A DNA stretch of 64,000 nucleotides from Chloroflexi bacterium ADurb.Bin180 (lineage in GTDB: Bacteria; Chloroflexota; Anaerolineae; UBA2200): the NCBI GenBank assembly GCA_002070215.1, contig MWCV01000001.1, positions 1 through 64,000 of the forward strand, read 5' to 3'. Positions 1 through 64,000 of this stretch are shown here, piece by piece (the stretch's first letter is position 1; each line of letters opens with the position of its first letter). Made by a program: the position numbers and the translations under genes. Below the pieces are notes generated by a model. It had not been told where the DNA came from. It searched no databases and worked only from the letters and a program-made list of their open reading frames with translations.

Positions 1-1
1 C

Positions 2-3000
2 CCGCCGGCCAGAATGTCGCGTGAGGATGAGGAGCTCATCCTCGACCAGGCTCACCAGATGACTCACTATCGGCGCTACTCGGACCGCCGCTTCTACAAG
101 GGCACAGAGTACGCCAATATCATCGAGTCTCTGGCCCAGCGCCGCTGCGCGGAGTGTTTCGCTACCAAGGACGTGCCCGCCGAAGCCATCCGGGTCAACG
201 TGCAGCCTCTTTCCGGCGCGGCAGCGAACCTGGCCGTCTACAGCACCCTGCTTCGCCCCGGCGACACCCTGATGGGCATGAACCTTTTCCAGGGCGGCCA
301 CCTCACTCATGGGAGTGAGTTCAACCTCTCAGGCAAACTCTACAAGGTGGTTTCCTACAATGTTGACCGGACAACAGAGCGCCTGAACTATGATGCCATC
401 CGCGCTCTGGCGCTCGAGAGCCGGCCCAAGATCATCGTTGCCGGCTACACCTCCTACCCCTGGGCACCAGACTGGGCCAGATTCCGGGCGATCGCCGACG
501 AGGCCGGTGCCCTCTTGATGGCCGACATTGCTCACACCGCAGGCATGGCCATTGCCGGTGTGTATCCTAGCCCAATCGGCTATGCCGACGTGATCACCTT
601 TACCACACACAAGACCATTTGCAGCACCCGTGGCGCTGTAATCATGACCACTGATGACGACCTGGCCAAGACCATCGATGCCGCTGTCTTTCCCGGTGAA
701 CAGGGCGGCCCGCACGTGAACAAGTTCGCGGCCCTCGCTGTAGCTCTGGGCCTGGCCAAGACCCCGGCCTTTCACCAGCTCCAGAGAAACATCGTAGCCA
801 ACGCTCAGGCCCTGGCGGCGTCGCTCACCAGGCGCGGCTTGAAGTTGGCCTATGGCGGTACCGACACACACATGGTATTGGTCAACCTGCGTTCGATTCC
901 CAGCAAGACCGGGTTCCCGCTGCGCGGCGAAATCGCCGCCCGGTTGCTTGATCTGGTAGGGATCGTGGTCAATAAGCAGACCATCCCTGGCGACGAGGTA
1001 ACTGCCCTGGCCAGCGGCATTCGCCTGGGTACTCCCTGGGTCACCCAGCGAGGCCTTACCGCAGAGCACCTGGACGAGCTGGCGGACATCATCTTCCGCG
1101 TGATCACCAACATCCACCCCTTTGCCTACATGGGCGCAACAGAACTGCCTCGCGGCAAGATCGACCTGCAAGTCCTCGAGCAGGCCAGGCGCGACGTCGA
1201 TGACCTGGCTTCACGCACCCTCTGTGAGGTGCCGGCGAAAGGGCTGGGCTACCCTCACTTCCAGGTACAGCCCAAGACCCCCGCTGTGGCACAGCCCCTC
1301 GGTCTGTTCAATTCCCTGCCCAAAGCCAGGGCCACGTCAGACGCTGCTCTGCTCGACACCACGGACAACGGTGTGCTGCGTATCACTGGCTGGCGCGCCA
1401 AGCCGCATCTTCAGCAGGTATCGACGGGAAATGTTGCCGTGCTGCACGTCGGCCAGGCCATGCGCACTCTGCTGCTCGACGCGGACGGCGCGGTCCTCGA
1501 CGATGTGGCCATCCTGCGCAACCCGGCCGACGCGCGCGGCCGGGACAACTACTTGCTGCTCACCAACCCGGCCAATACCACCCGGGTCACTTCCTGGTTG
1601 CGTGGCCTGGGGGATGGCTACATCCTCTTTGACCACCAGGACGTATTTCGCAAAGTCGAAGGGCCGGTGACGGTCGAGGACCTAAACGGGCCCGCTCTCT
1701 CGGATGCCAGCGCACGATGTGTGTCCCTGGCTTTGCGCGGCGCCGGGGCGCCAGCGGTCCTGTCCAAACTCGGCGTACCAGCCCTTCAGCAGGGTACCGT
1801 TTGGTCTGGCACACTCCACGAATTGCCGGTTACCGTCGCCGCGCTCGGCTACGGGACTGGCGATACGCACTATGAACTGCTGGTGCACCCCGATCAGGCA
1901 GCCCGGTTGTGCCAGATCCTTCAGCAAGCAGGCGCAACGCCCCAGACAGACCAACTCCGCCAGACAGCGCGTGCCAGGGCCAGTCTGCCCGACTATGCCG
2001 GCAAGCGGCCCTCCGCACAGGAACTCTACGCTGGCCCGCTCCAGTCCTGGTTCTGCCTGACCAAACCCTACTTTGTCGGACAGGGTTCGCTGAAAGCAGT
2101 TCAACCTGCGGCGACGAAACAAGAGTTCACCTGGACGGCCGATGAGCACGCCCCTGTTCGCCGGACTCTGCTTTACGAGGAGCACCGCAAGAGGACAACC
2201 AAGATCATTCCTTTTGCCGGCTGGGATATGCCAGTATGGTACACCAGCGTCGGAGAGGAACATCACGCCGTCCGCACGGCCGCGGGTCTGTTCGATGTAG
2301 CTCATATGGGTGTCCTGGAGGTTTCAGGGGAGCACGCTGCCAGCTTCCTCGACGTCGTCGCCAGCAACTATGCCCGCTGGATCGATCCCGGCCAGTCGGC
2401 CTATGCCTACCTCTTTGATCCCGACGGGCGGGTCATCGACGACATCATCATGTACCGCCAGGCCTGGGATTCCTACCTCCTGATAATCAATGCCTCCAAC
2501 GCCGAGAAGGACTTGGCCTGGCTGCAAGCAGTCAATTCAGGACGCTACCTGATCGACCGCGATAACCCGGCAATCCAGGTCGAAGGTCAGGCCATCATCC
2601 GCAACCTCAAGGACCCGAGCGCAGGTGCGGACCAGCGAGTTGATCTGGCTCTCCAAGGGCCCAGGTCTCTGGCCATCTTGCAGAGTCTGGCCGCCGATGC
2701 CAGGACGCGGCTGGCACTGTCGCACATCAAGCGCACCGAGCATGCGCGCCTCAAGCTCGCCGGGCTGGATATCATTGCCGCGCGCACCGGCTACACCGGC
2801 GAGGAGATGGGATTCGAGCTGCTCGTGCATCCAGACCACGCCGTCGAGTTGTGGAATACCCTGCTTGAGGCTGGTGCTCCCTATGGTATTGTGCCCTGCG
2901 GACTGGCTGCTCGCGACTCGACCAGAATCGAGGCGGGGCTACCACTCTACGGGCATGAGCTTGAGGGTGAGATGCACATCTTGCCTACAGAGGCAGGCTT

Positions 3001-3409
3001 TCCACTCTATGTCAAGTTCCACAAGCCATACTTTATCGGGCGCAAGCACTGCCTGGTAGCCGAAGCTCAGAAGAAGCGAGCGTTGATCCGCTTCCGTGTT
3101 GACGAGCCTGGTGTGCGGGCGCTGCGTGGCGGAGATCCCGTGGTCAACAAGCGTGGCCAGTACATCGGTCGGGTGACCAGTTGCACCTTGGTCGGTACTC
3201 GCCAGATTGGCCTGGCCCTGGTGGACAAACGGTACAATGAGCCCGGTTCGGAGATAGGCGTCTTCCCCTCCTCCCAGGCCGATGAGGGCACACTCAAGTC
3301 ATTGAAGGACCTGACCAGTGGCGACAAGGTGCCCCTGTCCATCAAAGCCACCATTCTCAAGCGTTTCCCTGATGCAGAGGAAAAGGCTGGCTGGAAGCAG
3401 CAGCTCTAG
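2..3409 (+). CDS. glyA-gcvT: Serine hydroxymethyltransferase / GcvT-like / aminomethyltransferase (GcvT) fusion, 5' partial
   Basis: The frame is open from base 2, so the N-terminus lies outside the window. Residues are counted from the Met at base 14. Residues 1 to about 410 are a PLP-dependent serine hydroxymethyltransferase (serine + THF to glycine + methylene-THF): GGHLTHG near 94, DIAHTAG near 171 and the PLP lysine in TTHKT (K200). Residues about 710-1131 are the T-protein of glycine cleavage, with FAGWDMPVWY, FDPDGRVIDD near 800 and TGYTGEEMGFELLVHP. Between them, about 450-700, is a second T-protein-like segment with the same elements in the same order (LLLDADGAVLDD, NYLLLTNPAN, YELLVHPD, KPYFVGQ against KPYFIGR). 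The middle copy looks degenerate, so its role may be structural. The stop TAG abuts the ATG of the next gene. The other glycine-cleavage genes converge from the opposite strand. SHMT and GcvT calls are firm; the middle-domain call is by eye. Confidence 0.92.
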   Translation, partial: PPARMSREDEELILDQAHQMTHYRRYSDRRFYKGTEYANIIESLAQRRCAECFATKDVPAEAIRVNVQPLSGAAANLAVYSTLLRPGDTLMGMNLFQGGHLTHGSEFNLSGKLYKVVSYNVDRTTERLNYDAIRALALESRPKIIVAGYTSYPWAPDWARFRAIADEAGALLMADIAHTAGMAIAGVYPSPIGYADVITFTTHKTICSTRGAVIMTTDDDLAKTIDAAVFPGEQGGPHVNKFAALAVALGLAKTPAFHQLQRNIVANAQALAASLTRRGLKLAYGGTDTHMVLVNLRSIPSKTGFPLRGEIAARLLDLVGIVVNKQTIPGDEVTALASGIRLGTPWVTQRGLTAEHLDELADIIFRVITNIHPFAYMGATELPRGKIDLQVLEQARRDVDDLASRTLCEVPAKGLGYPHFQVQPKTPAVAQPLGLFNSLPKARATSDAALLDTTDNGVLRITGWRAKPHLQQVSTGNVAVLHVGQAMRTLLLDADGAVLDDVAILRNPADARGRDNYLLLTNPANTTRVTSWLRGLGDGYILFDHQDVFRKVEGPVTVEDLNGPALSDASARCVSLALRGAGAPAVLSKLGVPALQQGTVWSGTLHELPVTVAALGYGTGDTHYELLVHPDQAARLCQILQQAGATPQTDQLRQTARARASLPDYAGKRPSAQELYAGPLQSWFCLTKPYFVGQGSLKAVQPAATKQEFTWTADEHAPVRRTLLYEEHRKRTTKIIPFAGWDMPVWYTSVGEEHHAVRTAAGLFDVAHMGVLEVSGEHAASFLDVVASNYARWIDPGQSAYAYLFDPDGRVIDDIIMYRQAWDSYLLIINASNAEKDLAWLQAVNSGRYLIDRDNPAIQVEGQAIIRNLKDPSAGADQRVDLALQGPRSLAILQSLAADARTRLALSHIKRTEHARLKLAGLDIIAARTGYTGEEMGFELLVHPDHAVELWNTLLEAGAPYGIVPCGLAARDSTRIEAGLPLYGHELEGEMHILPTEAGFPLYVKFHKPYFIGRKHCLVAEAQKKRALIRFRVDEPGVRALRGGDPVVNKRGQYIGRVTSCTLVGTRQIGLALVDKRYNEPGSEIGVFPSSQADEGTLKSLKDLTSGDKVPLSIKATILKRFPDAEEKAGWKQQL

Positions 3410-5317
3410 ATGATCGCAGATACTGACAAGCCTGGCAGCTCCTGGCTCACACCGACAATCCGTGTCACTCTGCTGCTGGTCATCGTACTGGCACTACTGG
3501 TGTATCTGCCATACCAGAGCTGCTCGCTGGATGATTTCGACTCGTTTAACTTTGCCCGTGCTCTAACCAACTTTGAGCCGTCCGCAGGCATCCCTCACGC
3601 CCCTGGCTATGTCCTGTACGTTGCTCTGGGTCAGTTGATGCTGCGGGTCACCGGCGATCCTCGCACGGCGCTAACCCTGCTGAGTGTCTTGAGTGCTTCT
3701 CTCGCCTGTGGAGTGTTGTTTGTTCTCACCACTCTGCTGTTCGACCGCTACACCGGCCTGACCGCCTTTGCTCTGGTTCTCCTCATGCCTCTGATGTGGC
3801 TCAACGCTGACAAGGCCCTGTCTGACAGCCCTGGCGTGCTTTTTCAATCCATCACCATGCTGGCCCTGGTTCTGGCTGTCCAGCGACGAGCTCCACTGTG
3901 GGTTGCCTCTCTCCTGCTGGGCATTGCCGCTGGCTTTCGTCCGCAGGCCGTGCTGGGCGTGGCACTGGTATTGCTCGTTGCGGTCCTGTGCCTCAGACCG
4001 CGGCCTCTGGTTTGGCTCCAATCCGCTCTGGCCCTTCTCGCGGGCACAATGCTCTGGGTAGTACCTCTGCTGGTCTCCTTCGGCCCGGACATCACCGGGT
4101 TTCGCAGCTATATGAGCGGTCCTACGGGGTTCGTTGCGGCAGAGGAATCGCTGTTTTCGACAACGATTACGGCAGAGTCGATCCGAGCACGCTGGTCGCT
4201 GCTCTGGCACTGGGGCAGCCAGGCTTTCTGTGGACCTCTTCCCGAGTGGGCCAGGATGGCGCTATTCGGCGCTGCGGTCGTCTTGATCGTCTGGGGCGCC
4301 TTCAGGCGGCGAAAGCAGATTAGCCTCTGGCTGTGCTTCGCCTGGCTGGCACCCCAACTCGCCCTGCAGTTGCTGTTCCTCAATCCATCGGAGACTCGTT
4401 ACATGCTCGCTTTGCTTTTTCCCGCGGCAACTCTGGCTGCCGCTGGCCTACAGGCAGTGCTGCGCCCCAGGCGTGCACTCGCCCTCGCGATAGTGCTGGC
4501 CGCTGTGATTGGCCTTGTCACCTTACCCCTGGCCAGGCAGTTGCACAGTGAGGTTTCTCCTCCTGACCGGCTGGTCGCCTATCTGCGCAGCAGGTACCAG
4601 GCCTCTGACACCCTGGTCGTCGGACGGCAATCCTACAATGCCCTGTCGTACTACCTGTCGGGGTGGGATGTGCGCTTCCTCGACTATTACGGCAATGAGG
4701 CTATGAAAGAGGAATTCAACCGTACCAGAGCAACGTACATTGTCATTGCCGACCCGGAAGGACTACGACCGGGAGAAGCGTTTGTTGAGATCGAATCCCG
4801 TGTTTTTGAGCAGAATCCGCAGGTCCACGCCAAGCATTCCCGGGTTGAGGTTACTTGTTACGGGCGTGTCACCGACCTGGCACCGCATGATTTCGCCTTG
4901 CCAGAGAACGGCATCATCCAGATGGGCACCGAGCAGGATGCCAGATATGTGCTGGATGGCTGGTACAGGCGTGAGGATGTTGGTGGCGTTGCCGCACGAT
5001 GGACTGGCGCTGCGCCGGCAGCGACGCTGCGCGTCTACTTGCCCAACAAGGCCAGCAGGCTGAGCCTGAATGCCCTGTCCTTTGCCCCCGCCCAGCTACT
5101 GGATGTGTTCTGCAACGACGTGCTCGTTGGGCAGGTTTCGGTGCCTCAGACCTGGACCCAGCTCACGGTTCCTCTATCTGACTCTTGCTTTTCCTCCGAA
5201 TCGACCATTCTTCTGAGACTGTGCGCTGCCACGCTCAAGTCCCCCTCGGCCGAGGGCCAGTCAACAGACCATCGTACCCTGGGCATCGCCGTATCCCGCC
5301 TGCAGGTGTTGCCGTAG
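3410..5317 (+). CDS. DUF2723/GT39-type polytopic membrane glycosyltransferase-like protein
   Basis: 635 aa integral membrane protein. After one N-terminal transmembrane segment there is an extracytoplasmic loop with an acidic pair (LDDFDSFNFA, near 40) followed by IPHAPGYVLY. This matches the DUF2723 / TMEM260 pattern of acidic loop then PHPPGYPLY, a family related to protein O-mannosyltransferases that use polyprenyl-phosphate sugars. About ten hydrophobic segments follow. The last ~200 residues are soluble and probably extracytoplasmic. The start ATG directly follows the stop of the glyA-gcvT fusion (TAGATG), so translation is probably coupled although no metabolic link is obvious. The gene ends about 70 bp before a bidirectional terminator. 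The exact donor and acceptor cannot be read from the sequence. Confidence 0.8.
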   Translation: MIADTDKPGSSWLTPTIRVTLLLVIVLALLVYLPYQSCSLDDFDSFNFARALTNFEPSAGIPHAPGYVLYVALGQLMLRVTGDPRTALTLLSVLSASLACGVLFVLTTLLFDRYTGLTAFALVLLMPLMWLNADKALSDSPGVLFQSITMLALVLAVQRRAPLWVASLLLGIAAGFRPQAVLGVALVLLVAVLCLRPRPLVWLQSALALLAGTMLWVVPLLVSFGPDITGFRSYMSGPTGFVAAEESLFSTTITAESIRARWSLLWHWGSQAFCGPLPEWARMALFGAAVVLIVWGAFRRRKQISLWLCFAWLAPQLALQLLFLNPSETRYMLALLFPAATLAAAGLQAVLRPRRALALAIVLAAVIGLVTLPLARQLHSEVSPPDRLVAYLRSRYQASDTLVVGRQSYNALSYYLSGWDVRFLDYYGNEAMKEEFNRTRATYIVIADPEGLRPGEAFVEIESRVFEQNPQVHAKHSRVEVTCYGRVTDLAPHDFALPENGIIQMGTEQDARYVLDGWYRREDVGGVAARWTGAAPAATLRVYLPNKASRLSLNALSFAPAQLLDVFCNDVLVGQVSVPQTWTQLTVPLSDSCFSSESTILLRLCAATLKSPSAEGQSTDHRTLGIAVSRLQVLP

Positions 5318-5383
5318 GCCTCTCAGACACACAGCAAGAGGGGTGCGGCAGTCTCGCAGACCACCACACACCTCGCCGCAAAC

Positions 5384-5418
5384 AAAAAAAGGGAGCCGCT
5401 GGTCGGCGGCTCCCTTTT
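5384..5418. terminator. Bidirectional intrinsic terminator between DUF2723 gene and gcvPB
   Basis: A perfect 9-bp stem, GGGAGCCGC (5391-5399) with GCGGCTCCC (5406-5414), has a 6-nt loop. It is flanked by A7 on the left (5384-5390) and T4 on the right, so it gives a U-tract in either direction, with the stronger tract for the minus-strand gcv operon. It lies between convergent genes. Confidence 0.9.
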
Positions 5419-5424
5419 CGAGTC

Positions 5425-6939
5425 CTAGCTCTTGAGACAGGTCAGCACTGGCTGGCGCGCTGCTTGAACCTCGTCCAGCCGCGCCACCGGTGCGCTGTGC
5501 GGCGCATCGTGTAACAGCTCCGGGTTGGACCTCGCTTCCTCCGCGATTCGTATCATTGCTTCGGCAAAGCTATCCAGAGTTTGCCTGCTTTCAGTTTCCG
5601 TCGGCTCGATCATAATCGCTTCGGGAACGATCAACGGGAAGTAGACTGTCGGTGGGTAGAATCCATAGTCCATCAGTCTCTTGGCAATGTCCAGAGTATG
5701 TACTTCCGGAGCCCCGGGAAGTCTGCCGGAGAGCACGAACTCGTGCATGCAGGTGCGGTCGTAGGGCAGCGGGTACACTCCCTTGAGCCGACCAAGCAGA
5801 TAGTTGGCATTGAGCACCGCGTTCTCACTGGCCTGGCGCAGGCCGGCAGCTCCGAGCATGCGAATGTAGGTGTACGCCTTGACGCACACGCCAAAGTTCC
5901 CATAGAACGCCTTCACGCGGCCAATTGACTTCTCAGGCATCGACAGGCGATAGAAGTAGGTTTCCTCGTCGTCCTCACAGCCACATTCTTCCTCGCCGCA
6001 GCCGCACGAGTCATCGTCACACTCATGCTCGTCCTCTGCCAGTTCTCTGACTACTATCGGTCCCGGCAGGAAAGGAACCAGCGCCGCGCTGACTCCGACC
6101 GGGCCAGCCCCCGGCCCCCCACCTCCGTGAGGCGTGGAGAAGGTCTTGTGCAGATTCACGTGCATCACGTCAAACCCCAGCTCGCCTGGCTTGACAATGC
6201 CCATGATGGCGTTCAGGTTCGCACCGTCGCCGTACAGCAGTGCCCCGCAGCCGTGGACCAGCCTGGCGATTTCAATCACCTGTTCCTCAAACAGGCCCAG
6301 GGTGTTGGGATTGGTCAGCATCAGGCCGGCCACTGTTCCGTCGCATAGGCCACGCAACGCGTCCAGGTCAACGTTGCCCCTGGCGTCTGACGGAACCTTG
6401 ACCGTCTCAAAGCCAGCCATCGCCGTAGACGCCGGGTTCGTGCCATGGGCAGAGTCCGGTATGAGCATCCGCATGCGCCGGCTGTCCCCTCGCGACTGGT
6501 GGTAGGCGCGAATAATCAGCACCCCGGCGAGTTCGCCGTGCGCGCCTGCCGCCGGCTGCAAGGATACGCCGCCAAAGCCGAGGATTTCTTTGAGAAACTC
6601 CTGCAGCTGGTAGAGCAGGAACAAGTTGCCCTGCACCGTCCGCTCATCCTGGTAGGGATGGGTCTGCACAAAGCCGGGCAAGCGCGCTGTCTCCTCGTTG
6701 ACTTTGGGGTTGTACTTCATAGTGCAAGAACCAAGGGGGTAGAATCCCTTGTCCAGCGCGTAATTGAGCTGAGAGAGCCGAACATAGTGCCGAATCAGGT
6801 CAACCTCACTGACCTCAGGCAGAGGCAGATCATGGCGAAGCATCCCCTGCGGCAGGCGCGCTTGAGGCACATCACAGCTCGGCAGGCTTACACCGACCCT
6901 GCCGGGTGAGCTCATCTCATAGACCAGTGGCTCGTTCAT
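5425..6939 (-). CDS. gcvPB: Glycine dehydrogenase (decarboxylating) subunit 2, P-protein beta
   Basis: 504 aa, the PLP-carrying half of the split P-protein that decarboxylates glycine and passes aminomethyl to lipoyl-GcvH. The PLP lysine is K265 in [17 protein letters not shown], and the N-terminal [10 protein letters not shown] motif is present. An unusual acidic, cysteine-rich stretch sits at residues 301-327 (C307, C312, C314, C319, C321, surrounded by D/E) between the PLP domain and the C-terminal domain, at a point where I expect only a short charged loop. The start ATG overlaps the stop of gcvPA as ATGA. The downstream end is a strong hairpin terminator. The family assignment is very firm; the insert is treated as a separate finding. 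Confidence 0.95.
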
Positions 6940-8294
6940 TCCGCCACCTCCACTTCCCCGAGCGCTTCCACCAACTCGTCGATTTCCTCTCTAATGTTCA
7001 TCTCCGTCACACAGACGAGCATGGTGTTTTGTAGCTGAGGGTAGTCGTGACTAAGGTCATACCCGCCGATGATCCCATACTCATCGAGGAGATACTGGTT
7101 GATCTCTGCCACCGGCCGTGGGCAGCGCAAGGCAAATTCCTTAAAGAACGGCCGCCGGCTCAGCAGGGCGAATCCGGGAACGGCAGCCAACTGCTGAGCT
7201 GCGTAGTGTGCCTTGTGGAAGCACAGCTCGGCCACCTGACGGAGACCGCTCTTGCCCATCGCCGTCAGGTAAACGGCGGCGGCCAGAGACATAAGGGCCT
7301 GGTTGGAGCAGATATTGGATGTGGCTTTCTCCCGCCGGATGTGCTGCTCGCGCGCCGACAGGGTTAGCACAAAGCCTCTTTTGCCGTTCTTGTCCACGGT
7401 CTGGCCCACGATGCGACCGGCCATCTTGTGCACATACTCTTGCTTGCAGGCAAAGTAGCCCAGATAAGGTCCACCAAAACTCAACCCGCCAGCCAGAGAC
7501 TGCCCCTCTCCGCACACAATGTCCGCACCATATTCAGACGGCGGAGCAAACAGCCCCAACGAGATCGGGTCTGCTGTAACTACAAAGAGAGCACCAGCAA
7601 CGTGCGCTGCATCAGCCAGAGTCTTGAGCTCCCTGGGTTCTCCCAGACTACCCAGGAAACCGGGGTTCTGTACCAGCACACAAGCCGTCTGCGCGTCCAC
7701 CTCTTGCTGCAAGGATGACAGATCCTGCGGATCGCCATCCTCGCCGGCAAAAGTCAGCCCCATTCCCTGAGCATAAGTACGCACCACGGCCCGGTATTCC
7801 GGATGCACACCGGGTGACACCACTACCTTGCGCCGTTTGCCCCTGCCCACGCTCACCGCCATCAACACTGCCTCGGCGAGCGCGGTGGCCCCATCATAGT
7901 GAGACGCATTGGCCACATCCATGCCAGTAAGGGCGCAGATCAGGCTCTGATACTCAAAGACGCTCTGCAGCGTTCCCTGACTGATCTCTGCCTGGTAGGG
8001 CGTGTAAGCAGTGTAGAACTCGCCGCGGCCAATCACGTGCCCTACCACGCTGGGCACGAAATGCCGGTAGGCCCCTGCCCCGAGGAAACAAGGGGCATGA
8101 TTGAGGTCCAGGTTGTACTCGCTGAGTTCCCCCATTTCGCGCAGCACTTCGAGCTCTGACACCGCCGGCGGTAGGTTCAGCACGGGGTAGCGAAACTCCT
8201 GCGGTATGTCGTGGAAGAGCTCGTCGATGTCTCGAGCGCCTATCGCCTTCAGCATCGCGACACGGTCAGCCTCCGTGTTTGGCACGTAGGACAC
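6936..8294 (-). CDS. gcvPA: Glycine dehydrogenase (decarboxylating) subunit 1, P-protein alpha
   Basis: 452 aa, close to the usual length of about 450. It forms the alpha half of the two-subunit P-protein with GcvPB. Family signatures include [10 protein letters not shown] at the N-terminus, [15 protein letters not shown] near 70, [16 protein letters not shown] near 93 and [13 protein letters not shown]. The start is GTG at 8294, immediately next to the TAA stop of gcvH, and the stop overlaps the ATG of gcvPB by 4 bp, so H-PA-PB are translationally coupled. It completes a glycine-cleavage set with the GcvT fusion; no lipoamide dehydrogenase is present in the window. Confidence 0.95.
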
Positions 8295-8693
8295 TTAGTG
8301 GCCTCCCTTTTCTTCCTCACATTGCTTCTGGTAGGCAGCGGCATCCTGGAGCCCTTCGTACTCCGCGACATCAAGAACCTTGAAGCGGATCAACCACCCA
8401 TCGCCAAAGGGCTGCTCGTTCACCAGTTGGGGCTGATCAGCCAGCTTCTCATTGACCGCCAGGATCTCTCCCCCCATCGGCATATAGATATCCGATGCCG
8501 CCTTGACCGATTCAACAGTGGCGAAAGTATCCCCTTTGGCAAAGGTCTCACCGACCTCGGGCAGCTCAACATAGACCACGTTGCTCAGCTCGTGCTGGGC
8601 AAAGTCACTGATCCCGCAGAGCCCTTCATCGCCCTCCAGCTTGACCCATTCATGGCTGGATGCGTAACGGCGGTCTTGCAGATACTCTACCAT
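8295..8693 (-). CDS. gcvH: Glycine cleavage system H protein
   Basis: 132 aa lipoyl carrier that shuttles the aminomethyl group between P- and T-proteins. The lipoylation lysine is K64 in [13 protein letters not shown], with YASSHEW at the N-terminus and a C-terminal [10 protein letters not shown]. The chosen ATG at 8693 lies 6 nt after an AAAGGAGG ribosome-binding site. The upstream in-frame ATG at 8699 abuts that site, and the longer frame to 8729 starts upstream of the predicted transcription start, so both are unlikely. First gene of gcvH-gcvPA-gcvPB, with its own promoter about 30 bp upstream. Confidence 0.95.
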
Positions 8694-8727
8694 CTCCATC
8701 CTCCTTTGGATTCGTCGTGCCGCGCAC

Positions 8728-8756
8728 ATTCTACGGCCAGAGCCAGGTTAGGGCAA
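8728..8756 (-). promoter_or_regulatory. Sigma-70-type promoter for gcvH-gcvPA-gcvPB
   Basis: On the minus strand TTGCCC (8751-8756), a 17-bp spacer and TAGAAT (8728-8733). The predicted transcript starts near 8721, leaving a leader of about 28 nt before the gcvH ATG. This is too short for a glycine riboswitch. Confidence 0.65.
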
Positions 8757-8808
8757 AGCACGTCGGGGAAGAGGCAGTCCAGGCGAACGCGATGCAACCC
8801 CTGCTAGA

Positions 8809-9528
8809 CTAGCGCGCAAACGTCCACTCAGGAAGCATATACTTCTCTCGCCAGAGCTGGCGGGCAAGGCGTTTCTCCCTGGCAAAGAGCACTCCGGGGC
8901 TGAGGTCTACGCCCAGAGCGCGCATCAGCCCCATACCCAGGGCGCGCGCACCAGCTTCAAAATCAACGACCCCGCCGACGATTTCGCTGATGGTGCTCAG
9001 TCTCTGCCTGGGCAGTACATCGCTGCAGGTGACCATACAAGGGGTTAGGGCGATGGTCCCCTGGTGCAGAAGAATCCCCTGGCGCCGTGCCTGAGCGGCT
9101 GTGGCGATGGCGTGATTGTCCAAGTCCACGTGAACCGGCGGTGCATAGCGCGAATCAATTCCCAACAACCGCAGTCCCTCGATAACACCCGAGGATATCC
9201 GTTCGTAGGAGGAGATAACGTCGCCTGGCAACAAGGTATCGGATAGTGAGACAACTACACTGTACGACAGGTCGCCGCCGTGCAGGCATGTCCCTCCGCC
9301 GGTCAGCCGCCGTACGCATTTGAGGTCTTTGTGGCTCAAGTCCGAGCGCATGGCGCTAATCTGCTGCAAGTAGCCGACGCTGTACCAGGGGCCATCCCAC
9401 GAGTAGATGCGCACTGTCGGGGGAACGCGATGCTCGGCGGCCAGGGTCAAGGTAGCCTCGTCAATAGCCATATTGACGTAGCCATCAGCAGGTCCAGTCA
9501 AGACCAGACGCCACTCGGCAAAGAGCAT
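8809..9528 (-). CDS. Lipoate-protein ligase A-like protein lacking the usual catalytic lysine
   Basis: 239 aa protein of the BPL/LplA/LipB fold, expected to attach lipoate or octanoate to GcvH. The nucleotide/lipoyl loop is clear: RRLTGGGTCLHGGDLSYS at about 73-90, with EATLTLA near the N-terminus. The later motif, normally (R/K)KIxGSAQxR, reads HAIATAAQARR at 139-149, so the lysine expected to contact lipoyl-AMP is alanine (A140). No cysteine of the LipM octanoyltransferase type occurs nearby. ATG with AGGAGG 5 nt upstream. It follows the two radical SAM genes on the same strand and precedes gcvH. It may belong to the sLpl(AB) group that works with LipS1/LipS2, or be a non-catalytic partner. 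Confidence 0.8.
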   Translation of the reverse strand: MLFAEWRLVLTGPADGYVNMAIDEATLTLAAEHRVPPTVRIYSWDGPWYSVGYLQQISAMRSDLSHKDLKCVRRLTGGGTCLHGGDLSYSVVVSLSDTLLPGDVISSYERISSGVIEGLRLLGIDSRYAPPVHVDLDNHAIATAAQARRQGILLHQGTIALTPCMVTCSDVLPRQRLSTISEIVGGVVDFEAGARALGMGLMRALGVDLSPGVLFAREKRLARQLWREKYMLPEWTFAR

Positions 9529-9576
9529 AACTGCCTCCTGTTACACCCGACCGAAGGTCCTGTTGCCCTCGCGAGA

Positions 9577-10632
9577 TTAGCCTGCTTCACCTTGTACTGC
9601 CAGCGCTTCATCCAGCGCCTGACGTATCTCTTCCGCCCTCAGCGGCCGTGGATAGTTGTACATCGCCTTTCCAGGGCGCTCGTTGTAATACGGGCGATTG
9701 CAGTCTGTGCAGCCGGCGGTCTGGAAGGCGACACCGTCGGCCAGCAGAGCCACAATCTCGGCGCGACTCTGGCCAAGAAACGTGATCGCCTGGTCAGCTC
9801 CAAAGACCATGTCTTCCAGGCGGATCCTCTGCGTTCGCAGCAAATACCACGCTGCCTGAATGCGCCGGTACACCGTTATCGGCGGGGGTGCGTGTGCTGC
9901 CCAGGCCGTGCCGGCCACAGGAGTGAAAGCAAAGAGCCCAACGGTGACTTTGCGCTCCACCATCTCCTGCAGCCGCTCCAACATCTCCCTCTCGGTTTCA
10001 CCCAGTCCTACGATCACGTGTGTTCCAATACGCCCCGGGAACTCCTGTGCCGCTTGCCGGAGCAGTTCCAGCCGTCTGGCCCATCCCTGACCCTTGACAG
10101 CGTGGAAGACTCGCTCGCCTGCAGCATCCAGGGCGAGGGTTACCCTCTCGGCACCACTGTTCAGCAGGCGTTCAATCGCGTCGAGCGAGGGAGCAGCGAT
10201 GGAGGTGCAGATGGGCAGACCCTCTATGCTGGCCAGGTCGCGCACAAGCTCCTCAGCGCGCTGCAGGTAGCCATCGGACACGGTCACCTGAAGGCAGCAT
10301 CTCTTGACCAGGCCTTGTCCGTATCCCGTTGAGATCGCTTTCAGCGTGTCCGCCCAGGCAAAGCTCGGCCACACCACCCGAGATAGAAAGCCCGATTGTG
10401 CGCTGCTAGACCAGGCCTGAGCGCAGAACGAACAGTCACAGCGGCAACGTTCACCGACCATCAGGTAGGCAGTGGTAGGCAGGTATTCTTGCTTCAACGG
10501 TTGCAGGCCAAGGACTGCCGCTGTCCCGGCGGAAACGCGCACTTCCCCTGACACAGCCGACGATGATCCCTGGTCGTCTCGGCGCGCCAGGGAGACAAGC
10601 ACATCGGTCACGGGCGCCGGATCACGCAACAT
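9577..10632 (-). CDS. Radical SAM protein, lipoyl synthase LipS1/LipS2-type (biotin synthase-like)
   Basis: 351 aa radical SAM enzyme. The SAM [4Fe-4S] motif CxxxCxxC is C63, C67, C70 in ERCRCDCSFC. Further cysteines that could hold an auxiliary cluster lie near the C-terminus (C308, C311 in AGCTDCNRP) and at KRCC in the middle. The sequence resembles biotin-synthase-related proteins more than classical LipA, whose CX4CX5C auxiliary motif is not seen. It overlaps the preceding radical SAM gene by 25 bp and is followed by the lipoate-ligase-like gene. A pair of radical SAM proteins next to a ligase and gcvH matches the LipS1/LipS2 sulfur-insertion system. I cannot say with confidence which of the two components this is; it may be LipS2. 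Confidence 0.78.
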   Translation of the reverse strand: MLRDPAPVTDVLVSLARRDDQGSSSAVSGEVRVSAGTAAVLGLQPLKQEYLPTTAYLMVGERCRCDCSFCAQAWSSSAQSGFLSRVVWPSFAWADTLKAISTGYGQGLVKRCCLQVTVSDGYLQRAEELVRDLASIEGLPICTSIAAPSLDAIERLLNSGAERVTLALDAAGERVFHAVKGQGWARRLELLRQAAQEFPGRIGTHVIVGLGETEREMLERLQEMVERKVTVGLFAFTPVAGTAWAAHAPPPITVYRRIQAAWYLLRTQRIRLEDMVFGADQAITFLGQSRAEIVALLADGVAFQTAGCTDCNRPYYNERPGKAMYNYPRPLRAEEIRQALDEALAVQGEAG

Positions 10633-11516
10633 TCATTCTCCCAACTGACAGACAACCGTTGCGCCAAAGCCATCTCGACGGCCGCCCTGGCTGGATTCAC
10701 AATCCTGACCACTCCCGCGGCAATTGCCAGCGGATCGAGCTCCTGACGGTAGCGGCCGCCCGGCCTCATACACCCGAGGTAGACCGGTACATCACCCAGT
10801 ACAACCCCGGCGCGCTCGATAAAGTCCACCACACTGTTTACACTTGGAGGGCAGCAGTCCGCATAGCGCGTGCCGGGAGTGGGCACCATAACCAGGAGAA
10901 CAAGCGCCTCCGCACCCTGGTCAGCCAGCCATTCAAGGGCCCGGTCCTCCCCTCTCCATTCGCCCCCGTACAAGCCCAGCGTCAGGTGCGGCACAACACG
11001 CCCGTGGCGGCGCAGCATGGCGTAGGTGCGCTTATAGTCGGCCACGGTGGCGTCCAGCCCGTAGACCTCCCTGATCGTCCGGTCATCGCCCACTATGTCA
11101 AAGGACACCACATCCAGATAGGGAAGGATGGGCCGGATCTCTCGTTCGCTGGCCAGACCCACATGCCAGTTGAATAGCCTTCCAGAATGCAGCTCGGCCA
11201 ACCTGTCCAATGATGCGCCGAGTGGCACTCGCCCTTGGAGGTCACACCCACCGGAAATCAGGCAGCTCGTGTACCCATCAGCACCGGCCTGGTCGATGGG
11301 TACCATGCCCTTGAGATACTGCCCACCGCAGTGAGCACATTTCAGCGCGCAGTCGGTGCCAGTCAGACTGATCGGCAGAGTGTGGCTCGGCCGCACCAAC
11401 GCAACACGGGCGCCGACGCCGTGAGAGCCTACCGCCGGTGCGCGTTCTAAGGCGGCCCTCGGCGCATCGCCGATGATCGCCTGACCTGGTTGCGGTTCGC
11501 AGTCTCCATCCATCAT
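10608..11516 (-). CDS. Radical SAM protein, second component of LipS1/LipS2-type lipoyl synthase
   Basis: 302 aa radical SAM protein. CxxxCxxC is C56, C60, C63 in LTGTDCALKCAHCGG. A C-terminal cysteine pair (C297, C298 in ENECCVIRRP) and a single cysteine near YLGCMRPGG could support a second cluster. It overlaps the next radical SAM gene by 25 bp, so the two products are probably made together. In the LipS1/LipS2 system each enzyme inserts one sulfur into an octanoyl chain on the carrier protein. Gene order here (radical SAM, radical SAM, ligase, gcvH) supports that role. An unrelated radical SAM maturase is possible but less likely. Confidence 0.75.
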   Translation of the reverse strand: MMDGDCEPQPGQAIIGDAPRAALERAPAVGSHGVGARVALVRPSHTLPISLTGTDCALKCAHCGGQYLKGMVPIDQAGADGYTSCLISGGCDLQGRVPLGASLDRLAELHSGRLFNWHVGLASEREIRPILPYLDVVSFDIVGDDRTIREVYGLDATVADYKRTYAMLRRHGRVVPHLTLGLYGGEWRGEDRALEWLADQGAEALVLLVMVPTPGTRYADCCPPSVNSVVDFIERAGVVLGDVPVYLGCMRPGGRYRQELDPLAIAAGVVRIVNPARAAVEMALAQRLSVSWENECCVIRRP

Positions 11517-11530
11517 GTTAGTGCGTGCTG

Positions 11531-11899
11531 CTATTCGACCGTATCGTCGACGGGTATCTTCAGCGTGCCCGCTTCTTTGGTCTTGGGGCTGAGAACGAGC
11601 CTGTGCGGGCCAGGCGCCAGAGGGTCGCCATCGACCTGGATAGTGACTTTTAGCCCCACACCGAATTGGAGCGGTGACCGCGCCGAGACCTCAGTGCTGG
11701 TCAGCGTCTTACCGCCGGCAACCACCACCCTGGTCTGTTCCAGGGGACATTCCTTCCCATCTACCACCACGGGCAGCATACCGACGATGGTTCCAGGCGC
11801 AATGGTGTTCTGGATAGCCAACTCAAAGCCGTTGGCCGTGTTCTTCAAGCTTTTCTTGACATAGAGCTTTTTCAACAGAAAGACAGGCAGAGAACTCAA
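11531..11899 (-). CDS. Small predicted beta-rich protein, possibly DUF6379-like
   Basis: 122 aa, no signal peptide and no transmembrane segment. TTG start at 11899 with AGGAGG 7 nt upstream. It has alternating hydrophobic strands and the elements SLKNTANGF, VVVDGKECP, FGVGLKVTIQVDG and LAPGPHRLVL. These loosely resemble DUF6379 proteins, the family of the beta subunit of C-glycoside deglycosidase. I did not recognise it firmly. It is the first gene after a near-consensus promoter and is only 14 bp from the first radical SAM gene, so it is probably cotranscribed with the lipoylation genes. Confidence 0.7.
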   Translation of the reverse strand: MSSLPVFLLKKLYVKKSLKNTANGFELAIQNTIAPGTIVGMLPVVVDGKECPLEQTRVVVAGGKTLTSTEVSARSPLQFGVGLKVTIQVDGDPLAPGPHRLVLSPKTKEAGTLKIPVDDTVE

Positions 11900-11974
11900 C
11901 CTATATCCTCCTACCGCGCCACCTGGCTGAGCGGAGCATCCAGCGTGGTGTCATCAGTGATTTTTTTCACAATT

Positions 11975-12003
11975 AGTATAGCCCGTACAGAACAGAATGT
12001 CAA
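11975..12003 (-). promoter_or_regulatory. Near-consensus promoter for the radical SAM / lipoate-ligase operon
   Basis: On the minus strand TTGACA (11998-12003), a 17-bp spacer and TATACT (11975-11980). Transcription would start near 11968, giving a leader of about 70 nt before the TTG start at 11899. The same two hexamers and spacing occur in the murA promoter at 55.5 kb. Confidence 0.8.
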
Positions 12004-12026
12004 TCACCACGGAGCTCAGAACGAAG

Positions 12027-12054
12027 AACGCCTCCCTTGAATGCGGGAGGCGTT
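12027..12054 (-). terminator. Hairpin, probable terminator of the DUF420-like gene
   Basis: A perfect 10-bp stem AACGCCTCCC / GGGAGGCGTT with an 8-nt loop lies 25 bp after the stop of the upstream minus-strand gene and just before the next promoter. There is no good U-tract, so it could also be an mRNA-stabilising structure. Confidence 0.55.
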
Positions 12055-12078
12055 CACGATTTCGAGCTCACAGTCCTG

Positions 12079-12519
12079 CTAGAGATACCACCACACGTAC
12101 AGCGCGATTCCCCCAACCAGAGACAGAGTCCACAGAACAGCCAGAATCCTCATCAGACGTTTCTGGCTGCGCACCTGCAAGGTCAGGGGCAGGTCCATTC
12201 TCACTGCGACCACTGCATAGAGGCCCAGCAGCTCTGCCAGGGTGCCAACCAGGAAATGCGGCAGCATCATCCTGGGCTTGAGCGACGGATCGCGAATTGC
12301 TGCCGGAAGAACCCGGAAAAAGGTTGGGTTCATCACCGCCACGATCAATACCGCGTTGATGATCACCACGACTGTCATCCAGGTATGATGTGTCGCTAGG
12401 TCGCCCTTCTTCACGCGCAGCACCGCCAGTATCAACAGCACCAGGAGCGCTATCTGCGCGAGCAAGTTCAGATCAGCGGCCCAACTCGCCTGTGTGCCCA
12501 GAAAGCCACGACCTGTCAT
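12079..12519 (-). CDS. Four-helix membrane protein, DUF420-like
   Basis: 146 aa with about four transmembrane helices. Histidines lie at helix ends (LATHHTWM near 45 and LPHFLVGTLAE near 88), and the last helix ends IALYVWWYL. The pattern of conserved His and the final tryptophan/tyrosine-rich helix resembles DUF420 (YozB-like) membrane proteins, some of which are linked to cytochrome oxidase regions. ATG with AAAGGAG 4 nt upstream. It follows the MFS gene on the same strand. The family call is tentative. Confidence 0.7.
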   Translation of the reverse strand: MTGRGFLGTQASWAADLNLLAQIALLVLLILAVLRVKKGDLATHHTWMTVVVIINAVLIVAVMNPTFFRVLPAAIRDPSLKPRMMLPHFLVGTLAELLGLYAVVAVRMDLPLTLQVRSQKRLMRILAVLWTLSLVGGIALYVWWYL

Positions 12520-12578
12520 GGCACTCCTTTCATTTTCCGGTCACTATGCAGCCAACGAGCACGACTCGCAACGAGAAT

Positions 12579-13781
12579 CTAGGAACTGGCCTCGCCACGC
12601 TTTACCTGGGACATACACAGTATAGCCAGCCCCATGAACAGAGGCGAGAACACAAACAGCATACGGTGGCCAAACTGATCCATCAGCGCACCGACCAGGG
12701 GCGGCGCGGTGATCGCTGCCAGCATCGAGAAAAAGTAGTACAGGCCCGTGTACGAGCCGATCTTACCTGGCGGCGCCAGGTCAGACACCATGGGGAAGGA
12801 GTTGATGTTGATCAACGCCCAGCCCACCCCGGCCAGGATCAGCATCACCGTCAGGTAAATCATGTTCGTGGTGAACAGCCCACCTAGGATCATCACCAGA
12901 AGGACGCTGAGCCCGGCAAGAATAGTACGCCGTCGGCCAAACCGAGTGGCGATGAAACCAGACGGCAGAGCAAAGAGCAGAAAGGCCGCTGAGGTATAGG
13001 TCAGCATCATTGCGGCGGTACTCTCCTTGATGCCCAGGAATTCCTTGCCGTAGGTCGTCCAGAAGGTCTCGATGGCATTGTAGCCGATGAACCAGGCAAA
13101 GATGGCCAGCAGGATGAACAGGGCGCTTTTCTCCTGACTGGTGACGATCTCCCGAATCGTCGCCAGCACTCCCACGCGCTGCTCCGCCGCTTCCTCATAC
13201 TGCTGTGGCTCCTTGATCACTTTCACCACGACCGCTGTGGCCACCAGCATCAGCGCGGAGCCAAACCAAAACGGCAACCCGCGATTGACTCGATAGAGGA
13301 ATGCTCCGCCGAGGAAGGCCAGAGTTGTGCCCAGTCCGCCCATCAGGTTGATGATGCCATTGGCCTTGCTGCGCAGAGGCGATGGCGTGATGTCGGGCAT
13401 CAGAGCGACGGTGGGAGTGCGAAAGATCGCCATGGCGATGTTCATCACAATGATGGCTGTCAGGAGCAGCGGGAAGACAGGCACCCAGAGATGCAACACC
13501 GGAACCAGGGCAAAGAAGATGGCAGCAATCGGGGCGCCAATCATCATAAAGGGGATCCGCCGTCCAAAACGAGTGCGGGTTCGGTCGCTCAGGAATCCAA
13601 CATAGGGCTGAATCGTAATTCCGGCAATGTTGTCAAAGGTCATAATGAGTCCAACCAGCGCCAGAGGCAGGTTGTACTCGCGCAAAAAGATAGGAATGTA
13701 GGCATTGTAGACTGACCAGATTACGCTGATGCCAAAGAAACCAAACCCTAACAGAAATGTCTTTTTGTAGTCGAGTTTCAT
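12579..13781 (-). CDS. MFS transporter
   Basis: 400 aa with about 12 hydrophobic segments. The loop after helix 2 has GFLSDRTRTRFGRRIPFM, the major facilitator signature (G-x-x-x-D-R-x-x-x-R-x-G-R-R), with a second RFGRRR after helix 8. The N-terminus (SVYNAYIPIFLREY) and the long arginine-rich loop are like SLC45/GPH-type sugar transporters. The substrate cannot be read. ATG with AAAGG upstream. It lies 45 bp after the VTT-domain gene. Confidence 0.88.
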   Translation of the reverse strand: MKLDYKKTFLLGFGFFGISVIWSVYNAYIPIFLREYNLPLALVGLIMTFDNIAGITIQPYVGFLSDRTRTRFGRRIPFMMIGAPIAAIFFALVPVLHLWVPVFPLLLTAIIVMNIAMAIFRTPTVALMPDITPSPLRSKANGIINLMGGLGTTLAFLGGAFLYRVNRGLPFWFGSALMLVATAVVVKVIKEPQQYEEAAEQRVGVLATIREIVTSQEKSALFILLAIFAWFIGYNAIETFWTTYGKEFLGIKESTAAMMLTYTSAAFLLFALPSGFIATRFGRRRTILAGLSVLLVMILGGLFTTNMIYLTVMLILAGVGWALININSFPMVSDLAPPGKIGSYTGLYYFFSMLAAITAPPLVGALMDQFGHRMLFVFSPLFMGLAILCMSQVKRGEASS

Positions 13782-13826
13782 GCCTCCCCTTTCATTATGA
13801 GATTCGGCACGGCTAACAGCAACCGT

Positions 13827-14411
13827 CTAGTGCCTGAAGCGGTCGAACAACTCTAGCCACTGTGCCCCGGCCAGAGCCATAGCCAGCCCCTTGATGCTCT
13901 TGCCTAGGAAACAGACCAGCAGGAATCGCCACACCGGATAGTGCAGGGCGCCGGCGGCAATTCCGGCCAGGTCGAACAACGGGTTGGGGATGACCGATAG
14001 GACAAAGATAGTCCAACCACCATAGCGGCGCATCCAGCTCTCCAAGCGCGCATAACGCGCCCGGTCTTCTGCCCGGATGATCGCTCCTCCGCCATAGCCA
14101 GCCAAGTAACCACTCAGCTCGCCGATGGCCATGCCCGCTCCTGACACAATGCCCACCACGACCGGATTGAATACTCCTCCGGTAACAAAGGTGGCCACCA
14201 AGCTCGGGATGGGAAGGAGGACCGTGGCATTGCCAATGACGCTCACCACAAAGACACCGAGATAGCCATAGGACGCAAAGCGCACAACCTGATCCCGGTA
14301 GACAAAGATCAGCACGCTGATCAGGAGCGCCAAGACCAGCGCCCCCGCCCTCCACAGAATATGCGGCTGGCCCGCTGGCTTTCTCTCCACCGCAGGCGAT
14401 CCTGTCTCCAT
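13827..14411 (-). CDS. VTT-domain (DedA/TVP38-like) membrane protein
   Basis: 194 aa with about five hydrophobic segments. It carries the VTT-domain pattern: LPIPSLVATFVTGGVFNP near 67, then GELSGYLAGYGGG near 97, and VIPNPLFDLAGIAAGAL with FLLVCFLGKSIKG toward the C-terminus. VTT proteins are linked to lipid scrambling and membrane homeostasis. A competing frame (13813-14421) is a shadow with no such motifs. It sits between the MFS gene and the polysaccharide cluster. Confidence 0.85.
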   Translation of the reverse strand: METGSPAVERKPAGQPHILWRAGALVLALLISVLIFVYRDQVVRFASYGYLGVFVVSVIGNATVLLPIPSLVATFVTGGVFNPVVVGIVSGAGMAIGELSGYLAGYGGGAIIRAEDRARYARLESWMRRYGGWTIFVLSVIPNPLFDLAGIAAGALHYPVWRFLLVCFLGKSIKGLAMALAGAQWLELFDRFRH

Positions 14412-14478
14412 CTTGCCTCACGCTTGCTTGTCGTTCGCCATGAACAACAGGTGATTCGCCGCCCTGATCTGAGGTGAG

Positions 14479-15852
14479 CTACTCCTTCACACCGCTGCAA
14501 CGGACGCTGCGACCCTGAGCGGCCCCCGGGGTACCCAGCCGGACAATCTCAGCACCTTCTGCCTGGACACCAGCAGTTGCGTTGACCGAGTCCACCAGCA
14601 GACCGCAGTTCCTGGCAATCCACGGGTAATCATAAGCAGTGTGGCCCGCCACCACGACCACGCAATCTGCTCCGTGAAGGAGTTCTTCCGTCAGTGGCTG
14701 GGAGGTTAGTGTCTTCTCCTCGTGGTAAAAGACACTGCGTTCAATATGAAACTGCGGCACGTACGGGTCATTGTAGCTGACCTCTACGCCCCGCTCGAGC
14801 AGCAGCTCGATGATGCGCTCCGCCGGCGAGTTGCGAGCGTCATCCACGTCCTTCTTAAAGGCCACACCCAGCACCAGCACGTGAGCCCCGCAGAGGACCT
14901 TGCCCTGTCGGCTCAGACCAGCAGCCACCAGATCCACGACATGGTAAGGCATGCTCTGATTCACTTCGGCAGCCAGTTCGATGAACTTGGTATAGAAATC
15001 GTACTCCCGTGCCTTCCAGGAGAGGTAGTAGGGATCAACGGGGATACAGTGCCCGCCCGTTCCGGGACCAGGGTAGAAGGGCATAAAGCCAAAGGGCTTG
15101 GTCGCCGCCGCGCGGATTACCTCCCAGATGTCTATCTCCATCCGTTCGCAGAGCAGAGCCAGCTCGTTCACCAAAGCAATGTTGACGCTGCGGAAGATGT
15201 TCTCCAGCAGCTTGGACATCTCAGCGGCCCGTGGCGACGAAACGACGTACACCGCTGGCGACAGGTGCAGCAGCAGCCGGCGTGCCAGCTCGGCACATTC
15301 CGGGGTAAGCCCACCAACGACCTTGGGCAGGTTGCCCACATGGTAGACCTTGTCACCCGGGTTGATACGCTCAGGCGAAAAAGCCAGATTAAAGTCCTTA
15401 CCCGCCTTTAGACCGCTGGCTTCCAGAATCGGCAGTACCTTGTCCTCGGTAGTCCCCGGGTAAGTGGTGCTCTGGAGGATGACCAACTGGCCCGCATGCA
15501 ACCGCGGTGCGATTCCGCTGGCAGCGCTCTCGATATCATGCAGGTTCGGCGCTTTCATCGCATCAAACGGTGTGGGAACACAGATAAAGATGACCTCTAC
15601 GTCCCGCACGACGTCATAGTCCGTTGTGGCGAACAGTCTGGAGCCAATCAGGCGTGCTACATCGCTGGTCGCTACGTCCTGGATATAGCTCTTGCCTGCC
15701 TTGAGTGAGGCAACCTTGCCCTCAGATGTATCGAGACCGGTTACCCGGTAGCCTACGTCCGCGAGCTTGACCGCCAGTGGCAGTCCAACGTAGCCCAAAC
15801 CCAGCACGCACACCCGTGCCGATTTGTCATCAATGCGCTGCAATAGACCCAA
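14479..15852 (-). CDS. wecC: UDP-N-acetyl-hexosamine 6-dehydrogenase (WecC/WbpA family)
   Basis: 457 aa NAD-dependent dehydrogenase that oxidises C6 of a UDP-HexNAc to the uronic acid. Rossmann motif VLGLGYVGLPLA near 16, VPTPFD near 92, STTYPGTTED, and the class-specific GPGTGGHCIPVDPYYLSW, which fits WecC/WbpA better than UDP-glucose dehydrogenase. TTG start at 15852 with AAAGGAG 8 nt upstream, inside the 3' end region of wecA. Its product could feed the WlbB-like acetyltransferase at 48 kb or a GT in the cluster. GlcNAc versus ManNAc substrate is undecided. Confidence 0.88.
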   Translation of the reverse strand: MGLLQRIDDKSARVCVLGLGYVGLPLAVKLADVGYRVTGLDTSEGKVASLKAGKSYIQDVATSDVARLIGSRLFATTDYDVVRDVEVIFICVPTPFDAMKAPNLHDIESAASGIAPRLHAGQLVILQSTTYPGTTEDKVLPILEASGLKAGKDFNLAFSPERINPGDKVYHVGNLPKVVGGLTPECAELARRLLLHLSPAVYVVSSPRAAEMSKLLENIFRSVNIALVNELALLCERMEIDIWEVIRAAATKPFGFMPFYPGPGTGGHCIPVDPYYLSWKAREYDFYTKFIELAAEVNQSMPYHVVDLVAAGLSRQGKVLCGAHVLVLGVAFKKDVDDARNSPAERIIELLLERGVEVSYNDPYVPQFHIERSVFYHEEKTLTSQPLTEELLHGADCVVVVAGHTAYDYPWIARNCGLLVDSVNATAGVQAEGAEIVRLGTPGAAQGRSVRCSGVKE

Positions 15853-15857
15853 GAGTC

Positions 15858-16928
15858 TTACTCCTTTGAGGCCTGATCAGACAGAGTCGCTGGCTCAGTT
15901 CCTGTTGATGCCCTGCGGCTACGTCTGACAAAATCGCCCTGCACTTGCTCCAGCCGCCATAGGGCATAGACACCACAACACAGCAGCAGTGCACCAATAA
16001 AGTACCCTTCAATGATACTGGCCTGAGTCAAGAACATCGCTGCCACTCCCAGAGCACAACAGACCAGGTAGAGAATCAGGACCGACTCGCGTTGCGTGGC
16101 ACCCATCAGCACCAGGCGATGTGAGGTGTGATCCTTGCCTGGTGTGGAGAGCGGATTGACGCCCCTGCGCAGGCGCGAAATCACCACCAGAGTCGTGTCG
16201 AAAATGGGCAGCCCCAGAACCACCACGGGAATCATCCAGGTCACAAAGGACACATTGTCGGGAAAGCGCAGCTTGATCCCCAGAGCAGCCAGCATGAACC
16301 CGATAAACAGGCTCCCGCTATCGCCCATAAAGATGGTTGCCGGGTTAAAGTTATAGTACAAAAAGCCGAGACAGGCCCCGAGCAGCGCTGCAGCGAGGCT
16401 GGCCACCAGGTACTGACCGCTCATCGCTGCCAGCAGGAGGAAGAATACGCAGGCTACGGTTGCCACTCCGCCGGACAACCCGTCCATATTGTCCAGCAGG
16501 TTCAAGGCGTTGGTGATACCGACCACCCACAGCATTGTCGCCGCCAGGTTGAGATAGGTGTTGTGCAGAAAACCTACCCTGATTCCCGAGACATAGAGGA
16601 TAGTCGCTGCCAGAATCTGCCCGGCCAACTTGACCAGCGGACGCAGGCTCTGGCGGTCGTCCCACACCCCGAGGAACGACACCAGGGTTGCGCCGACGAG
16701 CATGCTGACCACCTGAGCCACGTAGAAGCGGTCGCCAAAGACCAGCAGCGCCACGATACAACCCAGATAAATGGCTACTCCGCCCAGACGGGGGGTGGAG
16801 CGAGTATGAACGCCCCGGGCGCTGGGCTGAGCAATGAATCCCCAGCGCAGCGCAGCCCGGCGCACCAGAGGCATGCTGCCCAACACGATGACCAGAGCAC
16901 CAGCGATGATCAGCATATAGTCGGTCAT
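15858..16928 (-). CDS. wecA: Undecaprenyl-phosphate GlcNAc-1-phosphate transferase family (WecA/TagO)
   Basis: 356 aa MraY/WecA-family membrane transferase that starts lipid-linked glycan synthesis by moving a HexNAc-1-phosphate onto undecaprenyl phosphate. About ten transmembrane helices. Catalytic motifs are present: [42 protein letters not shown] and the cytoplasmic loop [10 protein letters not shown], where the His-rich motif marks WecA rather than MraY. ATG with GGAGG 4 nt upstream; it follows the O-antigen ligase gene by 10 bp. Confidence 0.9.
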
Positions 16929-16938
16929 GGGACCTCCG

Positions 16939-19900
16939 TCATTGCGGAGCAGCCGTCACAGTCAGTTGAGCCTGCAGTTGATTCACAAAACTCTGCAGCG
17001 CGTCTTTGTCGCTGCCAGAGGCCAAAGCCAACGCCGCCTGAGCATGATTCAAAGAGTCTTTGAGTTGACCCATCTGCTGATAGAGCAGCGCCAGATTACG
17101 GTGGCTGATAAAGTCGTTCGGATAGCTCTGCAGGACCTTTAGGTTCTCCTGAACCGCTTCCTCGATGCGGCCCAAACGGTAGTAAATCAGGCCCAAGGTG
17201 CTGTGCGCACGGGCCAGTCCGGGGTTCAGTTCCACCGCCTTCAGGTTGTACTCCAGGGCCTCGGTGATGTTGCCCTGCTCAAAGTAGAGGTAGCCCAGAA
17301 TGCTGTAGGCCTCAGCATCCTCGGGGTTCAGCTCGACAGCCTTTTGATAGGCCTGTGCCGCCTCATCGAGTTTGCTCTGCGACGCATAAAAGTTGCCCAG
17401 GATCAGGTATGTGGAATAGAACTTGGGGTCCAGCGCCAGAGACCGGTTGATCTTTTCCAGTGCTCCGTCATTATCACCACGCGCCATATAGACCATCGCC
17501 CACTCGTTGAGCAGTATCACATTGTGTGGACTCAGCGCCAGCGCTTTGACGTAATAGTCATGGGCCTGTTCCAGTTTCTGCGCCCGCTCTGCCTCTGTCG
17601 GCGCTACATCAGCCCAGTTGCGATTCAGCCGCGCGAGGTTGGCATAGTGATCCGTGTTCAATGGGTTCAGTGTGCGCGCCTTGTCCAGCGCTTGATAGCT
17701 CTTCTCAAACCACTGGATGCGCTCTGCCCGGTCCGTCGCTGTAGTTGCTCTGCCCATTAGCGCTCGACCCAGGAAGAGATAGTAATAGTCCTGCGAAGGC
17801 GTCACCTGAATGGCGCGCTCATACAACTGAGCAGCGACATCGTATCGCCCGTCTTCTTCAAGCTTCAGACCCTGTTTGTAGTAAATATCGGCCCGCACAA
17901 TGTCCATGTTTGTGGCCTGCACTGACACCAGTGCCACTACGATCAGGATCACATACACCCAGGAGTTGGCCAGGCGCAACAGCTTTTCGGGCAACTCGGT
18001 GTTCAGAGCAAGCAGGAAGGCAGCCAGCATTCCCAGCAGGCCCATCGACCGATAGAAGAATCCTACCGACGCGGTGATGTCCTGGCCCGGTCTGATTCGT
18101 GACGCGTGCACAGCGATGCCCAGAACCACGATGCTCAGGGTAACCCCTGCATAGGTGCCCAGTGCGGACAGCCACCACCCGGGACCGTGCTTGTCACCCG
18201 GCTGTCCAGTTGACCCGTTGCCTGCTTGCTCTACTTCGGCCAGCACTACAATAGCCCCCACTAACCAGGTCAAGAAGAACATCCACAAGGTGCCATAGGA
18301 CGTCCGCGGGTCGCCCTTCGCAGCGAGTGTGGTCAGCGAGAGCTGAATGATGCGCAGCGTATCCATCTCTGACATCGGATTAACTACGAACTCAAAACCC
18401 AACGTAAACAGGATGATCGCGACGAGGACGGAACCGATGATCACTCTATTGCTAAGAGAGGGTGCCGCTGGTCTGACCTCGTGGACCGACGTCGCAACGT
18501 GGACAGCTTCTTTCCTGGCCTTGCGCCGGGCCCTTTTGCTCAGCCTGTCGGCCCCGCTGGTCCGTTCTACTGCCGCTCCTTCAGACAAAGCTGCAGCCGA
18601 CGCCCGGTCGCGAATCCAGTTCAAGCCGAGCAGCACGAATAGAGCGGCGTACACCCAAAAGTGCACACGGGTCGCGGCAATGGCAATTCCAAAGTGGATT
18701 TCCACAAAGTGGGCCACGATAGCCGACAGCAGGCCGATCAGCAAAAGCTGCCTCGAATTGCCACCCGGATGTAGTTTCTCCTTCTCGCCTTCGGCTGGTT
18801 GCTGCCGGCGATAGAATAGGGCCGCAGCCACCATCAGGTACACCGACACACCGGCGACGAAACCAGCCGGCAATCCAACGCCGGAGAGCTGATATGTCCC
18901 CTCGGCTATTCGCGGCAGGAACACTCCAACCAGGGCTCCTCCACCGGCCAGGAGAAAGAACAGGTTGCGTTGCCGCCTGGATTGCATAAAGCCAAGCCAC
19001 TTGAGGCCAAAGTAAAACACACTGCCGAACACAGACATGTAGGCGGCAAAGCCAATCACTCCGCCGATGACCAGAGCGTCGAACGTCTCGTTGTGTGACC
19101 GGTCCGGCGACGCGTTGCGTGCTTCATAGTAGGCCAACTCCGGCGGGTAATACGGATTGTAGGCCACGTGCATTGTCTCGGGCCCATAGCCAATGATCGT
19201 ACGCACCGGATTAGCGCTAATGAGCTGGAGTACGCCTTCCCAGATGAGCACGCGGACCTTGCCTGTGCCGGCTTCGGTCTCAAAGACCCGTCCCAGGCGG
19301 CCCACGTAGGGGAGGCTGCGCAACGACGACAGCGGAGTGCCGGGCAGGTTGAACGCCACCAGGAAAGAGGCAATCACCACTGTGTGGATCACCCAGCCCA
19401 GCCACAGCCATCGCCAGCCGCGGCGCAACGCCACCAAAACGATGTAGGCCGGCACCACTCCCAGAGGAATGCTGCCGACCACGAACAGCAAGGCTCGACC
19501 GATGTCCCGTCTGTTCAGTGGACTCTGATCGCTCAGGCTGCGACGGAGTGAGATCAACCCGACCAGCATAAAGACGTACAGACCAGCCATCAGGCCTAGC
19601 CAGGGCCCGCGGCTCTGGGTGAAAAAGATGCAGATTAGTTGTACGGAAAGTACAAAAGCGTAACAGCCGGCAAGCAGGGAATGCCCGATATTGCTTTCCT
19701 GTTCTTTCAACAGGGTGGAGAACGAGTCGATCAGACGGGCCAGGGTCAATGGCACGGCCATAATCAGATAGGCGGCAACAAAGATCGAGTTGCCCATGTT
19801 AGAGGCAACGCGCTCGGTCACCGAGCCGCTCCAGGGCAGCGAGTCGAGACCATAGTGCTGCAGGATTCCATAGAGCGAAATGGGCAGGCTGGTGAGAATA

Positions 19901-20382
19901 ATCGTAGAGCACAGCCGGTCCACCTGCTCCCGCTCACGCAGCGTGGCCAGCATCAGGAAAAAGATGACGATGTACGAGTAGGTTGTGTATGTGCCTTGGA
20001 GACGCATATAAGAGCCCCAGAGGCTGATCTCCGGGGCGATGGACAGGATGGTGCTGAGCAGGTAGGAGGCCACCAGAAAGAGGGTTGGAACCACCAGAGG
20101 AACACTGGTCAGCCTCTTCCAGAAGCCAGGTCGAGCAGTCTCTACACCGGAGGGCCTGGGCCGGCTCGCCTGGCCAGAGGGATTGCCCCAGGTGGAGCTG
20201 TCAATCACCTTGATCAGCCACGCCGCCACCATTACCAGAGCAATCGAACGCACCAGAGCCAACTTGTCTGGCTCAAATACGCGGCTGGAGAGAACATTGA
20301 AATAGAGGGGGGCGAGGATCGCTGCCAGCAGCCAGCCCGTCTCCAGCACTCGGTCGCAAAACACGCTCAGCTTGGTGCGCAT
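16939..20382 (-). CDS. O-antigen ligase (Wzy_C) family protein with C-terminal TPR domain
   Basis: 1147 aa. Roughly 1-800 is polytopic membrane, with a Wzy_C/O-antigen ligase segment around 300-450 that includes [10 protein letters not shown] and the loop [16 protein letters not shown] near 425-440. Residues about 825-1130 are soluble and form roughly eight tetratricopeptide repeats (for example [20 protein letters not shown] and [20 protein letters not shown]). The family polymerises or ligates lipid-linked glycan chains outside the membrane. The TPR tail may scaffold partners. ATG with AAGGA 8 nt upstream and a promoter 115 bp upstream. First gene of a unit running to wecA and wecC. Polymerase versus ligase cannot be decided from sequence. 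Confidence 0.88.
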
Positions 20383-20497
20383 CAGTTGTTTCCTTCTCTA
20401 GTTGGGTGTCCGGTCCCGCCGCGATGGGGCGAGCGCCCCCTGCAACGGGTTCGTCAGGTGAGCGCAGATCCACTCGGGTGGACTTGGGGTGGAACTG

Positions 20498-20526
20498 ATG
20501 TTACCGTACTCCAAACGAAAAATCAA
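20498..20526 (-). promoter_or_regulatory. Candidate promoter for O-antigen ligase-wecA-wecC
   Basis: In the 167-bp gap before the ligase gene, on the minus strand, TTGATT (20521-20526), a 17-bp spacer and TAACAT (20498-20503). Each hexamer matches the consensus at four of six positions. No terminator-like hairpin was seen in the gap. Confidence 0.45.
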
Positions 20527-20549
20527 GCATTCTGCCGGGGCTGACCCGG

Positions 20550-21656
20550 TCATACACTGTGGTAGAACTGGACCAGGCGTTCTGCCATTACCTCGTGGGA
20601 GAATTCCTGCCTCGCCCTCTGCTCTGCTTTCTGCCCCAGTTCCATTCTGAGCGCCTCGTTCACCAGCAGCTCGTTCAGCGCGGCAGCCAGGGCTGCCGCG
20701 TCTCGCGGCGGAATAACCAGCCCTGTTTCTCGATTGACGTTCACGAACGACGTACCCGTACCCAGCTCGGTGCAGATCACCGGTTTGCCGCAGGCCATCG
20801 CCTCTACCTGCACCGCTCCCCAGGACTCGCTGCGATGAATCGCCGGAAGGACAAACACATCGCAGGCATGGTAGAGGGCAACGAGTTCTTCGTCACTGAC
20901 CCGGCCCAGGAACTTGACCTTGTCCTCCAGGGCGAGTTGGCGGGTCAGTTCACGCCACTCTGCTCCCTGCGGTCCTTCGCCGACCACAAGCAGGCGAGCA
21001 TCCACGTTAGCCATCGCCTCAATCAGGAACGACAGCCCTTTGTAATAGCGCAGCAGACCGACGAACAGGACCAGCGGCGGTTGGTGCGACTGGCGCAGCT
21101 CTTGTACCCGGCGGTCGATCTCGGGGCTGCGAGCAAACCGGCTGAGGTCCGTTCCATGAGGAATGACCACGCACTTGTCCTGCAACGGTCGCAGATAAGG
21201 CGAGCTCTGGATGTACTGCGGACTCGATACGGTGATCGCGTCGGCCCGCGCCAAGAGTCGGTAGAGAAATGGTTTGTAGACCTGAAGCAGGTACTTTTGT
21301 CTTACGATATCGCTGTGGTAGGTGACAACCATCTTCTGGCTGCGCCCGGCAATCAGATACGCCAGCTCACCAATGGGATAGGGAAAGTGCAGGTGTGTGA
21401 TGTCGGCTTCCAGGCGCCGCATCCAGGAGAACAGCTCCAGGCTGATGGGCGCGGAGGACACGGTAGCCAAACGGCCGGCCTTGATCACTCTGATGCCTTC
21501 AATGTTCTCCACAACCGTATTGCTGCTGCGGTTGGTAACCAGCACCGTCGTCTCAATCTCGGGATAAGCCGCCAGCCCACGACCGATGAGGCGAATGTGA
21601 TTCTCAATGCCCCCAACGACAGGGAAATAGTCCTTATAGACCTGCAGAATCTTCAT
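20550..21656 (-). CDS. Glycosyltransferase family 4
   Basis: 368 aa GT-B enzyme. N-terminal LQVYKDYFPVVGGIENHI is the typical GT4 acceptor-side loop. The donor-side GT1 domain has LVLFVGLLRYYKGLSFLI, VVGEGPQG and FVLPAIHRSESWGAVQVEAMACGKPV, which carries the E-x7-E-type nucleotide-sugar site. I start at ATG 21656; the longer frame to 21695 adds 13 residues with no homology. It overlaps the 3' end of gmhB by 23 bp and ends the heptose operon, so it is a good candidate for the heptosyl or mannosyl transferase that uses the GDP-sugar made there. That substrate is an inference. Confidence 0.85.
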   Translation of the reverse strand: MKILQVYKDYFPVVGGIENHIRLIGRGLAAYPEIETTVLVTNRSSNTVVENIEGIRVIKAGRLATVSSAPISLELFSWMRRLEADITHLHFPYPIGELAYLIAGRSQKMVVTYHSDIVRQKYLLQVYKPFLYRLLARADAITVSSPQYIQSSPYLRPLQDKCVVIPHGTDLSRFARSPEIDRRVQELRQSHQPPLVLFVGLLRYYKGLSFLIEAMANVDARLLVVGEGPQGAEWRELTRQLALEDKVKFLGRVSDEELVALYHACDVFVLPAIHRSESWGAVQVEAMACGKPVICTELGTGTSFVNVNRETGLVIPPRDAAALAAALNELLVNEALRMELGQKAEQRARQEFSHEVMAERLVQFYHSV

Positions 21657-22221
21657 CAATGATCCACTTTGCTGCCGCGTACAGGTCCGCCGCAACGTGA
21701 TCCGGCGCGAATCCCTGTTCCCTGGCTACCTCTACCTCTCGTTGGCCATATCCCGTCAGCACCAGCACTGTACGTCCACCCAGCGCCTTGCCAGGCGTTA
21801 GGTCCGTTAGCTTGTCGCCGACAAAGTAGCTTCCCACCAGGCTGAGGCCCAGCTCCTGCGCTGCCTGTTGGAAGAGCAGCACGCCGGGCTTGCGGCAGAG
21901 ACAGGACTCGTCGGGATGATGGGGACAGATGTAGATGCCATCGAGACCTGTGCGTGCCCTGGCCAGCTCGCTACGCATTCGTTCATGCACCGCAACCAGG
22001 TCCTCCGGCGAAAAGTACCCTCTTGCCAGCCCAGATTGGTTGGTTACCACTATCACCTTGAAGCCGGCCCGGCGCAGCTCGCGAATGGCCCTGGCCGATC
22101 GCGGCAGAAGGCGGAAATCATCCGCATGGCGCAGGTAGTTGACCTCCTCATTGACCACGCCATCCCGGTCGAGAAACACCGCCCGGGCCTGTCGACTCTG
22201 TGGTTCGCTGGGGGAGGCCAT
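21634..22221 (-). CDS. gmhB: D-glycero-D-manno-heptose 1,7-bisphosphate 7-phosphatase
   Basis: 195 aa HAD-superfamily phosphatase. Motif I AVFLDRDGVVNEEVNY holds the nucleophile and acid/base aspartates. VIVVTNQSGLARG follows, and the zinc-binding CPHHPDESCLCRKP is diagnostic for GmhB. Motif IV is SYFVGDKLTDL. I prefer ATG 22221; a TTG at 22242 would extend it by 7 residues and overlap gmhA. It removes the 7-phosphate from heptose 1,7-bisphosphate, the third step of the nucleotide-heptose pathway whose other three enzymes are the neighbours. Confidence 0.92.
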   Translation of the reverse strand: MASPSEPQSRQARAVFLDRDGVVNEEVNYLRHADDFRLLPRSARAIRELRRAGFKVIVVTNQSGLARGYFSPEDLVAVHERMRSELARARTGLDGIYICPHHPDESCLCRKPGVLLFQQAAQELGLSLVGSYFVGDKLTDLTPGKALGGRTVLVLTGYGQREVEVAREQGFAPDHVAADLYAAAKWIIDEDSAGL

Positions 22222-22234
22222 CTCCCGGCTACGA

Positions 22235-22816
22235 TTAATCAAACAGGGCTACCTCTACCAGGTCGCACAGGATGTGTCCCACGGCAATATGCCCTTCCTG
22301 AATGCGCTGGGTATTCTCCGAGGGGATGACGACCGACACGTCGGCGAGACTGGCCAGTTGTCCGCCGCCTTTGCCAGTGAGAGCGATGACCTGCAAGCCC
22401 TTCTCTCTGGCGACCCGAGCTGCCTGGTTCACGTTCGCCGAGTTGCCGCTGGTACTGATCGCGAACAGAACATCGCCACGCTGGCCAAGGGCTTCAACCT
22501 GGCGGGCAAAGACACACTCCGGATCGCCATCGTTGACCAGAGCGGTCAGCAGGGACGAGTTGACCGTGAGCGCAATCGCTGCCAGCGCGGGTCTCTCCCG
22601 AGCCAACTTGGCAACCAGCTCACCAGCGATGTGCTGGGCATCGGCGGCGCTGCCGCCGTTGCCGCATAGCAGCATCTTGCCGCCCCGGCGAAAGGTGTCG
22701 GCAACGACGCTGGCCGCACGGGCGATATCTTGCGCACAGAGCTGGGCAGTTTGCTGTTTGACCGCCGCACTCTCCAACAACTGAGTTCTGATACGGGTCA
22801 TCAGGTCGTTCGACAT
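22235..22816 (-). CDS. gmhA: Sedoheptulose-7-phosphate isomerase
   Basis: 193 aa SIS-domain isomerase that makes D-glycero-D-manno-heptose 7-phosphate from sedoheptulose 7-phosphate, the first step of the pathway. Motifs: LLCGNGGSAADAQHIAGEL near 51, ALTVNSSLLTALVND, FAISTSGNSANV and the C-terminal EGHIAVGHILCDLVE. Length is normal for GmhA. It lies between hddA (16 bp upstream) and gmhB (13 bp downstream) in the same orientation. Confidence 0.93.
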   Translation of the reverse strand: MSNDLMTRIRTQLLESAAVKQQTAQLCAQDIARAASVVADTFRRGGKMLLCGNGGSAADAQHIAGELVAKLARERPALAAIALTVNSSLLTALVNDGDPECVFARQVEALGQRGDVLFAISTSGNSANVNQAARVAREKGLQVIALTGKGGGQLASLADVSVVIPSENTQRIQEGHIAVGHILCDLVEVALFD

Positions 22817-22832
22817 TTGCCAGGCCTCACCT

Positions 22833-23864
22833 TCAGCTAGAGCTCATCTCCTCACGCTCCCAAGTCTGCAATCCGCGCAACTCAAAGCCAAAGTCCACCA
22901 CTTGCCCGCCCAGTTGCTCCAGTGCCGCGGCCACCACATGCTTGCGGTCGAACGGGCAATAGAGAAGCAGGTACCCCCCACCGCCCGCACCCAGGATCTT
23001 GCCTCCCAGGGCCCCGCCCTTGCGCCCCGCTTCGTACATCGCGTCAATCTGCGGGGTAGTGATTGCCGGGTCCAGATGCTTTTTGGTCTGCCAGGCCTCA
23101 TGCAAGAGACGCCCGAAATCGTCGAGCTGGCCCTTGAGCAGCGCGTTCTTCATCTGGATGGCCATCTCCTTCTGCGCATCCAGCGCACGCACCACCTTGC
23201 TTTTTCTGGCAATGAACGACTCGGTCTGGCGCGCCACAATGTTCGCTGAGACCCTGGTGCGACCAGTGTAACATAGCAACAGGTTGTACTCAAGCTCATT
23301 CAGCCGGTCAGGACTGACCCGCAAGGGATTCACGATTACCGCCTGGTCGGTGAACTCGATAAAGTTGACCCCCCCAAAGGCGGCAGCGTACTGGTCCTGC
23401 ATGCCTCCCTTGATCCCCAGGTCCACACGCTCAATCTGGTAGGCAAGCTCGGCAATCTGATAGTCCGTCAGCGGCTGTCGCAGCCAGTGACGAAAGAGTC
23501 CTACCAGGGCCACCACCAGAGTAGATGAGGACCCCAGGCCGGAACCAGGAGGAGCGTCGCTGTGCAGAAAGAGGTGAAGCCCCGTCTTTTGCACGGCCAG
23601 ACGGCGGATCGCTGCTTTGACCAGGTCCAGCTCGCCGTTGTAAGCCAAGTCTGTCTCACCGTGGTACTTGGCCACAATGTCATAGTCCAGCGAATGAACT
23701 GTGATGGCATCATCGTCAGCGGGAAGGAGGCTCACGTAGGCGTACTTGTTGATGGTCACCGACAGCACAGCCCCGCCGCGTTCCTGCGGGTAGGGCGGTA
23801 CATCAGTGCCTCCGCCAGCGAAACTGATGCGCAACGGTGCTTTGCTTCGAATCAACGTGCTCAC
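22833..23864 (-). CDS. hddA: D-glycero-alpha-D-manno-heptose 7-phosphate kinase
   Basis: 343 aa GHMP-family kinase that phosphorylates C1 in the GDP-heptose branch. N-terminal SKAPLRISFAGGGTDVPPYP and the ATP-binding PPGSGLGSSSTLVVALVGL are clear; the C-terminal GHMP motif is KILGAGGGGYLLLYC. HddA (alpha anomer, GDP route) rather than HldE is supported by the neighbouring guanylyltransferase. GTG start at 23864, 6 bp after the stop of hddC. Confidence 0.92.
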   Translation of the reverse strand: MSTLIRSKAPLRISFAGGGTDVPPYPQERGGAVLSVTINKYAYVSLLPADDDAITVHSLDYDIVAKYHGETDLAYNGELDLVKAAIRRLAVQKTGLHLFLHSDAPPGSGLGSSSTLVVALVGLFRHWLRQPLTDYQIAELAYQIERVDLGIKGGMQDQYAAAFGGVNFIEFTDQAVIVNPLRVSPDRLNELEYNLLLCYTGRTRVSANIVARQTESFIARKSKVVRALDAQKEMAIQMKNALLKGQLDDFGRLLHEAWQTKKHLDPAITTPQIDAMYEAGRKGGALGGKILGAGGGGYLLLYCPFDRKHVVAAALEQLGGQVVDFGFELRGLQTWEREEMSSS

Positions 23865-23870
23865 CTCAGC

Positions 23871-24611
23871 CTACTCCTCTGCCAGCCGCTTCTGCTTCAC
23901 ATCCCGCACGAACTGCGCATAGCTCTCCGGAGTGCCAATATCACGGATATACCCCTCTACCACATACCCGCGTAGCAGACCCTGGCGAGCCAGTGAGGGG
24001 AACACGTCCATCTCCAGCGACAGGGGTTCACCTTCCGGAAAACAGCCCAGCAGCGAAGGTTCGCAGACATAGAGCCCGGCATTGACCAACCCTTCTCCGG
24101 ATTGTCCCTTCTCGCAAAAGCCCGAGATCCTGCCGCCGGCATCCAGGACCACCGTGCCGTAGCGGTCTGCCTGATCCACCTGCATCAGTGCCAGCGTTGT
24201 CAGCGCCGCGGTCTCTCGGTGATAGGACAGCAGCGCCTTGAGGTCAACGTCCAGGTAGGTATCGCCGTTCAGGACCAGAAAAGTACCTGTGATCTTGTCT
24301 TTCGCCTTCCGCAGTGCGCCCGCCGTACCCAAAGGCTGCTCTTCGACGCTGTAATGGATGCTTAACCCCAGGTCAGTTCCATCGCCCAGACAGTCCTGAA
24401 CAAGCTGATGTTGATAGCCAGTGCACAACACTACGCGCCGGACGCCGCAACGCTTGAGCCAGTCGAGCTGGTAGGTCAGGAACGGTTTTCCTGCTACCGG
24501 TGCCAGTGCCTTGGGCAGATCGCCCAGGATCGAGCGCAGCCGCGTCCCCAGACCACCGGCCAGGATCACCGCGCTCGGCAACCTGCCAGCGGACAGTCCG
24601 CGTCGGGTCAT
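23871..24611 (-). CDS. hddC: D-glycero-alpha-D-manno-heptose 1-phosphate guanylyltransferase
   Basis: 246 aa nucleotidyltransferase. SAVILAGGLGTRLRSILGD is the GTP-binding signature, followed by LPKALAPVAGKPFL, VLNGDTYLDVD and the terminal GYIRDIGTPESYAQF. It makes GDP-heptose in the last step. The ATG at 24611 overlaps the stop of the GT87 gene as ATGA; the longer open frame to 25052 is only the shadow of that gene. Similar enzymes handle other sugar phosphates, but the gmhA-hddA-gmhB context fixes the role. Confidence 0.9.
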   Translation of the reverse strand: MTRRGLSAGRLPSAVILAGGLGTRLRSILGDLPKALAPVAGKPFLTYQLDWLKRCGVRRVVLCTGYQHQLVQDCLGDGTDLGLSIHYSVEEQPLGTAGALRKAKDKITGTFLVLNGDTYLDVDLKALLSYHRETAALTTLALMQVDQADRYGTVVLDAGGRISGFCEKGQSGEGLVNAGLYVCEPSLLGCFPEGEPLSLEMDVFPSLARQGLLRGYVVEGYIRDIGTPESYAQFVRDVKQKRLAEE

Positions 24612-25960
24612 TGTGCCGACCCCGCCGCCGCAGTGGATAGTGCACCGTGCCGGGCTGCTCGACCCGCAGACCACAGAGAGACAGCCATAGCCGCGCCCAG
24701 ACCAATCACAGCGTAAAGGCCAAACCCCGACGCGAGCGGCCCCCAGGGAGCAGGCAGCAACACAGCCCAGAGATGGGTCAGCCGAGCCAGGCCAACCAGG
24801 GCATAGCAGACCACGACGACCTTGCGCGCCGAACCGCCGCGTCCCCACAGCCAGGCCATTGCCGGCAAAAGCAGAACATGATTGTACCGTTCGATATGGA
24901 GCAAGACCACCAGGCCACACAGTATCCACAGATACATGCCTGCTTCGGCCTGCTGCCGGCCGATACGCAGCAGTACCAACAGCACGATAGCAAGCAGTAG
25001 GGCATTGAGCCCATAACCCAGCCAGCGAACCGCTGCTGCATTCACCGACCACGGCGGAGTCCAGAACACGGTCTGCCGCTGCTCCACTCCCACCCCGGAC
25101 ACGTCGAACACCTGCGGCAACACCAGGCGGCCCAGCCAGGCAGTGAGTGCCTGATCATCCACGCCGGGCATGGCAGAAGAACGCGCCAACAGCTCCTCGG
25201 TCAGATAGACCCAGTATGCTCTGCTCCCGGTCGGACTCGCTGCCAGGCTCAAGCCCGCCAAAGCCAGTACGAGAACACCGGCCAGCAGCGCGTACCGCCA
25301 TCGCCCCAGCACGGGCCAGATTGCCACCCAGCTCAGTGGAAAAAGCTTGACGCCTGCTGCCAGCGCGGCTGCTCCCGCGGCGGCCAGCCCTGTCCAACGC
25401 CGCCTGCTGCTCATAGACCTGCCAACGATCAGGGCAGCCACCATCAGCATGATACTGGCCTGGCCCAATGTCAGATCAAGAAAAGTGGGCCCGAAGGTAA
25501 GCACCAGAACAAAGATCAGGCAGCGCATTGGCCAGCTCTGATATCCGGCCAGATTGGCCAGCGCAATAGCAGAGACTACGAGCAGCCCCAGGTTGAGAGC
25601 CAGCCATATCCAGGCCGCGACGGGGAAACTGAACCAGGTCAATGGCACCAGCAGCCAGGGCCAGAAAGGAGGATGGTAGATTGGTGGAGGCACAAACGGA
25701 ATCGACTGAGCAGCCTGCAAGCCTGCCAGCCAGTCCCCCCGAAGGTTGTAGGGCGACATACCCAGGCGCACAGCCCAGGCCGAGGCATAGAAGGCAGAGA
25801 AATCAAATAGCCGAGGGACAGGGAAAAAGGTGGTCAGCCTGAGTGCGGCCGTGCCGGCATGGATGGCCAGCCCGGCCAAACCAATGGCTGCCCAGAGCCA
25901 GTGCTTGCGCCAGGAGTGGAGGCCAGCGTCAGGGAGAATCCTCCCAACCCATGTTCTCAT
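24608..25960 (-). CDS. GT87 (DUF2029) family polyprenyl-linked glycosyltransferase
   Basis: 450 aa with about ten to eleven transmembrane helices. It shows the GT87/DUF2029 pattern: an aspartate in FDFSAFYASAWAVRLG near 53, YHPPFWPWLLVPLTW near 95, then LTLGQASIMLMVAALIVG near 165 and a lysine in AAGVKLFPLSWV near 203. Members use polyprenyl-phosphate mannose on the outer face of the membrane. First gene of a unit followed by hddC, hddA, gmhA, gmhB and a GT4, with a promoter just upstream. Confidence 0.83.
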   Translation of the reverse strand: MRTWVGRILPDAGLHSWRKHWLWAAIGLAGLAIHAGTAALRLTTFFPVPRLFDFSAFYASAWAVRLGMSPYNLRGDWLAGLQAAQSIPFVPPPIYHPPFWPWLLVPLTWFSFPVAAWIWLALNLGLLVVSAIALANLAGYQSWPMRCLIFVLVLTFGPTFLDLTLGQASIMLMVAALIVGRSMSSRRRWTGLAAAGAAALAAGVKLFPLSWVAIWPVLGRWRYALLAGVLVLALAGLSLAASPTGSRAYWVYLTEELLARSSAMPGVDDQALTAWLGRLVLPQVFDVSGVGVEQRQTVFWTPPWSVNAAAVRWLGYGLNALLLAIVLLVLLRIGRQQAEAGMYLWILCGLVVLLHIERYNHVLLLPAMAWLWGRGGSARKVVVVCYALVGLARLTHLWAVLLPAPWGPLASGFGLYAVIGLGAAMAVSLWSAGRAARHGALSTAAAGSAQ

Positions 25961-25980
25961 CGCTCTAGCTCGTCGGTCGG

Positions 25981-26009
25981 ATTATAGACTGGCGAGCGCA
26001 ATCCACCAA
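25981..26009 (-). promoter_or_regulatory. Candidate promoter for GT87-hddC-hddA-gmhA-gmhB operon
   Basis: On the minus strand TTGGTG (26004-26009), a 17-bp spacer and a perfect TATAAT (25981-25986). The start would be near 25974, leaving a very short leader before the ATG at 25960. Confidence 0.6.
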
Positions 26010-26037
26010 GCTACCGCTGCTATCAGCCGGTGAGGCC

Positions 26038-27168
26038 CTAGACCAGTCGCTCGTACAGAGCGGCAGTTTCCTGCACCATTCGCCCTACGCCAAAGTACTG
26101 TCGCACCCGGGCCAGACCACTGCGGCCCATTGCTGCGGCGAGAGCAGGATCACTGGCCAGGCGCAGCAACAGGCTGGCCAGCGTCGCAGCATCGCCGGGG
26201 GGATAGAGGTAGCCGGTCTCACCGTCCTGCAGCGCTTCACGCGTGCCTCCAACATCGCTGGCGATCACGGGCAAGGCCGAGGCCATGGCCTCAAGCACGG
26301 TCAACGGGAGCCCTTCCCAGCCCCGAGAGGACAATACCAGGACGTCCGAAGCCTGAAGCAGCCGGGGAATGTCCCTTCTCATCCCGAGCAGATGAACGCT
26401 AGACTTGAGTTGCAGGGCTCTTACCTGATTCTCCACTTCGCTGCGCAGTGGACCGTCGCCCACGATCAGCAGATGAGCCGAGTCTAGCTCGCTTTTTACA
26501 CTACGAAACGCTGCCAGCAGCGTGCCGAAATCCCGCGGGCGAAAGAGCCGGCAGATCGTCGTCGCCACATAAGCGTCCACAGGCAGACCCAGGTCCCTTT
26601 TGGTATCAGATTGACCCGTGCGCTCGGGTGTGAAGCGCGAGGTATCGATGCCATTCCAGATTACCTGCACCCGGAGAGGATCAGCAATTCCGGTAGAGAG
26701 CAGTGCCTGGCGCTCCGCGTTAGAGACGCACACCCACCAGTCCGTGGCCGGGGCGAGCAAGCGCTCGACGCCCAGCAGGAGTTGCCTTCGCGCAAAGGCA
26801 TAGTGCGGTGCCGCGAACCCGTGAATGCTGTAGATGCTGCGCGGGCGGCTGCCACTGGGCAATGACAGCAGTGCCAAGCGTCCGAAGAGAGCCGCTCGGG
26901 CCCCATGCAGGTGCAGGATCTGAACATCAGCCAGCAGACCTCTGAGTCTGCCCAACGCTGACACAGAGAACCCCGTAGCGAAATCGAGGCGATGAAAGAT
27001 GACTCCTTTCGCCTCCAGGTCCTCCGGCCGCACGTTGCCGCCATCTTGAGCCATACCCACCCAAACGTCATAGCCCAATTGCTGCAGGCCAGCCGCGAGG
27101 TCTCGGACGTGAGCGGCGCCTCCGCCGCGTGACGACGCCACCAGTTCCAGCACCCGGACTGCCGTCAC
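26038..27168 (-). CDS. Glycosyltransferase family 4
   Basis: 376 aa GT-B enzyme. ELVASSRGGGAAHVRDLAAGL is the N-terminal acceptor-domain loop; the donor domain has TTICRLFRPRDFGTLL, LLIVGDGPLRSEVE, then VLVLSSRGWEGLPLTVLEAM, ending in the GGTREALQDGETGYL segment. The start overlaps the stop of the upstream DUF2723 gene by 4 bp. It ends before the gap with the GT87 promoter, so it closes the transcription unit that starts further up the polysaccharide locus. Sugar and linkage unknown. Confidence 0.85.
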   Translation of the reverse strand: MTAVRVLELVASSRGGGAAHVRDLAAGLQQLGYDVWVGMAQDGGNVRPEDLEAKGVIFHRLDFATGFSVSALGRLRGLLADVQILHLHGARAALFGRLALLSLPSGSRPRSIYSIHGFAAPHYAFARRQLLLGVERLLAPATDWWVCVSNAERQALLSTGIADPLRVQVIWNGIDTSRFTPERTGQSDTKRDLGLPVDAYVATTICRLFRPRDFGTLLAAFRSVKSELDSAHLLIVGDGPLRSEVENQVRALQLKSSVHLLGMRRDIPRLLQASDVLVLSSRGWEGLPLTVLEAMASALPVIASDVGGTREALQDGETGYLYPPGDAATLASLLLRLASDPALAAAMGRSGLARVRQYFGVGRMVQETAALYERLV

Positions 27169-28607
27169 TGGCCACCTTCCTTCAGCTCGAGCCGGTGGAT
27201 TTGGCCCACTGGCACCATTCGAAACGCAGCCAGGAAGTCTCCCAGCGGATAGTAGCGCGGGTCATCGTTGGCCAGATAGAGCGGTCTCTGCCCCTTGTTC
27301 TGCCAGATGGTGTCCAGACCAGTCGGGTCAACCTGTACCACCAGCACATCAGGACGCCGCTGTTCTACCAGCTGCAGGTAGCGAAGCGGCGTTTGCAGAG
27401 TCCAATCAGCAACGAGAATCGAGTTGGCAGGCAGCAGGTCGAGAGTGCTCTCGGCAAACGCCCTGGCACCCTCGTAACCGGCTTTGGGCGGCCAAAGGAA
27501 GAAGGTGGCTGCCTCTCTGCCCGGCAGATTGCGCGAAGGGATCACGCCTGGTGCAAAGCGGTTTACTATCACCGGTGTCAGACGATACAGGGCAATCTGA
27601 AGCATCGCCGCCAGAACGGCTGCTGCCACCCAATGAGTAGCGTGCCAGCGGCCAGTCCATTGCTCAAAACCCAAACCGGCCATCAACGCAATCAGGCCAG
27701 TCGCGGGCAGGTAGAAGACATAGGACTCGAGGATACCATGGGTGGAAGAGAATGCGGCCGTGCAGACGATAATGGTCGCCAGGCCGATCAGCAACGGACG
27801 ATCTTCCCTAGACAAACGCCTCACACCGGGCAAGGCAAAGATACCCAGTAGCGGTAGCTGGTAGACCAATAGCACCAGGTGCATTGCCAGCCGGGGCAGC
27901 GAAAAGCTGAATGTCTCTACTACCACCCGGGCAGCGCCGAGGACAACATCAACGAAAAAACCTCGCGCCAGGAACCACAGGCCAAGCAGCCCAAAGGTTG
28001 AGACAAGTACCCCGGCGACCAGTGCCCTCTTCCGTTGCCCCGGAGCCAGGGCGTTCCACACCAGCCAGGCACCACCAGGCAGAGCCATGGTCAGCAACAG
28101 GTGATTGTAGGTACCTATGGCCCACACAAGCAGACCGGCATAGAGCCACAGGCGCTGTTCAGGTCCCCTTCGCCAACGGAGCAGCATCCACAGCCCGGCG
28201 AAAAAGATCAGCAGGTGCAGGGTATAGACCTCTGCCCGTACGGATTCCAACCAGAAGGTATGTGAGAGCGCCAGCCCGGCACCTGATGCCACAGCCGCGC
28301 GAACTCTGCCTCCAGCCGCCAGGGCAGCCAAGTATAGGAACGCCACAGCGCCTACACCATACACCGCCGATGCGAGGTTGGCGCGAAAAGCCGGGTTGCC
28401 CACAGGTAACCTGACAAAGAGACGTGCCAGAAGACCCCAGACAGCATGGTTCGTCAGCGTTCCCTTGGCCAGGGCTAGTTGAAACATGGCATCGTCGCCC
28501 CAGAGGACATCCGGGGCGAGGGAGATCCCGTAGAGCAGCGCAACACACAGCAGAAGGACTCCCAAGGCACGCAAAGGTCTGCATTGGAGAGAATTGTGGC
28601 TATTCAC
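27165..28607 (-). CDS. DUF2723 membrane protein (TMEM260-like glycosyltransferase)
   Basis: 480 aa from the GTG at 28607 (AGAGG 5 nt upstream). The longer frame to 28658 lies in the coding end of the upstream methyltransferase. It begins with a transmembrane helix, then an acidic loop WGDDAMFQLALAKGTL and RLPVGNPAFRANLASAVYG, the DUF2723 pattern. About ten hydrophobic segments precede a soluble C-terminal part of about 150 residues. The family resembles protein O-mannosyltransferases. It overlaps its neighbours at both ends, so expression is tied to the methyltransferase and GT4 genes. Confidence 0.8.
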   Translation of the reverse strand: MNSHNSLQCRPLRALGVLLLCVALLYGISLAPDVLWGDDAMFQLALAKGTLTNHAVWGLLARLFVRLPVGNPAFRANLASAVYGVGAVAFLYLAALAAGGRVRAAVASGAGLALSHTFWLESVRAEVYTLHLLIFFAGLWMLLRWRRGPEQRLWLYAGLLVWAIGTYNHLLLTMALPGGAWLVWNALAPGQRKRALVAGVLVSTFGLLGLWFLARGFFVDVVLGAARVVVETFSFSLPRLAMHLVLLVYQLPLLGIFALPGVRRLSREDRPLLIGLATIIVCTAAFSSTHGILESYVFYLPATGLIALMAGLGFEQWTGRWHATHWVAAAVLAAMLQIALYRLTPVIVNRFAPGVIPSRNLPGREAATFFLWPPKAGYEGARAFAESTLDLLPANSILVADWTLQTPLRYLQLVEQRRPDVLVVQVDPTGLDTIWQNKGQRPLYLANDDPRYYPLGDFLAAFRMVPVGQIHRLELKEGGQ

Positions 28608-29310
28608 CGGAACCTCTGCTCGCCCCTCGGGGAGCAACAGCGCAAAAGAGCAGGTCATTGGCCAGCATCTGTGGCCAGAGGCGAATCAGCGCGCCAGAAA
28701 CCTGCACTGGTACTACTGGCAGCAACCCGCCACCAATGCCACCAACGGGCACGATTTGGATGCTGGAGAACGCTGCCAGAAGCTGGCGCAACGCAGCAAC
28801 CGAGAACAGGCGCAGGTGAGTGGGATCCTCAGTGGTGCGGCCCCCCAGGAACGCCAGCCTCTTCCGCCAGTGGAAGGCGTTGGGAACAGAACCTACGAAC
28901 AACCCCCCTGGCGTAAGGATGCGCAGGACGTCCTGCACCAGCCTTTGAGGGTACGGCAGATGCTCCAGCAGCTCGGCAGCAACCACAACCATAAAGGATG
29001 CCGATGCAAAAGGTAAAGGAACGGAGGCCACATCAAGCCAGGTGGTTTCTATGCCCAGGTTCTTCCTGGCTGCGGCCAGCGCCTCACGGTCGATGTCCAC
29101 GCCGGTCACTCTATTGCCAGCGGTGTAGTAACTGGTGAGGGTGCCATCGCGACAGCCCAGGTCTAGCACCGTCTTGTCGGTGCCTATCCACTGTGCCAGC
29201 CGAGGACCCCTGTCCTCCAGCCGGTAACCAAAACCATATCTCTGCCTGGAGGCATGATGCTCCTGATAGGTCGTTTCGATACTGCTTTTGTTCTCTGTCG
29301 GTTCGCTCAC
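28600..29310 (-). CDS. Class I SAM-dependent methyltransferase
   Basis: 236 aa. SAM-binding motif I is VLDLGCRDGTLTSYY near 48, the acidic end of strand 2 is GVDIDREALA, motif III is VVAAELLEHLPYPQRLV and motif post-I is GGLFVGSVPN. GTG start at 29310 overlaps the stop of the flippase gene (GTGA). It probably methylates a sugar or lipid-linked intermediate of the surface glycan; the target cannot be read. Confidence 0.85.
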   Translation of the reverse strand: MSEPTENKSSIETTYQEHHASRQRYGFGYRLEDRGPRLAQWIGTDKTVLDLGCRDGTLTSYYTAGNRVTGVDIDREALAAARKNLGIETTWLDVASVPLPFASASFMVVVAAELLEHLPYPQRLVQDVLRILTPGGLFVGSVPNAFHWRKRLAFLGGRTTEDPTHLRLFSVAALRQLLAAFSSIQIVPVGGIGGGLLPVVPVQVSGALIRLWPQMLANDLLFCAVAPRGASRGSGE

Positions 29311-30845
29311 GAGTCATCGCCCTTGCTACCCGGACGGTTGGAGCCCAGTTCCTCAGAGACATAGTCGAACATCTGCTGCGGGTGAAGGATGTTGAGAAAC
29401 ACTTGTGCGTCGGCCCTGGTGAACTCACGCATCAGCACCAGCGTCGCCAGGTAACTCATCGCCCCCACCAGCGAACAGAGCAGCACGCGTGCCACCAGAG
29501 CTACCGGAACAAGGGCTCTCACCGTGCCCATGGTCAGGTACATCGCTGCTGCCGCCAGCAGTATCAGGCTGCTCCGCTTGTAAAAGGCGATGCCAGCGCA
29601 ACGCCTAGCAGCTCCAAATTGCACCAAGCCGCTGCCCAGATTCATCAACAACATGCCCAGTGCGGCGCCCAACCCCCTCAGCCCGGGCAGAGGCAACGAA
29701 CCCAACTGTACAGGAATCAGCAGCGCGTCTGCCAGCACCAGAATCACCAGGCCTACACAACTGCTCACCACCAGATCCCGCTGTCTCTCCACAGCGTACA
29801 GCACCATACGATAGGGAATGAACGCCGCGGCAGCAACGCTGCTCAATATCAACGCGACCAAGATCGCAGCAGATGGACCAAATCCCGCTCCAAGGGTCAG
29901 CTCAACGATCTCCCGGCTGAAGAAAAGCAACAGTGTCGCCACCGGCGCGAGCACCAGCAACAGGTAGCGTTCCGCTACATAGGTGCGGTTGCGCATTTCT
30001 TCCCAATTGCCTCTGGCCGCATCAGCAGAGACCCGGGGTAGAAACGGAACTGCCACGGCAGAGGCCACGCGGTCGATCACTAGGCTGAATCCCAGGACTG
30101 CTGTGTAGTAGCCGACATCGGCTGCACTCCAGAAAACCCCTATTACGACAGGATTGAGGTTGGTCACAACCATACTCACGGCCGAGTTCAGCATCAGTGG
30201 AACGGCATACCTGACGTAGCTCGTCAGGTGCTCACGCGTGGCGCGTCCGATACTGTAGCCGCGGAACAGCAGACCCCCGAGAAGCAACCGGACCACCGGC
30301 TCTACCAGGTACGCACCAGAGAGAGCCACCGTGCCCAACCCGAGGAAAGCCACTGCCGCCTTGGCCACAAACGAGAGCAGGCTGCCGCCGACATCGGGGA
30401 TAGTCTCTTTGGCCGTTTCCAACCGGCCTTCGAAGGTGTGCAGGAGGACATTGGCTATGCTATGCACAGCATAGAAGAGCGCAAGAATGTAGTAGGCCTG
30501 TCGCGCCTGGTGATGGTGAATGAGTGCCTGGCCCAGATCCGGCTTGAGCCAGGGTAGGATAACTACCAGAAACAGGAAGGGGACGCAGAGCAGCCCCTTG
30601 ATCAGCAGCAGAGTCCCAATCAGCGGGGCCGGGTCCTTGTCCGACGCGGCCACTCGCGTCAAGTGCGCCTGAGCAAAGCCCAGGTCGAGAACTATGCTCA
30701 GCAGCCCCAGCAATCCCAACAGGTAGCCAATGGTACCGAGGGCCTCAGGGCCCATCCAGCGGGCAATAACAACGGTTGACAGGAACCCGAGGACCGACCC
30801 GAACATGCTGACTACAAAGAGCAGGAGGGACTTGCGAGCGGTCAA
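29307..30845 (-). CDS. Polysaccharide flippase (Wzx/MATE-like)
   Basis: 512 aa with about 14 hydrophobic segments, the usual Wzx/polysaccharide-exporter layout. The N-terminus has FLSTVVIARWMGPEALGTIG, typical of this family, and YVRYAVPLMLNSAVSMV marks the start of the second half. It would flip undecaprenyl-linked repeat units to the outer face for the Wzy/ligase step. I chose TTG at 30845 (ACGAGG 7 nt upstream), which avoids overlap with the epimerase; a GTG at 30887 would add 14 residues. Confidence 0.87.
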   Translation of the reverse strand: MTARKSLLLFVVSMFGSVLGFLSTVVIARWMGPEALGTIGYLLGLLGLLSIVLDLGFAQAHLTRVAASDKDPAPLIGTLLLIKGLLCVPFLFLVVILPWLKPDLGQALIHHHQARQAYYILALFYAVHSIANVLLHTFEGRLETAKETIPDVGGSLLSFVAKAAVAFLGLGTVALSGAYLVEPVVRLLLGGLLFRGYSIGRATREHLTSYVRYAVPLMLNSAVSMVVTNLNPVVIGVFWSAADVGYYTAVLGFSLVIDRVASAVAVPFLPRVSADAARGNWEEMRNRTYVAERYLLLVLAPVATLLLFFSREIVELTLGAGFGPSAAILVALILSSVAAAAFIPYRMVLYAVERQRDLVVSSCVGLVILVLADALLIPVQLGSLPLPGLRGLGAALGMLLMNLGSGLVQFGAARRCAGIAFYKRSSLILLAAAAMYLTMGTVRALVPVALVARVLLCSLVGAMSYLATLVLMREFTRADAQVFLNILHPQQMFDYVSEELGSNRPGSKGDDS

Positions 30846-30858
30846 GGTTTTGCCTCGT

Positions 30859-31860
30859 TCATGATGCCGATCCGGACGAAGAGGCACCGTGCCTCATCTG
30901 CCATTCCACTTGCGCCCTGAGCCCTTCTTCGAGAGTGGTGCGGGGGACAAAGCCCAGCTCACGATGGGCGGAGCTCACGTCGGCCCAGGTGTGCCGCGCA
31001 TCACCGTGCTGCGCATCCACGTGCTTGACGACCGCCTTGCACCCCAGGATACGTTCCAACAGAGCGATGATCTGGTTCACACTGGAGCGCGATCCTCCGC
31101 CGATATTCCACACTCGCCAGCCGGAAATCCCCCGGTCACGTACAAACTCGGCACTCGCTGGCGCGTTCAGCACCAGCAAATTGGCCTCTACGGCGTCAGT
31201 CACAAAGGTCGAGTCCCGTGTTTGCTGTCCGTCGCCGTAGATCTGGATCGTCTTCCCCACCCGGATGGCCTCGATGAAACGATGGAAGCCCATGTCTGGA
31301 CGCTGGCGAGGTCCGTAGACCGTGAAATAGCGCAGGGCAACCGTTGGCACTCCGAAATTGGCCCGGTAGAGGTAGCACAGGTGCTCTGCCGCCAGTTTGG
31401 TGACACCATAGGGCGAAACTGGCCGCGTTATGGTCTTTTCCGTGACCGGCAAGTCTGTTGCATCACCATACACCGAGGATGAAGAGGCATAGACGAAACG
31501 ACGAACCTGGCCGCCTTTACAAGCCTCCAGCAGACGTTGCGTGGCCAGGATGTTATCTTCGCTGTAGGTCTGAAAGGTCTGCCCCCAACTGGCACGGACG
31601 CCTGGCTGGGCCGCCTCGTGGAACACTACCTCAACCCCCTCCAGGAGAGGGTGCAGATCACATGAGCAGAGCGATGCCTCAACTAATCGAAAGCGAGGCG
31701 AGGTCAGGAGCGGCTGCAGGTTCGCCTGCTTGGTAGCACGCGGATAATAGTCGCTGAAGCGGTCGATGCCCACCACCTCGTGCCCTTCGGCCAACAGCCT
31801 TTCAGCGAGGTGCGAGCCGATGAATCCTGCTACCCCTGTCACCAGACACCGTGCGGACAT
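30859..31860 (-). CDS. NAD-dependent nucleotide-sugar epimerase/dehydratase (extended SDR)
   Basis: 333 aa extended short-chain dehydrogenase. NAD motif TGVAGFIGSHLAERLL near 8, active-site SSSSVYG near 127 and YxxxK in SPYGVTKLAAEH near 150. ALRYFTVYGPRQRPDM follows, as in UDP-glucuronate and UDP-glucose 4-epimerases. It converts a nucleotide sugar for the surface polysaccharide. A 4-epimerase acting on a UDP-uronic acid is most likely from RPDM, but this is an inference. ATG preceded by AGGAGG. Confidence 0.86.
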   Translation of the reverse strand: MSARCLVTGVAGFIGSHLAERLLAEGHEVVGIDRFSDYYPRATKQANLQPLLTSPRFRLVEASLCSCDLHPLLEGVEVVFHEAAQPGVRASWGQTFQTYSEDNILATQRLLEACKGGQVRRFVYASSSSVYGDATDLPVTEKTITRPVSPYGVTKLAAEHLCYLYRANFGVPTVALRYFTVYGPRQRPDMGFHRFIEAIRVGKTIQIYGDGQQTRDSTFVTDAVEANLLVLNAPASAEFVRDRGISGWRVWNIGGGSRSSVNQIIALLERILGCKAVVKHVDAQHGDARHTWADVSSAHRELGFVPRTTLEEGLRAQVEWQMRHGASSSGSAS

Positions 31861-31893
31861 ACTCCTCCTATGCTACCGTAACTCTGCCTGGCA

Positions 31894-32529
31894 CTATGGG
31901 CAGGAGCTGGTTTTTTGCAGCACAACGATGCCATGCGTGTTGCGAATACCCAGATGGTGTGCAAGAGCATGCGCCAGCCATTCCAAGTGCAGCTTGCCAA
32001 AACCACGGATCCCGCCAGACAGCTCTCGCTCCGCAACAAGCCGGTAATACTGCAACTCCTCAATCAGCACCCGACGGACCCACTTGTTAGAATAGGGGCG
32101 CACGTGGTCCGGCTTGTCCCAAAAGCTCTGTACATTCTTGGTAGTAGTGATCACCAACAGGCCTTTGGCTGCCAGCACTCGTGTCACCGCCTCAAGAATC
32201 ACAAAAGCCTGTTCCAGGTAGAAATGCTCCAGAACATCCTTCATCAGAATCCCATCGAACGAGCCGGCAGCGAATGGCAGCGCTTCGCCAGTGCCAAGAA
32301 TCAAGTTGCCCACGCCACGGTTATGGGCTGCCAACAGGCGCGCAGATTCGACATCCAGTCCCACAAAGCGCTGCGGATAGTGCTCCTCGAAGAACGCGTC
32401 CCCGCATCCCAGGTCAAGGATGCGCTTGCACAGCGCCGTATCAAAGGCCCGCAGTGCATACCTGGCAGCGTATAAGGATGGTGTAACTTCCGCTTTGGGC
32501 AATGCCCGCACGTAGGCTTCTTGGGGCAT
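31894..32529 (-). CDS. Class I SAM-dependent methyltransferase
   Basis: 211 aa. Motif I is RILDLGCGDAFFEEHYP near 37, acidic residue in FVGLDVESARL, motif III GILMKDVLEHFYLEQAF and post-I AKGLLVITTTKNVQSFW. The layout matches methyltransferase type 11 enzymes found in glycan clusters. It lies between a GT4 and the epimerase on the same strand. Its target is unknown. Confidence 0.83.
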   Translation of the reverse strand: MPQEAYVRALPKAEVTPSLYAARYALRAFDTALCKRILDLGCGDAFFEEHYPQRFVGLDVESARLLAAHNRGVGNLILGTGEALPFAAGSFDGILMKDVLEHFYLEQAFVILEAVTRVLAAKGLLVITTTKNVQSFWDKPDHVRPYSNKWVRRVLIEELQYYRLVAERELSGGIRGFGKLHLEWLAHALAHHLGIRNTHGIVVLQKTSSCP

Positions 32530-32568
32530 AGTCTTTCACGCCTCCACGCTATGTCGAGCCAACCTCAC

Positions 32569-33714
32569 CTACCTGGAGACCATGGCAACGAATGTCTGTA
32601 CGACCCTGTCCTGCGCATAGTATTGTACATTGGCATGACCCTCGCGGACCAGGCTCTCGTGCAGGATGTGATCAGTCAACAACCGAATTACAGACACAGC
32701 CATTCGCTGAACGTCTCCCACTGGCACGATGAATTGCGCCTGCTCAGGCGTCAGAATGTCTCGCACTCCGCCAACATCTGTGGTAACAAAGGGGCAGCCG
32801 GCAGCCATGGCTTCCAGTAACGTTCTGGGAAAACCTTCCTCGGTCGAAGGAACCATATAGACGTCCGCTGCCGCAAAGTAACGAATCGCGTCGCGATTGG
32901 GGATTCCACCCACCTGGCGCACTACATCCCCCAGGCCGGCTGCTCGAATCTCTGCCAACAATCTTGCCTCGTATGGCCCGCTACCCGCCGCCACCACCAG
33001 AGGCGAGGGCTGCCCGACGGATCGCGCCAAGATCTCCCGAGCAATGGGAACGATGTAGTGAGCCCCCTTGCGCTCCACAACTCGGTGCAAGAAGAGGATA
33101 ATCTGCTGATGCGTAGGCCAACCGAGTTCGGCGCGCAGAGCGGCCTTTTCGGGAAGGTTTTCGAACCGCTTCAGATCCACCCAGTTTGGCATCACTCGTA
33201 CCGAGGACAGGTTCAGATTATACCCGTTGCTGTAGTAGCGGGCCATGGTCGGCGTACCTGTTACCAGGTGATGCACCAGATGCAGAGCCAGCCCAAGGAG
33301 ATACTGATTGCGCAGCTTGAGCTTCCAGTCGGACCAAGTTTTCGGCCGCGCCGGCACAAAGTCAAGGGTATGCACGCAATTCCAGTAGAAGGATTCTCCT
33401 CCCAGCAGGCGCGTGACGAGCGCCGACAGAATGGCTCCGGAGACAGAGTAGTGACTGTAGAAGACCCGGTAGCCATGTAACCTGGCCAACAACATCACCA
33501 CCCCAACTTCGATGGCTCGGAGGACAGGTATCTGCAGTCGACGACGGTGTACCCTGATGCCAGGAAAAGACGGGGTCCCTTTGGCCCGTTCGATGATCAA
33601 CCACACCTCTGCCTGCCTGGCCACTGCCTGCAAAAAGCCATAGATGTGGTACAGGTGCTCCTGCGAGTTCGCATCGTAGGTTGGCAGCACATAGACCAGC
33701 CTGGTCTTGCTCAT
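32569..33714 (-). CDS. Glycosyltransferase family 4
   Basis: 381 aa. The start ATG at 33714 overlaps the stop of the upstream GT4 as ATGA; the longer frame to 33768 is a shadow. N-terminal LVYVLPTYDANSQEHLYHI, donor domain IILFLHRVVERKGAHYIVPI, VVAAGSGPYEARLL and VYMVPSTEEGFPRTLLEAM. This E-x7-E region and GGVRDILTP place it in GT4. It is the last of four consecutive GT4 genes. Substrates are unknown. Confidence 0.85.
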   Translation of the reverse strand: MSKTRLVYVLPTYDANSQEHLYHIYGFLQAVARQAEVWLIIERAKGTPSFPGIRVHRRRLQIPVLRAIEVGVVMLLARLHGYRVFYSHYSVSGAILSALVTRLLGGESFYWNCVHTLDFVPARPKTWSDWKLKLRNQYLLGLALHLVHHLVTGTPTMARYYSNGYNLNLSSVRVMPNWVDLKRFENLPEKAALRAELGWPTHQQIILFLHRVVERKGAHYIVPIAREILARSVGQPSPLVVAAGSGPYEARLLAEIRAAGLGDVVRQVGGIPNRDAIRYFAAADVYMVPSTEEGFPRTLLEAMAAGCPFVTTDVGGVRDILTPEQAQFIVPVGDVQRMAVSVIRLLTDHILHESLVREGHANVQYYAQDRVVQTFVAMVSR

Positions 33715-34928
33715 TGGCAAAGCCCCTGACCCTGGGCCTTCTTGCCACAGGCAGCCGTTGTCTCCCACAACTCGCTGAAACCAGCGAGGAGCCTGTCGGG
33801 GGAGTACAGGTCCAGAATGTGCGCCCGCGCCTTCTCGCCCATACTCATGGCCCTGGCCCGGTCGCCCAGCAAACCTCTCAGGCGCCCCGCCATCGCCGCC
33901 GAGTCGCCGATGGGCACGATGTAACCGGTCTTGCCATCGACAATTGTATCCACAGCACCACTTACGGCTGTGCTCACTACCGGTCTGGCAGAGGCTGCTG
34001 CTTCAGCCAGCACCCGTGCGTTTCCTTCGTACAGCGAAGACAGGACCAGGACATCGCAGGCCGCGTAGTAGGCCGGCAATTGATCATAGGCCACTGCTCC
34101 GGCAAAGATCACCCGGCTGGCCAGTCCCAGAGCCGCGGCTCGCTCTTTCAGCTCCTGCTCTAACGGGCCACTGCCAACAATGAGCAGTGTGGCAGACGAG
34201 TATTCCTCGCCCAGTCCGGCAAAGGCCCGCAGCAGCATGGGGACGTCCTTCTGTGGCACCAGACGAGCCACCAGAAGAACCAGCCTCTTCCCCGTGTGCT
34301 TTCCAGCAGCGAGTGATCCCTCTTCCCGCAAGTACTTGTTCCGGACAGCCTGGCCATTCCCCTGCAAGAAGCGTCCAAAATCGGAGAGCGACGGCAGATT
34401 CCAGATGCATTGCTCAGAAACCCCCAGGCGCACCAGCTTCTGCTTCTCCGCAGCGCTCACAACGCGAAACGTCGCCGCCCGTCGGATGAGCCAGTGGGCC
34501 AGCAGATTCAGAGCACGATAGTAAGGCTTTTCAGCCAGCCACAGAGGATTGTCCACCGCATCGGCAACGAATTGCAGGCTCAGTGGCAACCCGTAGCGCT
34601 GCGCAATCAGATAGCCAGCCAGGCCGGTGATGAAAGGATCCTGGGTCGAGACAGCCTGAATGTTCTCTTCACGTACGATCCGCCATCCGGTGCGAACGGC
34701 TTCGACCAGGTAGCCGGCCATGCCCCTGCTCCGGCAGGGCGACACCCAGAAGTTGTGCGCTAGCTGAAGCCGCGCCGGCACCGACCCTGAAGGGGGAGCC
34801 CGCGTAATCAGGTGATAGTGCTCCAGAATCGATGCATACCTGAGCTGACGTTGGTGAGTATCACCCTGAACCTCTCTTGCGGGCAGGGCAATGGTCGGGT
34901 CGTTGCCCACAGCAAGCAGGCGGATCAT
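33711..34928 (-). CDS. Glycosyltransferase family 4
   Basis: 405 aa GT-B enzyme. The donor domain shows LVLLVARLVPQKDVPMLL, LLIVGSGPLEQEL and VLVLSSLYEGNARVLAEAA, followed by GAVDTIVDGKTGYI. It overlaps both neighbouring GT4 genes by 4 bp. The N-terminal half is rather divergent, with no clear GGxE loop, which suggests a different acceptor from the others. Confidence 0.84.
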   Translation of the reverse strand: MIRLLAVGNDPTIALPAREVQGDTHQRQLRYASILEHYHLITRAPPSGSVPARLQLAHNFWVSPCRSRGMAGYLVEAVRTGWRIVREENIQAVSTQDPFITGLAGYLIAQRYGLPLSLQFVADAVDNPLWLAEKPYYRALNLLAHWLIRRAATFRVVSAAEKQKLVRLGVSEQCIWNLPSLSDFGRFLQGNGQAVRNKYLREEGSLAAGKHTGKRLVLLVARLVPQKDVPMLLRAFAGLGEEYSSATLLIVGSGPLEQELKERAAALGLASRVIFAGAVAYDQLPAYYAACDVLVLSSLYEGNARVLAEAAASARPVVSTAVSGAVDTIVDGKTGYIVPIGDSAAMAGRLRGLLGDRARAMSMGEKARAHILDLYSPDRLLAGFSELWETTAACGKKAQGQGLCQ

Positions 34929-36082
34929 AGCTTTGCCCCGCCCGCGGTCTGGATGAGCACTGCTTCAGTTGCCTCCACCATATTGTGCAACGAAAAGCGC
35001 TCCGGTATCGAGGCCGGCGAAACCGGAAGCCGCGCTATCCAGGTGTGAATCGCCTCGACCAACAGTGCCGGCTTGCCGACCGGGATGAGCTGTGCGTTGG
35101 CCAGGTCCCGTACGACTTCACTGGTGCCTCCCGCATCGGTGGCAATCACCGGCAGTCCGGCGGAAGCTGCCTCTAGAACCACGTGGGGCAGACCCTCATA
35201 GGTCGAGTTCAGAATGAACAGGTCGCAGGCCCGCAGCAAAGAGGCCACCCGCTCTCGAGGCACTGTTCCGAGGAATCGGACGCGGTCCGATACTCCCAGT
35301 TGTGCCGCCAGTGCAGTCAATTCGCCATAGAGCGGGCCATCTCCGACAATTACCAGACCAACATCGGAGCCCAACTCGGGAAGGGCGCAGATCAAGCCAT
35401 CTACCCCCTTCCAGCCAGTGAGGCGACACACGGTGATCAGCAAGTACCTGGCAGCCAGGCCGATCTCAGCTCTGACCTCCCTATCCTGACTATTGTATCC
35501 CTCGGCCGCCGCGATTCTTTCAAACGAGTTGTAGATGACCTGCACTCGCTTCTCTGGCAGTCCCCAGTGCTCGGTCAGCATTCGCTTGAGGTATTCACTG
35601 GGCACGATGATCGAGTCCATGCGCTGGTAGCTCCAGTTTCGCCTCCAACGCATCAATTCTACTTTCCAAGGGTAACGCCCGGTCTGGAACGAGTCTATAT
35701 CATCGCTGATCCAGCCCTTGTCCCGGCAGCGCTCCCACGCCAGGTCGCCGACGACCTTGGCCACTACCGGACGGCGCAGAATCGTATTGACCAGGGCTGT
35801 CTCGGTCACCAGTCCATTGGCATAGATCACGTCAGCCTCTCTGGCGCATTTCCAAACGGTCTGGAGCGTGCGCGGGAAGCGACGCCACTGCGGAGGCGCA
35901 GCCGACACACGGACAACACGGAATGGGTATTGATCTCGGTCATCGGACTGGAGGGCCACCGTGTAGGTGACCACCGTAACCTGATGCCCCAACTTGACCA
36001 GCTCACTGGCGATGCGCGGCACATAGGTAGCTGGCCCGCCGACATCTGGCGGAAAGATGTCCGAGGTGATCAGGATGCGCAT
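34925..36082 (-). CDS. Glycosyltransferase family 4
   Basis: 385 aa. N-terminal ITSDIFPPDVGGPATYVP is the canonical GT4 acceptor loop; the donor domain has LITVCRLTGWKGVDGLI, LVIVGDGPLYGEL and LFILNSTYEGLPHVVLEAA with GGTSEVVRDL. It overlaps the previous GT4 by 13 bp and the next by 4 bp, so the four GT4 genes form a tight series. The acceptor domain resembles mannosyl/galactosyl transferases of this family, but the sugar cannot be assigned. Confidence 0.86.
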   Translation of the reverse strand: MRILITSDIFPPDVGGPATYVPRIASELVKLGHQVTVVTYTVALQSDDRDQYPFRVVRVSAAPPQWRRFPRTLQTVWKCAREADVIYANGLVTETALVNTILRRPVVAKVVGDLAWERCRDKGWISDDIDSFQTGRYPWKVELMRWRRNWSYQRMDSIIVPSEYLKRMLTEHWGLPEKRVQVIYNSFERIAAAEGYNSQDREVRAEIGLAARYLLITVCRLTGWKGVDGLICALPELGSDVGLVIVGDGPLYGELTALAAQLGVSDRVRFLGTVPRERVASLLRACDLFILNSTYEGLPHVVLEAASAGLPVIATDAGGTSEVVRDLANAQLIPVGKPALLVEAIHTWIARLPVSPASIPERFSLHNMVEATEAVLIQTAGGAKL

Positions 36083-37206
36083 ATGGTTCCGCTCAGCTCA
36101 GAGAACAGGGTCTGGTACCGGGCAGCGATGCGCTCCAAACGGTAGACCTCGGCGCGGGGAGGACCATTGGACGACAGAGTCGCGCGCAACCGGGGTTCCT
36201 GCAGGACCCGCAGGATCCCCTGGGCCAGCGCTGCCTCGTCTTCGGGAGGCACGAGGATGCCTGTCTGGTCTGCCTCGAGGATCTCCTCTGGCCCCACCGG
36301 GCATCGCGTCGAGACCACCGGGGTGCCAAGGGCCAGCGCTTCTACCAGCACATTGCCAAAACCTTCGTAGCGGGAGGAGAGCACAAACGTCGTCGCGTGG
36401 GCCATGTAGCTGTAGGGATTCTCCTGAAACCCGACCAGTTGCGCATCTTCACCCAGACCCTCCCTGGCGATGAGCTGTTCGAGCTCCTGGTGGAGAGACC
36501 CCTCCCCCAGAATGAGTAGCTTGCACGGAACGCTCCGTCGCACCCGGGCAAAAGCGTGGATAAGAACGTCAAAGCCTTTCTGGCGATGAAGCCTGCCGAC
36601 GGCCACCACCACCGGTTGCTGCAATTGAAACCAGGGATGGTCTGGAGCAACCTGCCCCAGGGATCTGACCCGCTCCAGGTCAACCGGATTCGGCAGAACC
36701 TGTATCAGCTTTTCCGAGAGGCCACAGTTCTCCACCAGCTCACGCGCGATCCCTTGAGCAATACAGGTCACTCGAGCCGCGCTGGGATACAACCAGCGCA
36801 GGGCCGACGCCTTGACGGCACCACCACCAAACAAAACAAACTCGGCGCTGGGCAGGTTTTGTTCATTCACTACCACTCGAGCAGGGCTGCCGGACAAACG
36901 GCAGGCCAGCAGGGTGATCAGGTTGGCGTAACGCAGGACGCTGAACACGACCTGAGGCTGCCGCTCGCGGATCAGTCGCGCCAGTCGCCAGATCAGTCGA
37001 ACGTCATAGCTCTGGCGGCCCTGGAGGTCGACCACTGGTATGTCGGAGGGGATTTGCGGCAGGAAACGTCCTTCCTTCGTGAACAGCGCCAGAATGATAT
37101 GAAACTGGTTCCGGTCGAGCGAGCGCAGCAGGTCCAGCGCGGCACGTTCTGCGCCTCCTCCGCCCACCGACGGCAGCACAACCAGCAGCTCACAGGGTGC
37201 AGTCAT
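36070..37206 (-). CDS. Glycosyltransferase family 4
   Basis: 378 aa from ATG 37206, two bases after the stop of the ResB-like gene; the longer frame to 37377 is a shadow of that gene. N-terminal LLVVLPSVGGGGAERAALDLL is typical of PglH/PimA-like GT4 enzymes, and the donor domain has VVAVGRLHRQKGFDVLI, LLILGEGSLHQELE, TFVLSSRYEGFGNVLVEAL and the terminal CPVGPEEILEADQTG segment, which is typical of the GalNAc/Glc-transferring branch. That specificity is an inference. Confidence 0.87.
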   Translation of the reverse strand: MTAPCELLVVLPSVGGGGAERAALDLLRSLDRNQFHIILALFTKEGRFLPQIPSDIPVVDLQGRQSYDVRLIWRLARLIRERQPQVVFSVLRYANLITLLACRLSGSPARVVVNEQNLPSAEFVLFGGGAVKASALRWLYPSAARVTCIAQGIARELVENCGLSEKLIQVLPNPVDLERVRSLGQVAPDHPWFQLQQPVVVAVGRLHRQKGFDVLIHAFARVRRSVPCKLLILGEGSLHQELEQLIAREGLGEDAQLVGFQENPYSYMAHATTFVLSSRYEGFGNVLVEALALGTPVVSTRCPVGPEEILEADQTGILVPPEDEAALAQGILRVLQEPRLRATLSSNGPPRAEVYRLERIAARYQTLFSELSGTICAS

Positions 37207-37208
37207 TT

Positions 37209-38912
37209 CTAGCGCCCGGGCATGATGAGACATAGCAGCACGGGAACGATGCCCATGATCGACAGGATGGCGATCCTCTGTCCCCGCCAGCCCCGCAATG
37301 CATGGAGGAACCAGACCTCGGCGAAAAAGATCCAGGCCGCCAGGCCAAGGGTCTCGGTCCGCGCCCATTCCCAGCATGCGCCACGGGTGTACAGCCTAGA
37401 GACACTGTTAAGCAGCAGTACTATTGTTAGGAGTGCTATTCCGAGGAACAGTACCCGGCTTTCCTCCCAGGGTCTGCCTGTTGCCCTCCCCCTTATGGCT
37501 CTGGTCCAGCTCATCACCCCTTCGACGAAAGCCGCTGCCAGGGCCGCACAGGCAAGCACATCAACCCAGTACAGGGCTTGCCACCAGAGAAGTGGCAGAG
37601 AAGCCGGGTTGGAACCCAACTGGGCAACAGCCCAGTTTCTAGTAACAGCCCAGAACAGAATGCCAAGCGCCAGGATCAAGGTCAGCTCCGCTACTGCCTT
37701 CCGCGCGTTGCGCTGCCTTCTGGCAGCCTGCCATGCATAGAGACAGAGACCTGCCACAACAAGCACCCCGCCAAGCAGGGAGAAGAGCGGCGAGTAATCC
37801 CGGCCAAACTGAATGAGCGCATGGCGCTGTGGCTCAAGAGTGTACCGGTCGCCGTCGATTTCGATCACCTCGGTGCTGGTTATCACCACCTGCTGAAAGG
37901 CGGCGGTTTCGGCCCCACGGAAGGCTTCGACCTGGAACAGCGGCTCTACTCCTCCCTGCGGAGGCAAGGCAAAACTAACGCGCAGCGAGAGGTCCCGCTC
38001 TGGCACCAGCACATAGCCCTGGTTCCCCTTCTGCTGAAACTGAAGGGCTGCTGTCTGGCCAGGCACTCCCAGCACCACGATGTAGCGGGAGGCTTCTTCA
38101 TCGCGGAAGCGCAGCGTCACTTCACCCAGTTCGGAAGCTCCGGTTTCGGGAGTCTGCAGAGCCAGGCGGTGACCAGCAGCGTCCGCAGCCCGAATGAGCA
38201 AAACCGGCTCGGTAGAGACCTGATGGAACATCAAACCGCTGAAGAAGGAGGGGGTTTGGTCAAACAGAACTTCTCTACCTGCAACCCCGTCCGCGTTCAG
38301 AAAAGTCAACTCGGTCTGCCCGCCATGCACCAACCCCGTACTTGGATCATAGTGCGACTTGATGCTGTCGGCGCGGAAAGCCAGGCCGCTCCCATGACCA
38401 ACCGGCTTGACCTGCCCCGGGCGAAGGGAGACATTGCCCTCCCTCCAGGCCAATCGTTCCTGAAAAGCCCCGCCGGCCAGTATCAGCACCAGGCCGCAAA
38501 CCACAAGCAGTGACGCCCACAAGCCAACGCGACCGGCGGACTGGTTCTGGTCGCTTTCGCGCGTGCGCAGCCGCTGCCATAGATCCGCTGCAACCAAGAT
38601 CAGGTTAAAGCCAAGCAGCCCGAGCAGTACTCGCAGCCACGCCGAATGGATCAGGTTGATCAGACTGAGGCGCACCATCCACTCAGCCAGGAGACCATAC
38701 TGGGCACGGAAGGAGGCGAGCCATACGCTTGCCGCCACGGGATCTAGCGCAGCCTCAGAAGGGAGCTGGGGAAGCAGGACTGTGGCGCAGATCAGAAGGC
38801 CAAGCGCAAGAAGCAAAACAATCGTGGTCCAGGGGGAGGCAAACAGGCGCCAGAGGCTGCTCAGAACATCCCTGGAATCCCACTGTTCAGCAAGCCGACG
38901 TCGGATGGTCAT
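37209..38912 (-). CDS. ResB-like protein with degenerate CcsA-like C-terminus (cytochrome c biogenesis, system II type)
   Basis: 567 aa from ATG 38912; the GTG at 38954 lacks a ribosome-binding site. Residues 1 to about 380 follow the ResB plan: SPWTTIVLLLALGLLICA after a short N-terminus, two further helices, a large extracytoplasmic domain and a fourth helix. About 400-567 has five or six helices ending in WEWARTETLGLAAWIF and LRGWRGQRIA, which align with the haem-handling WWD region and GWRGRRAA tail of CcsA. The WWD core (WxWDPKET) reads WEWARTET, so the Asp-Pro-Lys is lost. It is shorter than known CcsBA fusions of about 900 aa. It lies inside a glycosyltransferase run with no cytochrome genes nearby. 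Confidence 0.72.
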   Translation of the reverse strand: MTIRRRLAEQWDSRDVLSSLWRLFASPWTTIVLLLALGLLICATVLLPQLPSEAALDPVAASVWLASFRAQYGLLAEWMVRLSLINLIHSAWLRVLLGLLGFNLILVAADLWQRLRTRESDQNQSAGRVGLWASLLVVCGLVLILAGGAFQERLAWREGNVSLRPGQVKPVGHGSGLAFRADSIKSHYDPSTGLVHGGQTELTFLNADGVAGREVLFDQTPSFFSGLMFHQVSTEPVLLIRAADAAGHRLALQTPETGASELGEVTLRFRDEEASRYIVVLGVPGQTAALQFQQKGNQGYVLVPERDLSLRVSFALPPQGGVEPLFQVEAFRGAETAAFQQVVITSTEVIEIDGDRYTLEPQRHALIQFGRDYSPLFSLLGGVLVVAGLCLYAWQAARRQRNARKAVAELTLILALGILFWAVTRNWAVAQLGSNPASLPLLWWQALYWVDVLACAALAAAFVEGVMSWTRAIRGRATGRPWEESRVLFLGIALLTIVLLLNSVSRLYTRGACWEWARTETLGLAAWIFFAEVWFLHALRGWRGQRIAILSIMGIVPVLLCLIMPGR

Positions 38913-38944
38913 AGCCTCGCTGGCGCTCCCCCGCTGGCCAAATC

Positions 38945-38962
38945 GCCCCGCCACGACGGGGC
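38945..38962 (-). terminator. GC hairpin upstream of the ResB-like gene
   Basis: A 6-bp stem GCCCCG / CGGGGC with a 6-nt loop lies between the GT39 and ResB-like genes. It has only a short T-run on the minus strand (GATTTGG), so it may be a weak terminator or a leader hairpin. Confidence 0.35.
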
Positions 38963-39000
38963 CCTTCTCTTAGCCCACTCTTGCTGCCACGGCAGGACTG

Positions 39001-39036
39001 GGACGGTAACCAATGATACGCTGAAGGCTACCGTCC
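39001..39036 (-). terminator. Hairpin just downstream of the GT39 gene
   Basis: Eight-bp stem GGACGGTA (39001-39008) / TACCGTCC (39029-39036) with a 20-nt loop, 5 bp after the GT39 stop. There is no U-tract. It could end or attenuate transcription before the ResB-like gene. Confidence 0.4.
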
Positions 39037-39041
39037 GTCAA

Positions 39042-41522
39042 TCACTGCAGCGTCAGACTGCCGAGCGTCGTCGGGGAGCCCAGCTGCTGTCCGGTGGCCA
39101 GAGTGCGTACTTCCAGGGTGATGCGATACGTGCCCACCGAAAGGTCATCGGGCAACACAACGTTATGTTGATCTCTGACCAACTGCTCTGGCAGCCACTG
39201 CGTCGTTGGGTACATACCCTCAGTGGGCGGTGCTGTTCTCTCGAGACGCGCCTTCCCACTGCTATCAAGGAAACGCAGCGTCACCACGACATCTTCGGTC
39301 ACTTGCCTGGTTGCTTCCCAGAACAGAGTCAGGTGGACGATATCTCCCGGATGCAGGGGTGCTGTGGGGTCGTGTTCAGCGCCAAGTCTGGCCAGACTGT
39401 ATCCTCGCAGCCAGAGCGATTGAAAGTGAGCGTCGGTCTCTCCGGTGAATCCCAGGATAGACAAAGGGGGAGAGGCCACAGCCGGCAATACCTGAATCGC
39501 CTGCAATACGACACTATTGCCGGCTTCCTGCTTGTTGCTCACCACGAATAAACGCAGCCCGCTGTCAGCTTCATAGAGGCCGATCTCAAGCAGGTACTCC
39601 CCGGGTGGCGCGCCGGGCAGGATCAGCAGACCATAGTTGTCCGTCACCTGCTCGCCCTCCTTCCAGAGGGTGGTCATCTTGACCCCTCCGCCCGGCTCGG
39701 CATCGCGCTGGCCGACCATGTGTCCATAGGGATCGAGCACGTGGGTAAATACCTTGTAACGCTGCGTCATCGGGGTGAGCGCCTGCCAGAAAAGGGAGAG
39801 TTGGAGAATGTCGCCAGGAGTGACCGTCTCAGCAGGCAGATTGTAGCCAAGCAACCTGATCTGATGGCCGAACTCGACATCCAGGGGATGTTCTATGCGG
39901 CCCTCGATGGCGCCGGAAGGCACAGCATAGACCACCAATCGTACGTTGCCATACCAGGAATCCATGGCCTTGTAGGTGTTGTTGTCCAGCCAGCCCTCGA
40001 TGAAGCGCTCCGGGTCGCTCTCATCGGTCGCCCAGAAAACGGCAAAGACCCTCCTGCGGTCCTTCACCAGGTTCTGCAGGTCGGCAAGGGTAATGTCCTT
40101 GTTCAGAGGGCGCTGCAGAGGAAGCGGAATCACTGGCAGGCTGCCATGGTAGTAGTAGGAGAAGGTTTCGATCTGTCCCGGAGCGTTGATCAGCACCGCA
40201 TCGCCCGGTACACCCATGGCCTGAACGTACTGAGCGATGCCACGGTAGTTGTCTCTGGCAAAGGCCTGGTTCCAGTAGTAGCCCTTGAGGCTGACCAAGG
40301 ATGCAACCGCAACCCAGCCAGCACCCGCTGCCACAAGCAAGCTTCCTACCCTGGCCCGCCTGTCTGACGCGCTCAAAGAGAACAACGTGTCTGTTCCGCG
40401 GGCCAGAAGCAGCGCAAACGGCACGGCGCAGATCAGCAGGAACTTGGGATTGTACATCGGGCGACGCAGAGACAGCAGGTACAGAAGAAAGATCGGCACA
40501 GACAGGTAGAGCAGGAGCATCATATGAGGCACGGTTGAGGCCAAGCTCGTCTGCCTATTACGCCAGCCCTGCCACAGTGGCGCGACTGCACCCAACAAGA
40601 GCAGGACGGCGAAGCCAAACAGCAGGAGAGCTGGTCTGGCTGGTGCGGAGAGACCCAGGCTGAACACCCTCAGCAGGTCCACCATCAGCGCAGTCAGCTT
40701 GACGGGCTCGCTAACCGCGGGCCAGGCTTGCAGTTGACCACGCGCGGCAATCAACCAGGGAGCAAAAGCCGCCAGGACCAGTCCCTGTAGAGCTGCCCAG
40801 ATGAGAACCCGCCGCAGCAACCCTGCTGAATTCCCGGGACGGTCTATCACCAGCCAGTAGAGAAAGGCGAGGTTCTGTGCCAGGACCACTGCAACGGCAA
40901 AGTAGTGCGTGTAGAGGAGCGGGATGGTCAGAATCACATAGCAGGCCGCCCAACCTTGAGCTCCCCTCCACAGCGGGCGATGGCGACCGGAGTCTTTCTC
41001 AGCGCGTGACCAGCGCGGCAGCAGTTGCAGCAGTGCCCAGGTAGAGGCCGCTCCCAGACAGGCGCAGAGGGTGTACATCCGCGTTTCCTGGGCATAGTAC
41101 ACCAGGAAGGGTGACAAGGCGGCAAAAAGACCGGCCAGGAGGCCAATGCGCTCGGCCTGGGCACAGCCAGTGTGTGCCGCCTCACCCCCTTCTGCAGCCA
41201 TAGAGGGGAGCATCAGCTTGCCCAGTTGGATGGTGAACAGCACGAGGACGGTGCCCAGCAGAGCCGAAAGCGACCGCACCGCCAGCTCGCTCTGGCCCCA
41301 CAGCGCAATCCAGCCATGCAGCAGGTAGTAATACAACGGGGGATGGATGTCGTGCGCGGCGCTCCGGGCGATGGTCAAGAGATCGCGCTGAGCAAGCGCG
41401 ACGCTGGTTCCTTCATCGTTCCACAGGCTCTGGGCATCAATGCGATAGAACCGCAAGCCCAGGGCCAGCAGTAGCACCAGCACCAGCAAGATGTCGGCCC
41501 TGCGCCGCCTCCTCCTGTCCAA
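39042..41522 (-). CDS. GT39-like membrane glycosyltransferase with two C-terminal extracytoplasmic beta-domains
   Basis: About 826 aa from a TTG at 41522; the longer frame to 41696 is the shadow of the crotonase gene, and no start has a strong ribosome-binding site. After an arginine-rich N-terminus and the first helix, the loop SLWNDEGTSVALAQRD carries the acidic pair of GT39/PMT enzymes, and DIHPPLYYYLLHGWIALWG is the second hallmark. About eleven helices follow. Roughly the last 330 residues are soluble and contain two related beta-sandwich-like repeats (LLGYNLPAETVTPGDILQLS with PPGEYLLEIGLYE, then LRGYSLARLG with VGTYRITLEVRT). It probably moves a sugar from a polyprenyl carrier to a surface molecule. 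Confidence 0.82.
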   Translation of the reverse strand: MDRRRRRRADILLVLVLLLALGLRFYRIDAQSLWNDEGTSVALAQRDLLTIARSAAHDIHPPLYYYLLHGWIALWGQSELAVRSLSALLGTVLVLFTIQLGKLMLPSMAAEGGEAAHTGCAQAERIGLLAGLFAALSPFLVYYAQETRMYTLCACLGAASTWALLQLLPRWSRAEKDSGRHRPLWRGAQGWAACYVILTIPLLYTHYFAVAVVLAQNLAFLYWLVIDRPGNSAGLLRRVLIWAALQGLVLAAFAPWLIAARGQLQAWPAVSEPVKLTALMVDLLRVFSLGLSAPARPALLLFGFAVLLLLGAVAPLWQGWRNRQTSLASTVPHMMLLLYLSVPIFLLYLLSLRRPMYNPKFLLICAVPFALLLARGTDTLFSLSASDRRARVGSLLVAAGAGWVAVASLVSLKGYYWNQAFARDNYRGIAQYVQAMGVPGDAVLINAPGQIETFSYYYHGSLPVIPLPLQRPLNKDITLADLQNLVKDRRRVFAVFWATDESDPERFIEGWLDNNTYKAMDSWYGNVRLVVYAVPSGAIEGRIEHPLDVEFGHQIRLLGYNLPAETVTPGDILQLSLFWQALTPMTQRYKVFTHVLDPYGHMVGQRDAEPGGGVKMTTLWKEGEQVTDNYGLLILPGAPPGEYLLEIGLYEADSGLRLFVVSNKQEAGNSVVLQAIQVLPAVASPPLSILGFTGETDAHFQSLWLRGYSLARLGAEHDPTAPLHPGDIVHLTLFWEATRQVTEDVVVTLRFLDSSGKARLERTAPPTEGMYPTTQWLPEQLVRDQHNVVLPDDLSVGTYRITLEVRTLATGQQLGSPTTLGSLTLQ

Positions 41523-41532
41523 CTGCCAGGGC

Positions 41533-42318
41533 CTACTTTCCCTTGAAGCTCGGCTGGCGCTTTTCGAGGAATGCCGCTGTGCCTTCCAAACGATCTTCGG
41601 TTGCGCAGGCCAGACCAAACTGGCTGGCCTCGTAAGCACAGGCAGTGGCCAGGTCCGTCTCGCTGCCGGCATTGATGACGCTCTTGGCCAGGGCAACGGC
41701 GATTGGCGGCTTGGCGGCTATGCGACGCGCCAGGTCCAGAGCAACCGCCATCAACTCACCGGCCGGCACTACCCTGTCCACCAGGCCAATGCGCAGTGCC
41801 TCCTGGGCCGAGATGGTCTCCCCGCTCAGCACCAACCACTTGGCTTGACCCTTGCCCACCAGCCTGACCAGCCTCTGAGTGCCGCCATAGCCAGGAATGA
41901 TGCCCAAGTTGATCTCCGGCTGGCCCAGCTTGGCCGTATCGGCGGCGATACGGATGTCACAGGCCATGGCTAGTTCACAGCCGCCTCCCAGGGCGTAGCC
42001 GTTGATCGCCGCGATGACTGGTTTGGTCAGGTTCTCAATCCGGAAGAGAATCTCCTGACCCCGTGTGGCAAACTCGGCGCCAGATGGCCCATCAGCGATT
42101 GCCCGGAGCTCCTTAATATCCGCGCCGGCAACGAAGGATTTCTCGCCAGCACCGGTGAGAATGACACAGCGTACGCTGGCATCCTGTTCCGCCTCAGCAA
42201 TAGCGGCTGACAACTCGGCCATAGTTGCCGCGTTCAGCGCATTCAGAACCTGGGGCCGGTTGAAGGTGATGGTAAGGACGCCTCCCTCAAGCTGGATCAG
42301 CAGATTGTGGTACTCCAT
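41533..42318 (-). CDS. Enoyl-CoA hydratase/isomerase (crotonase family)
   Basis: 261 aa crotonase-fold enzyme. The oxyanion-hole region is SFVAGADIKEL near 62, and GYALGGGCELAMACDIR holds the first catalytic glutamate; the second is in GQPEINLGIIPGYGGTQRL. Both catalytic glutamates are therefore present, as in true 2-enoyl-CoA hydratases. The C-terminal EGTAAFLEKRQPSFKG is typical. It lies 12 bp after the 3-hydroxyacyl-CoA dehydrogenase gene; together they can hydrate crotonyl-CoA and oxidise the product. Confidence 0.92.
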   Translation of the reverse strand: MEYHNLLIQLEGGVLTITFNRPQVLNALNAATMAELSAAIAEAEQDASVRCVILTGAGEKSFVAGADIKELRAIADGPSGAEFATRGQEILFRIENLTKPVIAAINGYALGGGCELAMACDIRIAADTAKLGQPEINLGIIPGYGGTQRLVRLVGKGQAKWLVLSGETISAQEALRIGLVDRVVPAGELMAVALDLARRIAAKPPIAVALAKSVINAGSETDLATACAYEASQFGLACATEDRLEGTAAFLEKRQPSFKGK

Positions 42319-42330
42319 CCTCAGCGCCTC

Positions 42331-43182
42331 CTACTTGTAGTCGTAAAAGCCCTTGCCGGTCTTGCGGCCCAGATGCCCGGCCAGAACCATACGCTTGAGC
42401 AGCGGCGGCGCCGCATACTGAGGCTCTTTGAATTCGTCGTACATCACGTTGGCGATGTAGTAGGCGGTGTCCACACCGATAAAGTCCAGCAAGGTGAGAG
42501 GCCCCATGGGATGGTTCAGGCCCAGCTTCATAGCGGTATCAATGTCCTCTCGCGAGGCCAGGTTGTTTTCCAGCGCCCGTACGGCGCCCAGCAGATAGGG
42601 CACCAGGAGCAGGTTGACGATGAACCCTGGCGTGTCCTTGGCCACGACGATTGTCTTGTGCAGAGAGGCACCCACATCCCTGGCCACCTGCAGCGTGTCA
42701 TCACTGGTCTGAATAGTCCTGACCAGCTCCAGCAGTGGCATAATGGGCACCGGGTTGAAGAAGTGCATTCCCAGAACCTTGTCAGGGCGTTTGGTAGCGG
42801 CAGCCATCTCGGTGATGCACATGGAGGAGGTGTTGCTGGCGATAACGGTATGCGCTGGACACAGACGATCTAGCGTGGAGAAGATGGCCTTCTTCTCCGC
42901 CATGTTCTCCGTGACCGCCTCAATCACGAGATCACTGGCCTGAAGCTCCTCGAGGGCGCAGGTCCCGCGGATCCTGGCCCAGGCTGCGTCCATCTCCCCG
43001 GCCGTCAGCTTGCCCTTCTCGACACCCTTGGCCATCGATCCCTTGATGCGCGCCAGGCCCCGGTCAAGAAGCTCCTGATTGACTTCTCGTACGATCACGT
43101 CGTAGCCACATCGAGCGCAAGTCTCGACGATCCCCGAACCCATCAGACCACAACCAACCACTCCGATTCTAGAGATAGCCAT
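42331..43182 (-). CDS. hbd: 3-hydroxybutyryl-CoA dehydrogenase
   Basis: 283 aa from ATG 43182 (AAGGAG 5 nt upstream); the longer frame to 43335 includes non-coding sequence after dnaE. NAD motif GVVGCGLMGSGIVE near 6, VIEAVTENMAEKK near 84, SNTSSM near 115 and the catalytic histidine in MHFFNPVPIMPLLELV. C-terminal NHPMGPLTLLDFIGVD and GRKTGKGFYDY complete the family pattern. It forms an operon with the crotonase. The pair could act in butyrate, fatty-acid or amino-acid degradation. Confidence 0.93.
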   Translation of the reverse strand: MAISRIGVVGCGLMGSGIVETCARCGYDVIVREVNQELLDRGLARIKGSMAKGVEKGKLTAGEMDAAWARIRGTCALEELQASDLVIEAVTENMAEKKAIFSTLDRLCPAHTVIASNTSSMCITEMAAATKRPDKVLGMHFFNPVPIMPLLELVRTIQTSDDTLQVARDVGASLHKTIVVAKDTPGFIVNLLLVPYLLGAVRALENNLASREDIDTAMKLGLNHPMGPLTLLDFIGVDTAYYIANVMYDEFKEPQYAAPPLLKRMVLAGHLGRKTGKGFYDYK

Positions 43183-43258
43183 GGTTTCTCCTTTCTCAGA
43201 GAATTGCCGCGCCGCGCGGCGGCCGACGTCTGACGAACGCAGAAGAACTATGATGCAG

Positions 43259-46200
43259 CTACGCCTCAGTCCACCGCACTTGAATTGCCTCAGGTCCCAG
43301 CATGGAACGCAGCTTTTCTTCAAGGGCGCGGTCAAAGCGAGTCGTTGCGTTGGGAAAGTCCAACTGGACTCGCCCTCCCTCAGTAATGACAGTAATCAGG
43401 AAGCGGTCCGGCCCCGGATGGCTCGCCAGCATTTGATAAACGTGGCGCACAAGCTGGCGGTCATGCCCCTCGCCGACGCTGAGATCAACGGTTATTTCTA
43501 CCAGGTGTACTTTTGGCACGTCGGTGCTGTTCCCGGGAACTGCCACGCGCAGATCCGCAACCGAGTCGGCCAGAACTTGAACCTTGCTTCCTCGTACATC
43601 CACTTTGCCTTCGACGACCAGCAATTGCTCTTCGACCAGCAGATTCTTGCATTTCTCATAGACCTTGGGAAAGACAACAATCTCGAGGCTGGCATTCGCG
43701 TCCTCGATGCCCACGAAGGCCATTTCGTGACCCGTCTTTTTGGCGACTACCAGCCGGCTACGCTGGACTTGACCCGCTACGGTGACCTTTTGACCCTGAA
43801 GAGATGGGTCGATCTGATCCAGTGGCGTATAGTTGCTCCTGGCTGCGCTATTCACCGCATCCGCGAGCTGCTGCAATGGATGGTCGGTGATGAACGCGCC
43901 GAGCAGCTCCTTCTCCCAGGCCTGAGTCTCCTTTGTCGACACCGGAGGAAAGTAGGAGAGGTCGGACAGTGGGTCTGGCTCGTTGGGTCCTGTGGTGAGG
44001 ATTGCGTCAAAGCCAAGCTGCCCGATGGTACTGGCTTGAAGGGACAGCTCGGAGAGCCTCATCATTCGATCCACCAATGCCAGTAACCTGGGCCGCTCTC
44101 CAAAGGGGGCAAGAGCCCCTGCCTTGATCAGAAACTCGAGCCCGCTTTTCTTGATCTGTTTGAGGTCTACCCGCTGAGAAAAGTCAGTCAGATTCTTGAA
44201 CGGTCCCCGTTGCTCCCTGGCTTGCAGGATCAGCTCCACCGCTCCCTGTCCGACGTTCTTGATCGCACCCAGACCGTAGCGGATCGCGGTCCTGCCCAAC
44301 CCGTGCTGAGCCGAAGGCGTCGGTGAATCCAGCAGCTCGATGGCAAAGTCGATTCCGCTTCTATTCACATCCGGAGGCAGAATGGGAATGCCCAGACGGC
44401 GGCACTCGCCGACATACAGACCGACTTTCTCTGGATTGTTGCGTTCAACAGACAGCGAGGCGGCCATATACTCTACCGGGTAGTAAGCTTTGAGATAGGC
44501 AGTCTGGCAGGTAATCACCGCATAAGCCGCACTATGGGCCTTGTTAAAGCCATAGTTAGCAAAGTCCAGTATCCAGCGAAAGACTTCCTCCGCTCGTTCT
44601 TGCGGCATGCCACGGCTAACGGCACCGTGAAGGAACTTTTCGCGCTGCTCGTTGAGCTCTTTTTCTTTCTTCTTGCCCACAGCGCGGCGCAGCAGGTCTG
44701 CTTCAGCGCTGGTAAAGCCGGCGATGTCCGTCGCAGTGCGGATGATCTGCTCCTGATAGACAATTACCCCATAGGTATCGCGCAGGATTGGCTCAAGGCT
44801 GGGGTGGATGTACTCCACCTTCTCTCGGCCGTACTTGCGCGCCACATACGTGCTAATGAACTGCATCGGGCCAGGACGATAGAGAGACAGCAGCACCACA
44901 ACATCTTCAAAGTTGGATGGCTGCAGATCCAGCAGCGTCCTCCTCATTCCTCCGCCTTCCACCTGAAACACTCCCGCTACGTCGCCGCTCGAGAGCAGAC
45001 GATAGATCGCCGGGTCATCAGTGGGGATATTGTCCAGGTGAAACGAGGTTCCGTGATTGGCGTTGATGAGGTCAACCGCACGCCGCATGATGGTTAGGGT
45101 AGCAAGGCCAAGAAAATCGATCTTGAGCAGGCCGATCTCTTCCAGTACTCCCATTGAGTACTGGGTGATGATTTCATCGCCTTTGGGGATACGTTGCAGC
45201 GGAAGGTATTCAGTAAGCGGCTGGTCGGCAATCACTACCCCCGCGGCATGCGTGGAGATGTTCCGCGACACGCCCTCCAGCCGGCGCGCCTTATCGATGA
45301 GGTCCCGGATATAGTCGTCCTGGTCGTAGGCAGCCTTGAGTTCCTGGGATGCTTCCAGCGCTTCCTGCAGCGTCACCTTGGAACCAAAAGGTACCATCTT
45401 GGCCAGCCGGTCGCCTTCTCCCGGCGGGAAACCTAGGGCCCGCGCCACGTCACGGATCGATGCCCGGGCCGCCATCGTGGCAAAGGTCGCAATCTGCGCT
45501 ACCCGGTCTTGGCCGTACTTGTGGACAACATACTCGATCATCTCTGCCCGACGGTCGTCGGGAAAATCCAAGTCGATATCGGGCATGGTGATTCGGCCCG
45601 GGTTGAGGAAGCGCTCAAAGATCAGACCGTGGCTGAGTGGTTCCAGACTGGTCAGGCCAAGCGAGTAGGCTACAATGCTGCCTGCCGCCGAGCCGCGAAC
45701 GTTCCACCAGATATCCCTGCTCTGTGCAAAGCGCACCAGATCCCAGACGATCAAAAAGTAGGTGTCAAAACCCATCTGGTGGATGACCTGGAGCTCGTAC
45801 TGGAGGCGAGCTTCCAGCTCTGGCGTGATGGTCGCATAGCGGCGCCTCATGCCTTGCTCGCACAGGTACGCTAGGTAGGTCTGAGGCGTATAGCCATCCG
45901 GGACCGTGAACTGCGGGAGATGAAAGCCCTCTCTGGCCAGGGTTAGAGAGCATTCCTCAGCCACGCGTTGTGTGTTCTCCAGCGCCTCTGGCAAGTCCGC
46001 AAATAGCACCGCCATTTCGTCGGCGCTTTTGAGGTAATAGTCATCCCCATCCATGCGCATGCGTTCGGGGTCATCCATCGTGGTGCCGGTCTGGATGCAC
46101 AGCAACACCTGGTGCGCGGCTACATCCTCCCGGTGGACATAGTGCACGTCGTTGGTGGCCACGAGAGGAACGTGCAGCTCACGCCCGAGTTCTATTAGAT

Positions 46201-46774
46201 GCTGGTTGATCCCCTCAAGATCCGGCTGGCCAACGTGGCGCTGGAGCTCGAGGTAGAAATGGTCCGGTCCAAAGACCTCTTGATACCAGCGGACCGCGTT
46301 TCGTGCCGCATCCATCTGGCCTTCGAATATGCAGGCCGGTATTTCGCCGGCTCTGCAAGCGCTGAGAGCGGTGATGCCCTTGCTATGAAGCTGAAGGATC
46401 TCTCGGTCAATGCGTGGTTTGCGGTACCAGCCTTCGAGGTGTGCTTTGGTGGTCAGTTGAATCAGGTTGCGATAACCAACCATGTCCCGCGCCAGCAGCA
46501 CCAGGTGGTAGGGCTTGACACGCACGCCGGAATCCCGCTCCAGCCTGCTCTTGTGCGCCAGGTAGGCTTCACAACCGATGATGGGCTTGATTCCTGTGCT
46601 GACTGCCGTGTTGTAGAAATGGATCACCCCGTGCATCACGCCATGATCGGTGATGGCGAGGCTTTCCATGCCCAACTCCCTGGCACGAGGAAGAATCTCC
46701 TCGATCTTGCTCATGCCATCGAGCAGCGAATACTCGGTGTGAACATGCAGGTGAGTGAACGGTTTAGACGCCAT
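43259..46774 (-). CDS. dnaE: DNA polymerase III subunit alpha
   Basis: 1171 aa replicative polymerase. The PHP domain starts with FTHLHVHTEYSLLDGMSK, and SLAITDHGVMHG follows near 40. The catalytic palm has MPDIDLDFPDDRR at about 398-410, matching the D401/D403 pair of the E. coli enzyme, and NAHSAAYAVITCQTAYLKA (FNKAHS) near 750. A helix-hairpin-helix region and an OB-fold (VTVAGQVQRSRLVVAKKTG, then FVGIEDANASLEIVVFP) lie near the C-terminus, and the last 90 residues are typical. Length is normal. It lies in a run of surface-glycan genes but is a normal housekeeping gene. Confidence 0.97.
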   Translation of the reverse strand: MASKPFTHLHVHTEYSLLDGMSKIEEILPRARELGMESLAITDHGVMHGVIHFYNTAVSTGIKPIIGCEAYLAHKSRLERDSGVRVKPYHLVLLARDMVGYRNLIQLTTKAHLEGWYRKPRIDREILQLHSKGITALSACRAGEIPACIFEGQMDAARNAVRWYQEVFGPDHFYLELQRHVGQPDLEGINQHLIELGRELHVPLVATNDVHYVHREDVAAHQVLLCIQTGTTMDDPERMRMDGDDYYLKSADEMAVLFADLPEALENTQRVAEECSLTLAREGFHLPQFTVPDGYTPQTYLAYLCEQGMRRRYATITPELEARLQYELQVIHQMGFDTYFLIVWDLVRFAQSRDIWWNVRGSAAGSIVAYSLGLTSLEPLSHGLIFERFLNPGRITMPDIDLDFPDDRRAEMIEYVVHKYGQDRVAQIATFATMAARASIRDVARALGFPPGEGDRLAKMVPFGSKVTLQEALEASQELKAAYDQDDYIRDLIDKARRLEGVSRNISTHAAGVVIADQPLTEYLPLQRIPKGDEIITQYSMGVLEEIGLLKIDFLGLATLTIMRRAVDLINANHGTSFHLDNIPTDDPAIYRLLSSGDVAGVFQVEGGGMRRTLLDLQPSNFEDVVVLLSLYRPGPMQFISTYVARKYGREKVEYIHPSLEPILRDTYGVIVYQEQIIRTATDIAGFTSAEADLLRRAVGKKKEKELNEQREKFLHGAVSRGMPQERAEEVFRWILDFANYGFNKAHSAAYAVITCQTAYLKAYYPVEYMAASLSVERNNPEKVGLYVGECRRLGIPILPPDVNRSGIDFAIELLDSPTPSAQHGLGRTAIRYGLGAIKNVGQGAVELILQAREQRGPFKNLTDFSQRVDLKQIKKSGLEFLIKAGALAPFGERPRLLALVDRMMRLSELSLQASTIGQLGFDAILTTGPNEPDPLSDLSYFPPVSTKETQAWEKELLGAFITDHPLQQLADAVNSAARSNYTPLDQIDPSLQGQKVTVAGQVQRSRLVVAKKTGHEMAFVGIEDANASLEIVVFPKVYEKCKNLLVEEQLLVVEGKVDVRGSKVQVLADSVADLRVAVPGNSTDVPKVHLVEITVDLSVGEGHDRQLVRHVYQMLASHPGPDRFLITVITEGGRVQLDFPNATTRFDRALEEKLRSMLGPEAIQVRWTEA

Positions 46775-46803
46775 TGCAGAGCATCACCACGAATCGGACA
46801 TGG

Positions 46804-48261
46804 CTAGATCTTGGCCAACCCTGCCCCTGCCGCCAGGAGCTGCGGCACTTCTGCCGCGGTTCTTGCCTCAGCATAGATGCGCAACACAGGCTCTGTACCT
46901 GAGGGCCTGATCAGCAACCAGCTATCATCATCCAGCAGGTACTTGACGCCGTCGTTGTTGTTGACACGCAGCACACGATGGCTGAGGATACTCACTGGTG
47001 CCTCCCGGGTGAGGCGTTGGGTGAGTTCTTTCTTGTCAAATGCCTGTGTGTGAACATCGTTGCGGCCATAGTGAAACACGCCGAACTCTTGCATCAGGCC
47101 GTCGATGGTCTTGTGCAGCGGCTGTCTCTGATAGGCCATCATTTCGGCCAGCAGCAGTCCCATCAGGATGCCGTCGCCGTCAAGCACATGTCCTCGAATG
47201 GTCATGCCGCCGCTCTCTTCGCCCCCCATCAAAACCCCGACCGGGTCGTTGAGAAACCACGCGCAGATGTAGTTGAAGCCGACCGGCGTCTCGCGCAGTG
47301 GGAGGTTGTAGCGATCCGACAGCCTGTTCAAGAGCTGGGTCGTAGACACACTCTTGACTACCGAGCCGCGCCACTTGCGCTCTTGCACCAGGTGGCGCAG
47401 TATCAGCGAAAAGATGCGATGAGGGTCCACGAAGCAGCCCTGTGCATCCGCTGCCCCGATACGGTCGGCATCGCCGTCTGTGGCCAGGCCGAGATCATAA
47501 CCGCCATTGCGCATTGTCGTCAACAGATCCTTCAGGTTCCGCTCTATGGGTTCAGGGTGGATGCCGCCAAAACCCGGGTTCAGCTCGCCATGTATCTGTG
47601 TTACCTCACAGCCGGCTTCGCGCAGAAAGGTGGCGATATATCCGCGGCCCGCCCCGTACATCGGGTCAACTGCTACCTTCAGCCCACAGTGCTTCAAAGC
47701 ATCCAGGTCCACCAGTGTGCGCAGGTGATCGAGATAGGCAGGCATTGGATCAAAGCGAGTAATACCAGGATACTCCTGAGGAAGGTTGGACAGCGCCCAA
47801 CTGCGATCCTCAGGCACAATACCGTTGGTATGGTTGCGGGCGAGGAACTCCTCAATCACCTGGGTCTCTTCTGGCAGACCAGGACCCGTATGTGGACCCT
47901 TGAACTTGATGCCATTGTAGCGCGGTGGATTGTGGCTGGCGGTGATCATGACTCCGCCCGCTGTTCTCAAGTGCCGAATGGCGTAAGCCAGCGCCGGTGT
48001 GGGACAGTCCGACTTGGAGAGGTAGACAGTCACGCCACGGTCAGCCATTACCCTGGCTACTTCCATTGCATAGCGATCTGAAAGGAAACGGGTATCGAAA
48101 CCAATGGCGACCGTGGTATCGCGAGGCCCCTGCTGAGAGGCGTCTGACGGCGGTCGAAGGACATAGTCGGCAATAGCCTGGGCTACCAGACGGACATTGG
48201 CAAAGGTGAACTCGTCGCTGATAACAGCGCGCCACCCGTCCGTACCGAACTTGATTGGCAT
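46804..48261 (-). CDS. Phosphoglucomutase/phosphomannomutase family phosphohexomutase
   Basis: 485 aa alpha-D-phosphohexomutase. The phosphoserine is S109 in MITASHNPPRYNGIKFKG. The metal loop is GLATDGDADRIGAAD near 257, the sugar loop is GGEESGGMTIRG near 347, and RPSGTEPVLRIYAEA near 459 binds phosphate. It supplies hexose-1-phosphate for nucleotide-sugar synthesis, which suits the neighbouring glycan genes. Glucose versus mannose preference cannot be read. ATG at 48261 with GGGAGG about 10 nt upstream. Confidence 0.92.
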   Translation of the reverse strand: MPIKFGTDGWRAVISDEFTFANVRLVAQAIADYVLRPPSDASQQGPRDTTVAIGFDTRFLSDRYAMEVARVMADRGVTVYLSKSDCPTPALAYAIRHLRTAGGVMITASHNPPRYNGIKFKGPHTGPGLPEETQVIEEFLARNHTNGIVPEDRSWALSNLPQEYPGITRFDPMPAYLDHLRTLVDLDALKHCGLKVAVDPMYGAGRGYIATFLREAGCEVTQIHGELNPGFGGIHPEPIERNLKDLLTTMRNGGYDLGLATDGDADRIGAADAQGCFVDPHRIFSLILRHLVQERKWRGSVVKSVSTTQLLNRLSDRYNLPLRETPVGFNYICAWFLNDPVGVLMGGEESGGMTIRGHVLDGDGILMGLLLAEMMAYQRQPLHKTIDGLMQEFGVFHYGRNDVHTQAFDKKELTQRLTREAPVSILSHRVLRVNNNDGVKYLLDDDSWLLIRPSGTEPVLRIYAEARTAAEVPQLLAAGAGLAKI

Positions 48262-48291
48262 TCTGCGTTGCCTCCCTCGAATCTGCGCCTT

Positions 48292-48894
48292 TCACGAGTT
48301 CACCCCGGGCGTACTCTCAAGCCGGTAGCCGCGCCTGCACGCTGGACAGATATAGCGATCTTCTTCAGAACCAACTCTGTCCAGTCTACTGCCGCACGCA
48401 CAGACAAAACCGACAAGCCTTGCCGGGTTGCCGACCACCAGACCGTGTGCCGGGACATCGTGAGTGACAACCGCTCCCGCCCCTACCATGGCAAACGTTC
48501 CCACCGTGACCCCGGGCAACAGGATCGCTCCGGCACCAATGGAAGCGCCCCTCTTCACCAGCGTCCGGCCAACTTCCCAGTCCGAGTCCCCTTTGAGTTG
48601 TCCATCAGGGGTGATGGCTCGTGGCAGCCGGTCATTGGTGAAGCATGCGTGCGGGCCGATGAACACTCCGTCTTCGATTGTGGCACCGTGATAGATGCTG
48701 GCGCCGTTCTGCACCTTAACCTGACTGCCAATGACGACGTCCAAATCGATGTAGACACCTTTGCCAATGATACATTGTTCGCCAATGCGGGCGCGCTCAC
48801 GAATCTGGGCCTGGTGCCAGATCCTGGTTCCCTCGCCAATGGACGCCTGAGGAGATACCTCTGCCGTGGGGTGAATCTGCACGTTCAAAACCAT
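48292..48894 (-). CDS. Left-handed beta-helix N-acetyltransferase, WlbB/WbpD-like, with C-terminal zinc ribbon
   Basis: 200 aa. About 1-150 is a left-handed parallel beta-helix with hexapeptide repeats (IGEGTRIWHQAQIRERARIG and following), including the WlbB/WbpD signature YHGATIEDGVFIGPHACFTN and GAILLPGVTVGTFAMVGAGAV. The last 45 residues form a probable zinc ribbon, FVCACG then YICPACRRGY. WlbB acetylates the 3-amino group of a UDP-HexNAc uronic acid. The oxidoreductase and aminotransferase of that pathway are not in the window, but a matching UDP-HexNAc dehydrogenase lies at 14.5 kb. ATG with GGAGG 8 nt upstream. Confidence 0.83.
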   Translation of the reverse strand: MVLNVQIHPTAEVSPQASIGEGTRIWHQAQIRERARIGEQCIIGKGVYIDLDVVIGSQVKVQNGASIYHGATIEDGVFIGPHACFTNDRLPRAITPDGQLKGDSDWEVGRTLVKRGASIGAGAILLPGVTVGTFAMVGAGAVVTHDVPAHGLVVGNPARLVGFVCACGSRLDRVGSEEDRYICPACRRGYRLESTPGVNS

Positions 48895-48918
48895 CAGGCA
48901 ACCTCCAAAAGCCCCGGT

Positions 48919-50157
48919 CTACGCGCTAACCCGATCATAGACCTCAAGAATGCTTTCGCCAGCCACAGACCAGGAATGGCGCTGAATGACTCTCTCGCGC
49001 AGTGCCAAACCCAGCGCTTGTGACGCGTCTTTCCTATCCAGAGCCGTCTCCAGTGCCAGCGCCAACGAGCTCGTATCCCCTGGTTGGGCATAGATACCCA
49101 GATCGCCCAAGTATTCCCGGCTCACAGGGACATCAAATGCTACCGTTGGGATACCCATTGCCATGTAGTTGAGCAGTTTACCACTGCCTTCAGTTGTTGA
49201 CATCTTGGGCGCGACAGCCACGTCGCCAATCCCCAGATAGCTCGGTGCCTGCTCGTAAGGAATCTTTCCCGTAAAGGTTACGTGGTCTGCCACACCCAGA
49301 TTCTGGGCCAGGCTCTGGTAGATCTCGACCGATGGGAAGCCCATTATCAGGAAATGCACGTTCGGGCGGCGCAACAGTAGCTCTGCCGCGGCCTGCAACA
49401 GCAGGTCCGTTCCCTGCCACTGGGCCAGCAGACCGAGGTAGACCACAACCTCACGTTCAGCCGGGATACCCAGAGCCGCTCCAAGCTCGGATACGGCCGC
49501 TGCCGAGCGCGCCGGCGCAAAGAAATCGGCATTGACGCAGTCGGAGATGGCGGTGATTTTGCTGCCAGGACAACTGAACTCTTTCTGCAACAACTCGGCG
49601 GCGTGATGCGAACTGGTAATGATCGCCTTGGGCAGTTGTACAATGCGCTCCTCCAGCCACCGCAACGGACGATAGAGCTTGCCTTGCGGGTCGAGGAAGC
49701 GATGGTCGACCATCTCTGCAGTCATGCTGCCTTGAAAGTCAAAGACCAGCGGCGCACCCACGACCTTGCCGACCAGACTGCCAATCAGAGCTCCTTCGTG
49801 CAGGTGGCCGTGAATGATATCGGGTCGAGTCGGCAGGGCTACCGCCAGAGATTTCCAGGCCAGCAGCGCGTCAAAGGCCACCTTGTGCCGGGATGAGCCT
49901 ACCTCATAGTCAGTTCGCCACGGAATGGCGGCCGTGCGCCGTATGTCCAGACCGGGGATGTCTCGTCCCCTGTTGTACGTGCAGACAGTGACCCGGTTGC
50001 CCAACCGTTGCAGAATGCTGGCTTCCTCCAGGATACGCACATGGCATCCATAATCAGCAAAAAAAGACGTAGGCGCAATCATGAGAACGTTGTACGTTCT
50101 GCGCAAGCGACTATCCGCCCCAGAGGGTGCAACGACGGGCTGCGGTTGGTCTGACAA
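48919..50157 (-). CDS. Glycosyltransferase family 4
   Basis: 412 aa from a TTG at 50157. NVLMIAPTSFFADYGCHVRI is the N-terminal acceptor loop; the donor domain has VVVYLGLLAQWQGTDLLL and HFLIMGFPSVEIYQSLA, then DVAVAPKMSTTEGSGKLLNYM in place of the usual E-x7-E, as seen in some WcaL/GT4 branches. It lies between tyrA (15 bp) and the WlbB-like gene (24 bp). Specificity is unknown. Confidence 0.83.
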   Translation of the reverse strand: MSDQPQPVVAPSGADSRLRRTYNVLMIAPTSFFADYGCHVRILEEASILQRLGNRVTVCTYNRGRDIPGLDIRRTAAIPWRTDYEVGSSRHKVAFDALLAWKSLAVALPTRPDIIHGHLHEGALIGSLVGKVVGAPLVFDFQGSMTAEMVDHRFLDPQGKLYRPLRWLEERIVQLPKAIITSSHHAAELLQKEFSCPGSKITAISDCVNADFFAPARSAAAVSELGAALGIPAEREVVVYLGLLAQWQGTDLLLQAAAELLLRRPNVHFLIMGFPSVEIYQSLAQNLGVADHVTFTGKIPYEQAPSYLGIGDVAVAPKMSTTEGSGKLLNYMAMGIPTVAFDVPVSREYLGDLGIYAQPGDTSSLALALETALDRKDASQALGLALRERVIQRHSWSVAGESILEVYDRVSA

Positions 50158-50172
50158 GCTCTCTTCTCGCCG

Positions 50173-51171
50173 CTATTTCCCAGTCGCCACATTGCCAGGC
50201 CCGGCATCTCCGCTACGAGAACGATCCTCAGGCGGATTGCGGGGTCGAAAGAGATCACCCATCATTATGCGAGCGGTTGAGAAAGCGCTGTAGTCAACCG
50301 GTTCGCCTTGATCGAGTTCGCTGACCGCCCAGGAGTCATGCATCTTGACCGCCTGCTCAAGCACCTTCTGAATGGCCTCGCGCTCTCCCTCTGCCACAAG
50401 CGTACGCAGCTCAGCGAGTTGATTGAGCAGGATATCCAGCCAGCGCACCAGGTTGGTTCTATTGGCCAGGCACATCTCGGCCAGTTTGCCCGGATCAGGC
50501 GACAGGGGCTGTGTTGTAGCTACAAAATGGGTACCGGAGAGCCTCTGCAGCTCTCGCCGAGAAGGACTGCCGCCGGCTACAAGTTGAAGGGCAGCCGCGA
50601 TGACGGCCGGCAATAGCTCAACCGCCGCTATCAAACCGTCGTGTTCGGCAGCATCCACAAAATAAGGACGGGCACCGACGGCTTCAACCAGAGCGGATAC
50701 CCGCTGAATGGCTTCCGGGGGCACGTTGGGAGCAGGGGCAAGACACCAGGTGACCCCGGTCAACAAATCAGTGGCTTGACTGGTCTCATCACCCCGCTGA
50801 CTTGGGATGGGGTGGCCGCCCACGAAAAAGATGTGCCCTGGCAAGGTCTCCTTCGCCCACGCCAGCACGGGAGTCTTGACGCTGGCGGTGTCTGTCACCA
50901 CGCAGCCCTTTTTCAGCTCTGGTCCTATGGCCTGCAGAGTAGCACGGATCCCCTCGAGCGGGATAGAAAGGATCACCAGATCAGCTCCATCACAGGCTCC
51001 GATGAGATTCCAGTCGGTACGGTCCACGCAGCCAGCCTTCTGTGCGCGACGGGCGGCGTCATGATCCCGGTCGTGACCGGTCAGCTTGAGGTCTGCTCGG
51101 GTTCTTTTGAGCGCTCCGCCAATGGCCGTCCCGGTCTGGCCAAGACCCACAATGGTGATATTGAGTCCCAT
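50173..51171 (-). CDS. tyrA: Prephenate/arogenate dehydrogenase
   Basis: 332 aa NAD(P)-dependent enzyme of tyrosine synthesis. Rossmann motif TIVGLGQTGTAIGGALK, VILSIPLEGI near 69, DTASVKTPVLAWA and FFVGGHPIPSQRGDETSQA, which is the substrate-binding region of TyrA. The all-helical C-terminal domain follows with AAEHDGLIAAVELLPAVIAAAL. There is no ACT domain, so it is a stand-alone form. ATG with GGAG upstream. It lies between an HD-domain gene and a GT4. Confidence 0.86.
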   Translation of the reverse strand: MGLNITIVGLGQTGTAIGGALKRTRADLKLTGHDRDHDAARRAQKAGCVDRTDWNLIGACDGADLVILSIPLEGIRATLQAIGPELKKGCVVTDTASVKTPVLAWAKETLPGHIFFVGGHPIPSQRGDETSQATDLLTGVTWCLAPAPNVPPEAIQRVSALVEAVGARPYFVDAAEHDGLIAAVELLPAVIAAALQLVAGGSPSRRELQRLSGTHFVATTQPLSPDPGKLAEMCLANRTNLVRWLDILLNQLAELRTLVAEGEREAIQKVLEQAVKMHDSWAVSELDQGEPVDYSAFSTARIMMGDLFRPRNPPEDRSRSGDAGPGNVATGK

Positions 51172-51180
51172 AGTTTCTCC

Positions 51181-51696
51181 TCAGTTCGCTTCGTCCGCTG
51201 CCTGCAACCGCGCCTGGAGGTCGCGCTCTGCCTGGCTGGCTTGAGTTTCCGGCATCGAGTGGTGGTGGGCAATCAACCGCACTGCCGTATCATCGGCACC
51301 TGCCCTCGCGGCCATCAGGGCACCGAGCTCGGCATGATGCAGTTCGACGTAGAAGGGGTAGCGCCAGCTGGACGGATCAGCATCCTGGAGCCTGCCAAGG
51401 GCCTCCGGCCAGCAGGCTTGCAGCAGAACAACCGCAACGCGATGCCAGAGTCGGATTCTACCACCTGTTTTCCCAATATCGTGCAGGAGTGCAGCCTGCC
51501 CCAGCGCCAGGTCCACTGGTCCGGTTCGCTGCAGCGTTTGCAGCACGGCCAGCGCGTGACCTCGCTCGACTGCAGGCATTCCCTGGAACAACTGTGTTTG
51601 TTCCTCTGATAAGAAACGGCCTGTCTCGACAGTGACCAAGCGGTCATCCGGGTGCAGCGCAGAAAGGAACTGCTTGATGCGGTACAGCGGCCGCAC
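51181..51696 (-). CDS. HD-domain protein
   Basis: 171 aa. HD-type metal ligands are visible: ERGHALAVLQTL near 44, AALLHDIGKTGGRI near 68 (the HD pair), then VELHHAELGALMA and LIAHHHSMPE toward the C-terminus. A small phosphohydrolase is likely; substrate unknown. GTG start at 51696 directly follows the stop of the M50 gene with no ribosome-binding site, so translation is probably coupled. Confidence 0.82.
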   Translation of the reverse strand: MRPLYRIKQFLSALHPDDRLVTVETGRFLSEEQTQLFQGMPAVERGHALAVLQTLQRTGPVDLALGQAALLHDIGKTGGRIRLWHRVAVVLLQACWPEALGRLQDADPSSWRYPFYVELHHAELGALMAARAGADDTAVRLIAHHHSMPETQASQAERDLQARLQAADEAN

Positions 51697-52344
51697 TTAG
51701 ACACCAAGAAAGAGCCTGGTGAACAGCCACACCAGGGGATCCATAAAGCGCCCCAGCAGGTCGAACCCAAAGAACTGCCCCGCCAGGATCAACACAAAGA
51801 GCAGAATGGGGCCTTGTTGCTCAAACGCAGTCAGGCTTTGAGAAATCCGGTAGCTGGTTGGGCCGCGAATCCCGGCCAGAATGCCCTGTAGAACTCCATA
51901 GCCATCTAGCGGCGGCAGAGGGATCAGGTTAAATACCGCCAGCCCGATGTTGATAAACATAATCCTCAGGAGCAGCATGCCCAGTGAACCAGGAAGGTTA
52001 ATGCCAAGACGAAGGGGCAGGCCGATCACCGCGGCAGTGACCAGGTTCGCCAGGGGACCAGCGAATGAGACAATGCCCATGCCGATTCTGGGCCCATAGC
52101 GCAGGTTACGCGGGTTCACCGGCACCGGCTTGCCCCAGCCGATGCCCCGACCGGCAAAAGCAGCAAAGAGCATCATCATTGTCCCAATCGGATCAAGATG
52201 GACGATGGGATTCAACGAGATGCGTCCAAGGTATCTGGCCGTAGGATCGCCCAGCCTATCAGCGACCCAGGCATGAAAACACTCATGTACGTCGAGTGCG
52301 AGTAGGATTCCGAGCAAACTGGCAATAAGACTGCGGGTATCCAC
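51697..52344 (-). CDS. Site-2-type membrane metalloprotease (M50 family)
   Basis: 215 aa with about five to six transmembrane helices. The zinc motif is ALDVHECFHAW (HExxH) near 18, and the third ligand is in NLIPLPPLDGYGVL near 160, as in S2P/M50 peptidases. It lacks a PDZ domain, so it belongs to the short branch. GTG start at 52344. It is the first gene after a strong divergent promoter shared with rex and is followed by the HD, tyrA and GT4 genes. Confidence 0.9.
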   Translation of the reverse strand: MDTRSLIASLLGILLALDVHECFHAWVADRLGDPTARYLGRISLNPIVHLDPIGTMMMLFAAFAGRGIGWGKPVPVNPRNLRYGPRIGMGIVSFAGPLANLVTAAVIGLPLRLGINLPGSLGMLLLRIMFINIGLAVFNLIPLPPLDGYGVLQGILAGIRGPTSYRISQSLTAFEQQGPILLFVLILAGQFFGFDLLGRFMDPLVWLFTRLFLGV

Positions 52345-52387
52345 CGATGGTTTCCTTCCCGAGGCGCCCCGTGGTTAGTGCGCGGCG

Positions 52388-52417
52388 ATTATAGCACAGG
52401 GCATTTACCCGTGGCAA
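52388..52417 (-). promoter_or_regulatory. Promoter for the M50 protease operon
   Basis: On the minus strand TTGCCA (52412-52417), an 18-bp spacer and a perfect extended -10 TGC-TATAAT (TATAAT at 52388-52393). It is divergent from the rex promoter. Confidence 0.75.
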
Positions 52418-52431
52418 CTGCCTCTTTCCTG

Positions 52432-52440
52432 TGCTACAAT
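52432..52440 (+). promoter_or_regulatory. Extended -10 promoter for rex
   Basis: TGC-TACAAT (TG at 52432, TACAAT at 52435-52440) lies 60 bp before the rex ATG. The -35 match is weak (TGGCAA at 52412), as is usual for extended -10 promoters. Confidence 0.6.
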
Positions 52441-52499
52441 AGGGGCGGCGGCGAGTTGTGCCACATTCTGAAGCGTTGCTATCGTTCCCTGGAGGCTCG

Positions 52500-53126
52500 A
52501 TGAATCCGCTGGAGATTCCAGAGATTGTGATTCGAAGGCTGCCCCTGTACCTGCGGGCTCTCAAGCGCATGACCGAAGAAGGGCAGAGCGTTACGTCGTC
52601 GCAGGAAATGGCCTCGCGGCTGGGCATCAGCGCCACGCAGATCCGCAAGGACCTCTCGTACTTTGGCGAGTTTGGCAAGCAGGGGACCGGCTACGATACG
52701 GCATTCCTCCGCGCCCAGCTCGAGGCGATTCTGCAGGTCAGCAAGCACTGGAAGGTGGCTGTTGTTGGCGCCGGAGATTTGGGCTGCGCCGTGCTGCGCT
52801 ACAGCCAGTTCGAGGATGGTGGATTCATTGTTGCCGCTGTCTTTGATCGCGACAGTCAGAAGATCGGCCGCCAGGTTGGCCACTACCAGGTTCTTGATGT
52901 GGCCAGGCTAAGCGCGGTAGTTGAGGAACAGGGCATCCGCATCGCCATACTGGCGGTCCCCGCCGAAGAGGCGCAGGCCGTAGCCAACTCATTGGTCGAG
53001 GCGGGTGTCAAAGGCATCCTGAGTTATGCCCCTATGCCTCTGGAACTTCCGGCTGACATTCAGGTGCACTACATCGACCCGGTCATCGGCCTGCAAGGTA
53101 TGACCTACTATCTGAGTCCCAGCTAG
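52500..53126 (+). CDS. rex: Redox-sensing transcriptional repressor Rex
   Basis: 208 aa NADH/NAD+-sensing repressor. Start ATG at 52500 has GGAGG about 5 nt upstream; the longer frame from 52458 adds residues before the conserved IPEIVIRRLPLYLR. The winged-helix DNA-binding part contains SRLGISATQIRKDLSYFGEFG, and the Rossmann NAD(H) domain begins VAVVGAGDLGCAVLRY. The C-terminal helix that swaps between monomers ends in GLQGMTYYLSPS. Rex usually controls fermentative and respiratory genes. It faces a divergent promoter and converges with mreB. Confidence 0.95.
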   Translation: MNPLEIPEIVIRRLPLYLRALKRMTEEGQSVTSSQEMASRLGISATQIRKDLSYFGEFGKQGTGYDTAFLRAQLEAILQVSKHWKVAVVGAGDLGCAVLRYSQFEDGGFIVAAVFDRDSQKIGRQVGHYQVLDVARLSAVVEEQGIRIAILAVPAEEAQAVANSLVEAGVKGILSYAPMPLELPADIQVHYIDPVIGLQGMTYYLSPS

Positions 53127-53141
53127 CGTTCAGCGAAAAGA

Positions 53142-53173
53142 AAACGGGGTCTGTCCGTTGACAGGCCCCGTTT
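53142..53173. terminator. Bidirectional terminator between rex and mreB
   Basis: A 14-bp stem AAACGGGGTCTGTC (53142-53155) / GACAGGCCCCGTTT (53160-53173) with one G-T mismatch and a 4-nt CGTT loop. A-runs on the left and T-runs on the right make it usable by both convergent genes. Confidence 0.88.
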
Positions 53174-53185
53174 CGTCTACCTGAT

Positions 53186-54190
53186 CTAGAGCGATGGCAG
53201 GCTGCGCTTGAGAACTGCGTACTGCTCCAGTGCCTTGCCGGCGCCCTTGGCCACGCACGCCAGTGGGTCATCGGCTACGTGACAGGGAACACCGGTCTCT
53301 CTGGTCAGAAAGCGGTCGATGTTGCGCAACAAGGAGCCCCCACCGGTCATTACGATACCGCGATCGATAATATCGGCCGCCAGTTCCGGCGGCGTTTTCT
53401 CCAGGACGGCCCTGGCGGTTGCTGCCAGGGCTGACAGCGGTTCGCCAATCGCCTCCGTAACTTCACCCGAAGTGACGCTAATGGTCTTGGGCAGCCCGCT
53501 GACCTGATCGCGACCGCGAACTTCGATCTGCATCTCCTGTTCCAGTGGCGTCGCGCTGCCAACCTGGATCTTGATCTCTTCAGCGGTTTGCTCTCCAATC
53601 AGCAGGTTGTACTTGCGGCGAATGTAGGCGGCGACCGCATCGTCGGTCCTGATGCCACCCACGCGCACGGAATTCCACACCACAATGCCATTCACGGCCA
53701 GGACGGCGGCCTCACTGACTCCTCCGCCGATATTCACAATCATATTGCCGGTAGGGGTGTGAATGGGCATATCGGCGCCCAGGGCAGCGGCAAGGGGTTC
53801 CGGCACCAGATAGGCCGACTTGGCACCGGCCGCCATCGCCGCATCACGAACGGCGCGGCTTTCGACACTGGTGACTCCCACCGGAACGCTGATCATGACC
53901 TCCGGCCGCGTGAGACGAATCCGCCCGCACACCTTGGAGATGAAATAGCTGAGCATCTTTTCGGTGACTTCATAATCCGCGATAACCCCGCCCAGCATAG
54001 GTCGCACGACCTCAATCGTCTCTGGCGTACGCCCCAGCATCTGGCGAGCTTCTTCGCCCACGGCTACGATACGATTATCGTTAACCGACACAGCCACCAC
54101 GCTTGGCTCGCGCAGCATAATACCTTTGCCGCGCACAAACACCAGCACATTGACGGTCCCCAGGTCGATTCCTATTTGCGTAGCGAGCAT
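53186..54190 (-). CDS. mreB: Rod-shape determining protein MreB/Mbl
   Basis: 334 aa bacterial actin. The nucleotide-binding phosphate-1 motif is [14 protein letters not shown] near 6; [23 protein letters not shown] and the phosphate-2 region [16 protein letters not shown] near 150 follow. The adenosine motif is [17 protein letters not shown] near 280. It guides cell-wall synthesis and rod shape. ATG with GGGAGG 4 nt upstream, 21 bp after murA, so both are transcribed from the murA promoter. Confidence 0.95.
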
Positions 54191-54211
54191 TCAGCCTCCC
54201 GAAGGCTACCT

Positions 54212-55462
54212 TTAGGCAACTCTTTGAATCCTGGCGCCCAGTGCCGCCAGCTTGATGTCAATGCCGTCGTAACCGCGGTCTACCAGACCTACGCCGGAAA
54301 TCTCCGAGGTGCCCTCCGCGACTAGAGTCGCCAGGATCACCGCGGCGCCCGAGCGGATATCCAGAGCCCTTACCTGGCTGCCGTGCAGTGAACACGGGCC
54401 CTTGATGACAGCCGTTTGGGCCAGCACACCTATGTCGGCCCCCATCTTTTGCAGCTCACTCACATAGAGCAAACGAGCGTCGTACATCGTTTCGTGGATC
54501 GAACTCTCGCCCCGGGCTTGAGTCAACAGTGCCCCGATTGGCGCCTGCAGGTCAGTAGGAAAGCCCGGATAAGGAAACGTTCGAATGTCGACAGCGGCTA
54601 ACTTGTCAGTGGCCTGCACGTGATAGACTTCCTTGTCGGCAGACACCGACACTCCTATCTCACCGAGTTTGCTACTCAACGCTCCCAGATAACGCGCCAC
54701 ACGGCCACGAATCGCGACTGATCCGCCAGTGATCGCTGCGGCGATGGCGTAGGTGCCGGCTTCTAGGCGGTCGGGCATCACTCTATAGGCAGCCCCGTGC
54801 AGCTTTTGCACTCCTTCCACCTGGATAATGCCCGTCCCGGCCCCGTAGATCCTCGCGCCCATCGCATTAAGCAGGTTGGCCAGATCGGCAACTTCTGGCT
54901 CAACCGAGGCATTTTCGATGATCGTAGTACCTTCGGCCAGGCAGGCAGCCAGCAACAGGTTCTCTGTGCCAGTATGGCTCGGGTAATCCAGGGAGATGCG
55001 CCCGCCTTTGAGACTGGGAGCTCGCAGGGTGTACCGACCGTTGCCCTGAGATATCTCCGTACCCATGGCCTGGAACCCTTTGAGATCCACGCCCACCGGG
55101 CGTGCTCCAATGGCACATCCACCAGGGTGGGGAGCAGAAGCCTCGCGCAGGCGGCCCAGAAGAGCGCCGACAGTGAGGAAACTGCCACGCATCTTGACCG
55201 CGAGCTCCTCGGGGATGGCAGAGCTGGTCAGGGCAGATGCCCTTGCCACCACTCGACGGTTGCCATCGACACGAACATCCGCCCCCAACTGACGCAGCAG
55301 AGCAACCATGTTGCGAATGTCTTCGATGTCCGGCAAGTTCTCCAGGTGACACTCGTCCGAGGTAAGCAGGGTAGCCGCGAGAATGGGCAGCGCGGCGTTC
55401 TTTGCCCCGGCAACCGCGACTTCGCCTTCCAGTTTGTGGCGGCCCTCAACTACGAGGAGCAT
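54212..55462 (-). CDS. murA: UDP-N-acetylglucosamine 1-carboxyvinyltransferase
   Basis: 416 aa enolpyruvyl transferase of the first committed step of peptidoglycan synthesis. [11 protein letters not shown] near 19 holds K21-N22, the PEP-binding pair. The catalytic cysteine is C116 in [14 protein letters not shown]. The repeat structure typical of the family ([15 protein letters not shown]) and [15 protein letters not shown] near 160 are present. Length is normal. The gene shows that the host makes peptidoglycan and is presumably rod-shaped with mreB. It starts an operon with a consensus promoter 90 bp upstream. Confidence 0.96.
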
Positions 55463-55551
55463 TCAGGAACCTCTGGTACAGCCGAACCTCCCCATCCTCG
55501 GTCAGTTCGGTTCTCCAGAAAGCATGCCTGGGGGTCGACTGACCGCAGGGC

Positions 55552-55580
55552 AGTATATCGTAAATGAAACGGCATGTCAA
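55552..55580 (-). promoter_or_regulatory. Near-consensus promoter for murA-mreB
   Basis: On the minus strand TTGACA (55575-55580), a 17-bp spacer and TATACT (55552-55557). The transcript starts near 55545, about 83 nt before the murA ATG. A GGTC/GACC inverted repeat at 55533-55544 lies at the start. Confidence 0.85.
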
Positions 55581-55592
55581 AGAAAATGTCAC

Positions 55593-56975
55593 TTACTTGG
55601 GCATTTCCTTGAGCTTTAGGTAGGCTGGTCTGGGTCTAAAGTCAGGATAGCCAGGCAACGAGATGGCCCACCAGTACTGCTCATCGGCCTCGGTCCAATC
55701 CGGGTCGGCAATGTAGATCAGGTTCATCAGGCCTATCCAGGGTGACCAGTTGGCCTTGGCCCAGGCATAGGCACGCACAAAGTACTCGGCCTTGACCTCT
55801 TCAGACACGGCATGCCAGGAGTAGGCCTCGTGGATAGGATCACTAGTCCAGCCAAACTCGAGGATCGCCACCTGCTTGGCCGAGTCGCCGTAGCGCTCCA
55901 TGATCCGGCGCAGGTCTTCTACCCGGCGGAAACAGAAGAAGCGTTCTCCGCCATAGGCGGGATTGTCGTCTGCCTCTTCAGGGCTAATCTCCGGTGGTGC
56001 CTTGTAGCCCGCTGCATGAACGCCCAGTACGTCATAGTAGCCGCTGCTCGCCCCGCCCATGGCCTTGTACATTTCATCAAGGTAAACGTCATCGGGTGTT
56101 GCCTCAGGTGACCAGGTCCCGGTTGGTGTGAGGCCAGCGCTGATGACCATCGCATTGGGGTCTGCCTGCTTGATTCTCCGGTAGGCTTCGCGCAAAAGCG
56201 CGACGTACTGGCTCGCATTGGGTGGTTGACCCCCCCACTCCCGCGCCAGGTTCGGTTCATTCCAGATCTCATAAGCTCGAATCCGCCCCTTGTACCGGCT
56301 GGCCATCACCGACAAAAAGTCACCCAGATCAGCGATCTTGTTGGGCGGGCCGTTTGTTGGGTAGTTGCCTCCGGCCCACTGCGGCTGGTGGTCTATGCGC
56401 ACCAGCAGGTCCAGCCCGAGTTTGTTGCACTCGGACACAATCCAGTCAACGCGACCCCAGTCGAACGTGCCCTTGCGTGCCCCCTCCACATCGCGCCAGC
56501 CGATATTCTGCTTCACCCAGCCAAACCCGGCCGCTTTGATCATGCCCATATCGCGGCTGGCTACTTCTGGGCGCCACCACAGGAAGGCTTGCATGCCATA
56601 CTCCGGCGAGTTCATGCGCAGTCCTTTGGCAACGGGCGTTGGCGGTGTTGTCGGCTGCGGGGTATTCGTGGGTGGGACTAGCACGGCTGTCGGAGTAGCC
56701 GGCTCATTCGTCGGAGTGGCGGGCAGGACTGCTGTTGCCGTAGTCTGAACTTGCGTTGCCGTTGCCGCCACGACGGAGGCAACCAGGGTGAAGGTTGGCC
56801 GCGGTGTACGCGTTGGCTGGATGGTTCCCTGCCCCGCTGGAGCACAAGAAGCCAGCCCGAGCAGGCTTGCCAGGGCCAACAGGATCTGCACAATACTTCG
56901 CCAGGGGATTGCCCTTGCGACCATCGCCGCTGCGGTCTTGGAATGCCGCGTCACTGTTTCTGTTGCGTTTGTCAA
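55593..56975 (-). CDS. Secreted lipoprotein with GH5/GH39-like catalytic domain
   Basis: 460 aa from a TTG at 56975 (AAAGG 8 nt upstream); ATG at 56924 is an alternative. An N-terminal hydrophobic segment ends in a lipobox, LLGLASC, so the product is probably lipidated and surface exposed. A Pro/Thr-rich linker follows (about 65-115). The rest is a (beta/alpha)8-type domain: AYEIWNEPNLAREWGG near 230 supplies the acid/base glutamate and VAILEFGWTS near 370 the nucleophile. It is paralogous to the second half of the next gene (shared REWGG, YVALL and IKQADPNAM regions). The substrate is unknown. The nearest families I can name are GH5 and GH39. Confidence 0.83.
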   Translation of the reverse strand: MTNATETVTRHSKTAAAMVARAIPWRSIVQILLALASLLGLASCAPAGQGTIQPTRTPRPTFTLVASVVAATATQVQTTATAVLPATPTNEPATPTAVLVPPTNTPQPTTPPTPVAKGLRMNSPEYGMQAFLWWRPEVASRDMGMIKAAGFGWVKQNIGWRDVEGARKGTFDWGRVDWIVSECNKLGLDLLVRIDHQPQWAGGNYPTNGPPNKIADLGDFLSVMASRYKGRIRAYEIWNEPNLAREWGGQPPNASQYVALLREAYRRIKQADPNAMVISAGLTPTGTWSPEATPDDVYLDEMYKAMGGASSGYYDVLGVHAAGYKAPPEISPEEADDNPAYGGERFFCFRRVEDLRRIMERYGDSAKQVAILEFGWTSDPIHEAYSWHAVSEEVKAEYFVRAYAWAKANWSPWIGLMNLIYIADPDWTEADEQYWWAISLPGYPDFRPRPAYLKLKEMPK

Positions 56976-56995
56976 GGTTGTTGCCTTTCACAAAC

Positions 56996-57020
56996 AGAGC
57001 ACGGGGCATACCCGTGCTCT
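56996..57020 (-). terminator. Hairpin between the two glycosidase-like genes
   Basis: Perfect 10-bp stem AGAGCACGGG / CCCGTGCTCT with a 5-nt loop. On the minus strand it is followed by only a short T-run and ends 8 nt before the ribosome-binding site of the downstream gene. It could terminate the upstream transcript or control access to that site. Confidence 0.5.
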
Positions 57021-57135
57021 TCTGCCTCGCGCCTCGTGCTAGATGCACTCTCACGCTCTTACGCTCGTGTGCTAACCATTGAAGACCACCCTCGCTTCGA
57101 ATCCCTGCAGAACGAGTACCCCGGAAGTGGAAGAG

Positions 57136-60072
57136 CTAGTTGGATCTGCTGACCAAGCGGTCGTACAGCGGACGCCTGCTCCAGTCGGGTCGGACTATGC
57201 TCCATGCCGATTTCTCATCCGTCGCAGGATTGCACGTGGCGAAGTTCAGGTTCCATAGGAACATCGGACCCACCCACCCCCAGTTCTTCGCCATCCGGTA
57301 GGCCTCCATAGTGAAGTCTGCTTGTTCCTCTGGGGTATTGTCCGCAGCATATTCGTACGTCTGGGCCGGCGGAACACCTAGGTCGCCGACCACCGCCCAC
57401 CCAAACTCCGTGGGCCACAGACGTTTGGTGCTATCGCCATAGACAACCATCACATTGCGGTATCGCTCCATGGTCTCGCGAAAGTAGAACTGACGGTTCT
57501 CCGAGAAGCTCGGCTCGGCGGCATTGAAATAGCCCAGTTTCGCAGTTGGTGGTTTGTTGAAACCACTCGGGTGGACTCCAACCGCGTCACAGTAGTTCTT
57601 TAGTCCAGCTTGGTACATCTGCTCGAGATACACGACATCGTCGATATTGCAGCCACTTGTGAAGCCAACGGGTGTAGGTGCGCCCGACACGACAATCGCT
57701 GCAGGATCAGCTTCCTTGATGGCTTTGTATGCGACCTTGAGTAAGGCGACGTAGTCTGCCGCACTCAGCTTCCCGCAACCACCCCATTCACGGTCAAAAT
57801 TCTGCTCGTTCCAGATTTCATACGCATGAACGCGCCCCTTGAATTCCGTCGCCAGAGCCCTGAGGAAATCCCCGTACAGGTAGTACTTGTCCTTAGACGG
57901 AGGGCCCTCCATGGAGTCTTCCGGAGGCCGTGCCCACCTTGGCGCTTTGACAACACTGAACAGCAATTTGATGCCCCTAGCGTTGGCAGCATCCACGATC
58001 GGATAGAGTGGGCCAAAGTTGTATTGCCCCTCTGCAGTGTTGTAAGTCAGCCACTCTACCTGTTGTTTGAACCAGCTCATGCGGAGTTCACTGACCATGT
58101 TGAACACAACTCCCACATCCGTTCCTAGTGCATGCCCCTGGATGCCATAGCTAAACCCAGGGCCTCTTGATGCAGCAGGGACTGCCGCTGCTGGCTTCGG
58201 CGTTGGTTTGGGTGTCGCCGTTGCTGTCGGCAGCGGTGTCGGGGTTGGAGTCGACGTCGGAGTTGGGGTTGGGATCTCGATGGCTACGCTGCTGCTCTGG
58301 CTGACAGTTGTACGGCCGCCATCGTCAGAAATGAGCGCAGCGATGCTGTACTCGCCAGGGGCATTGGGTGCTTGCCAGACAAATGCTGCACCACCCGTAG
58401 TGGCAGAACTCACAGAGAGGTCACCCGATGATAGCAGGCTGCAAGACGTGCTCTGCTCGCCGCTCGGACCCTTGACAGTCCAAACCACGGTATAGTTGCT
58501 CTCCAACGCCGGGATGGTCAAATCCTTGAGGTACTGCAGGAGATCCCATACCCGGTCATCGTTCTGGGGATCCAAAAAGTTGTTCAGCGTGACGCCACGC
58601 AGATTGTAGTCAAGCACGAGCTGCAGCTTGGTAGCCAGGCTGGCCGCATTCTCCAGCCAAACCTGGTGTTCGTGGCCCTCCTCGCCTTCATGGCTGAACC
58701 AGCACGCATTGACCTTGTCATCAAAACGAAGGCCGCCGGTGCCTTCCAGACTCGGCAGCACCAAAGCCACCGCTTCGCCGCCGCCAACCATCTGCTTATC
58801 ACCCGCGACGGCCAGATGGGCCACGTCCCACAGAGCTACATCGTACGGTACCCTGCTGACCACTCCGTTGATGATCTGATAACCGTACACGGACATTTCG
58901 AGCTGGAGTTTGGTGCGGTCTACCTGACCCACTGCCCACCGTAGCAGTGACTGCATTTGACCACCAGCGACGAACGCGGTTGGGCTCTCAATGGCTGGTA
59001 AGACCACGGTGTCGGCGCGCTGGCCAATGGCGTTCCAGTCAAACGAACCGGTATCCCAGGCCTCTTCAGAGATCTGCCGCGGCGTCTCGACCCGCACTGC
59101 GAGCGTTTTGCCCTGCTTGTGGAACGATGTCGCCAGCTCGGCCACAAAGGAGCCAAACTCGTCTTTTAACTCTGGCACCAATCCGCGATAGTCGAGCAGC
59201 ACGCCGGTGTACTTTTTCTCTACCACCAGCGCTGATAGAGCAGACACATGCCGGGTCCGTGCTTTGGGGTCCAACAGCACCGCATTTAGCACGCTGCCCT
59301 GCGGCTGCCCATCCTTGAGGTTGCTGACCAGAGCCACAAGCGAATAGCCTTGTGGGGTTACCCGATTCGGCCCCATGGAGTCACTGATGCTACCGTCTGC
59401 GTTCACCGAGTAGCCCTCGAGATCGAGCTCGGTGATCAGACCTTTGGCCATAACTGGCAGTTCCTCTTCGTGGCCAATTGTTGTTGCGACCGCCGGGCTG
59501 CTCCGTTTGGCCTGCACTACGGCGATCATAGAAGGCAGAGAGGACAGGCGCACTTCGACGGCCTTGTCCTCGGCGATAACCTCTGAGGGAGTCCACTCCC
59601 ACTTCTTGCCATTCCAGGAATAAGCATCAGCCAGGGAGCCATCCAGCCTGGCGGGAAGGGGCAGAGTAAAAGTTGCTTCTTTGGGCTGCGGTCCATAGGC
59701 CAGGAAGTGATAGACGCTGCTCTGCAGCGTGACTGCTGCTGCCTTGAGCGCTTTGGCTGCTGCGTTCTCGGCCCCGTCGCCCTTGCCATCAACAAAGTCG
59801 GGGCTCGCAACGGAGGCGATCTTGAGCCGCAACTGACTGCTCAGTGCGCCGGCCGGGATGACCAGGTGCGATCCATCCGCAGCGCTGATCGCACCTCCAT
59901 TGCCCGAGATCACCGGGTAGTCCAGGTGCAGTAATCTTGTCCCCGCCGAAACCGGGGGTAGTAACAAGCTCACGATGAGCAGTACTGCCGAGATACCGTA
60001 GGTCACACGGTCTGCTTGCGGGTGCTGCAGCCATTGCTTCAGTGTCTGGATGAGTCTTTCCTTCATGTACAT
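57136..60072 (-). CDS. Large membrane-anchored protein: GH18-like module, Pro/Thr linker, GH39-like module
   Basis: 978 aa. One helix near 25-42 looks like an uncleaved anchor or signal. About 45-230 is beta-rich. About 230-530 resembles a GH18 (YaaH-like) barrel, with a strand-4 region KKYTGVLLDYRGL near 290; the catalytic DxDxE reads LLDYR, so the acid glutamate is missing. About 535-605 looks like an Ig/PKD-type domain. A PTPTPTSTPTPTP linker lies near 610. About 645-978 is a barrel with AYEIWNEQNFDREWGG near 765 and LWPTEFGWAV near 895, keeping both glutamates. The second module is homologous to the 460-aa lipoprotein next door. ATG start after AAAGG. A long leader precedes it. Confidence 0.8.
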   Translation of the reverse strand: MYMKERLIQTLKQWLQHPQADRVTYGISAVLLIVSLLLPPVSAGTRLLHLDYPVISGNGGAISAADGSHLVIPAGALSSQLRLKIASVASPDFVDGKGDGAENAAAKALKAAAVTLQSSVYHFLAYGPQPKEATFTLPLPARLDGSLADAYSWNGKKWEWTPSEVIAEDKAVEVRLSSLPSMIAVVQAKRSSPAVATTIGHEEELPVMAKGLITELDLEGYSVNADGSISDSMGPNRVTPQGYSLVALVSNLKDGQPQGSVLNAVLLDPKARTRHVSALSALVVEKKYTGVLLDYRGLVPELKDEFGSFVAELATSFHKQGKTLAVRVETPRQISEEAWDTGSFDWNAIGQRADTVVLPAIESPTAFVAGGQMQSLLRWAVGQVDRTKLQLEMSVYGYQIINGVVSRVPYDVALWDVAHLAVAGDKQMVGGGEAVALVLPSLEGTGGLRFDDKVNACWFSHEGEEGHEHQVWLENAASLATKLQLVLDYNLRGVTLNNFLDPQNDDRVWDLLQYLKDLTIPALESNYTVVWTVKGPSGEQSTSCSLLSSGDLSVSSATTGGAAFVWQAPNAPGEYSIAALISDDGGRTTVSQSSSVAIEIPTPTPTSTPTPTPLPTATATPKPTPKPAAAVPAASRGPGFSYGIQGHALGTDVGVVFNMVSELRMSWFKQQVEWLTYNTAEGQYNFGPLYPIVDAANARGIKLLFSVVKAPRWARPPEDSMEGPPSKDKYYLYGDFLRALATEFKGRVHAYEIWNEQNFDREWGGCGKLSAADYVALLKVAYKAIKEADPAAIVVSGAPTPVGFTSGCNIDDVVYLEQMYQAGLKNYCDAVGVHPSGFNKPPTAKLGYFNAAEPSFSENRQFYFRETMERYRNVMVVYGDSTKRLWPTEFGWAVVGDLGVPPAQTYEYAADNTPEEQADFTMEAYRMAKNWGWVGPMFLWNLNFATCNPATDEKSAWSIVRPDWSRRPLYDRLVSRSN
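58196..58276 (-). repeat. Pro/Thr-rich linker-coding low-complexity tract
   Basis: Tandem codons for Pro-Thr and Ser/Ala-Pro between the two barrels of the large glycosidase-like protein. The DNA is a GT-rich repeat on the plus strand with gaggg/ggtgt-like units. Such linkers are usually flexible and often O-glycosylated. Confidence 0.75.
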
Positions 60073-60300
60073 CCTTTCTGTTGTAGGGTCTGGCGAAGCC
60101 TGCGGGCCTTACACAGCAACGGAGCTGTAATGCACAGACAAGGGCATCCAGCTCCGCTAGCGGTCTATGATCTCTCGAATCGGTCGCGACAATGCGTGGC
60201 TATGCAATTGCAGCAGATAATTGTGGGCATAAGAGCCATAGCAGAAACAGTCGACCATCCCACAGACGGACAAGGCACCTTTGGCCTCCGCCGCCAGACT
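60073..60300 (-). promoter_or_regulatory. Long structured 5' leader of the 978-aa glycosidase-like gene
   Basis: About 228 nt lie between the predicted transcription start (near 60300) and the ATG. The RNA can form nested stems: GGTCG/CGACC (60182-60186 with 60252-60256), GCTATG/CATAGC (60199-60204 with 60237-60242) and CAATT/AATTG (60205-60209 with 60219-60223). A separate 8-bp hairpin CGGAGCTG/CAGCTCCG lies at 60120-60156. I recognised no known riboswitch class. Confidence 0.45.
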
Positions 60301-60306
60301 GGGGCG

Positions 60307-60335
60307 ATTCTAGCACAAGAGGGTATACCTGCCAA
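60307..60335 (-). promoter_or_regulatory. Promoter for the large glycosidase-like gene
   Basis: On the minus strand TTGGCA (60330-60335), a 17-bp spacer and an extended -10 TGC-TAGAAT (TAGAAT at 60307-60312). Five of six positions match in each hexamer. Confidence 0.7.
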
Positions 60336-60360
60336 ATCAGCGGGGAGCCGAGTTCTACTC

Positions 60361-60394
60361 CAAAACAAGAGCCCCCGAATTGCTCCAGGGGCTC
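60361..60394 (-). terminator. Intrinsic terminator of the small HTH gene
   Basis: Seven-bp GC stem GAGCCCC (60369-60375) / GGGGCTC (60388-60394) with a 12-nt loop. On the minus strand it is followed by CTTGTTTTG, a usable U-tract. It begins 17 bp after the HTH stop. Confidence 0.75.
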
Positions 60395-60410
60395 CTGCAT
60401 GGTCGCGAGG

Positions 60411-60641
60411 CTAATCAGCCGCTACTACCTGTTTGGTCTTGCTCCGCACGGTTCCCTTGCCGCGCGGACTATAAGAGGGCAAGCCGTCGAGCAAGTCCGC
60501 ACCCCGCACCACCAGCTTGTTCGCCAGCTTGCGCGCCGGGACCTTGCCGCTGTACACCATACGCTGCGCGGTCCGCTTGCCTATGCCAAACATCTCGGCG
60601 ATCTCATCCATCGTGTAGAGAGCTTCCCGGTCAATGCGCAT
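60411..60641 (-). CDS. Small excisionase-type helix-turn-helix DNA-binding protein
   Basis: 76 aa from ATG 60641. The core YTMDEIAEMFGIGKRTAQRMV near 10-30 is the helix-turn-helix, followed by the wing SGKVPARKLANKLVVRGADL, the pattern of HTH_17/excisionase and MerR-like small proteins. The C-terminal tail is basic (SPRGKGTVRSKTK). A GTG at 60692 would add 17 residues but lies inside an inverted repeat that I read as an operator. No phage or plasmid genes are nearby. Operator-like repeats surround its promoter, so it may repress itself. The thrC gene is divergent, 480 bp away. Confidence 0.8.
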   Translation of the reverse strand: MRIDREALYTMDEIAEMFGIGKRTAQRMVYSGKVPARKLANKLVVRGADLLDGLPSYSPRGKGTVRSKTKQVVAAD

Positions 60642-60685
60642 GCCCACTCGCCTATCCTCATCATTCAACAGTCTGGTGGAGAACA

Positions 60686-60704
60686 ATGGCACTAATCATG
60701 CCAT
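60686..60704. promoter_or_regulatory. Operator-like inverted repeat IR2
   Basis: ATGGCA (60686-60691), 7-nt spacer, TGCCAT (60699-60704). The TGCC(A/G)T half-sites match those of IR1 at 60719-60740. It lies in the leader of the small HTH gene. Confidence 0.45.
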
Positions 60705-60718
60705 ATTGGCGCCACTAA

Positions 60719-60740
60719 ATGCCGTCTGATTGTACGGCAT
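60719..60740. promoter_or_regulatory. Operator-like inverted repeat IR1 over the HTH promoter
   Basis: ATGCCGT (60719-60725), 8-nt spacer, ACGGCAT (60734-60740). It covers the -10 box TACAAT of the HTH promoter. A further half-site pair, GGCAT (60736-60740) with ATGCC (60751-60755), extends the cluster. Confidence 0.5.
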
Positions 60741-60757
60741 ATACTTTCCAATGCCAG
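60729..60757 (-). promoter_or_regulatory. Candidate promoter of the small HTH gene
   Basis: On the minus strand CTGGCA (60752-60757), a 17-bp spacer and TACAAT (60729-60734). The start would be near 60722, inside IR1. Confidence 0.5.
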
Positions 60758-61075
60758 TATGGAGAAGGTCCCACCTGTGCACACTCAACAACTGCACTTA
60801 CGAAGACGTCACCTTTGCGCTCCAGATACGGTCTTTTGTACACCCACATACCCCGCGTCTACCGCATGATTACACACACAACGCGCACCGTATCTTTGCA
60901 TCATCCACGCCTATTTATGCCGCGCATATACCTTCTGATTACAGTCGCGCCACTTGTCTCCACTTTGCGCCACTGGCGCACTGTTTTAGCCTTCTATCTC
61001 CACTACTTATACCACGCTCATACATTCCATATACGCTGTTCAGAACCACAGGCGACCTGGCAGTACCCCATTTCT
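60758..61075. other. G-poor, repeat-containing intergenic region between the HTH gene and thrC
   Basis: No convincing gene. The plus strand is strongly C/A/T-biased. Seen here: CTTTGC at 60813, 60894, 60963 and 61074 (the last just over the edge); GCGCCACT three times if the copy near 60710 is counted; a 9-bp inverted repeat AGATACGGT (60824-60832) / ACCGTATCT (60887-60895); and GCATATAC at 60924, repeated from 60737. Open frames on the plus strand lack any recognisable motif. Confidence 0.5.
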
Positions 61076-61103
61076 TTGCGAGCCCTCTGTCAGACGCTAT
61101 AAT
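61076..61103 (+). promoter_or_regulatory. Promoter for thrC
   Basis: TTGCGA (61076-61081), 16-bp spacer, perfect TATAAT (61098-61103). The start near 61110 leaves a very short leader that consists largely of the ribosome-binding site GGGGAGG before the TTG start. Confidence 0.65.
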
Positions 61104-61123
61104 TCCACTTGGGGAGGCGGCCC

Positions 61124-62365
61124 TTGAAAAACGTTTTGGGATTCAGATGCGTCCTGTGCGGGGCTGAGTATGGCATTGACGCCCTGGAGTACGTATGCCC
61201 CAAGCATGGCAACGATGGTATTCTTGATGTAGTCTACGATTATGACTACATCCGCCCACGCTTGTCCAAGACCGTCCTCAAGAGCAACCGCGACTATTCC
61301 ATCTGGCGCTACGCGGACCTTCTGCCGGTTTCGGACCTCTCACTGATTCCTCGTCTCCAGGTGGGATGGACTCCGCTCTACCATGCCCGACGCCTTGGTT
61401 CACAAATGGGGTTGGAGCATCTCTACATCAAGGATGACGGGCGTAACCCTACCGCTTCTTTCAAGGACCGAGCCAGTGCGGTCGGCATTGTCAAGGCCAG
61501 GGAAAAGCATCGCGATGTGATGACTGCGGCCTCCACCGGCAACGCCGCTTCTTCGCTGGCTGGTCTGGCGGCCAGCGTTGGCATGCCAACCTACATCTTT
61601 GTCCCCGAGCGGGCACCGCAGGCCAAGGTAGCCCAGCTACTGGTGTTCGGCGCTCGCGTCATCATGGTGCGCGGCACCTACGACCAGGCCTTTGACCTCT
61701 GCCTTGCGGCCTCCGCTACCTATGGATGGTACAGTCGTAATACGGCCTACAACCCCTACTTGTCCGAGGGCAAGAAGACGGCTGTGTTGGAGATCTGTGA
61801 GCAGCTCAACTGGAACGCACCAGACAAGATCCTGGTGTCCGTAGGCGATGGCTGCATCATCGGCGGTCTGGGCAAAGGTCTTGCTGACCTTTATGCCCTG
61901 GGCCTCATCGACCGCTTGCCGCAGTTAATAGGAGTCCAGGCAGAGGGGTCAGCGGTACTCTACAATGCCTGGAGCCACGGGACAGAGGCGATCACTCCCA
62001 TTGTTCCGCACACTCTCGCCGACAGTATTTCAGTGGGCATTCCGCGCGACGCCATCAAGGCGCTGCGCGCCGTCAGGCGTACCGGGGGCCAGTTTGTCAC
62101 GGTGAGCGATGAGGAGATTCTGGACGCCATGCGCGTTCTGGCCCGCAACACAGGGGTCTTTGGTGAGCCGGCCGGCGTTACCAGCTTTGCCGGCCTGCGC
62201 AAACTCGTCGCTCAGGGCAAGATTGCTCCAGAGGAGTGCGTAGTTGTCCTCATCACCGGCAACGGCCTCAAAGACGTACAGAATGCGATTCAGGCTGCCG
62301 GCAAGCCTTATCTGATTGAGCCGACCCTGTCTGCCCTGCGCGACCTGATGCAGCACATCCACTAG
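61124..62365 (+). CDS. thrC: Threonine synthase
   Basis: 413 aa PLP enzyme that makes threonine from O-phosphohomoserine. I start at the TTG at 61124, since GGGGAGG lies 7 nt before it; a TTG at 61109 is too close to the promoter. N-terminal CVLCG and YVCPKHG form the small zinc-like motif seen in this family. The PLP lysine is in NPTASFKDRASAVG near 110, the phosphate cup is AASTGNAASSLAG, and SVGDGCIIGGLGKG is the C-terminal glycine loop. The stop TAG abuts the stop of the convergent glycosidase gene (TAGCTA). Confidence 0.93.
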   Translation: MKNVLGFRCVLCGAEYGIDALEYVCPKHGNDGILDVVYDYDYIRPRLSKTVLKSNRDYSIWRYADLLPVSDLSLIPRLQVGWTPLYHARRLGSQMGLEHLYIKDDGRNPTASFKDRASAVGIVKAREKHRDVMTAASTGNAASSLAGLAASVGMPTYIFVPERAPQAKVAQLLVFGARVIMVRGTYDQAFDLCLAASATYGWYSRNTAYNPYLSEGKKTAVLEICEQLNWNAPDKILVSVGDGCIIGGLGKGLADLYALGLIDRLPQLIGVQAEGSAVLYNAWSHGTEAITPIVPHTLADSISVGIPRDAIKALRAVRRTGGQFVTVSDEEILDAMRVLARNTGVFGEPAGVTSFAGLRKLVAQGKIAPEECVVVLITGNGLKDVQNAIQAAGKPYLIEPTLSALRDLMQHIH

Positions 62366-64000
62366 CTAGGGTGCTGCTGTCTCCTGCTTGTCAAAGGTAT
62401 CGGCGAGATACCGGCCTCCGGCGTTCCAGAACATCCAGCCGAATGCCTCGGCATCTTCGGCGGCCTGCTTTTGCATGCGCATCTCCTTCACCCCGTACTC
62501 CATACCCTTCCAGGAGTAGTGCTGCAGCCACGGCCGTACGCGCGTGTTCGTCCGCTTGGCGAGTTCAACACAACTGCGGTAGACAACTTCATAAGGGTGG
62601 AGCAAAGGCTCGTCCAGACCGAGATTCCCCTTGGTGAAGGTTGCCGGGTAGAGCATGGGCGACAAGTAGTCCATCGATGGAGCAATGTCAATCACCCGCT
62701 GGCCAATGCCCATATCCTGCTCTGGCTCCACCCAGGGTGTTAACCCAAAAAGGTCCGCCGAAAGCAGCACCCCCATTGGGCTCAGCTCTGAGCGCAGACG
62801 GGCACAGAACTCGCGGATCGTTCGCGTGCGCGATTCGACCGTGCTCTCCTGACTGTACACCGCATGTTTGACCGACCCATCAGATGGAAACCTGATATAG
62901 TCAAACTGCAGCTCGTCAAACCCGAGCGCCGCTACCTCTTTCGATAGGCCAATCAAATAGTCCTGCACCTCACTGAGGAAGGGATCACACCAGGTTGATC
63001 CCTCGGTGTCCACGTAGATCTGCCCATCGGTTTTGTGTACAGCCCACTCGGGATAGGCCGCTACCACCATTGGATCCTTGAAGAGCACTATCCTGGCGAT
63101 GGTGTAGATGCCCTTCTCCCTGCACATAGCCAGGAAGTGATGGATATCCATACAGTCGGGCTGATATGCCCCGCTGCGCTTGGTCTCTGGCAGCGCACTC
63201 GGAAAGGCGAGCCACCCGCGGTCGTTCTTCACGTCCACGACTACTGCGTTGAGCTCTGTCTCGTCCACCAGCTTGAGCAGCTCGGCGATGCGCTCCTCAA
63301 TGGTCAGTAGTCCCAGGGGTATGTAGATGCCCCGCACCTCAAATGGCTGCAGGGCAACGTCTAGCACCGTGGTGCGCTCTACTGCCAGCGCAATGGGCTC
63401 GTGGTCCACTGCCGTGACCGCGACGGTGATGGCCATCGGCAAGTCCGCCAACACATACCGACCATCCTCGGACGTCTGAGTCATTGTGATGATCTGGCCA
63501 CTGTTAAGGGCGCGCACGAGCGCACCACCCACCGGCGCCCCTGTCCTGCTATCCCGTACCGTGCCGCTCAGGGTGTTCGGACGAAGCGCCAGGTGCACTA
63601 CTGGCTCGGCCCCATAACTGGCCACAGTGGCCGCGTAACCAGCGGCACTCACCTCAAGCGTAGCGCCCGCCACCAGTCGCCTGACAGTCGCGGTTCCGGT
63701 TTTGTCCGTAACGTGCTCTGCGCCACCAATCGCTACCGTGGCTCCGCTCACCGGCTGCCCGGTGTACTCGTCCATCACCAGGACTTTAGCTTTGCTGGGC
63801 TGGAGAGTCAACTCTTGACTGTCCCGCCCTTCCCAATGGCTCTCCACCGGTTCGAATCCCGGCATCGATGCGCTCAGCACCGCCCCCGCGTGCACGCGGC
63901 GAAACGTACACGTGCCTTCCTCGTCGGCCGTGCATTGCTCACCATTGCAGGCTACGGCGGCGCCAACCAACGCAGCCCCTGCCTCACCGTCACGTACCAC
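62366..64000 (-). CDS. Putative glycoside hydrolase (DUF4015/GHL13) with carboxypeptidase-regulatory-like repeats, 5' partial
   Basis: The frame runs off the right edge, so at least 544 aa. About 1-215 holds two or three carboxypeptidase-regulatory-like beta-domains (DEYTGQPVSGATVAIGG and DSRTGAPVGGALVRAL, each followed by a GRY/GTATV strand). About 220-544 is the DUF4015 barrel: ELNAVVVDVKNDRG near 255, DPFLSEVQDYLIGL, then GFDELQFDYIRFPSDG near 360, which is the family hallmark, and LLSADLFGLTPWV and PMLYPATFTKGNLG. It is probably secreted. The substrate is unknown. The stop adjoins thrC. Confidence 0.86.
   Translation of the reverse strand: MVRDGEAGAALVGAAVACNGEQCTADEEGTCTFRRVHAGAVLSASMPGFEPVESHWEGRDSQELTLQPSKAKVLVMDEYTGQPVSGATVAIGGAEHVTDKTGTATVRRLVAGATLEVSAAGYAATVASYGAEPVVHLALRPNTLSGTVRDSRTGAPVGGALVRALNSGQIITMTQTSEDGRYVLADLPMAITVAVTAVDHEPIALAVERTTVLDVALQPFEVRGIYIPLGLLTIEERIAELLKLVDETELNAVVVDVKNDRGWLAFPSALPETKRSGAYQPDCMDIHHFLAMCREKGIYTIARIVLFKDPMVVAAYPEWAVHKTDGQIYVDTEGSTWCDPFLSEVQDYLIGLSKEVAALGFDELQFDYIRFPSDGSVKHAVYSQESTVESRTRTIREFCARLRSELSPMGVLLSADLFGLTPWVEPEQDMGIGQRVIDIAPSMDYLSPMLYPATFTKGNLGLDEPLLHPYEVVYRSCVELAKRTNTRVRPWLQHYSWKGMEYGVKEMRMQKQAAEDAEAFGWMFWNAGGRYLADTFDKQETAAP

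Follow-up and report, generated by a model that had tools for sequence, protein, structure and literature searches.

Two overlapping radical SAM genes of Chloroflexi bacterium ADurb.Bin180 (phylum Chloroflexota, class Anaerolineae) are, judged from the proteins they encode, genuine lipS1 and lipS2. They lie in a stretch of 64,000 nucleotides (contig MWCV01000001.1, positions 1 to 64,000), called here the window. We consider it likely that the LipS1/LipS2 synthase belongs to one unit with GcvH, its likeliest client, and with the two subunits of glycine dehydrogenase, GcvPA and GcvPB; that LipB octanoylates GcvH; that a neighboring protein with the LplA fold is a noncatalytic partner; and that LipA coexists with this system. 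The features of the region are as follows.

2..3409, plus strand: fusion of SHMT, a degenerate T-like domain and GcvT; N-terminus cut by the contig start
5386..5419, minus strand: predicted intrinsic terminator (14-bp stem and T tail) that closes the operon
5425..6939, minus strand: gcvPB (NF003346, 731 bits; cut-off 441)
6936..8294, minus strand: gcvPA (NF001696, 619 bits; cut-off 364)
8295..8729, minus strand: gcvH, lipoyl carrier of the glycine cleavage system (TIGR00527, 146 bits; cut-off 115.85)
8809..9528, minus strand: LplA/LipM-fold gene (product P0003) without catalytic lysine, LipM-type cysteine or LplB domain (PF21948)
9577..10632, minus strand: lipS2 (P0001), predicted radical SAM lipoyl synthase LipS2, first sulfur, C8 (NF053743 match and invariant ligands)
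10608..11516, minus strand: lipS1 (P0002), predicted radical SAM lipoyl synthase LipS1, second sulfur, C6 (NF053742 match and invariant ligands)
11531..11899, minus strand: small ORF of 122 amino acids with an HMG-CoA_red_N-like domain (PF25653; Pfam 74.9 bits, cut-off 27), predicted first gene of the operon
11975..12003, minus strand: predicted sigma-70 promoter, TTGACA-17-TATACT, 11 of 12 positions, a consensus match only
12055-12026, minus strand: terminator-like hairpin directly upstream of the predicted promoter

LipS1 and LipS2 in a predicted glycine cleavage operon

The lipS2 and lipS1 ORFs encode proteins of 351 and 302 amino acids and share 25 bp (10608-10632). Each protein carries a single CxxxCxxC motif, formed by C63/C67/C70 in LipS2 and by C56/C60/C63 in LipS1. 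This arrangement, with the adjoining LplA-like gene (8809-9528) and gcvH (8295-8729), was correctly described in the original prediction, which also named a profile search as a check on the LipS1/LipS2 assignment. In that search, LipS2 matches the NCBIfam equivalog NF053743 with 345.8 bits (cut-off 270) over positions 1-292 of the 292 in the profile, and LipS1 matches NF053742 with 261.8 bits (cut-off 230) over positions 4-268 of 268.

The residues expected to hold iron-sulfur clusters are conserved as well. Among 19 aligned LipS1 proteins, C56/C60/C63, H177, C249, C296 and C297 are invariant, as are C63/C67/C70, C113, H205, C308 and C311 among 15 aligned LipS2 proteins. Mutagenesis of the Thermococcus enzymes has identified C230, C276, C277 and H159 of LipS1, and C85, C276, C279 and H178 of LipS2, as auxiliary-cluster ligands or as essential (PMC9585515). 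Matched by motif position (for LipS1, YLGCMRP, ECC and PHxTxGL) rather than by alignment of the Thermococcus sequence, these residues correspond to C249, C296, C297 and H177 in LipS1 and to C113, C308, C311 and H205 in LipS2. The profiles, the cluster ligands and a co-occurrence with missing LipA, described below, together identify the pair as LipS1/LipS2.

The 25-bp overlap recurs at two other loci (L034 and L038), and the order lipS1-lipS2-lpl-gcvH-gcvPA-gcvPB is kept in three genomes of the same family (G002, G004 and G005). A chance arrangement is therefore excluded. LipS1 and LipS2 identities in these three genomes, with the whole gene order kept, are 48-57%. A genome of the same order (G006) has lipS1-lipS2-gcvH-gcvPA-gcvPB, without the lpl gene.

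Seven minus-strand genes lie between the predicted promoter and terminator, namely the ORF at 11531-11899, lipS1, lipS2, the LplA-fold gene, gcvH, gcvPA and gcvPB, and they probably constitute one transcription unit. The proposed link to gcvH is thus borne out by conserved gene order and by a single predicted transcription unit. The GcvH lipoylation site (VESVKAASD) is intact, and the operon gene is the only GCV_H match genome-wide.

The HMG-CoA_red_N-like ORF adjoins lipS1 in G002, G004, G005, G006, G011, G013, G014 and G049, and stays beside lipS1 even when lipS2 and the gcv genes are elsewhere. Tail to tail with the operon, the SHMT-GcvT fusion (an ORF of 1135 amino acids) is the T protein of the same glycine cleavage pathway. 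Its degenerate GcvT-like repeat is 28.5% identical to the domain that follows. The same SHMT/degenerate T/GcvT architecture adjoins gcvPB in G002, G005 and G006, at 59-71% identity. A brief literature look found no open paper on SHMT-GcvT fusions in Chloroflexi.

An LplA-fold partner without the catalytic lysine

P0003, of 239 amino acids, is a single catalytic domain that matches PF21948 with 74.7 bits (cut-off 27). An AF2 model (pLDDT 87.1, pTM 0.88) finds its best PDB matches by Foldseek in Thermoplasma LplA (TM 0.81-0.83), and the modeled protein has the LplA/LipB/LipM fold. The "special ligase" of the original prediction therefore stands as to its fold, but is doubtful as a ligase, given that it has no catalytic lysine, LipM-like cysteine or LplB domain. 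The lysine of the GKK[IV]xG motif is catalytic in LplA and in the Cys/Lys dyad of LipB (PMC9307952). At this position (the A141 region) P0003 has Ala, and its three sisters have Ile, Ile and Arg, so that the lysine is lost in 4 of 4 members; the corresponding segments are NHAIATAAQ in P0003 and HIIATSAQ, HIIATSAQ and QRIATAAQ in the sisters. In an alignment with LipM-like relatives, the xCF segment that carries the LipM-type cysteine is missing from P0003. No LplB domain is present within the protein and no lplB gene adjoins it, its neighbors being lipS2 and gcvH.

The nearest relatives of P0003 are LipM-like proteins of the same class, encoded beside lipS2, with which it shares 35-38% identity; they keep both the xCF cysteine and the lysine in 7 of 7 genomes. 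In a tree, the four lysine-less proteins form one clade (100/99), and the LipM-like group comes next with moderate support (83/72), so we do not claim that the partner evolved from a LipM. When genome contigs were searched with the lysine-less alignment, the members recovered were limited to two (MAG-37 and UBA6131); a single further relative, from Nitrospirae, has both the cysteine and the lysine. A brief look at the literature yielded no open paper on lysine-less members of the lipoate ligase family.

Between G002 and G005, the partner gene has a dN of 0.090 and a dS of 1.11 (dN/dS ~0.08), close to the values of LipS1 (dN/dS 0.119/1.37) and LipS2 (0.157/1.63). Across genera the partner is 70-71% conserved, versus 55-57% for LipS1 and LipS2. 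These values indicate strong purifying selection despite the lost lysine. An assembly or frameshift artefact was ruled out, because the lysine-less sequence occurs in four genomes and dN is low.

Because lysine, cysteine and LplB are all absent, yet purifying selection is strong, the partner is probably noncatalytic. On balance, we favor the view that it no longer acylates and instead binds GcvH or the octanoyl-GcvH intermediate. More tentatively, and with somewhat less than even confidence, we suggest that it is a conserved pseudoenzyme, derived in this Anaerolineae lineage from an LplA/LipM-type acyltransferase, that would bind GcvH or the intermediate on behalf of LipS1/LipS2, in a channelled assembly supplied with octanoyl groups by LipB.

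Alternatively, the LplA-fold protein might be the operon's true acyltransferase by means of an unusual residue, making the pathway self-contained and LipB-independent. The partner's invariant residues include C164, its sole invariant cysteine, and K219 and K229, any of which could compensate for the lost lysine. C164 could be a relocated nucleophile, since it lies in the loop after the strand that carries LipB's cysteine. The gene's place between lipS2 and gcvH, where elsewhere LipM-like proteins with cysteine and lysine adjoin lipS2, also fits an acyltransferase, as do the strong purifying selection and the retained RR-x-TGG loop. However, the catalytic lysine of LplA and LipB (PMC9307952) is replaced by Ala, Ile, Ile or Arg in these proteins, and in the alignment C164 is out of register with the LipM-type cysteine; it lies 9 residues past the LHQG histidine, versus 19 in LipB. 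Moreover, all four genomes with the lysine-less partner encode LipB, so a second transferase is unnecessary. We therefore regard an active acyltransferase as unlikely, and prefer a noncatalytic partner.

Coexistence with LipA and LipB

The original prediction noted that the window has no genes for LipA and LipB. This is correct, but the absence that it implies does not extend to the genome, as the check for lipA and lipB elsewhere showed. LipB is encoded on the same contig, at 152.8 kb (G000:C1:152798-153361), and scores 173.2 bits with NF010925 (cut-off 155) and 162.8 bits with TIGR00214 (cut-off 83.55). The full-length profile TIGR00510 detects the C-terminal 88 codons of LipA, with RSSY, at a contig edge (G000:C100:2-268); the N-terminal two thirds are missing from the assembly. 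A profile search with LIAS_N (PF16881) gave no match in the genome, and the absence of LipA that this suggested was dropped once the C-terminal fragment was found. The fragment adjoins rarA-holB, an order shared with G001, G002, G003 and G005, and this rarA is 86% identical to that of G001, which belongs to the same genus; together, gene order and rarA identity rule out contamination of contig C100. In G002 and G005, lipA is ~32 kb from lipS1, and in G002 it is on the gcvPB side. The present contig ends 11 kb beyond the operon on the gcvPB side, which accounts for the location of lipA on a separate contig. One lipoyl-domain 2-oxoacid dehydrogenase E2 is encoded in the genome. LipS1/LipS2 is thus probably a second lipoyl synthase system here, alongside canonical LipA/LipB.

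Distribution among relatives

Across a set of 60 genomes, LipS1 and/or LipS2 occur in 12 of the 13 genomes that lack LipA, versus 9 of the 47 that have it (Fisher p = 2e-6, relatedness ignored). In genomes at least 90% complete the counts are 8/9 and 8/38 (Fisher p = 3e-4, relatedness again ignored). When both LipS1 and LipS2 are required, they become 10/13 and 8/47 (p = 1e-4) or, for the more complete genomes, 6/9 and 8/38 (p = 0.013), likewise ignoring relatedness; draft genomes are among these relatives, and absences may be assembly gaps. The one LipA-lacking exception, G040, has a ligase (221.9 bits) instead. This pattern favors the view that LipS1/LipS2 functions as a lipoyl synthase within the class.

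Several genomes bear on the choice of client. G004, G018 and G029 have neither LipA nor E2 and keep GcvH and LipS1/LipS2, as expected if LipS1/LipS2 serves GcvH. In seven relatives that are at least 90% complete (G008, G013, G030, G033, G034, G041 and G048), E2 is present, LipA was not found, and the genomes encode LipS1 and/or LipS2. Because the latter are the sole lipoyl synthase genes found there, LipS1/LipS2 are presumably not limited to GcvH in principle. G003 keeps GcvH with LipA and has no LipS1/LipS2, so in this family GcvH can apparently be served by LipA. In the same-genus genome G001, which is 88% complete, LipS1 and GcvH are both missing, in agreement with a link between the two.

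Such observations raise the possibility of redundancy, in which GcvH and E2 would both be lipoylated by LipA/LipB, while LipS1/LipS2 would be an accessory, gained horizontally and needed only under certain circumstances (low iron or anoxia, for example). Canonical LipA and LipB accompany LipS1/LipS2 in G000, G002 and G005, and G003 manages with LipA. In bacteria, moreover, co-occurrence of LipS1/LipS2 with LipA is common, and LipS1/LipS2 undergo horizontal transfer (Tanabe et al., PMC10332631). However, lipS1/lipS2 sit inside the gcv operon and are conserved, with their ligands intact, in three genera of the family, and G004, G018 and G029 have them together with GcvH though LipA and E2 are absent. 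We judge redundancy to be improbable, slightly more so than an active LplA-fold acyltransferase. An assignment of the two radical SAM proteins to a different family (BioB-like or MSMEG_0568-like), with a different substrate, is extremely improbable, because the weak BioB match of LipS2 (40.4 bits, cut-off 225) stands against full-length matches above both equivalog cut-offs, the complete set of auxiliary ligands, the linkage to gcvH and the complementarity with LipA.

Other arrangements were seen among the relatives. In several of them LipS1 seemed to occur without LipS2, but LipS2 turned out to be encoded at another locus, next to a LipM-like gene. Such splitting of the pair is frequent in the class: lipS2 adjoins a LipM-like gene and is separate from lipS1 in G012, G014, G019, G029, G030, G008 and G054. 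LipB and LipA matches share one open frame at G019:C9:185037-186527, G012:C88:5548-6990 and G054:C499:9086-10600, which suggests LipB-LipA fusion proteins in some relatives. Two loci (L101 and L052, in G018:C395 and G054:C9) carry an additional LipS1/LipS2 set of divergent sequence, next to an LplAB-type protein; both genomes have the gcv-linked LipS1 as well. The LplAB-type protein has a cysteine-rich C-terminal region that may resemble DUF116.

Proposed pathway and significance

In the pathway that we propose, octanoyl-ACP would be the donor from which LipB moves octanoate onto the lysine of GcvH. The LplA-fold protein would bind GcvH or octanoyl-GcvH without acylating it, LipS2 would insert sulfur at C8, and LipS1 would then insert sulfur at C6. 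A radical SAM cluster and a sacrificial auxiliary [4Fe-4S] cluster have been shown for both Thermococcus proteins (PMC9585515), and the conserved ligands suggest that each LipS protein has them here. GcvH is the best-supported client, not the only possible one; dedication of LipS1/LipS2 to the glycine cleavage carrier, as originally proposed, is plausible and is suggested by the operon. The simplest division of labor would assign GcvH to LipS1/LipS2 and E2 to LipA.

LipS1/LipS2 was first described in archaea and sulfur oxidizers, and here, in Chloroflexota, a predicted operon links it to a glycine cleavage system of the ordinary kind. Its presence beside the LipA/LipB route makes the split of clients between two lipoyl synthases testable, and in several genomes of the class it is apparently the sole lipoyl synthase. 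If truly inactive, the lysine-less partner would be a pseudoenzyme of a kind unusual among lipoate ligases, and might reveal how the 8-thio intermediate is handed over between LipS1 and LipS2.

Comparison with known systems

The LipS1/LipS2 system of Thermococcus kodakarensis (PMC9585515) likewise comprises two radical SAM proteins of the same families, with the same radical SAM and auxiliary ligand sets. Its genes are unclustered, whereas those described here overlap and form part of a gcv operon, and the bacterium that carries them has LipA too. The sLpl(AB)-LipS1/S2 pathway of bacterial sulfur oxidizers (PMC10332631, PMC6067878) shares an LplA-family gene and a nearby GcvH-type carrier. However, the carrier in that pathway is LbpA/sHdr, in contrast to a true GcvH with gcvPA and gcvPB here, and the present operon has no LipT and a partner without the lysine and LplB. 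LipM-type octanoyltransferases, single-domain members of the LplA family, resemble the partner in being single-domain and include its nearest relatives, but the cysteine segment and lysine of these LipM-like proteins are both missing from it.

In general terms the present layout is known. The available parts of two published accounts describe bacterial LipS1/LipS2 in neighborhoods with gcvH and ligases (PMC9585515), and LipS1/S2-Lpl in Chloroflexota along with common coexistence with LipA (PMC10332631). The partner in these parts is a functional Lpl or LplAB, whereas the one described here is lysine-less. Relative to these portions of the accounts, it is the lysine-less partner that is new, and the LipS1/LipS2 pair itself is of a known kind.
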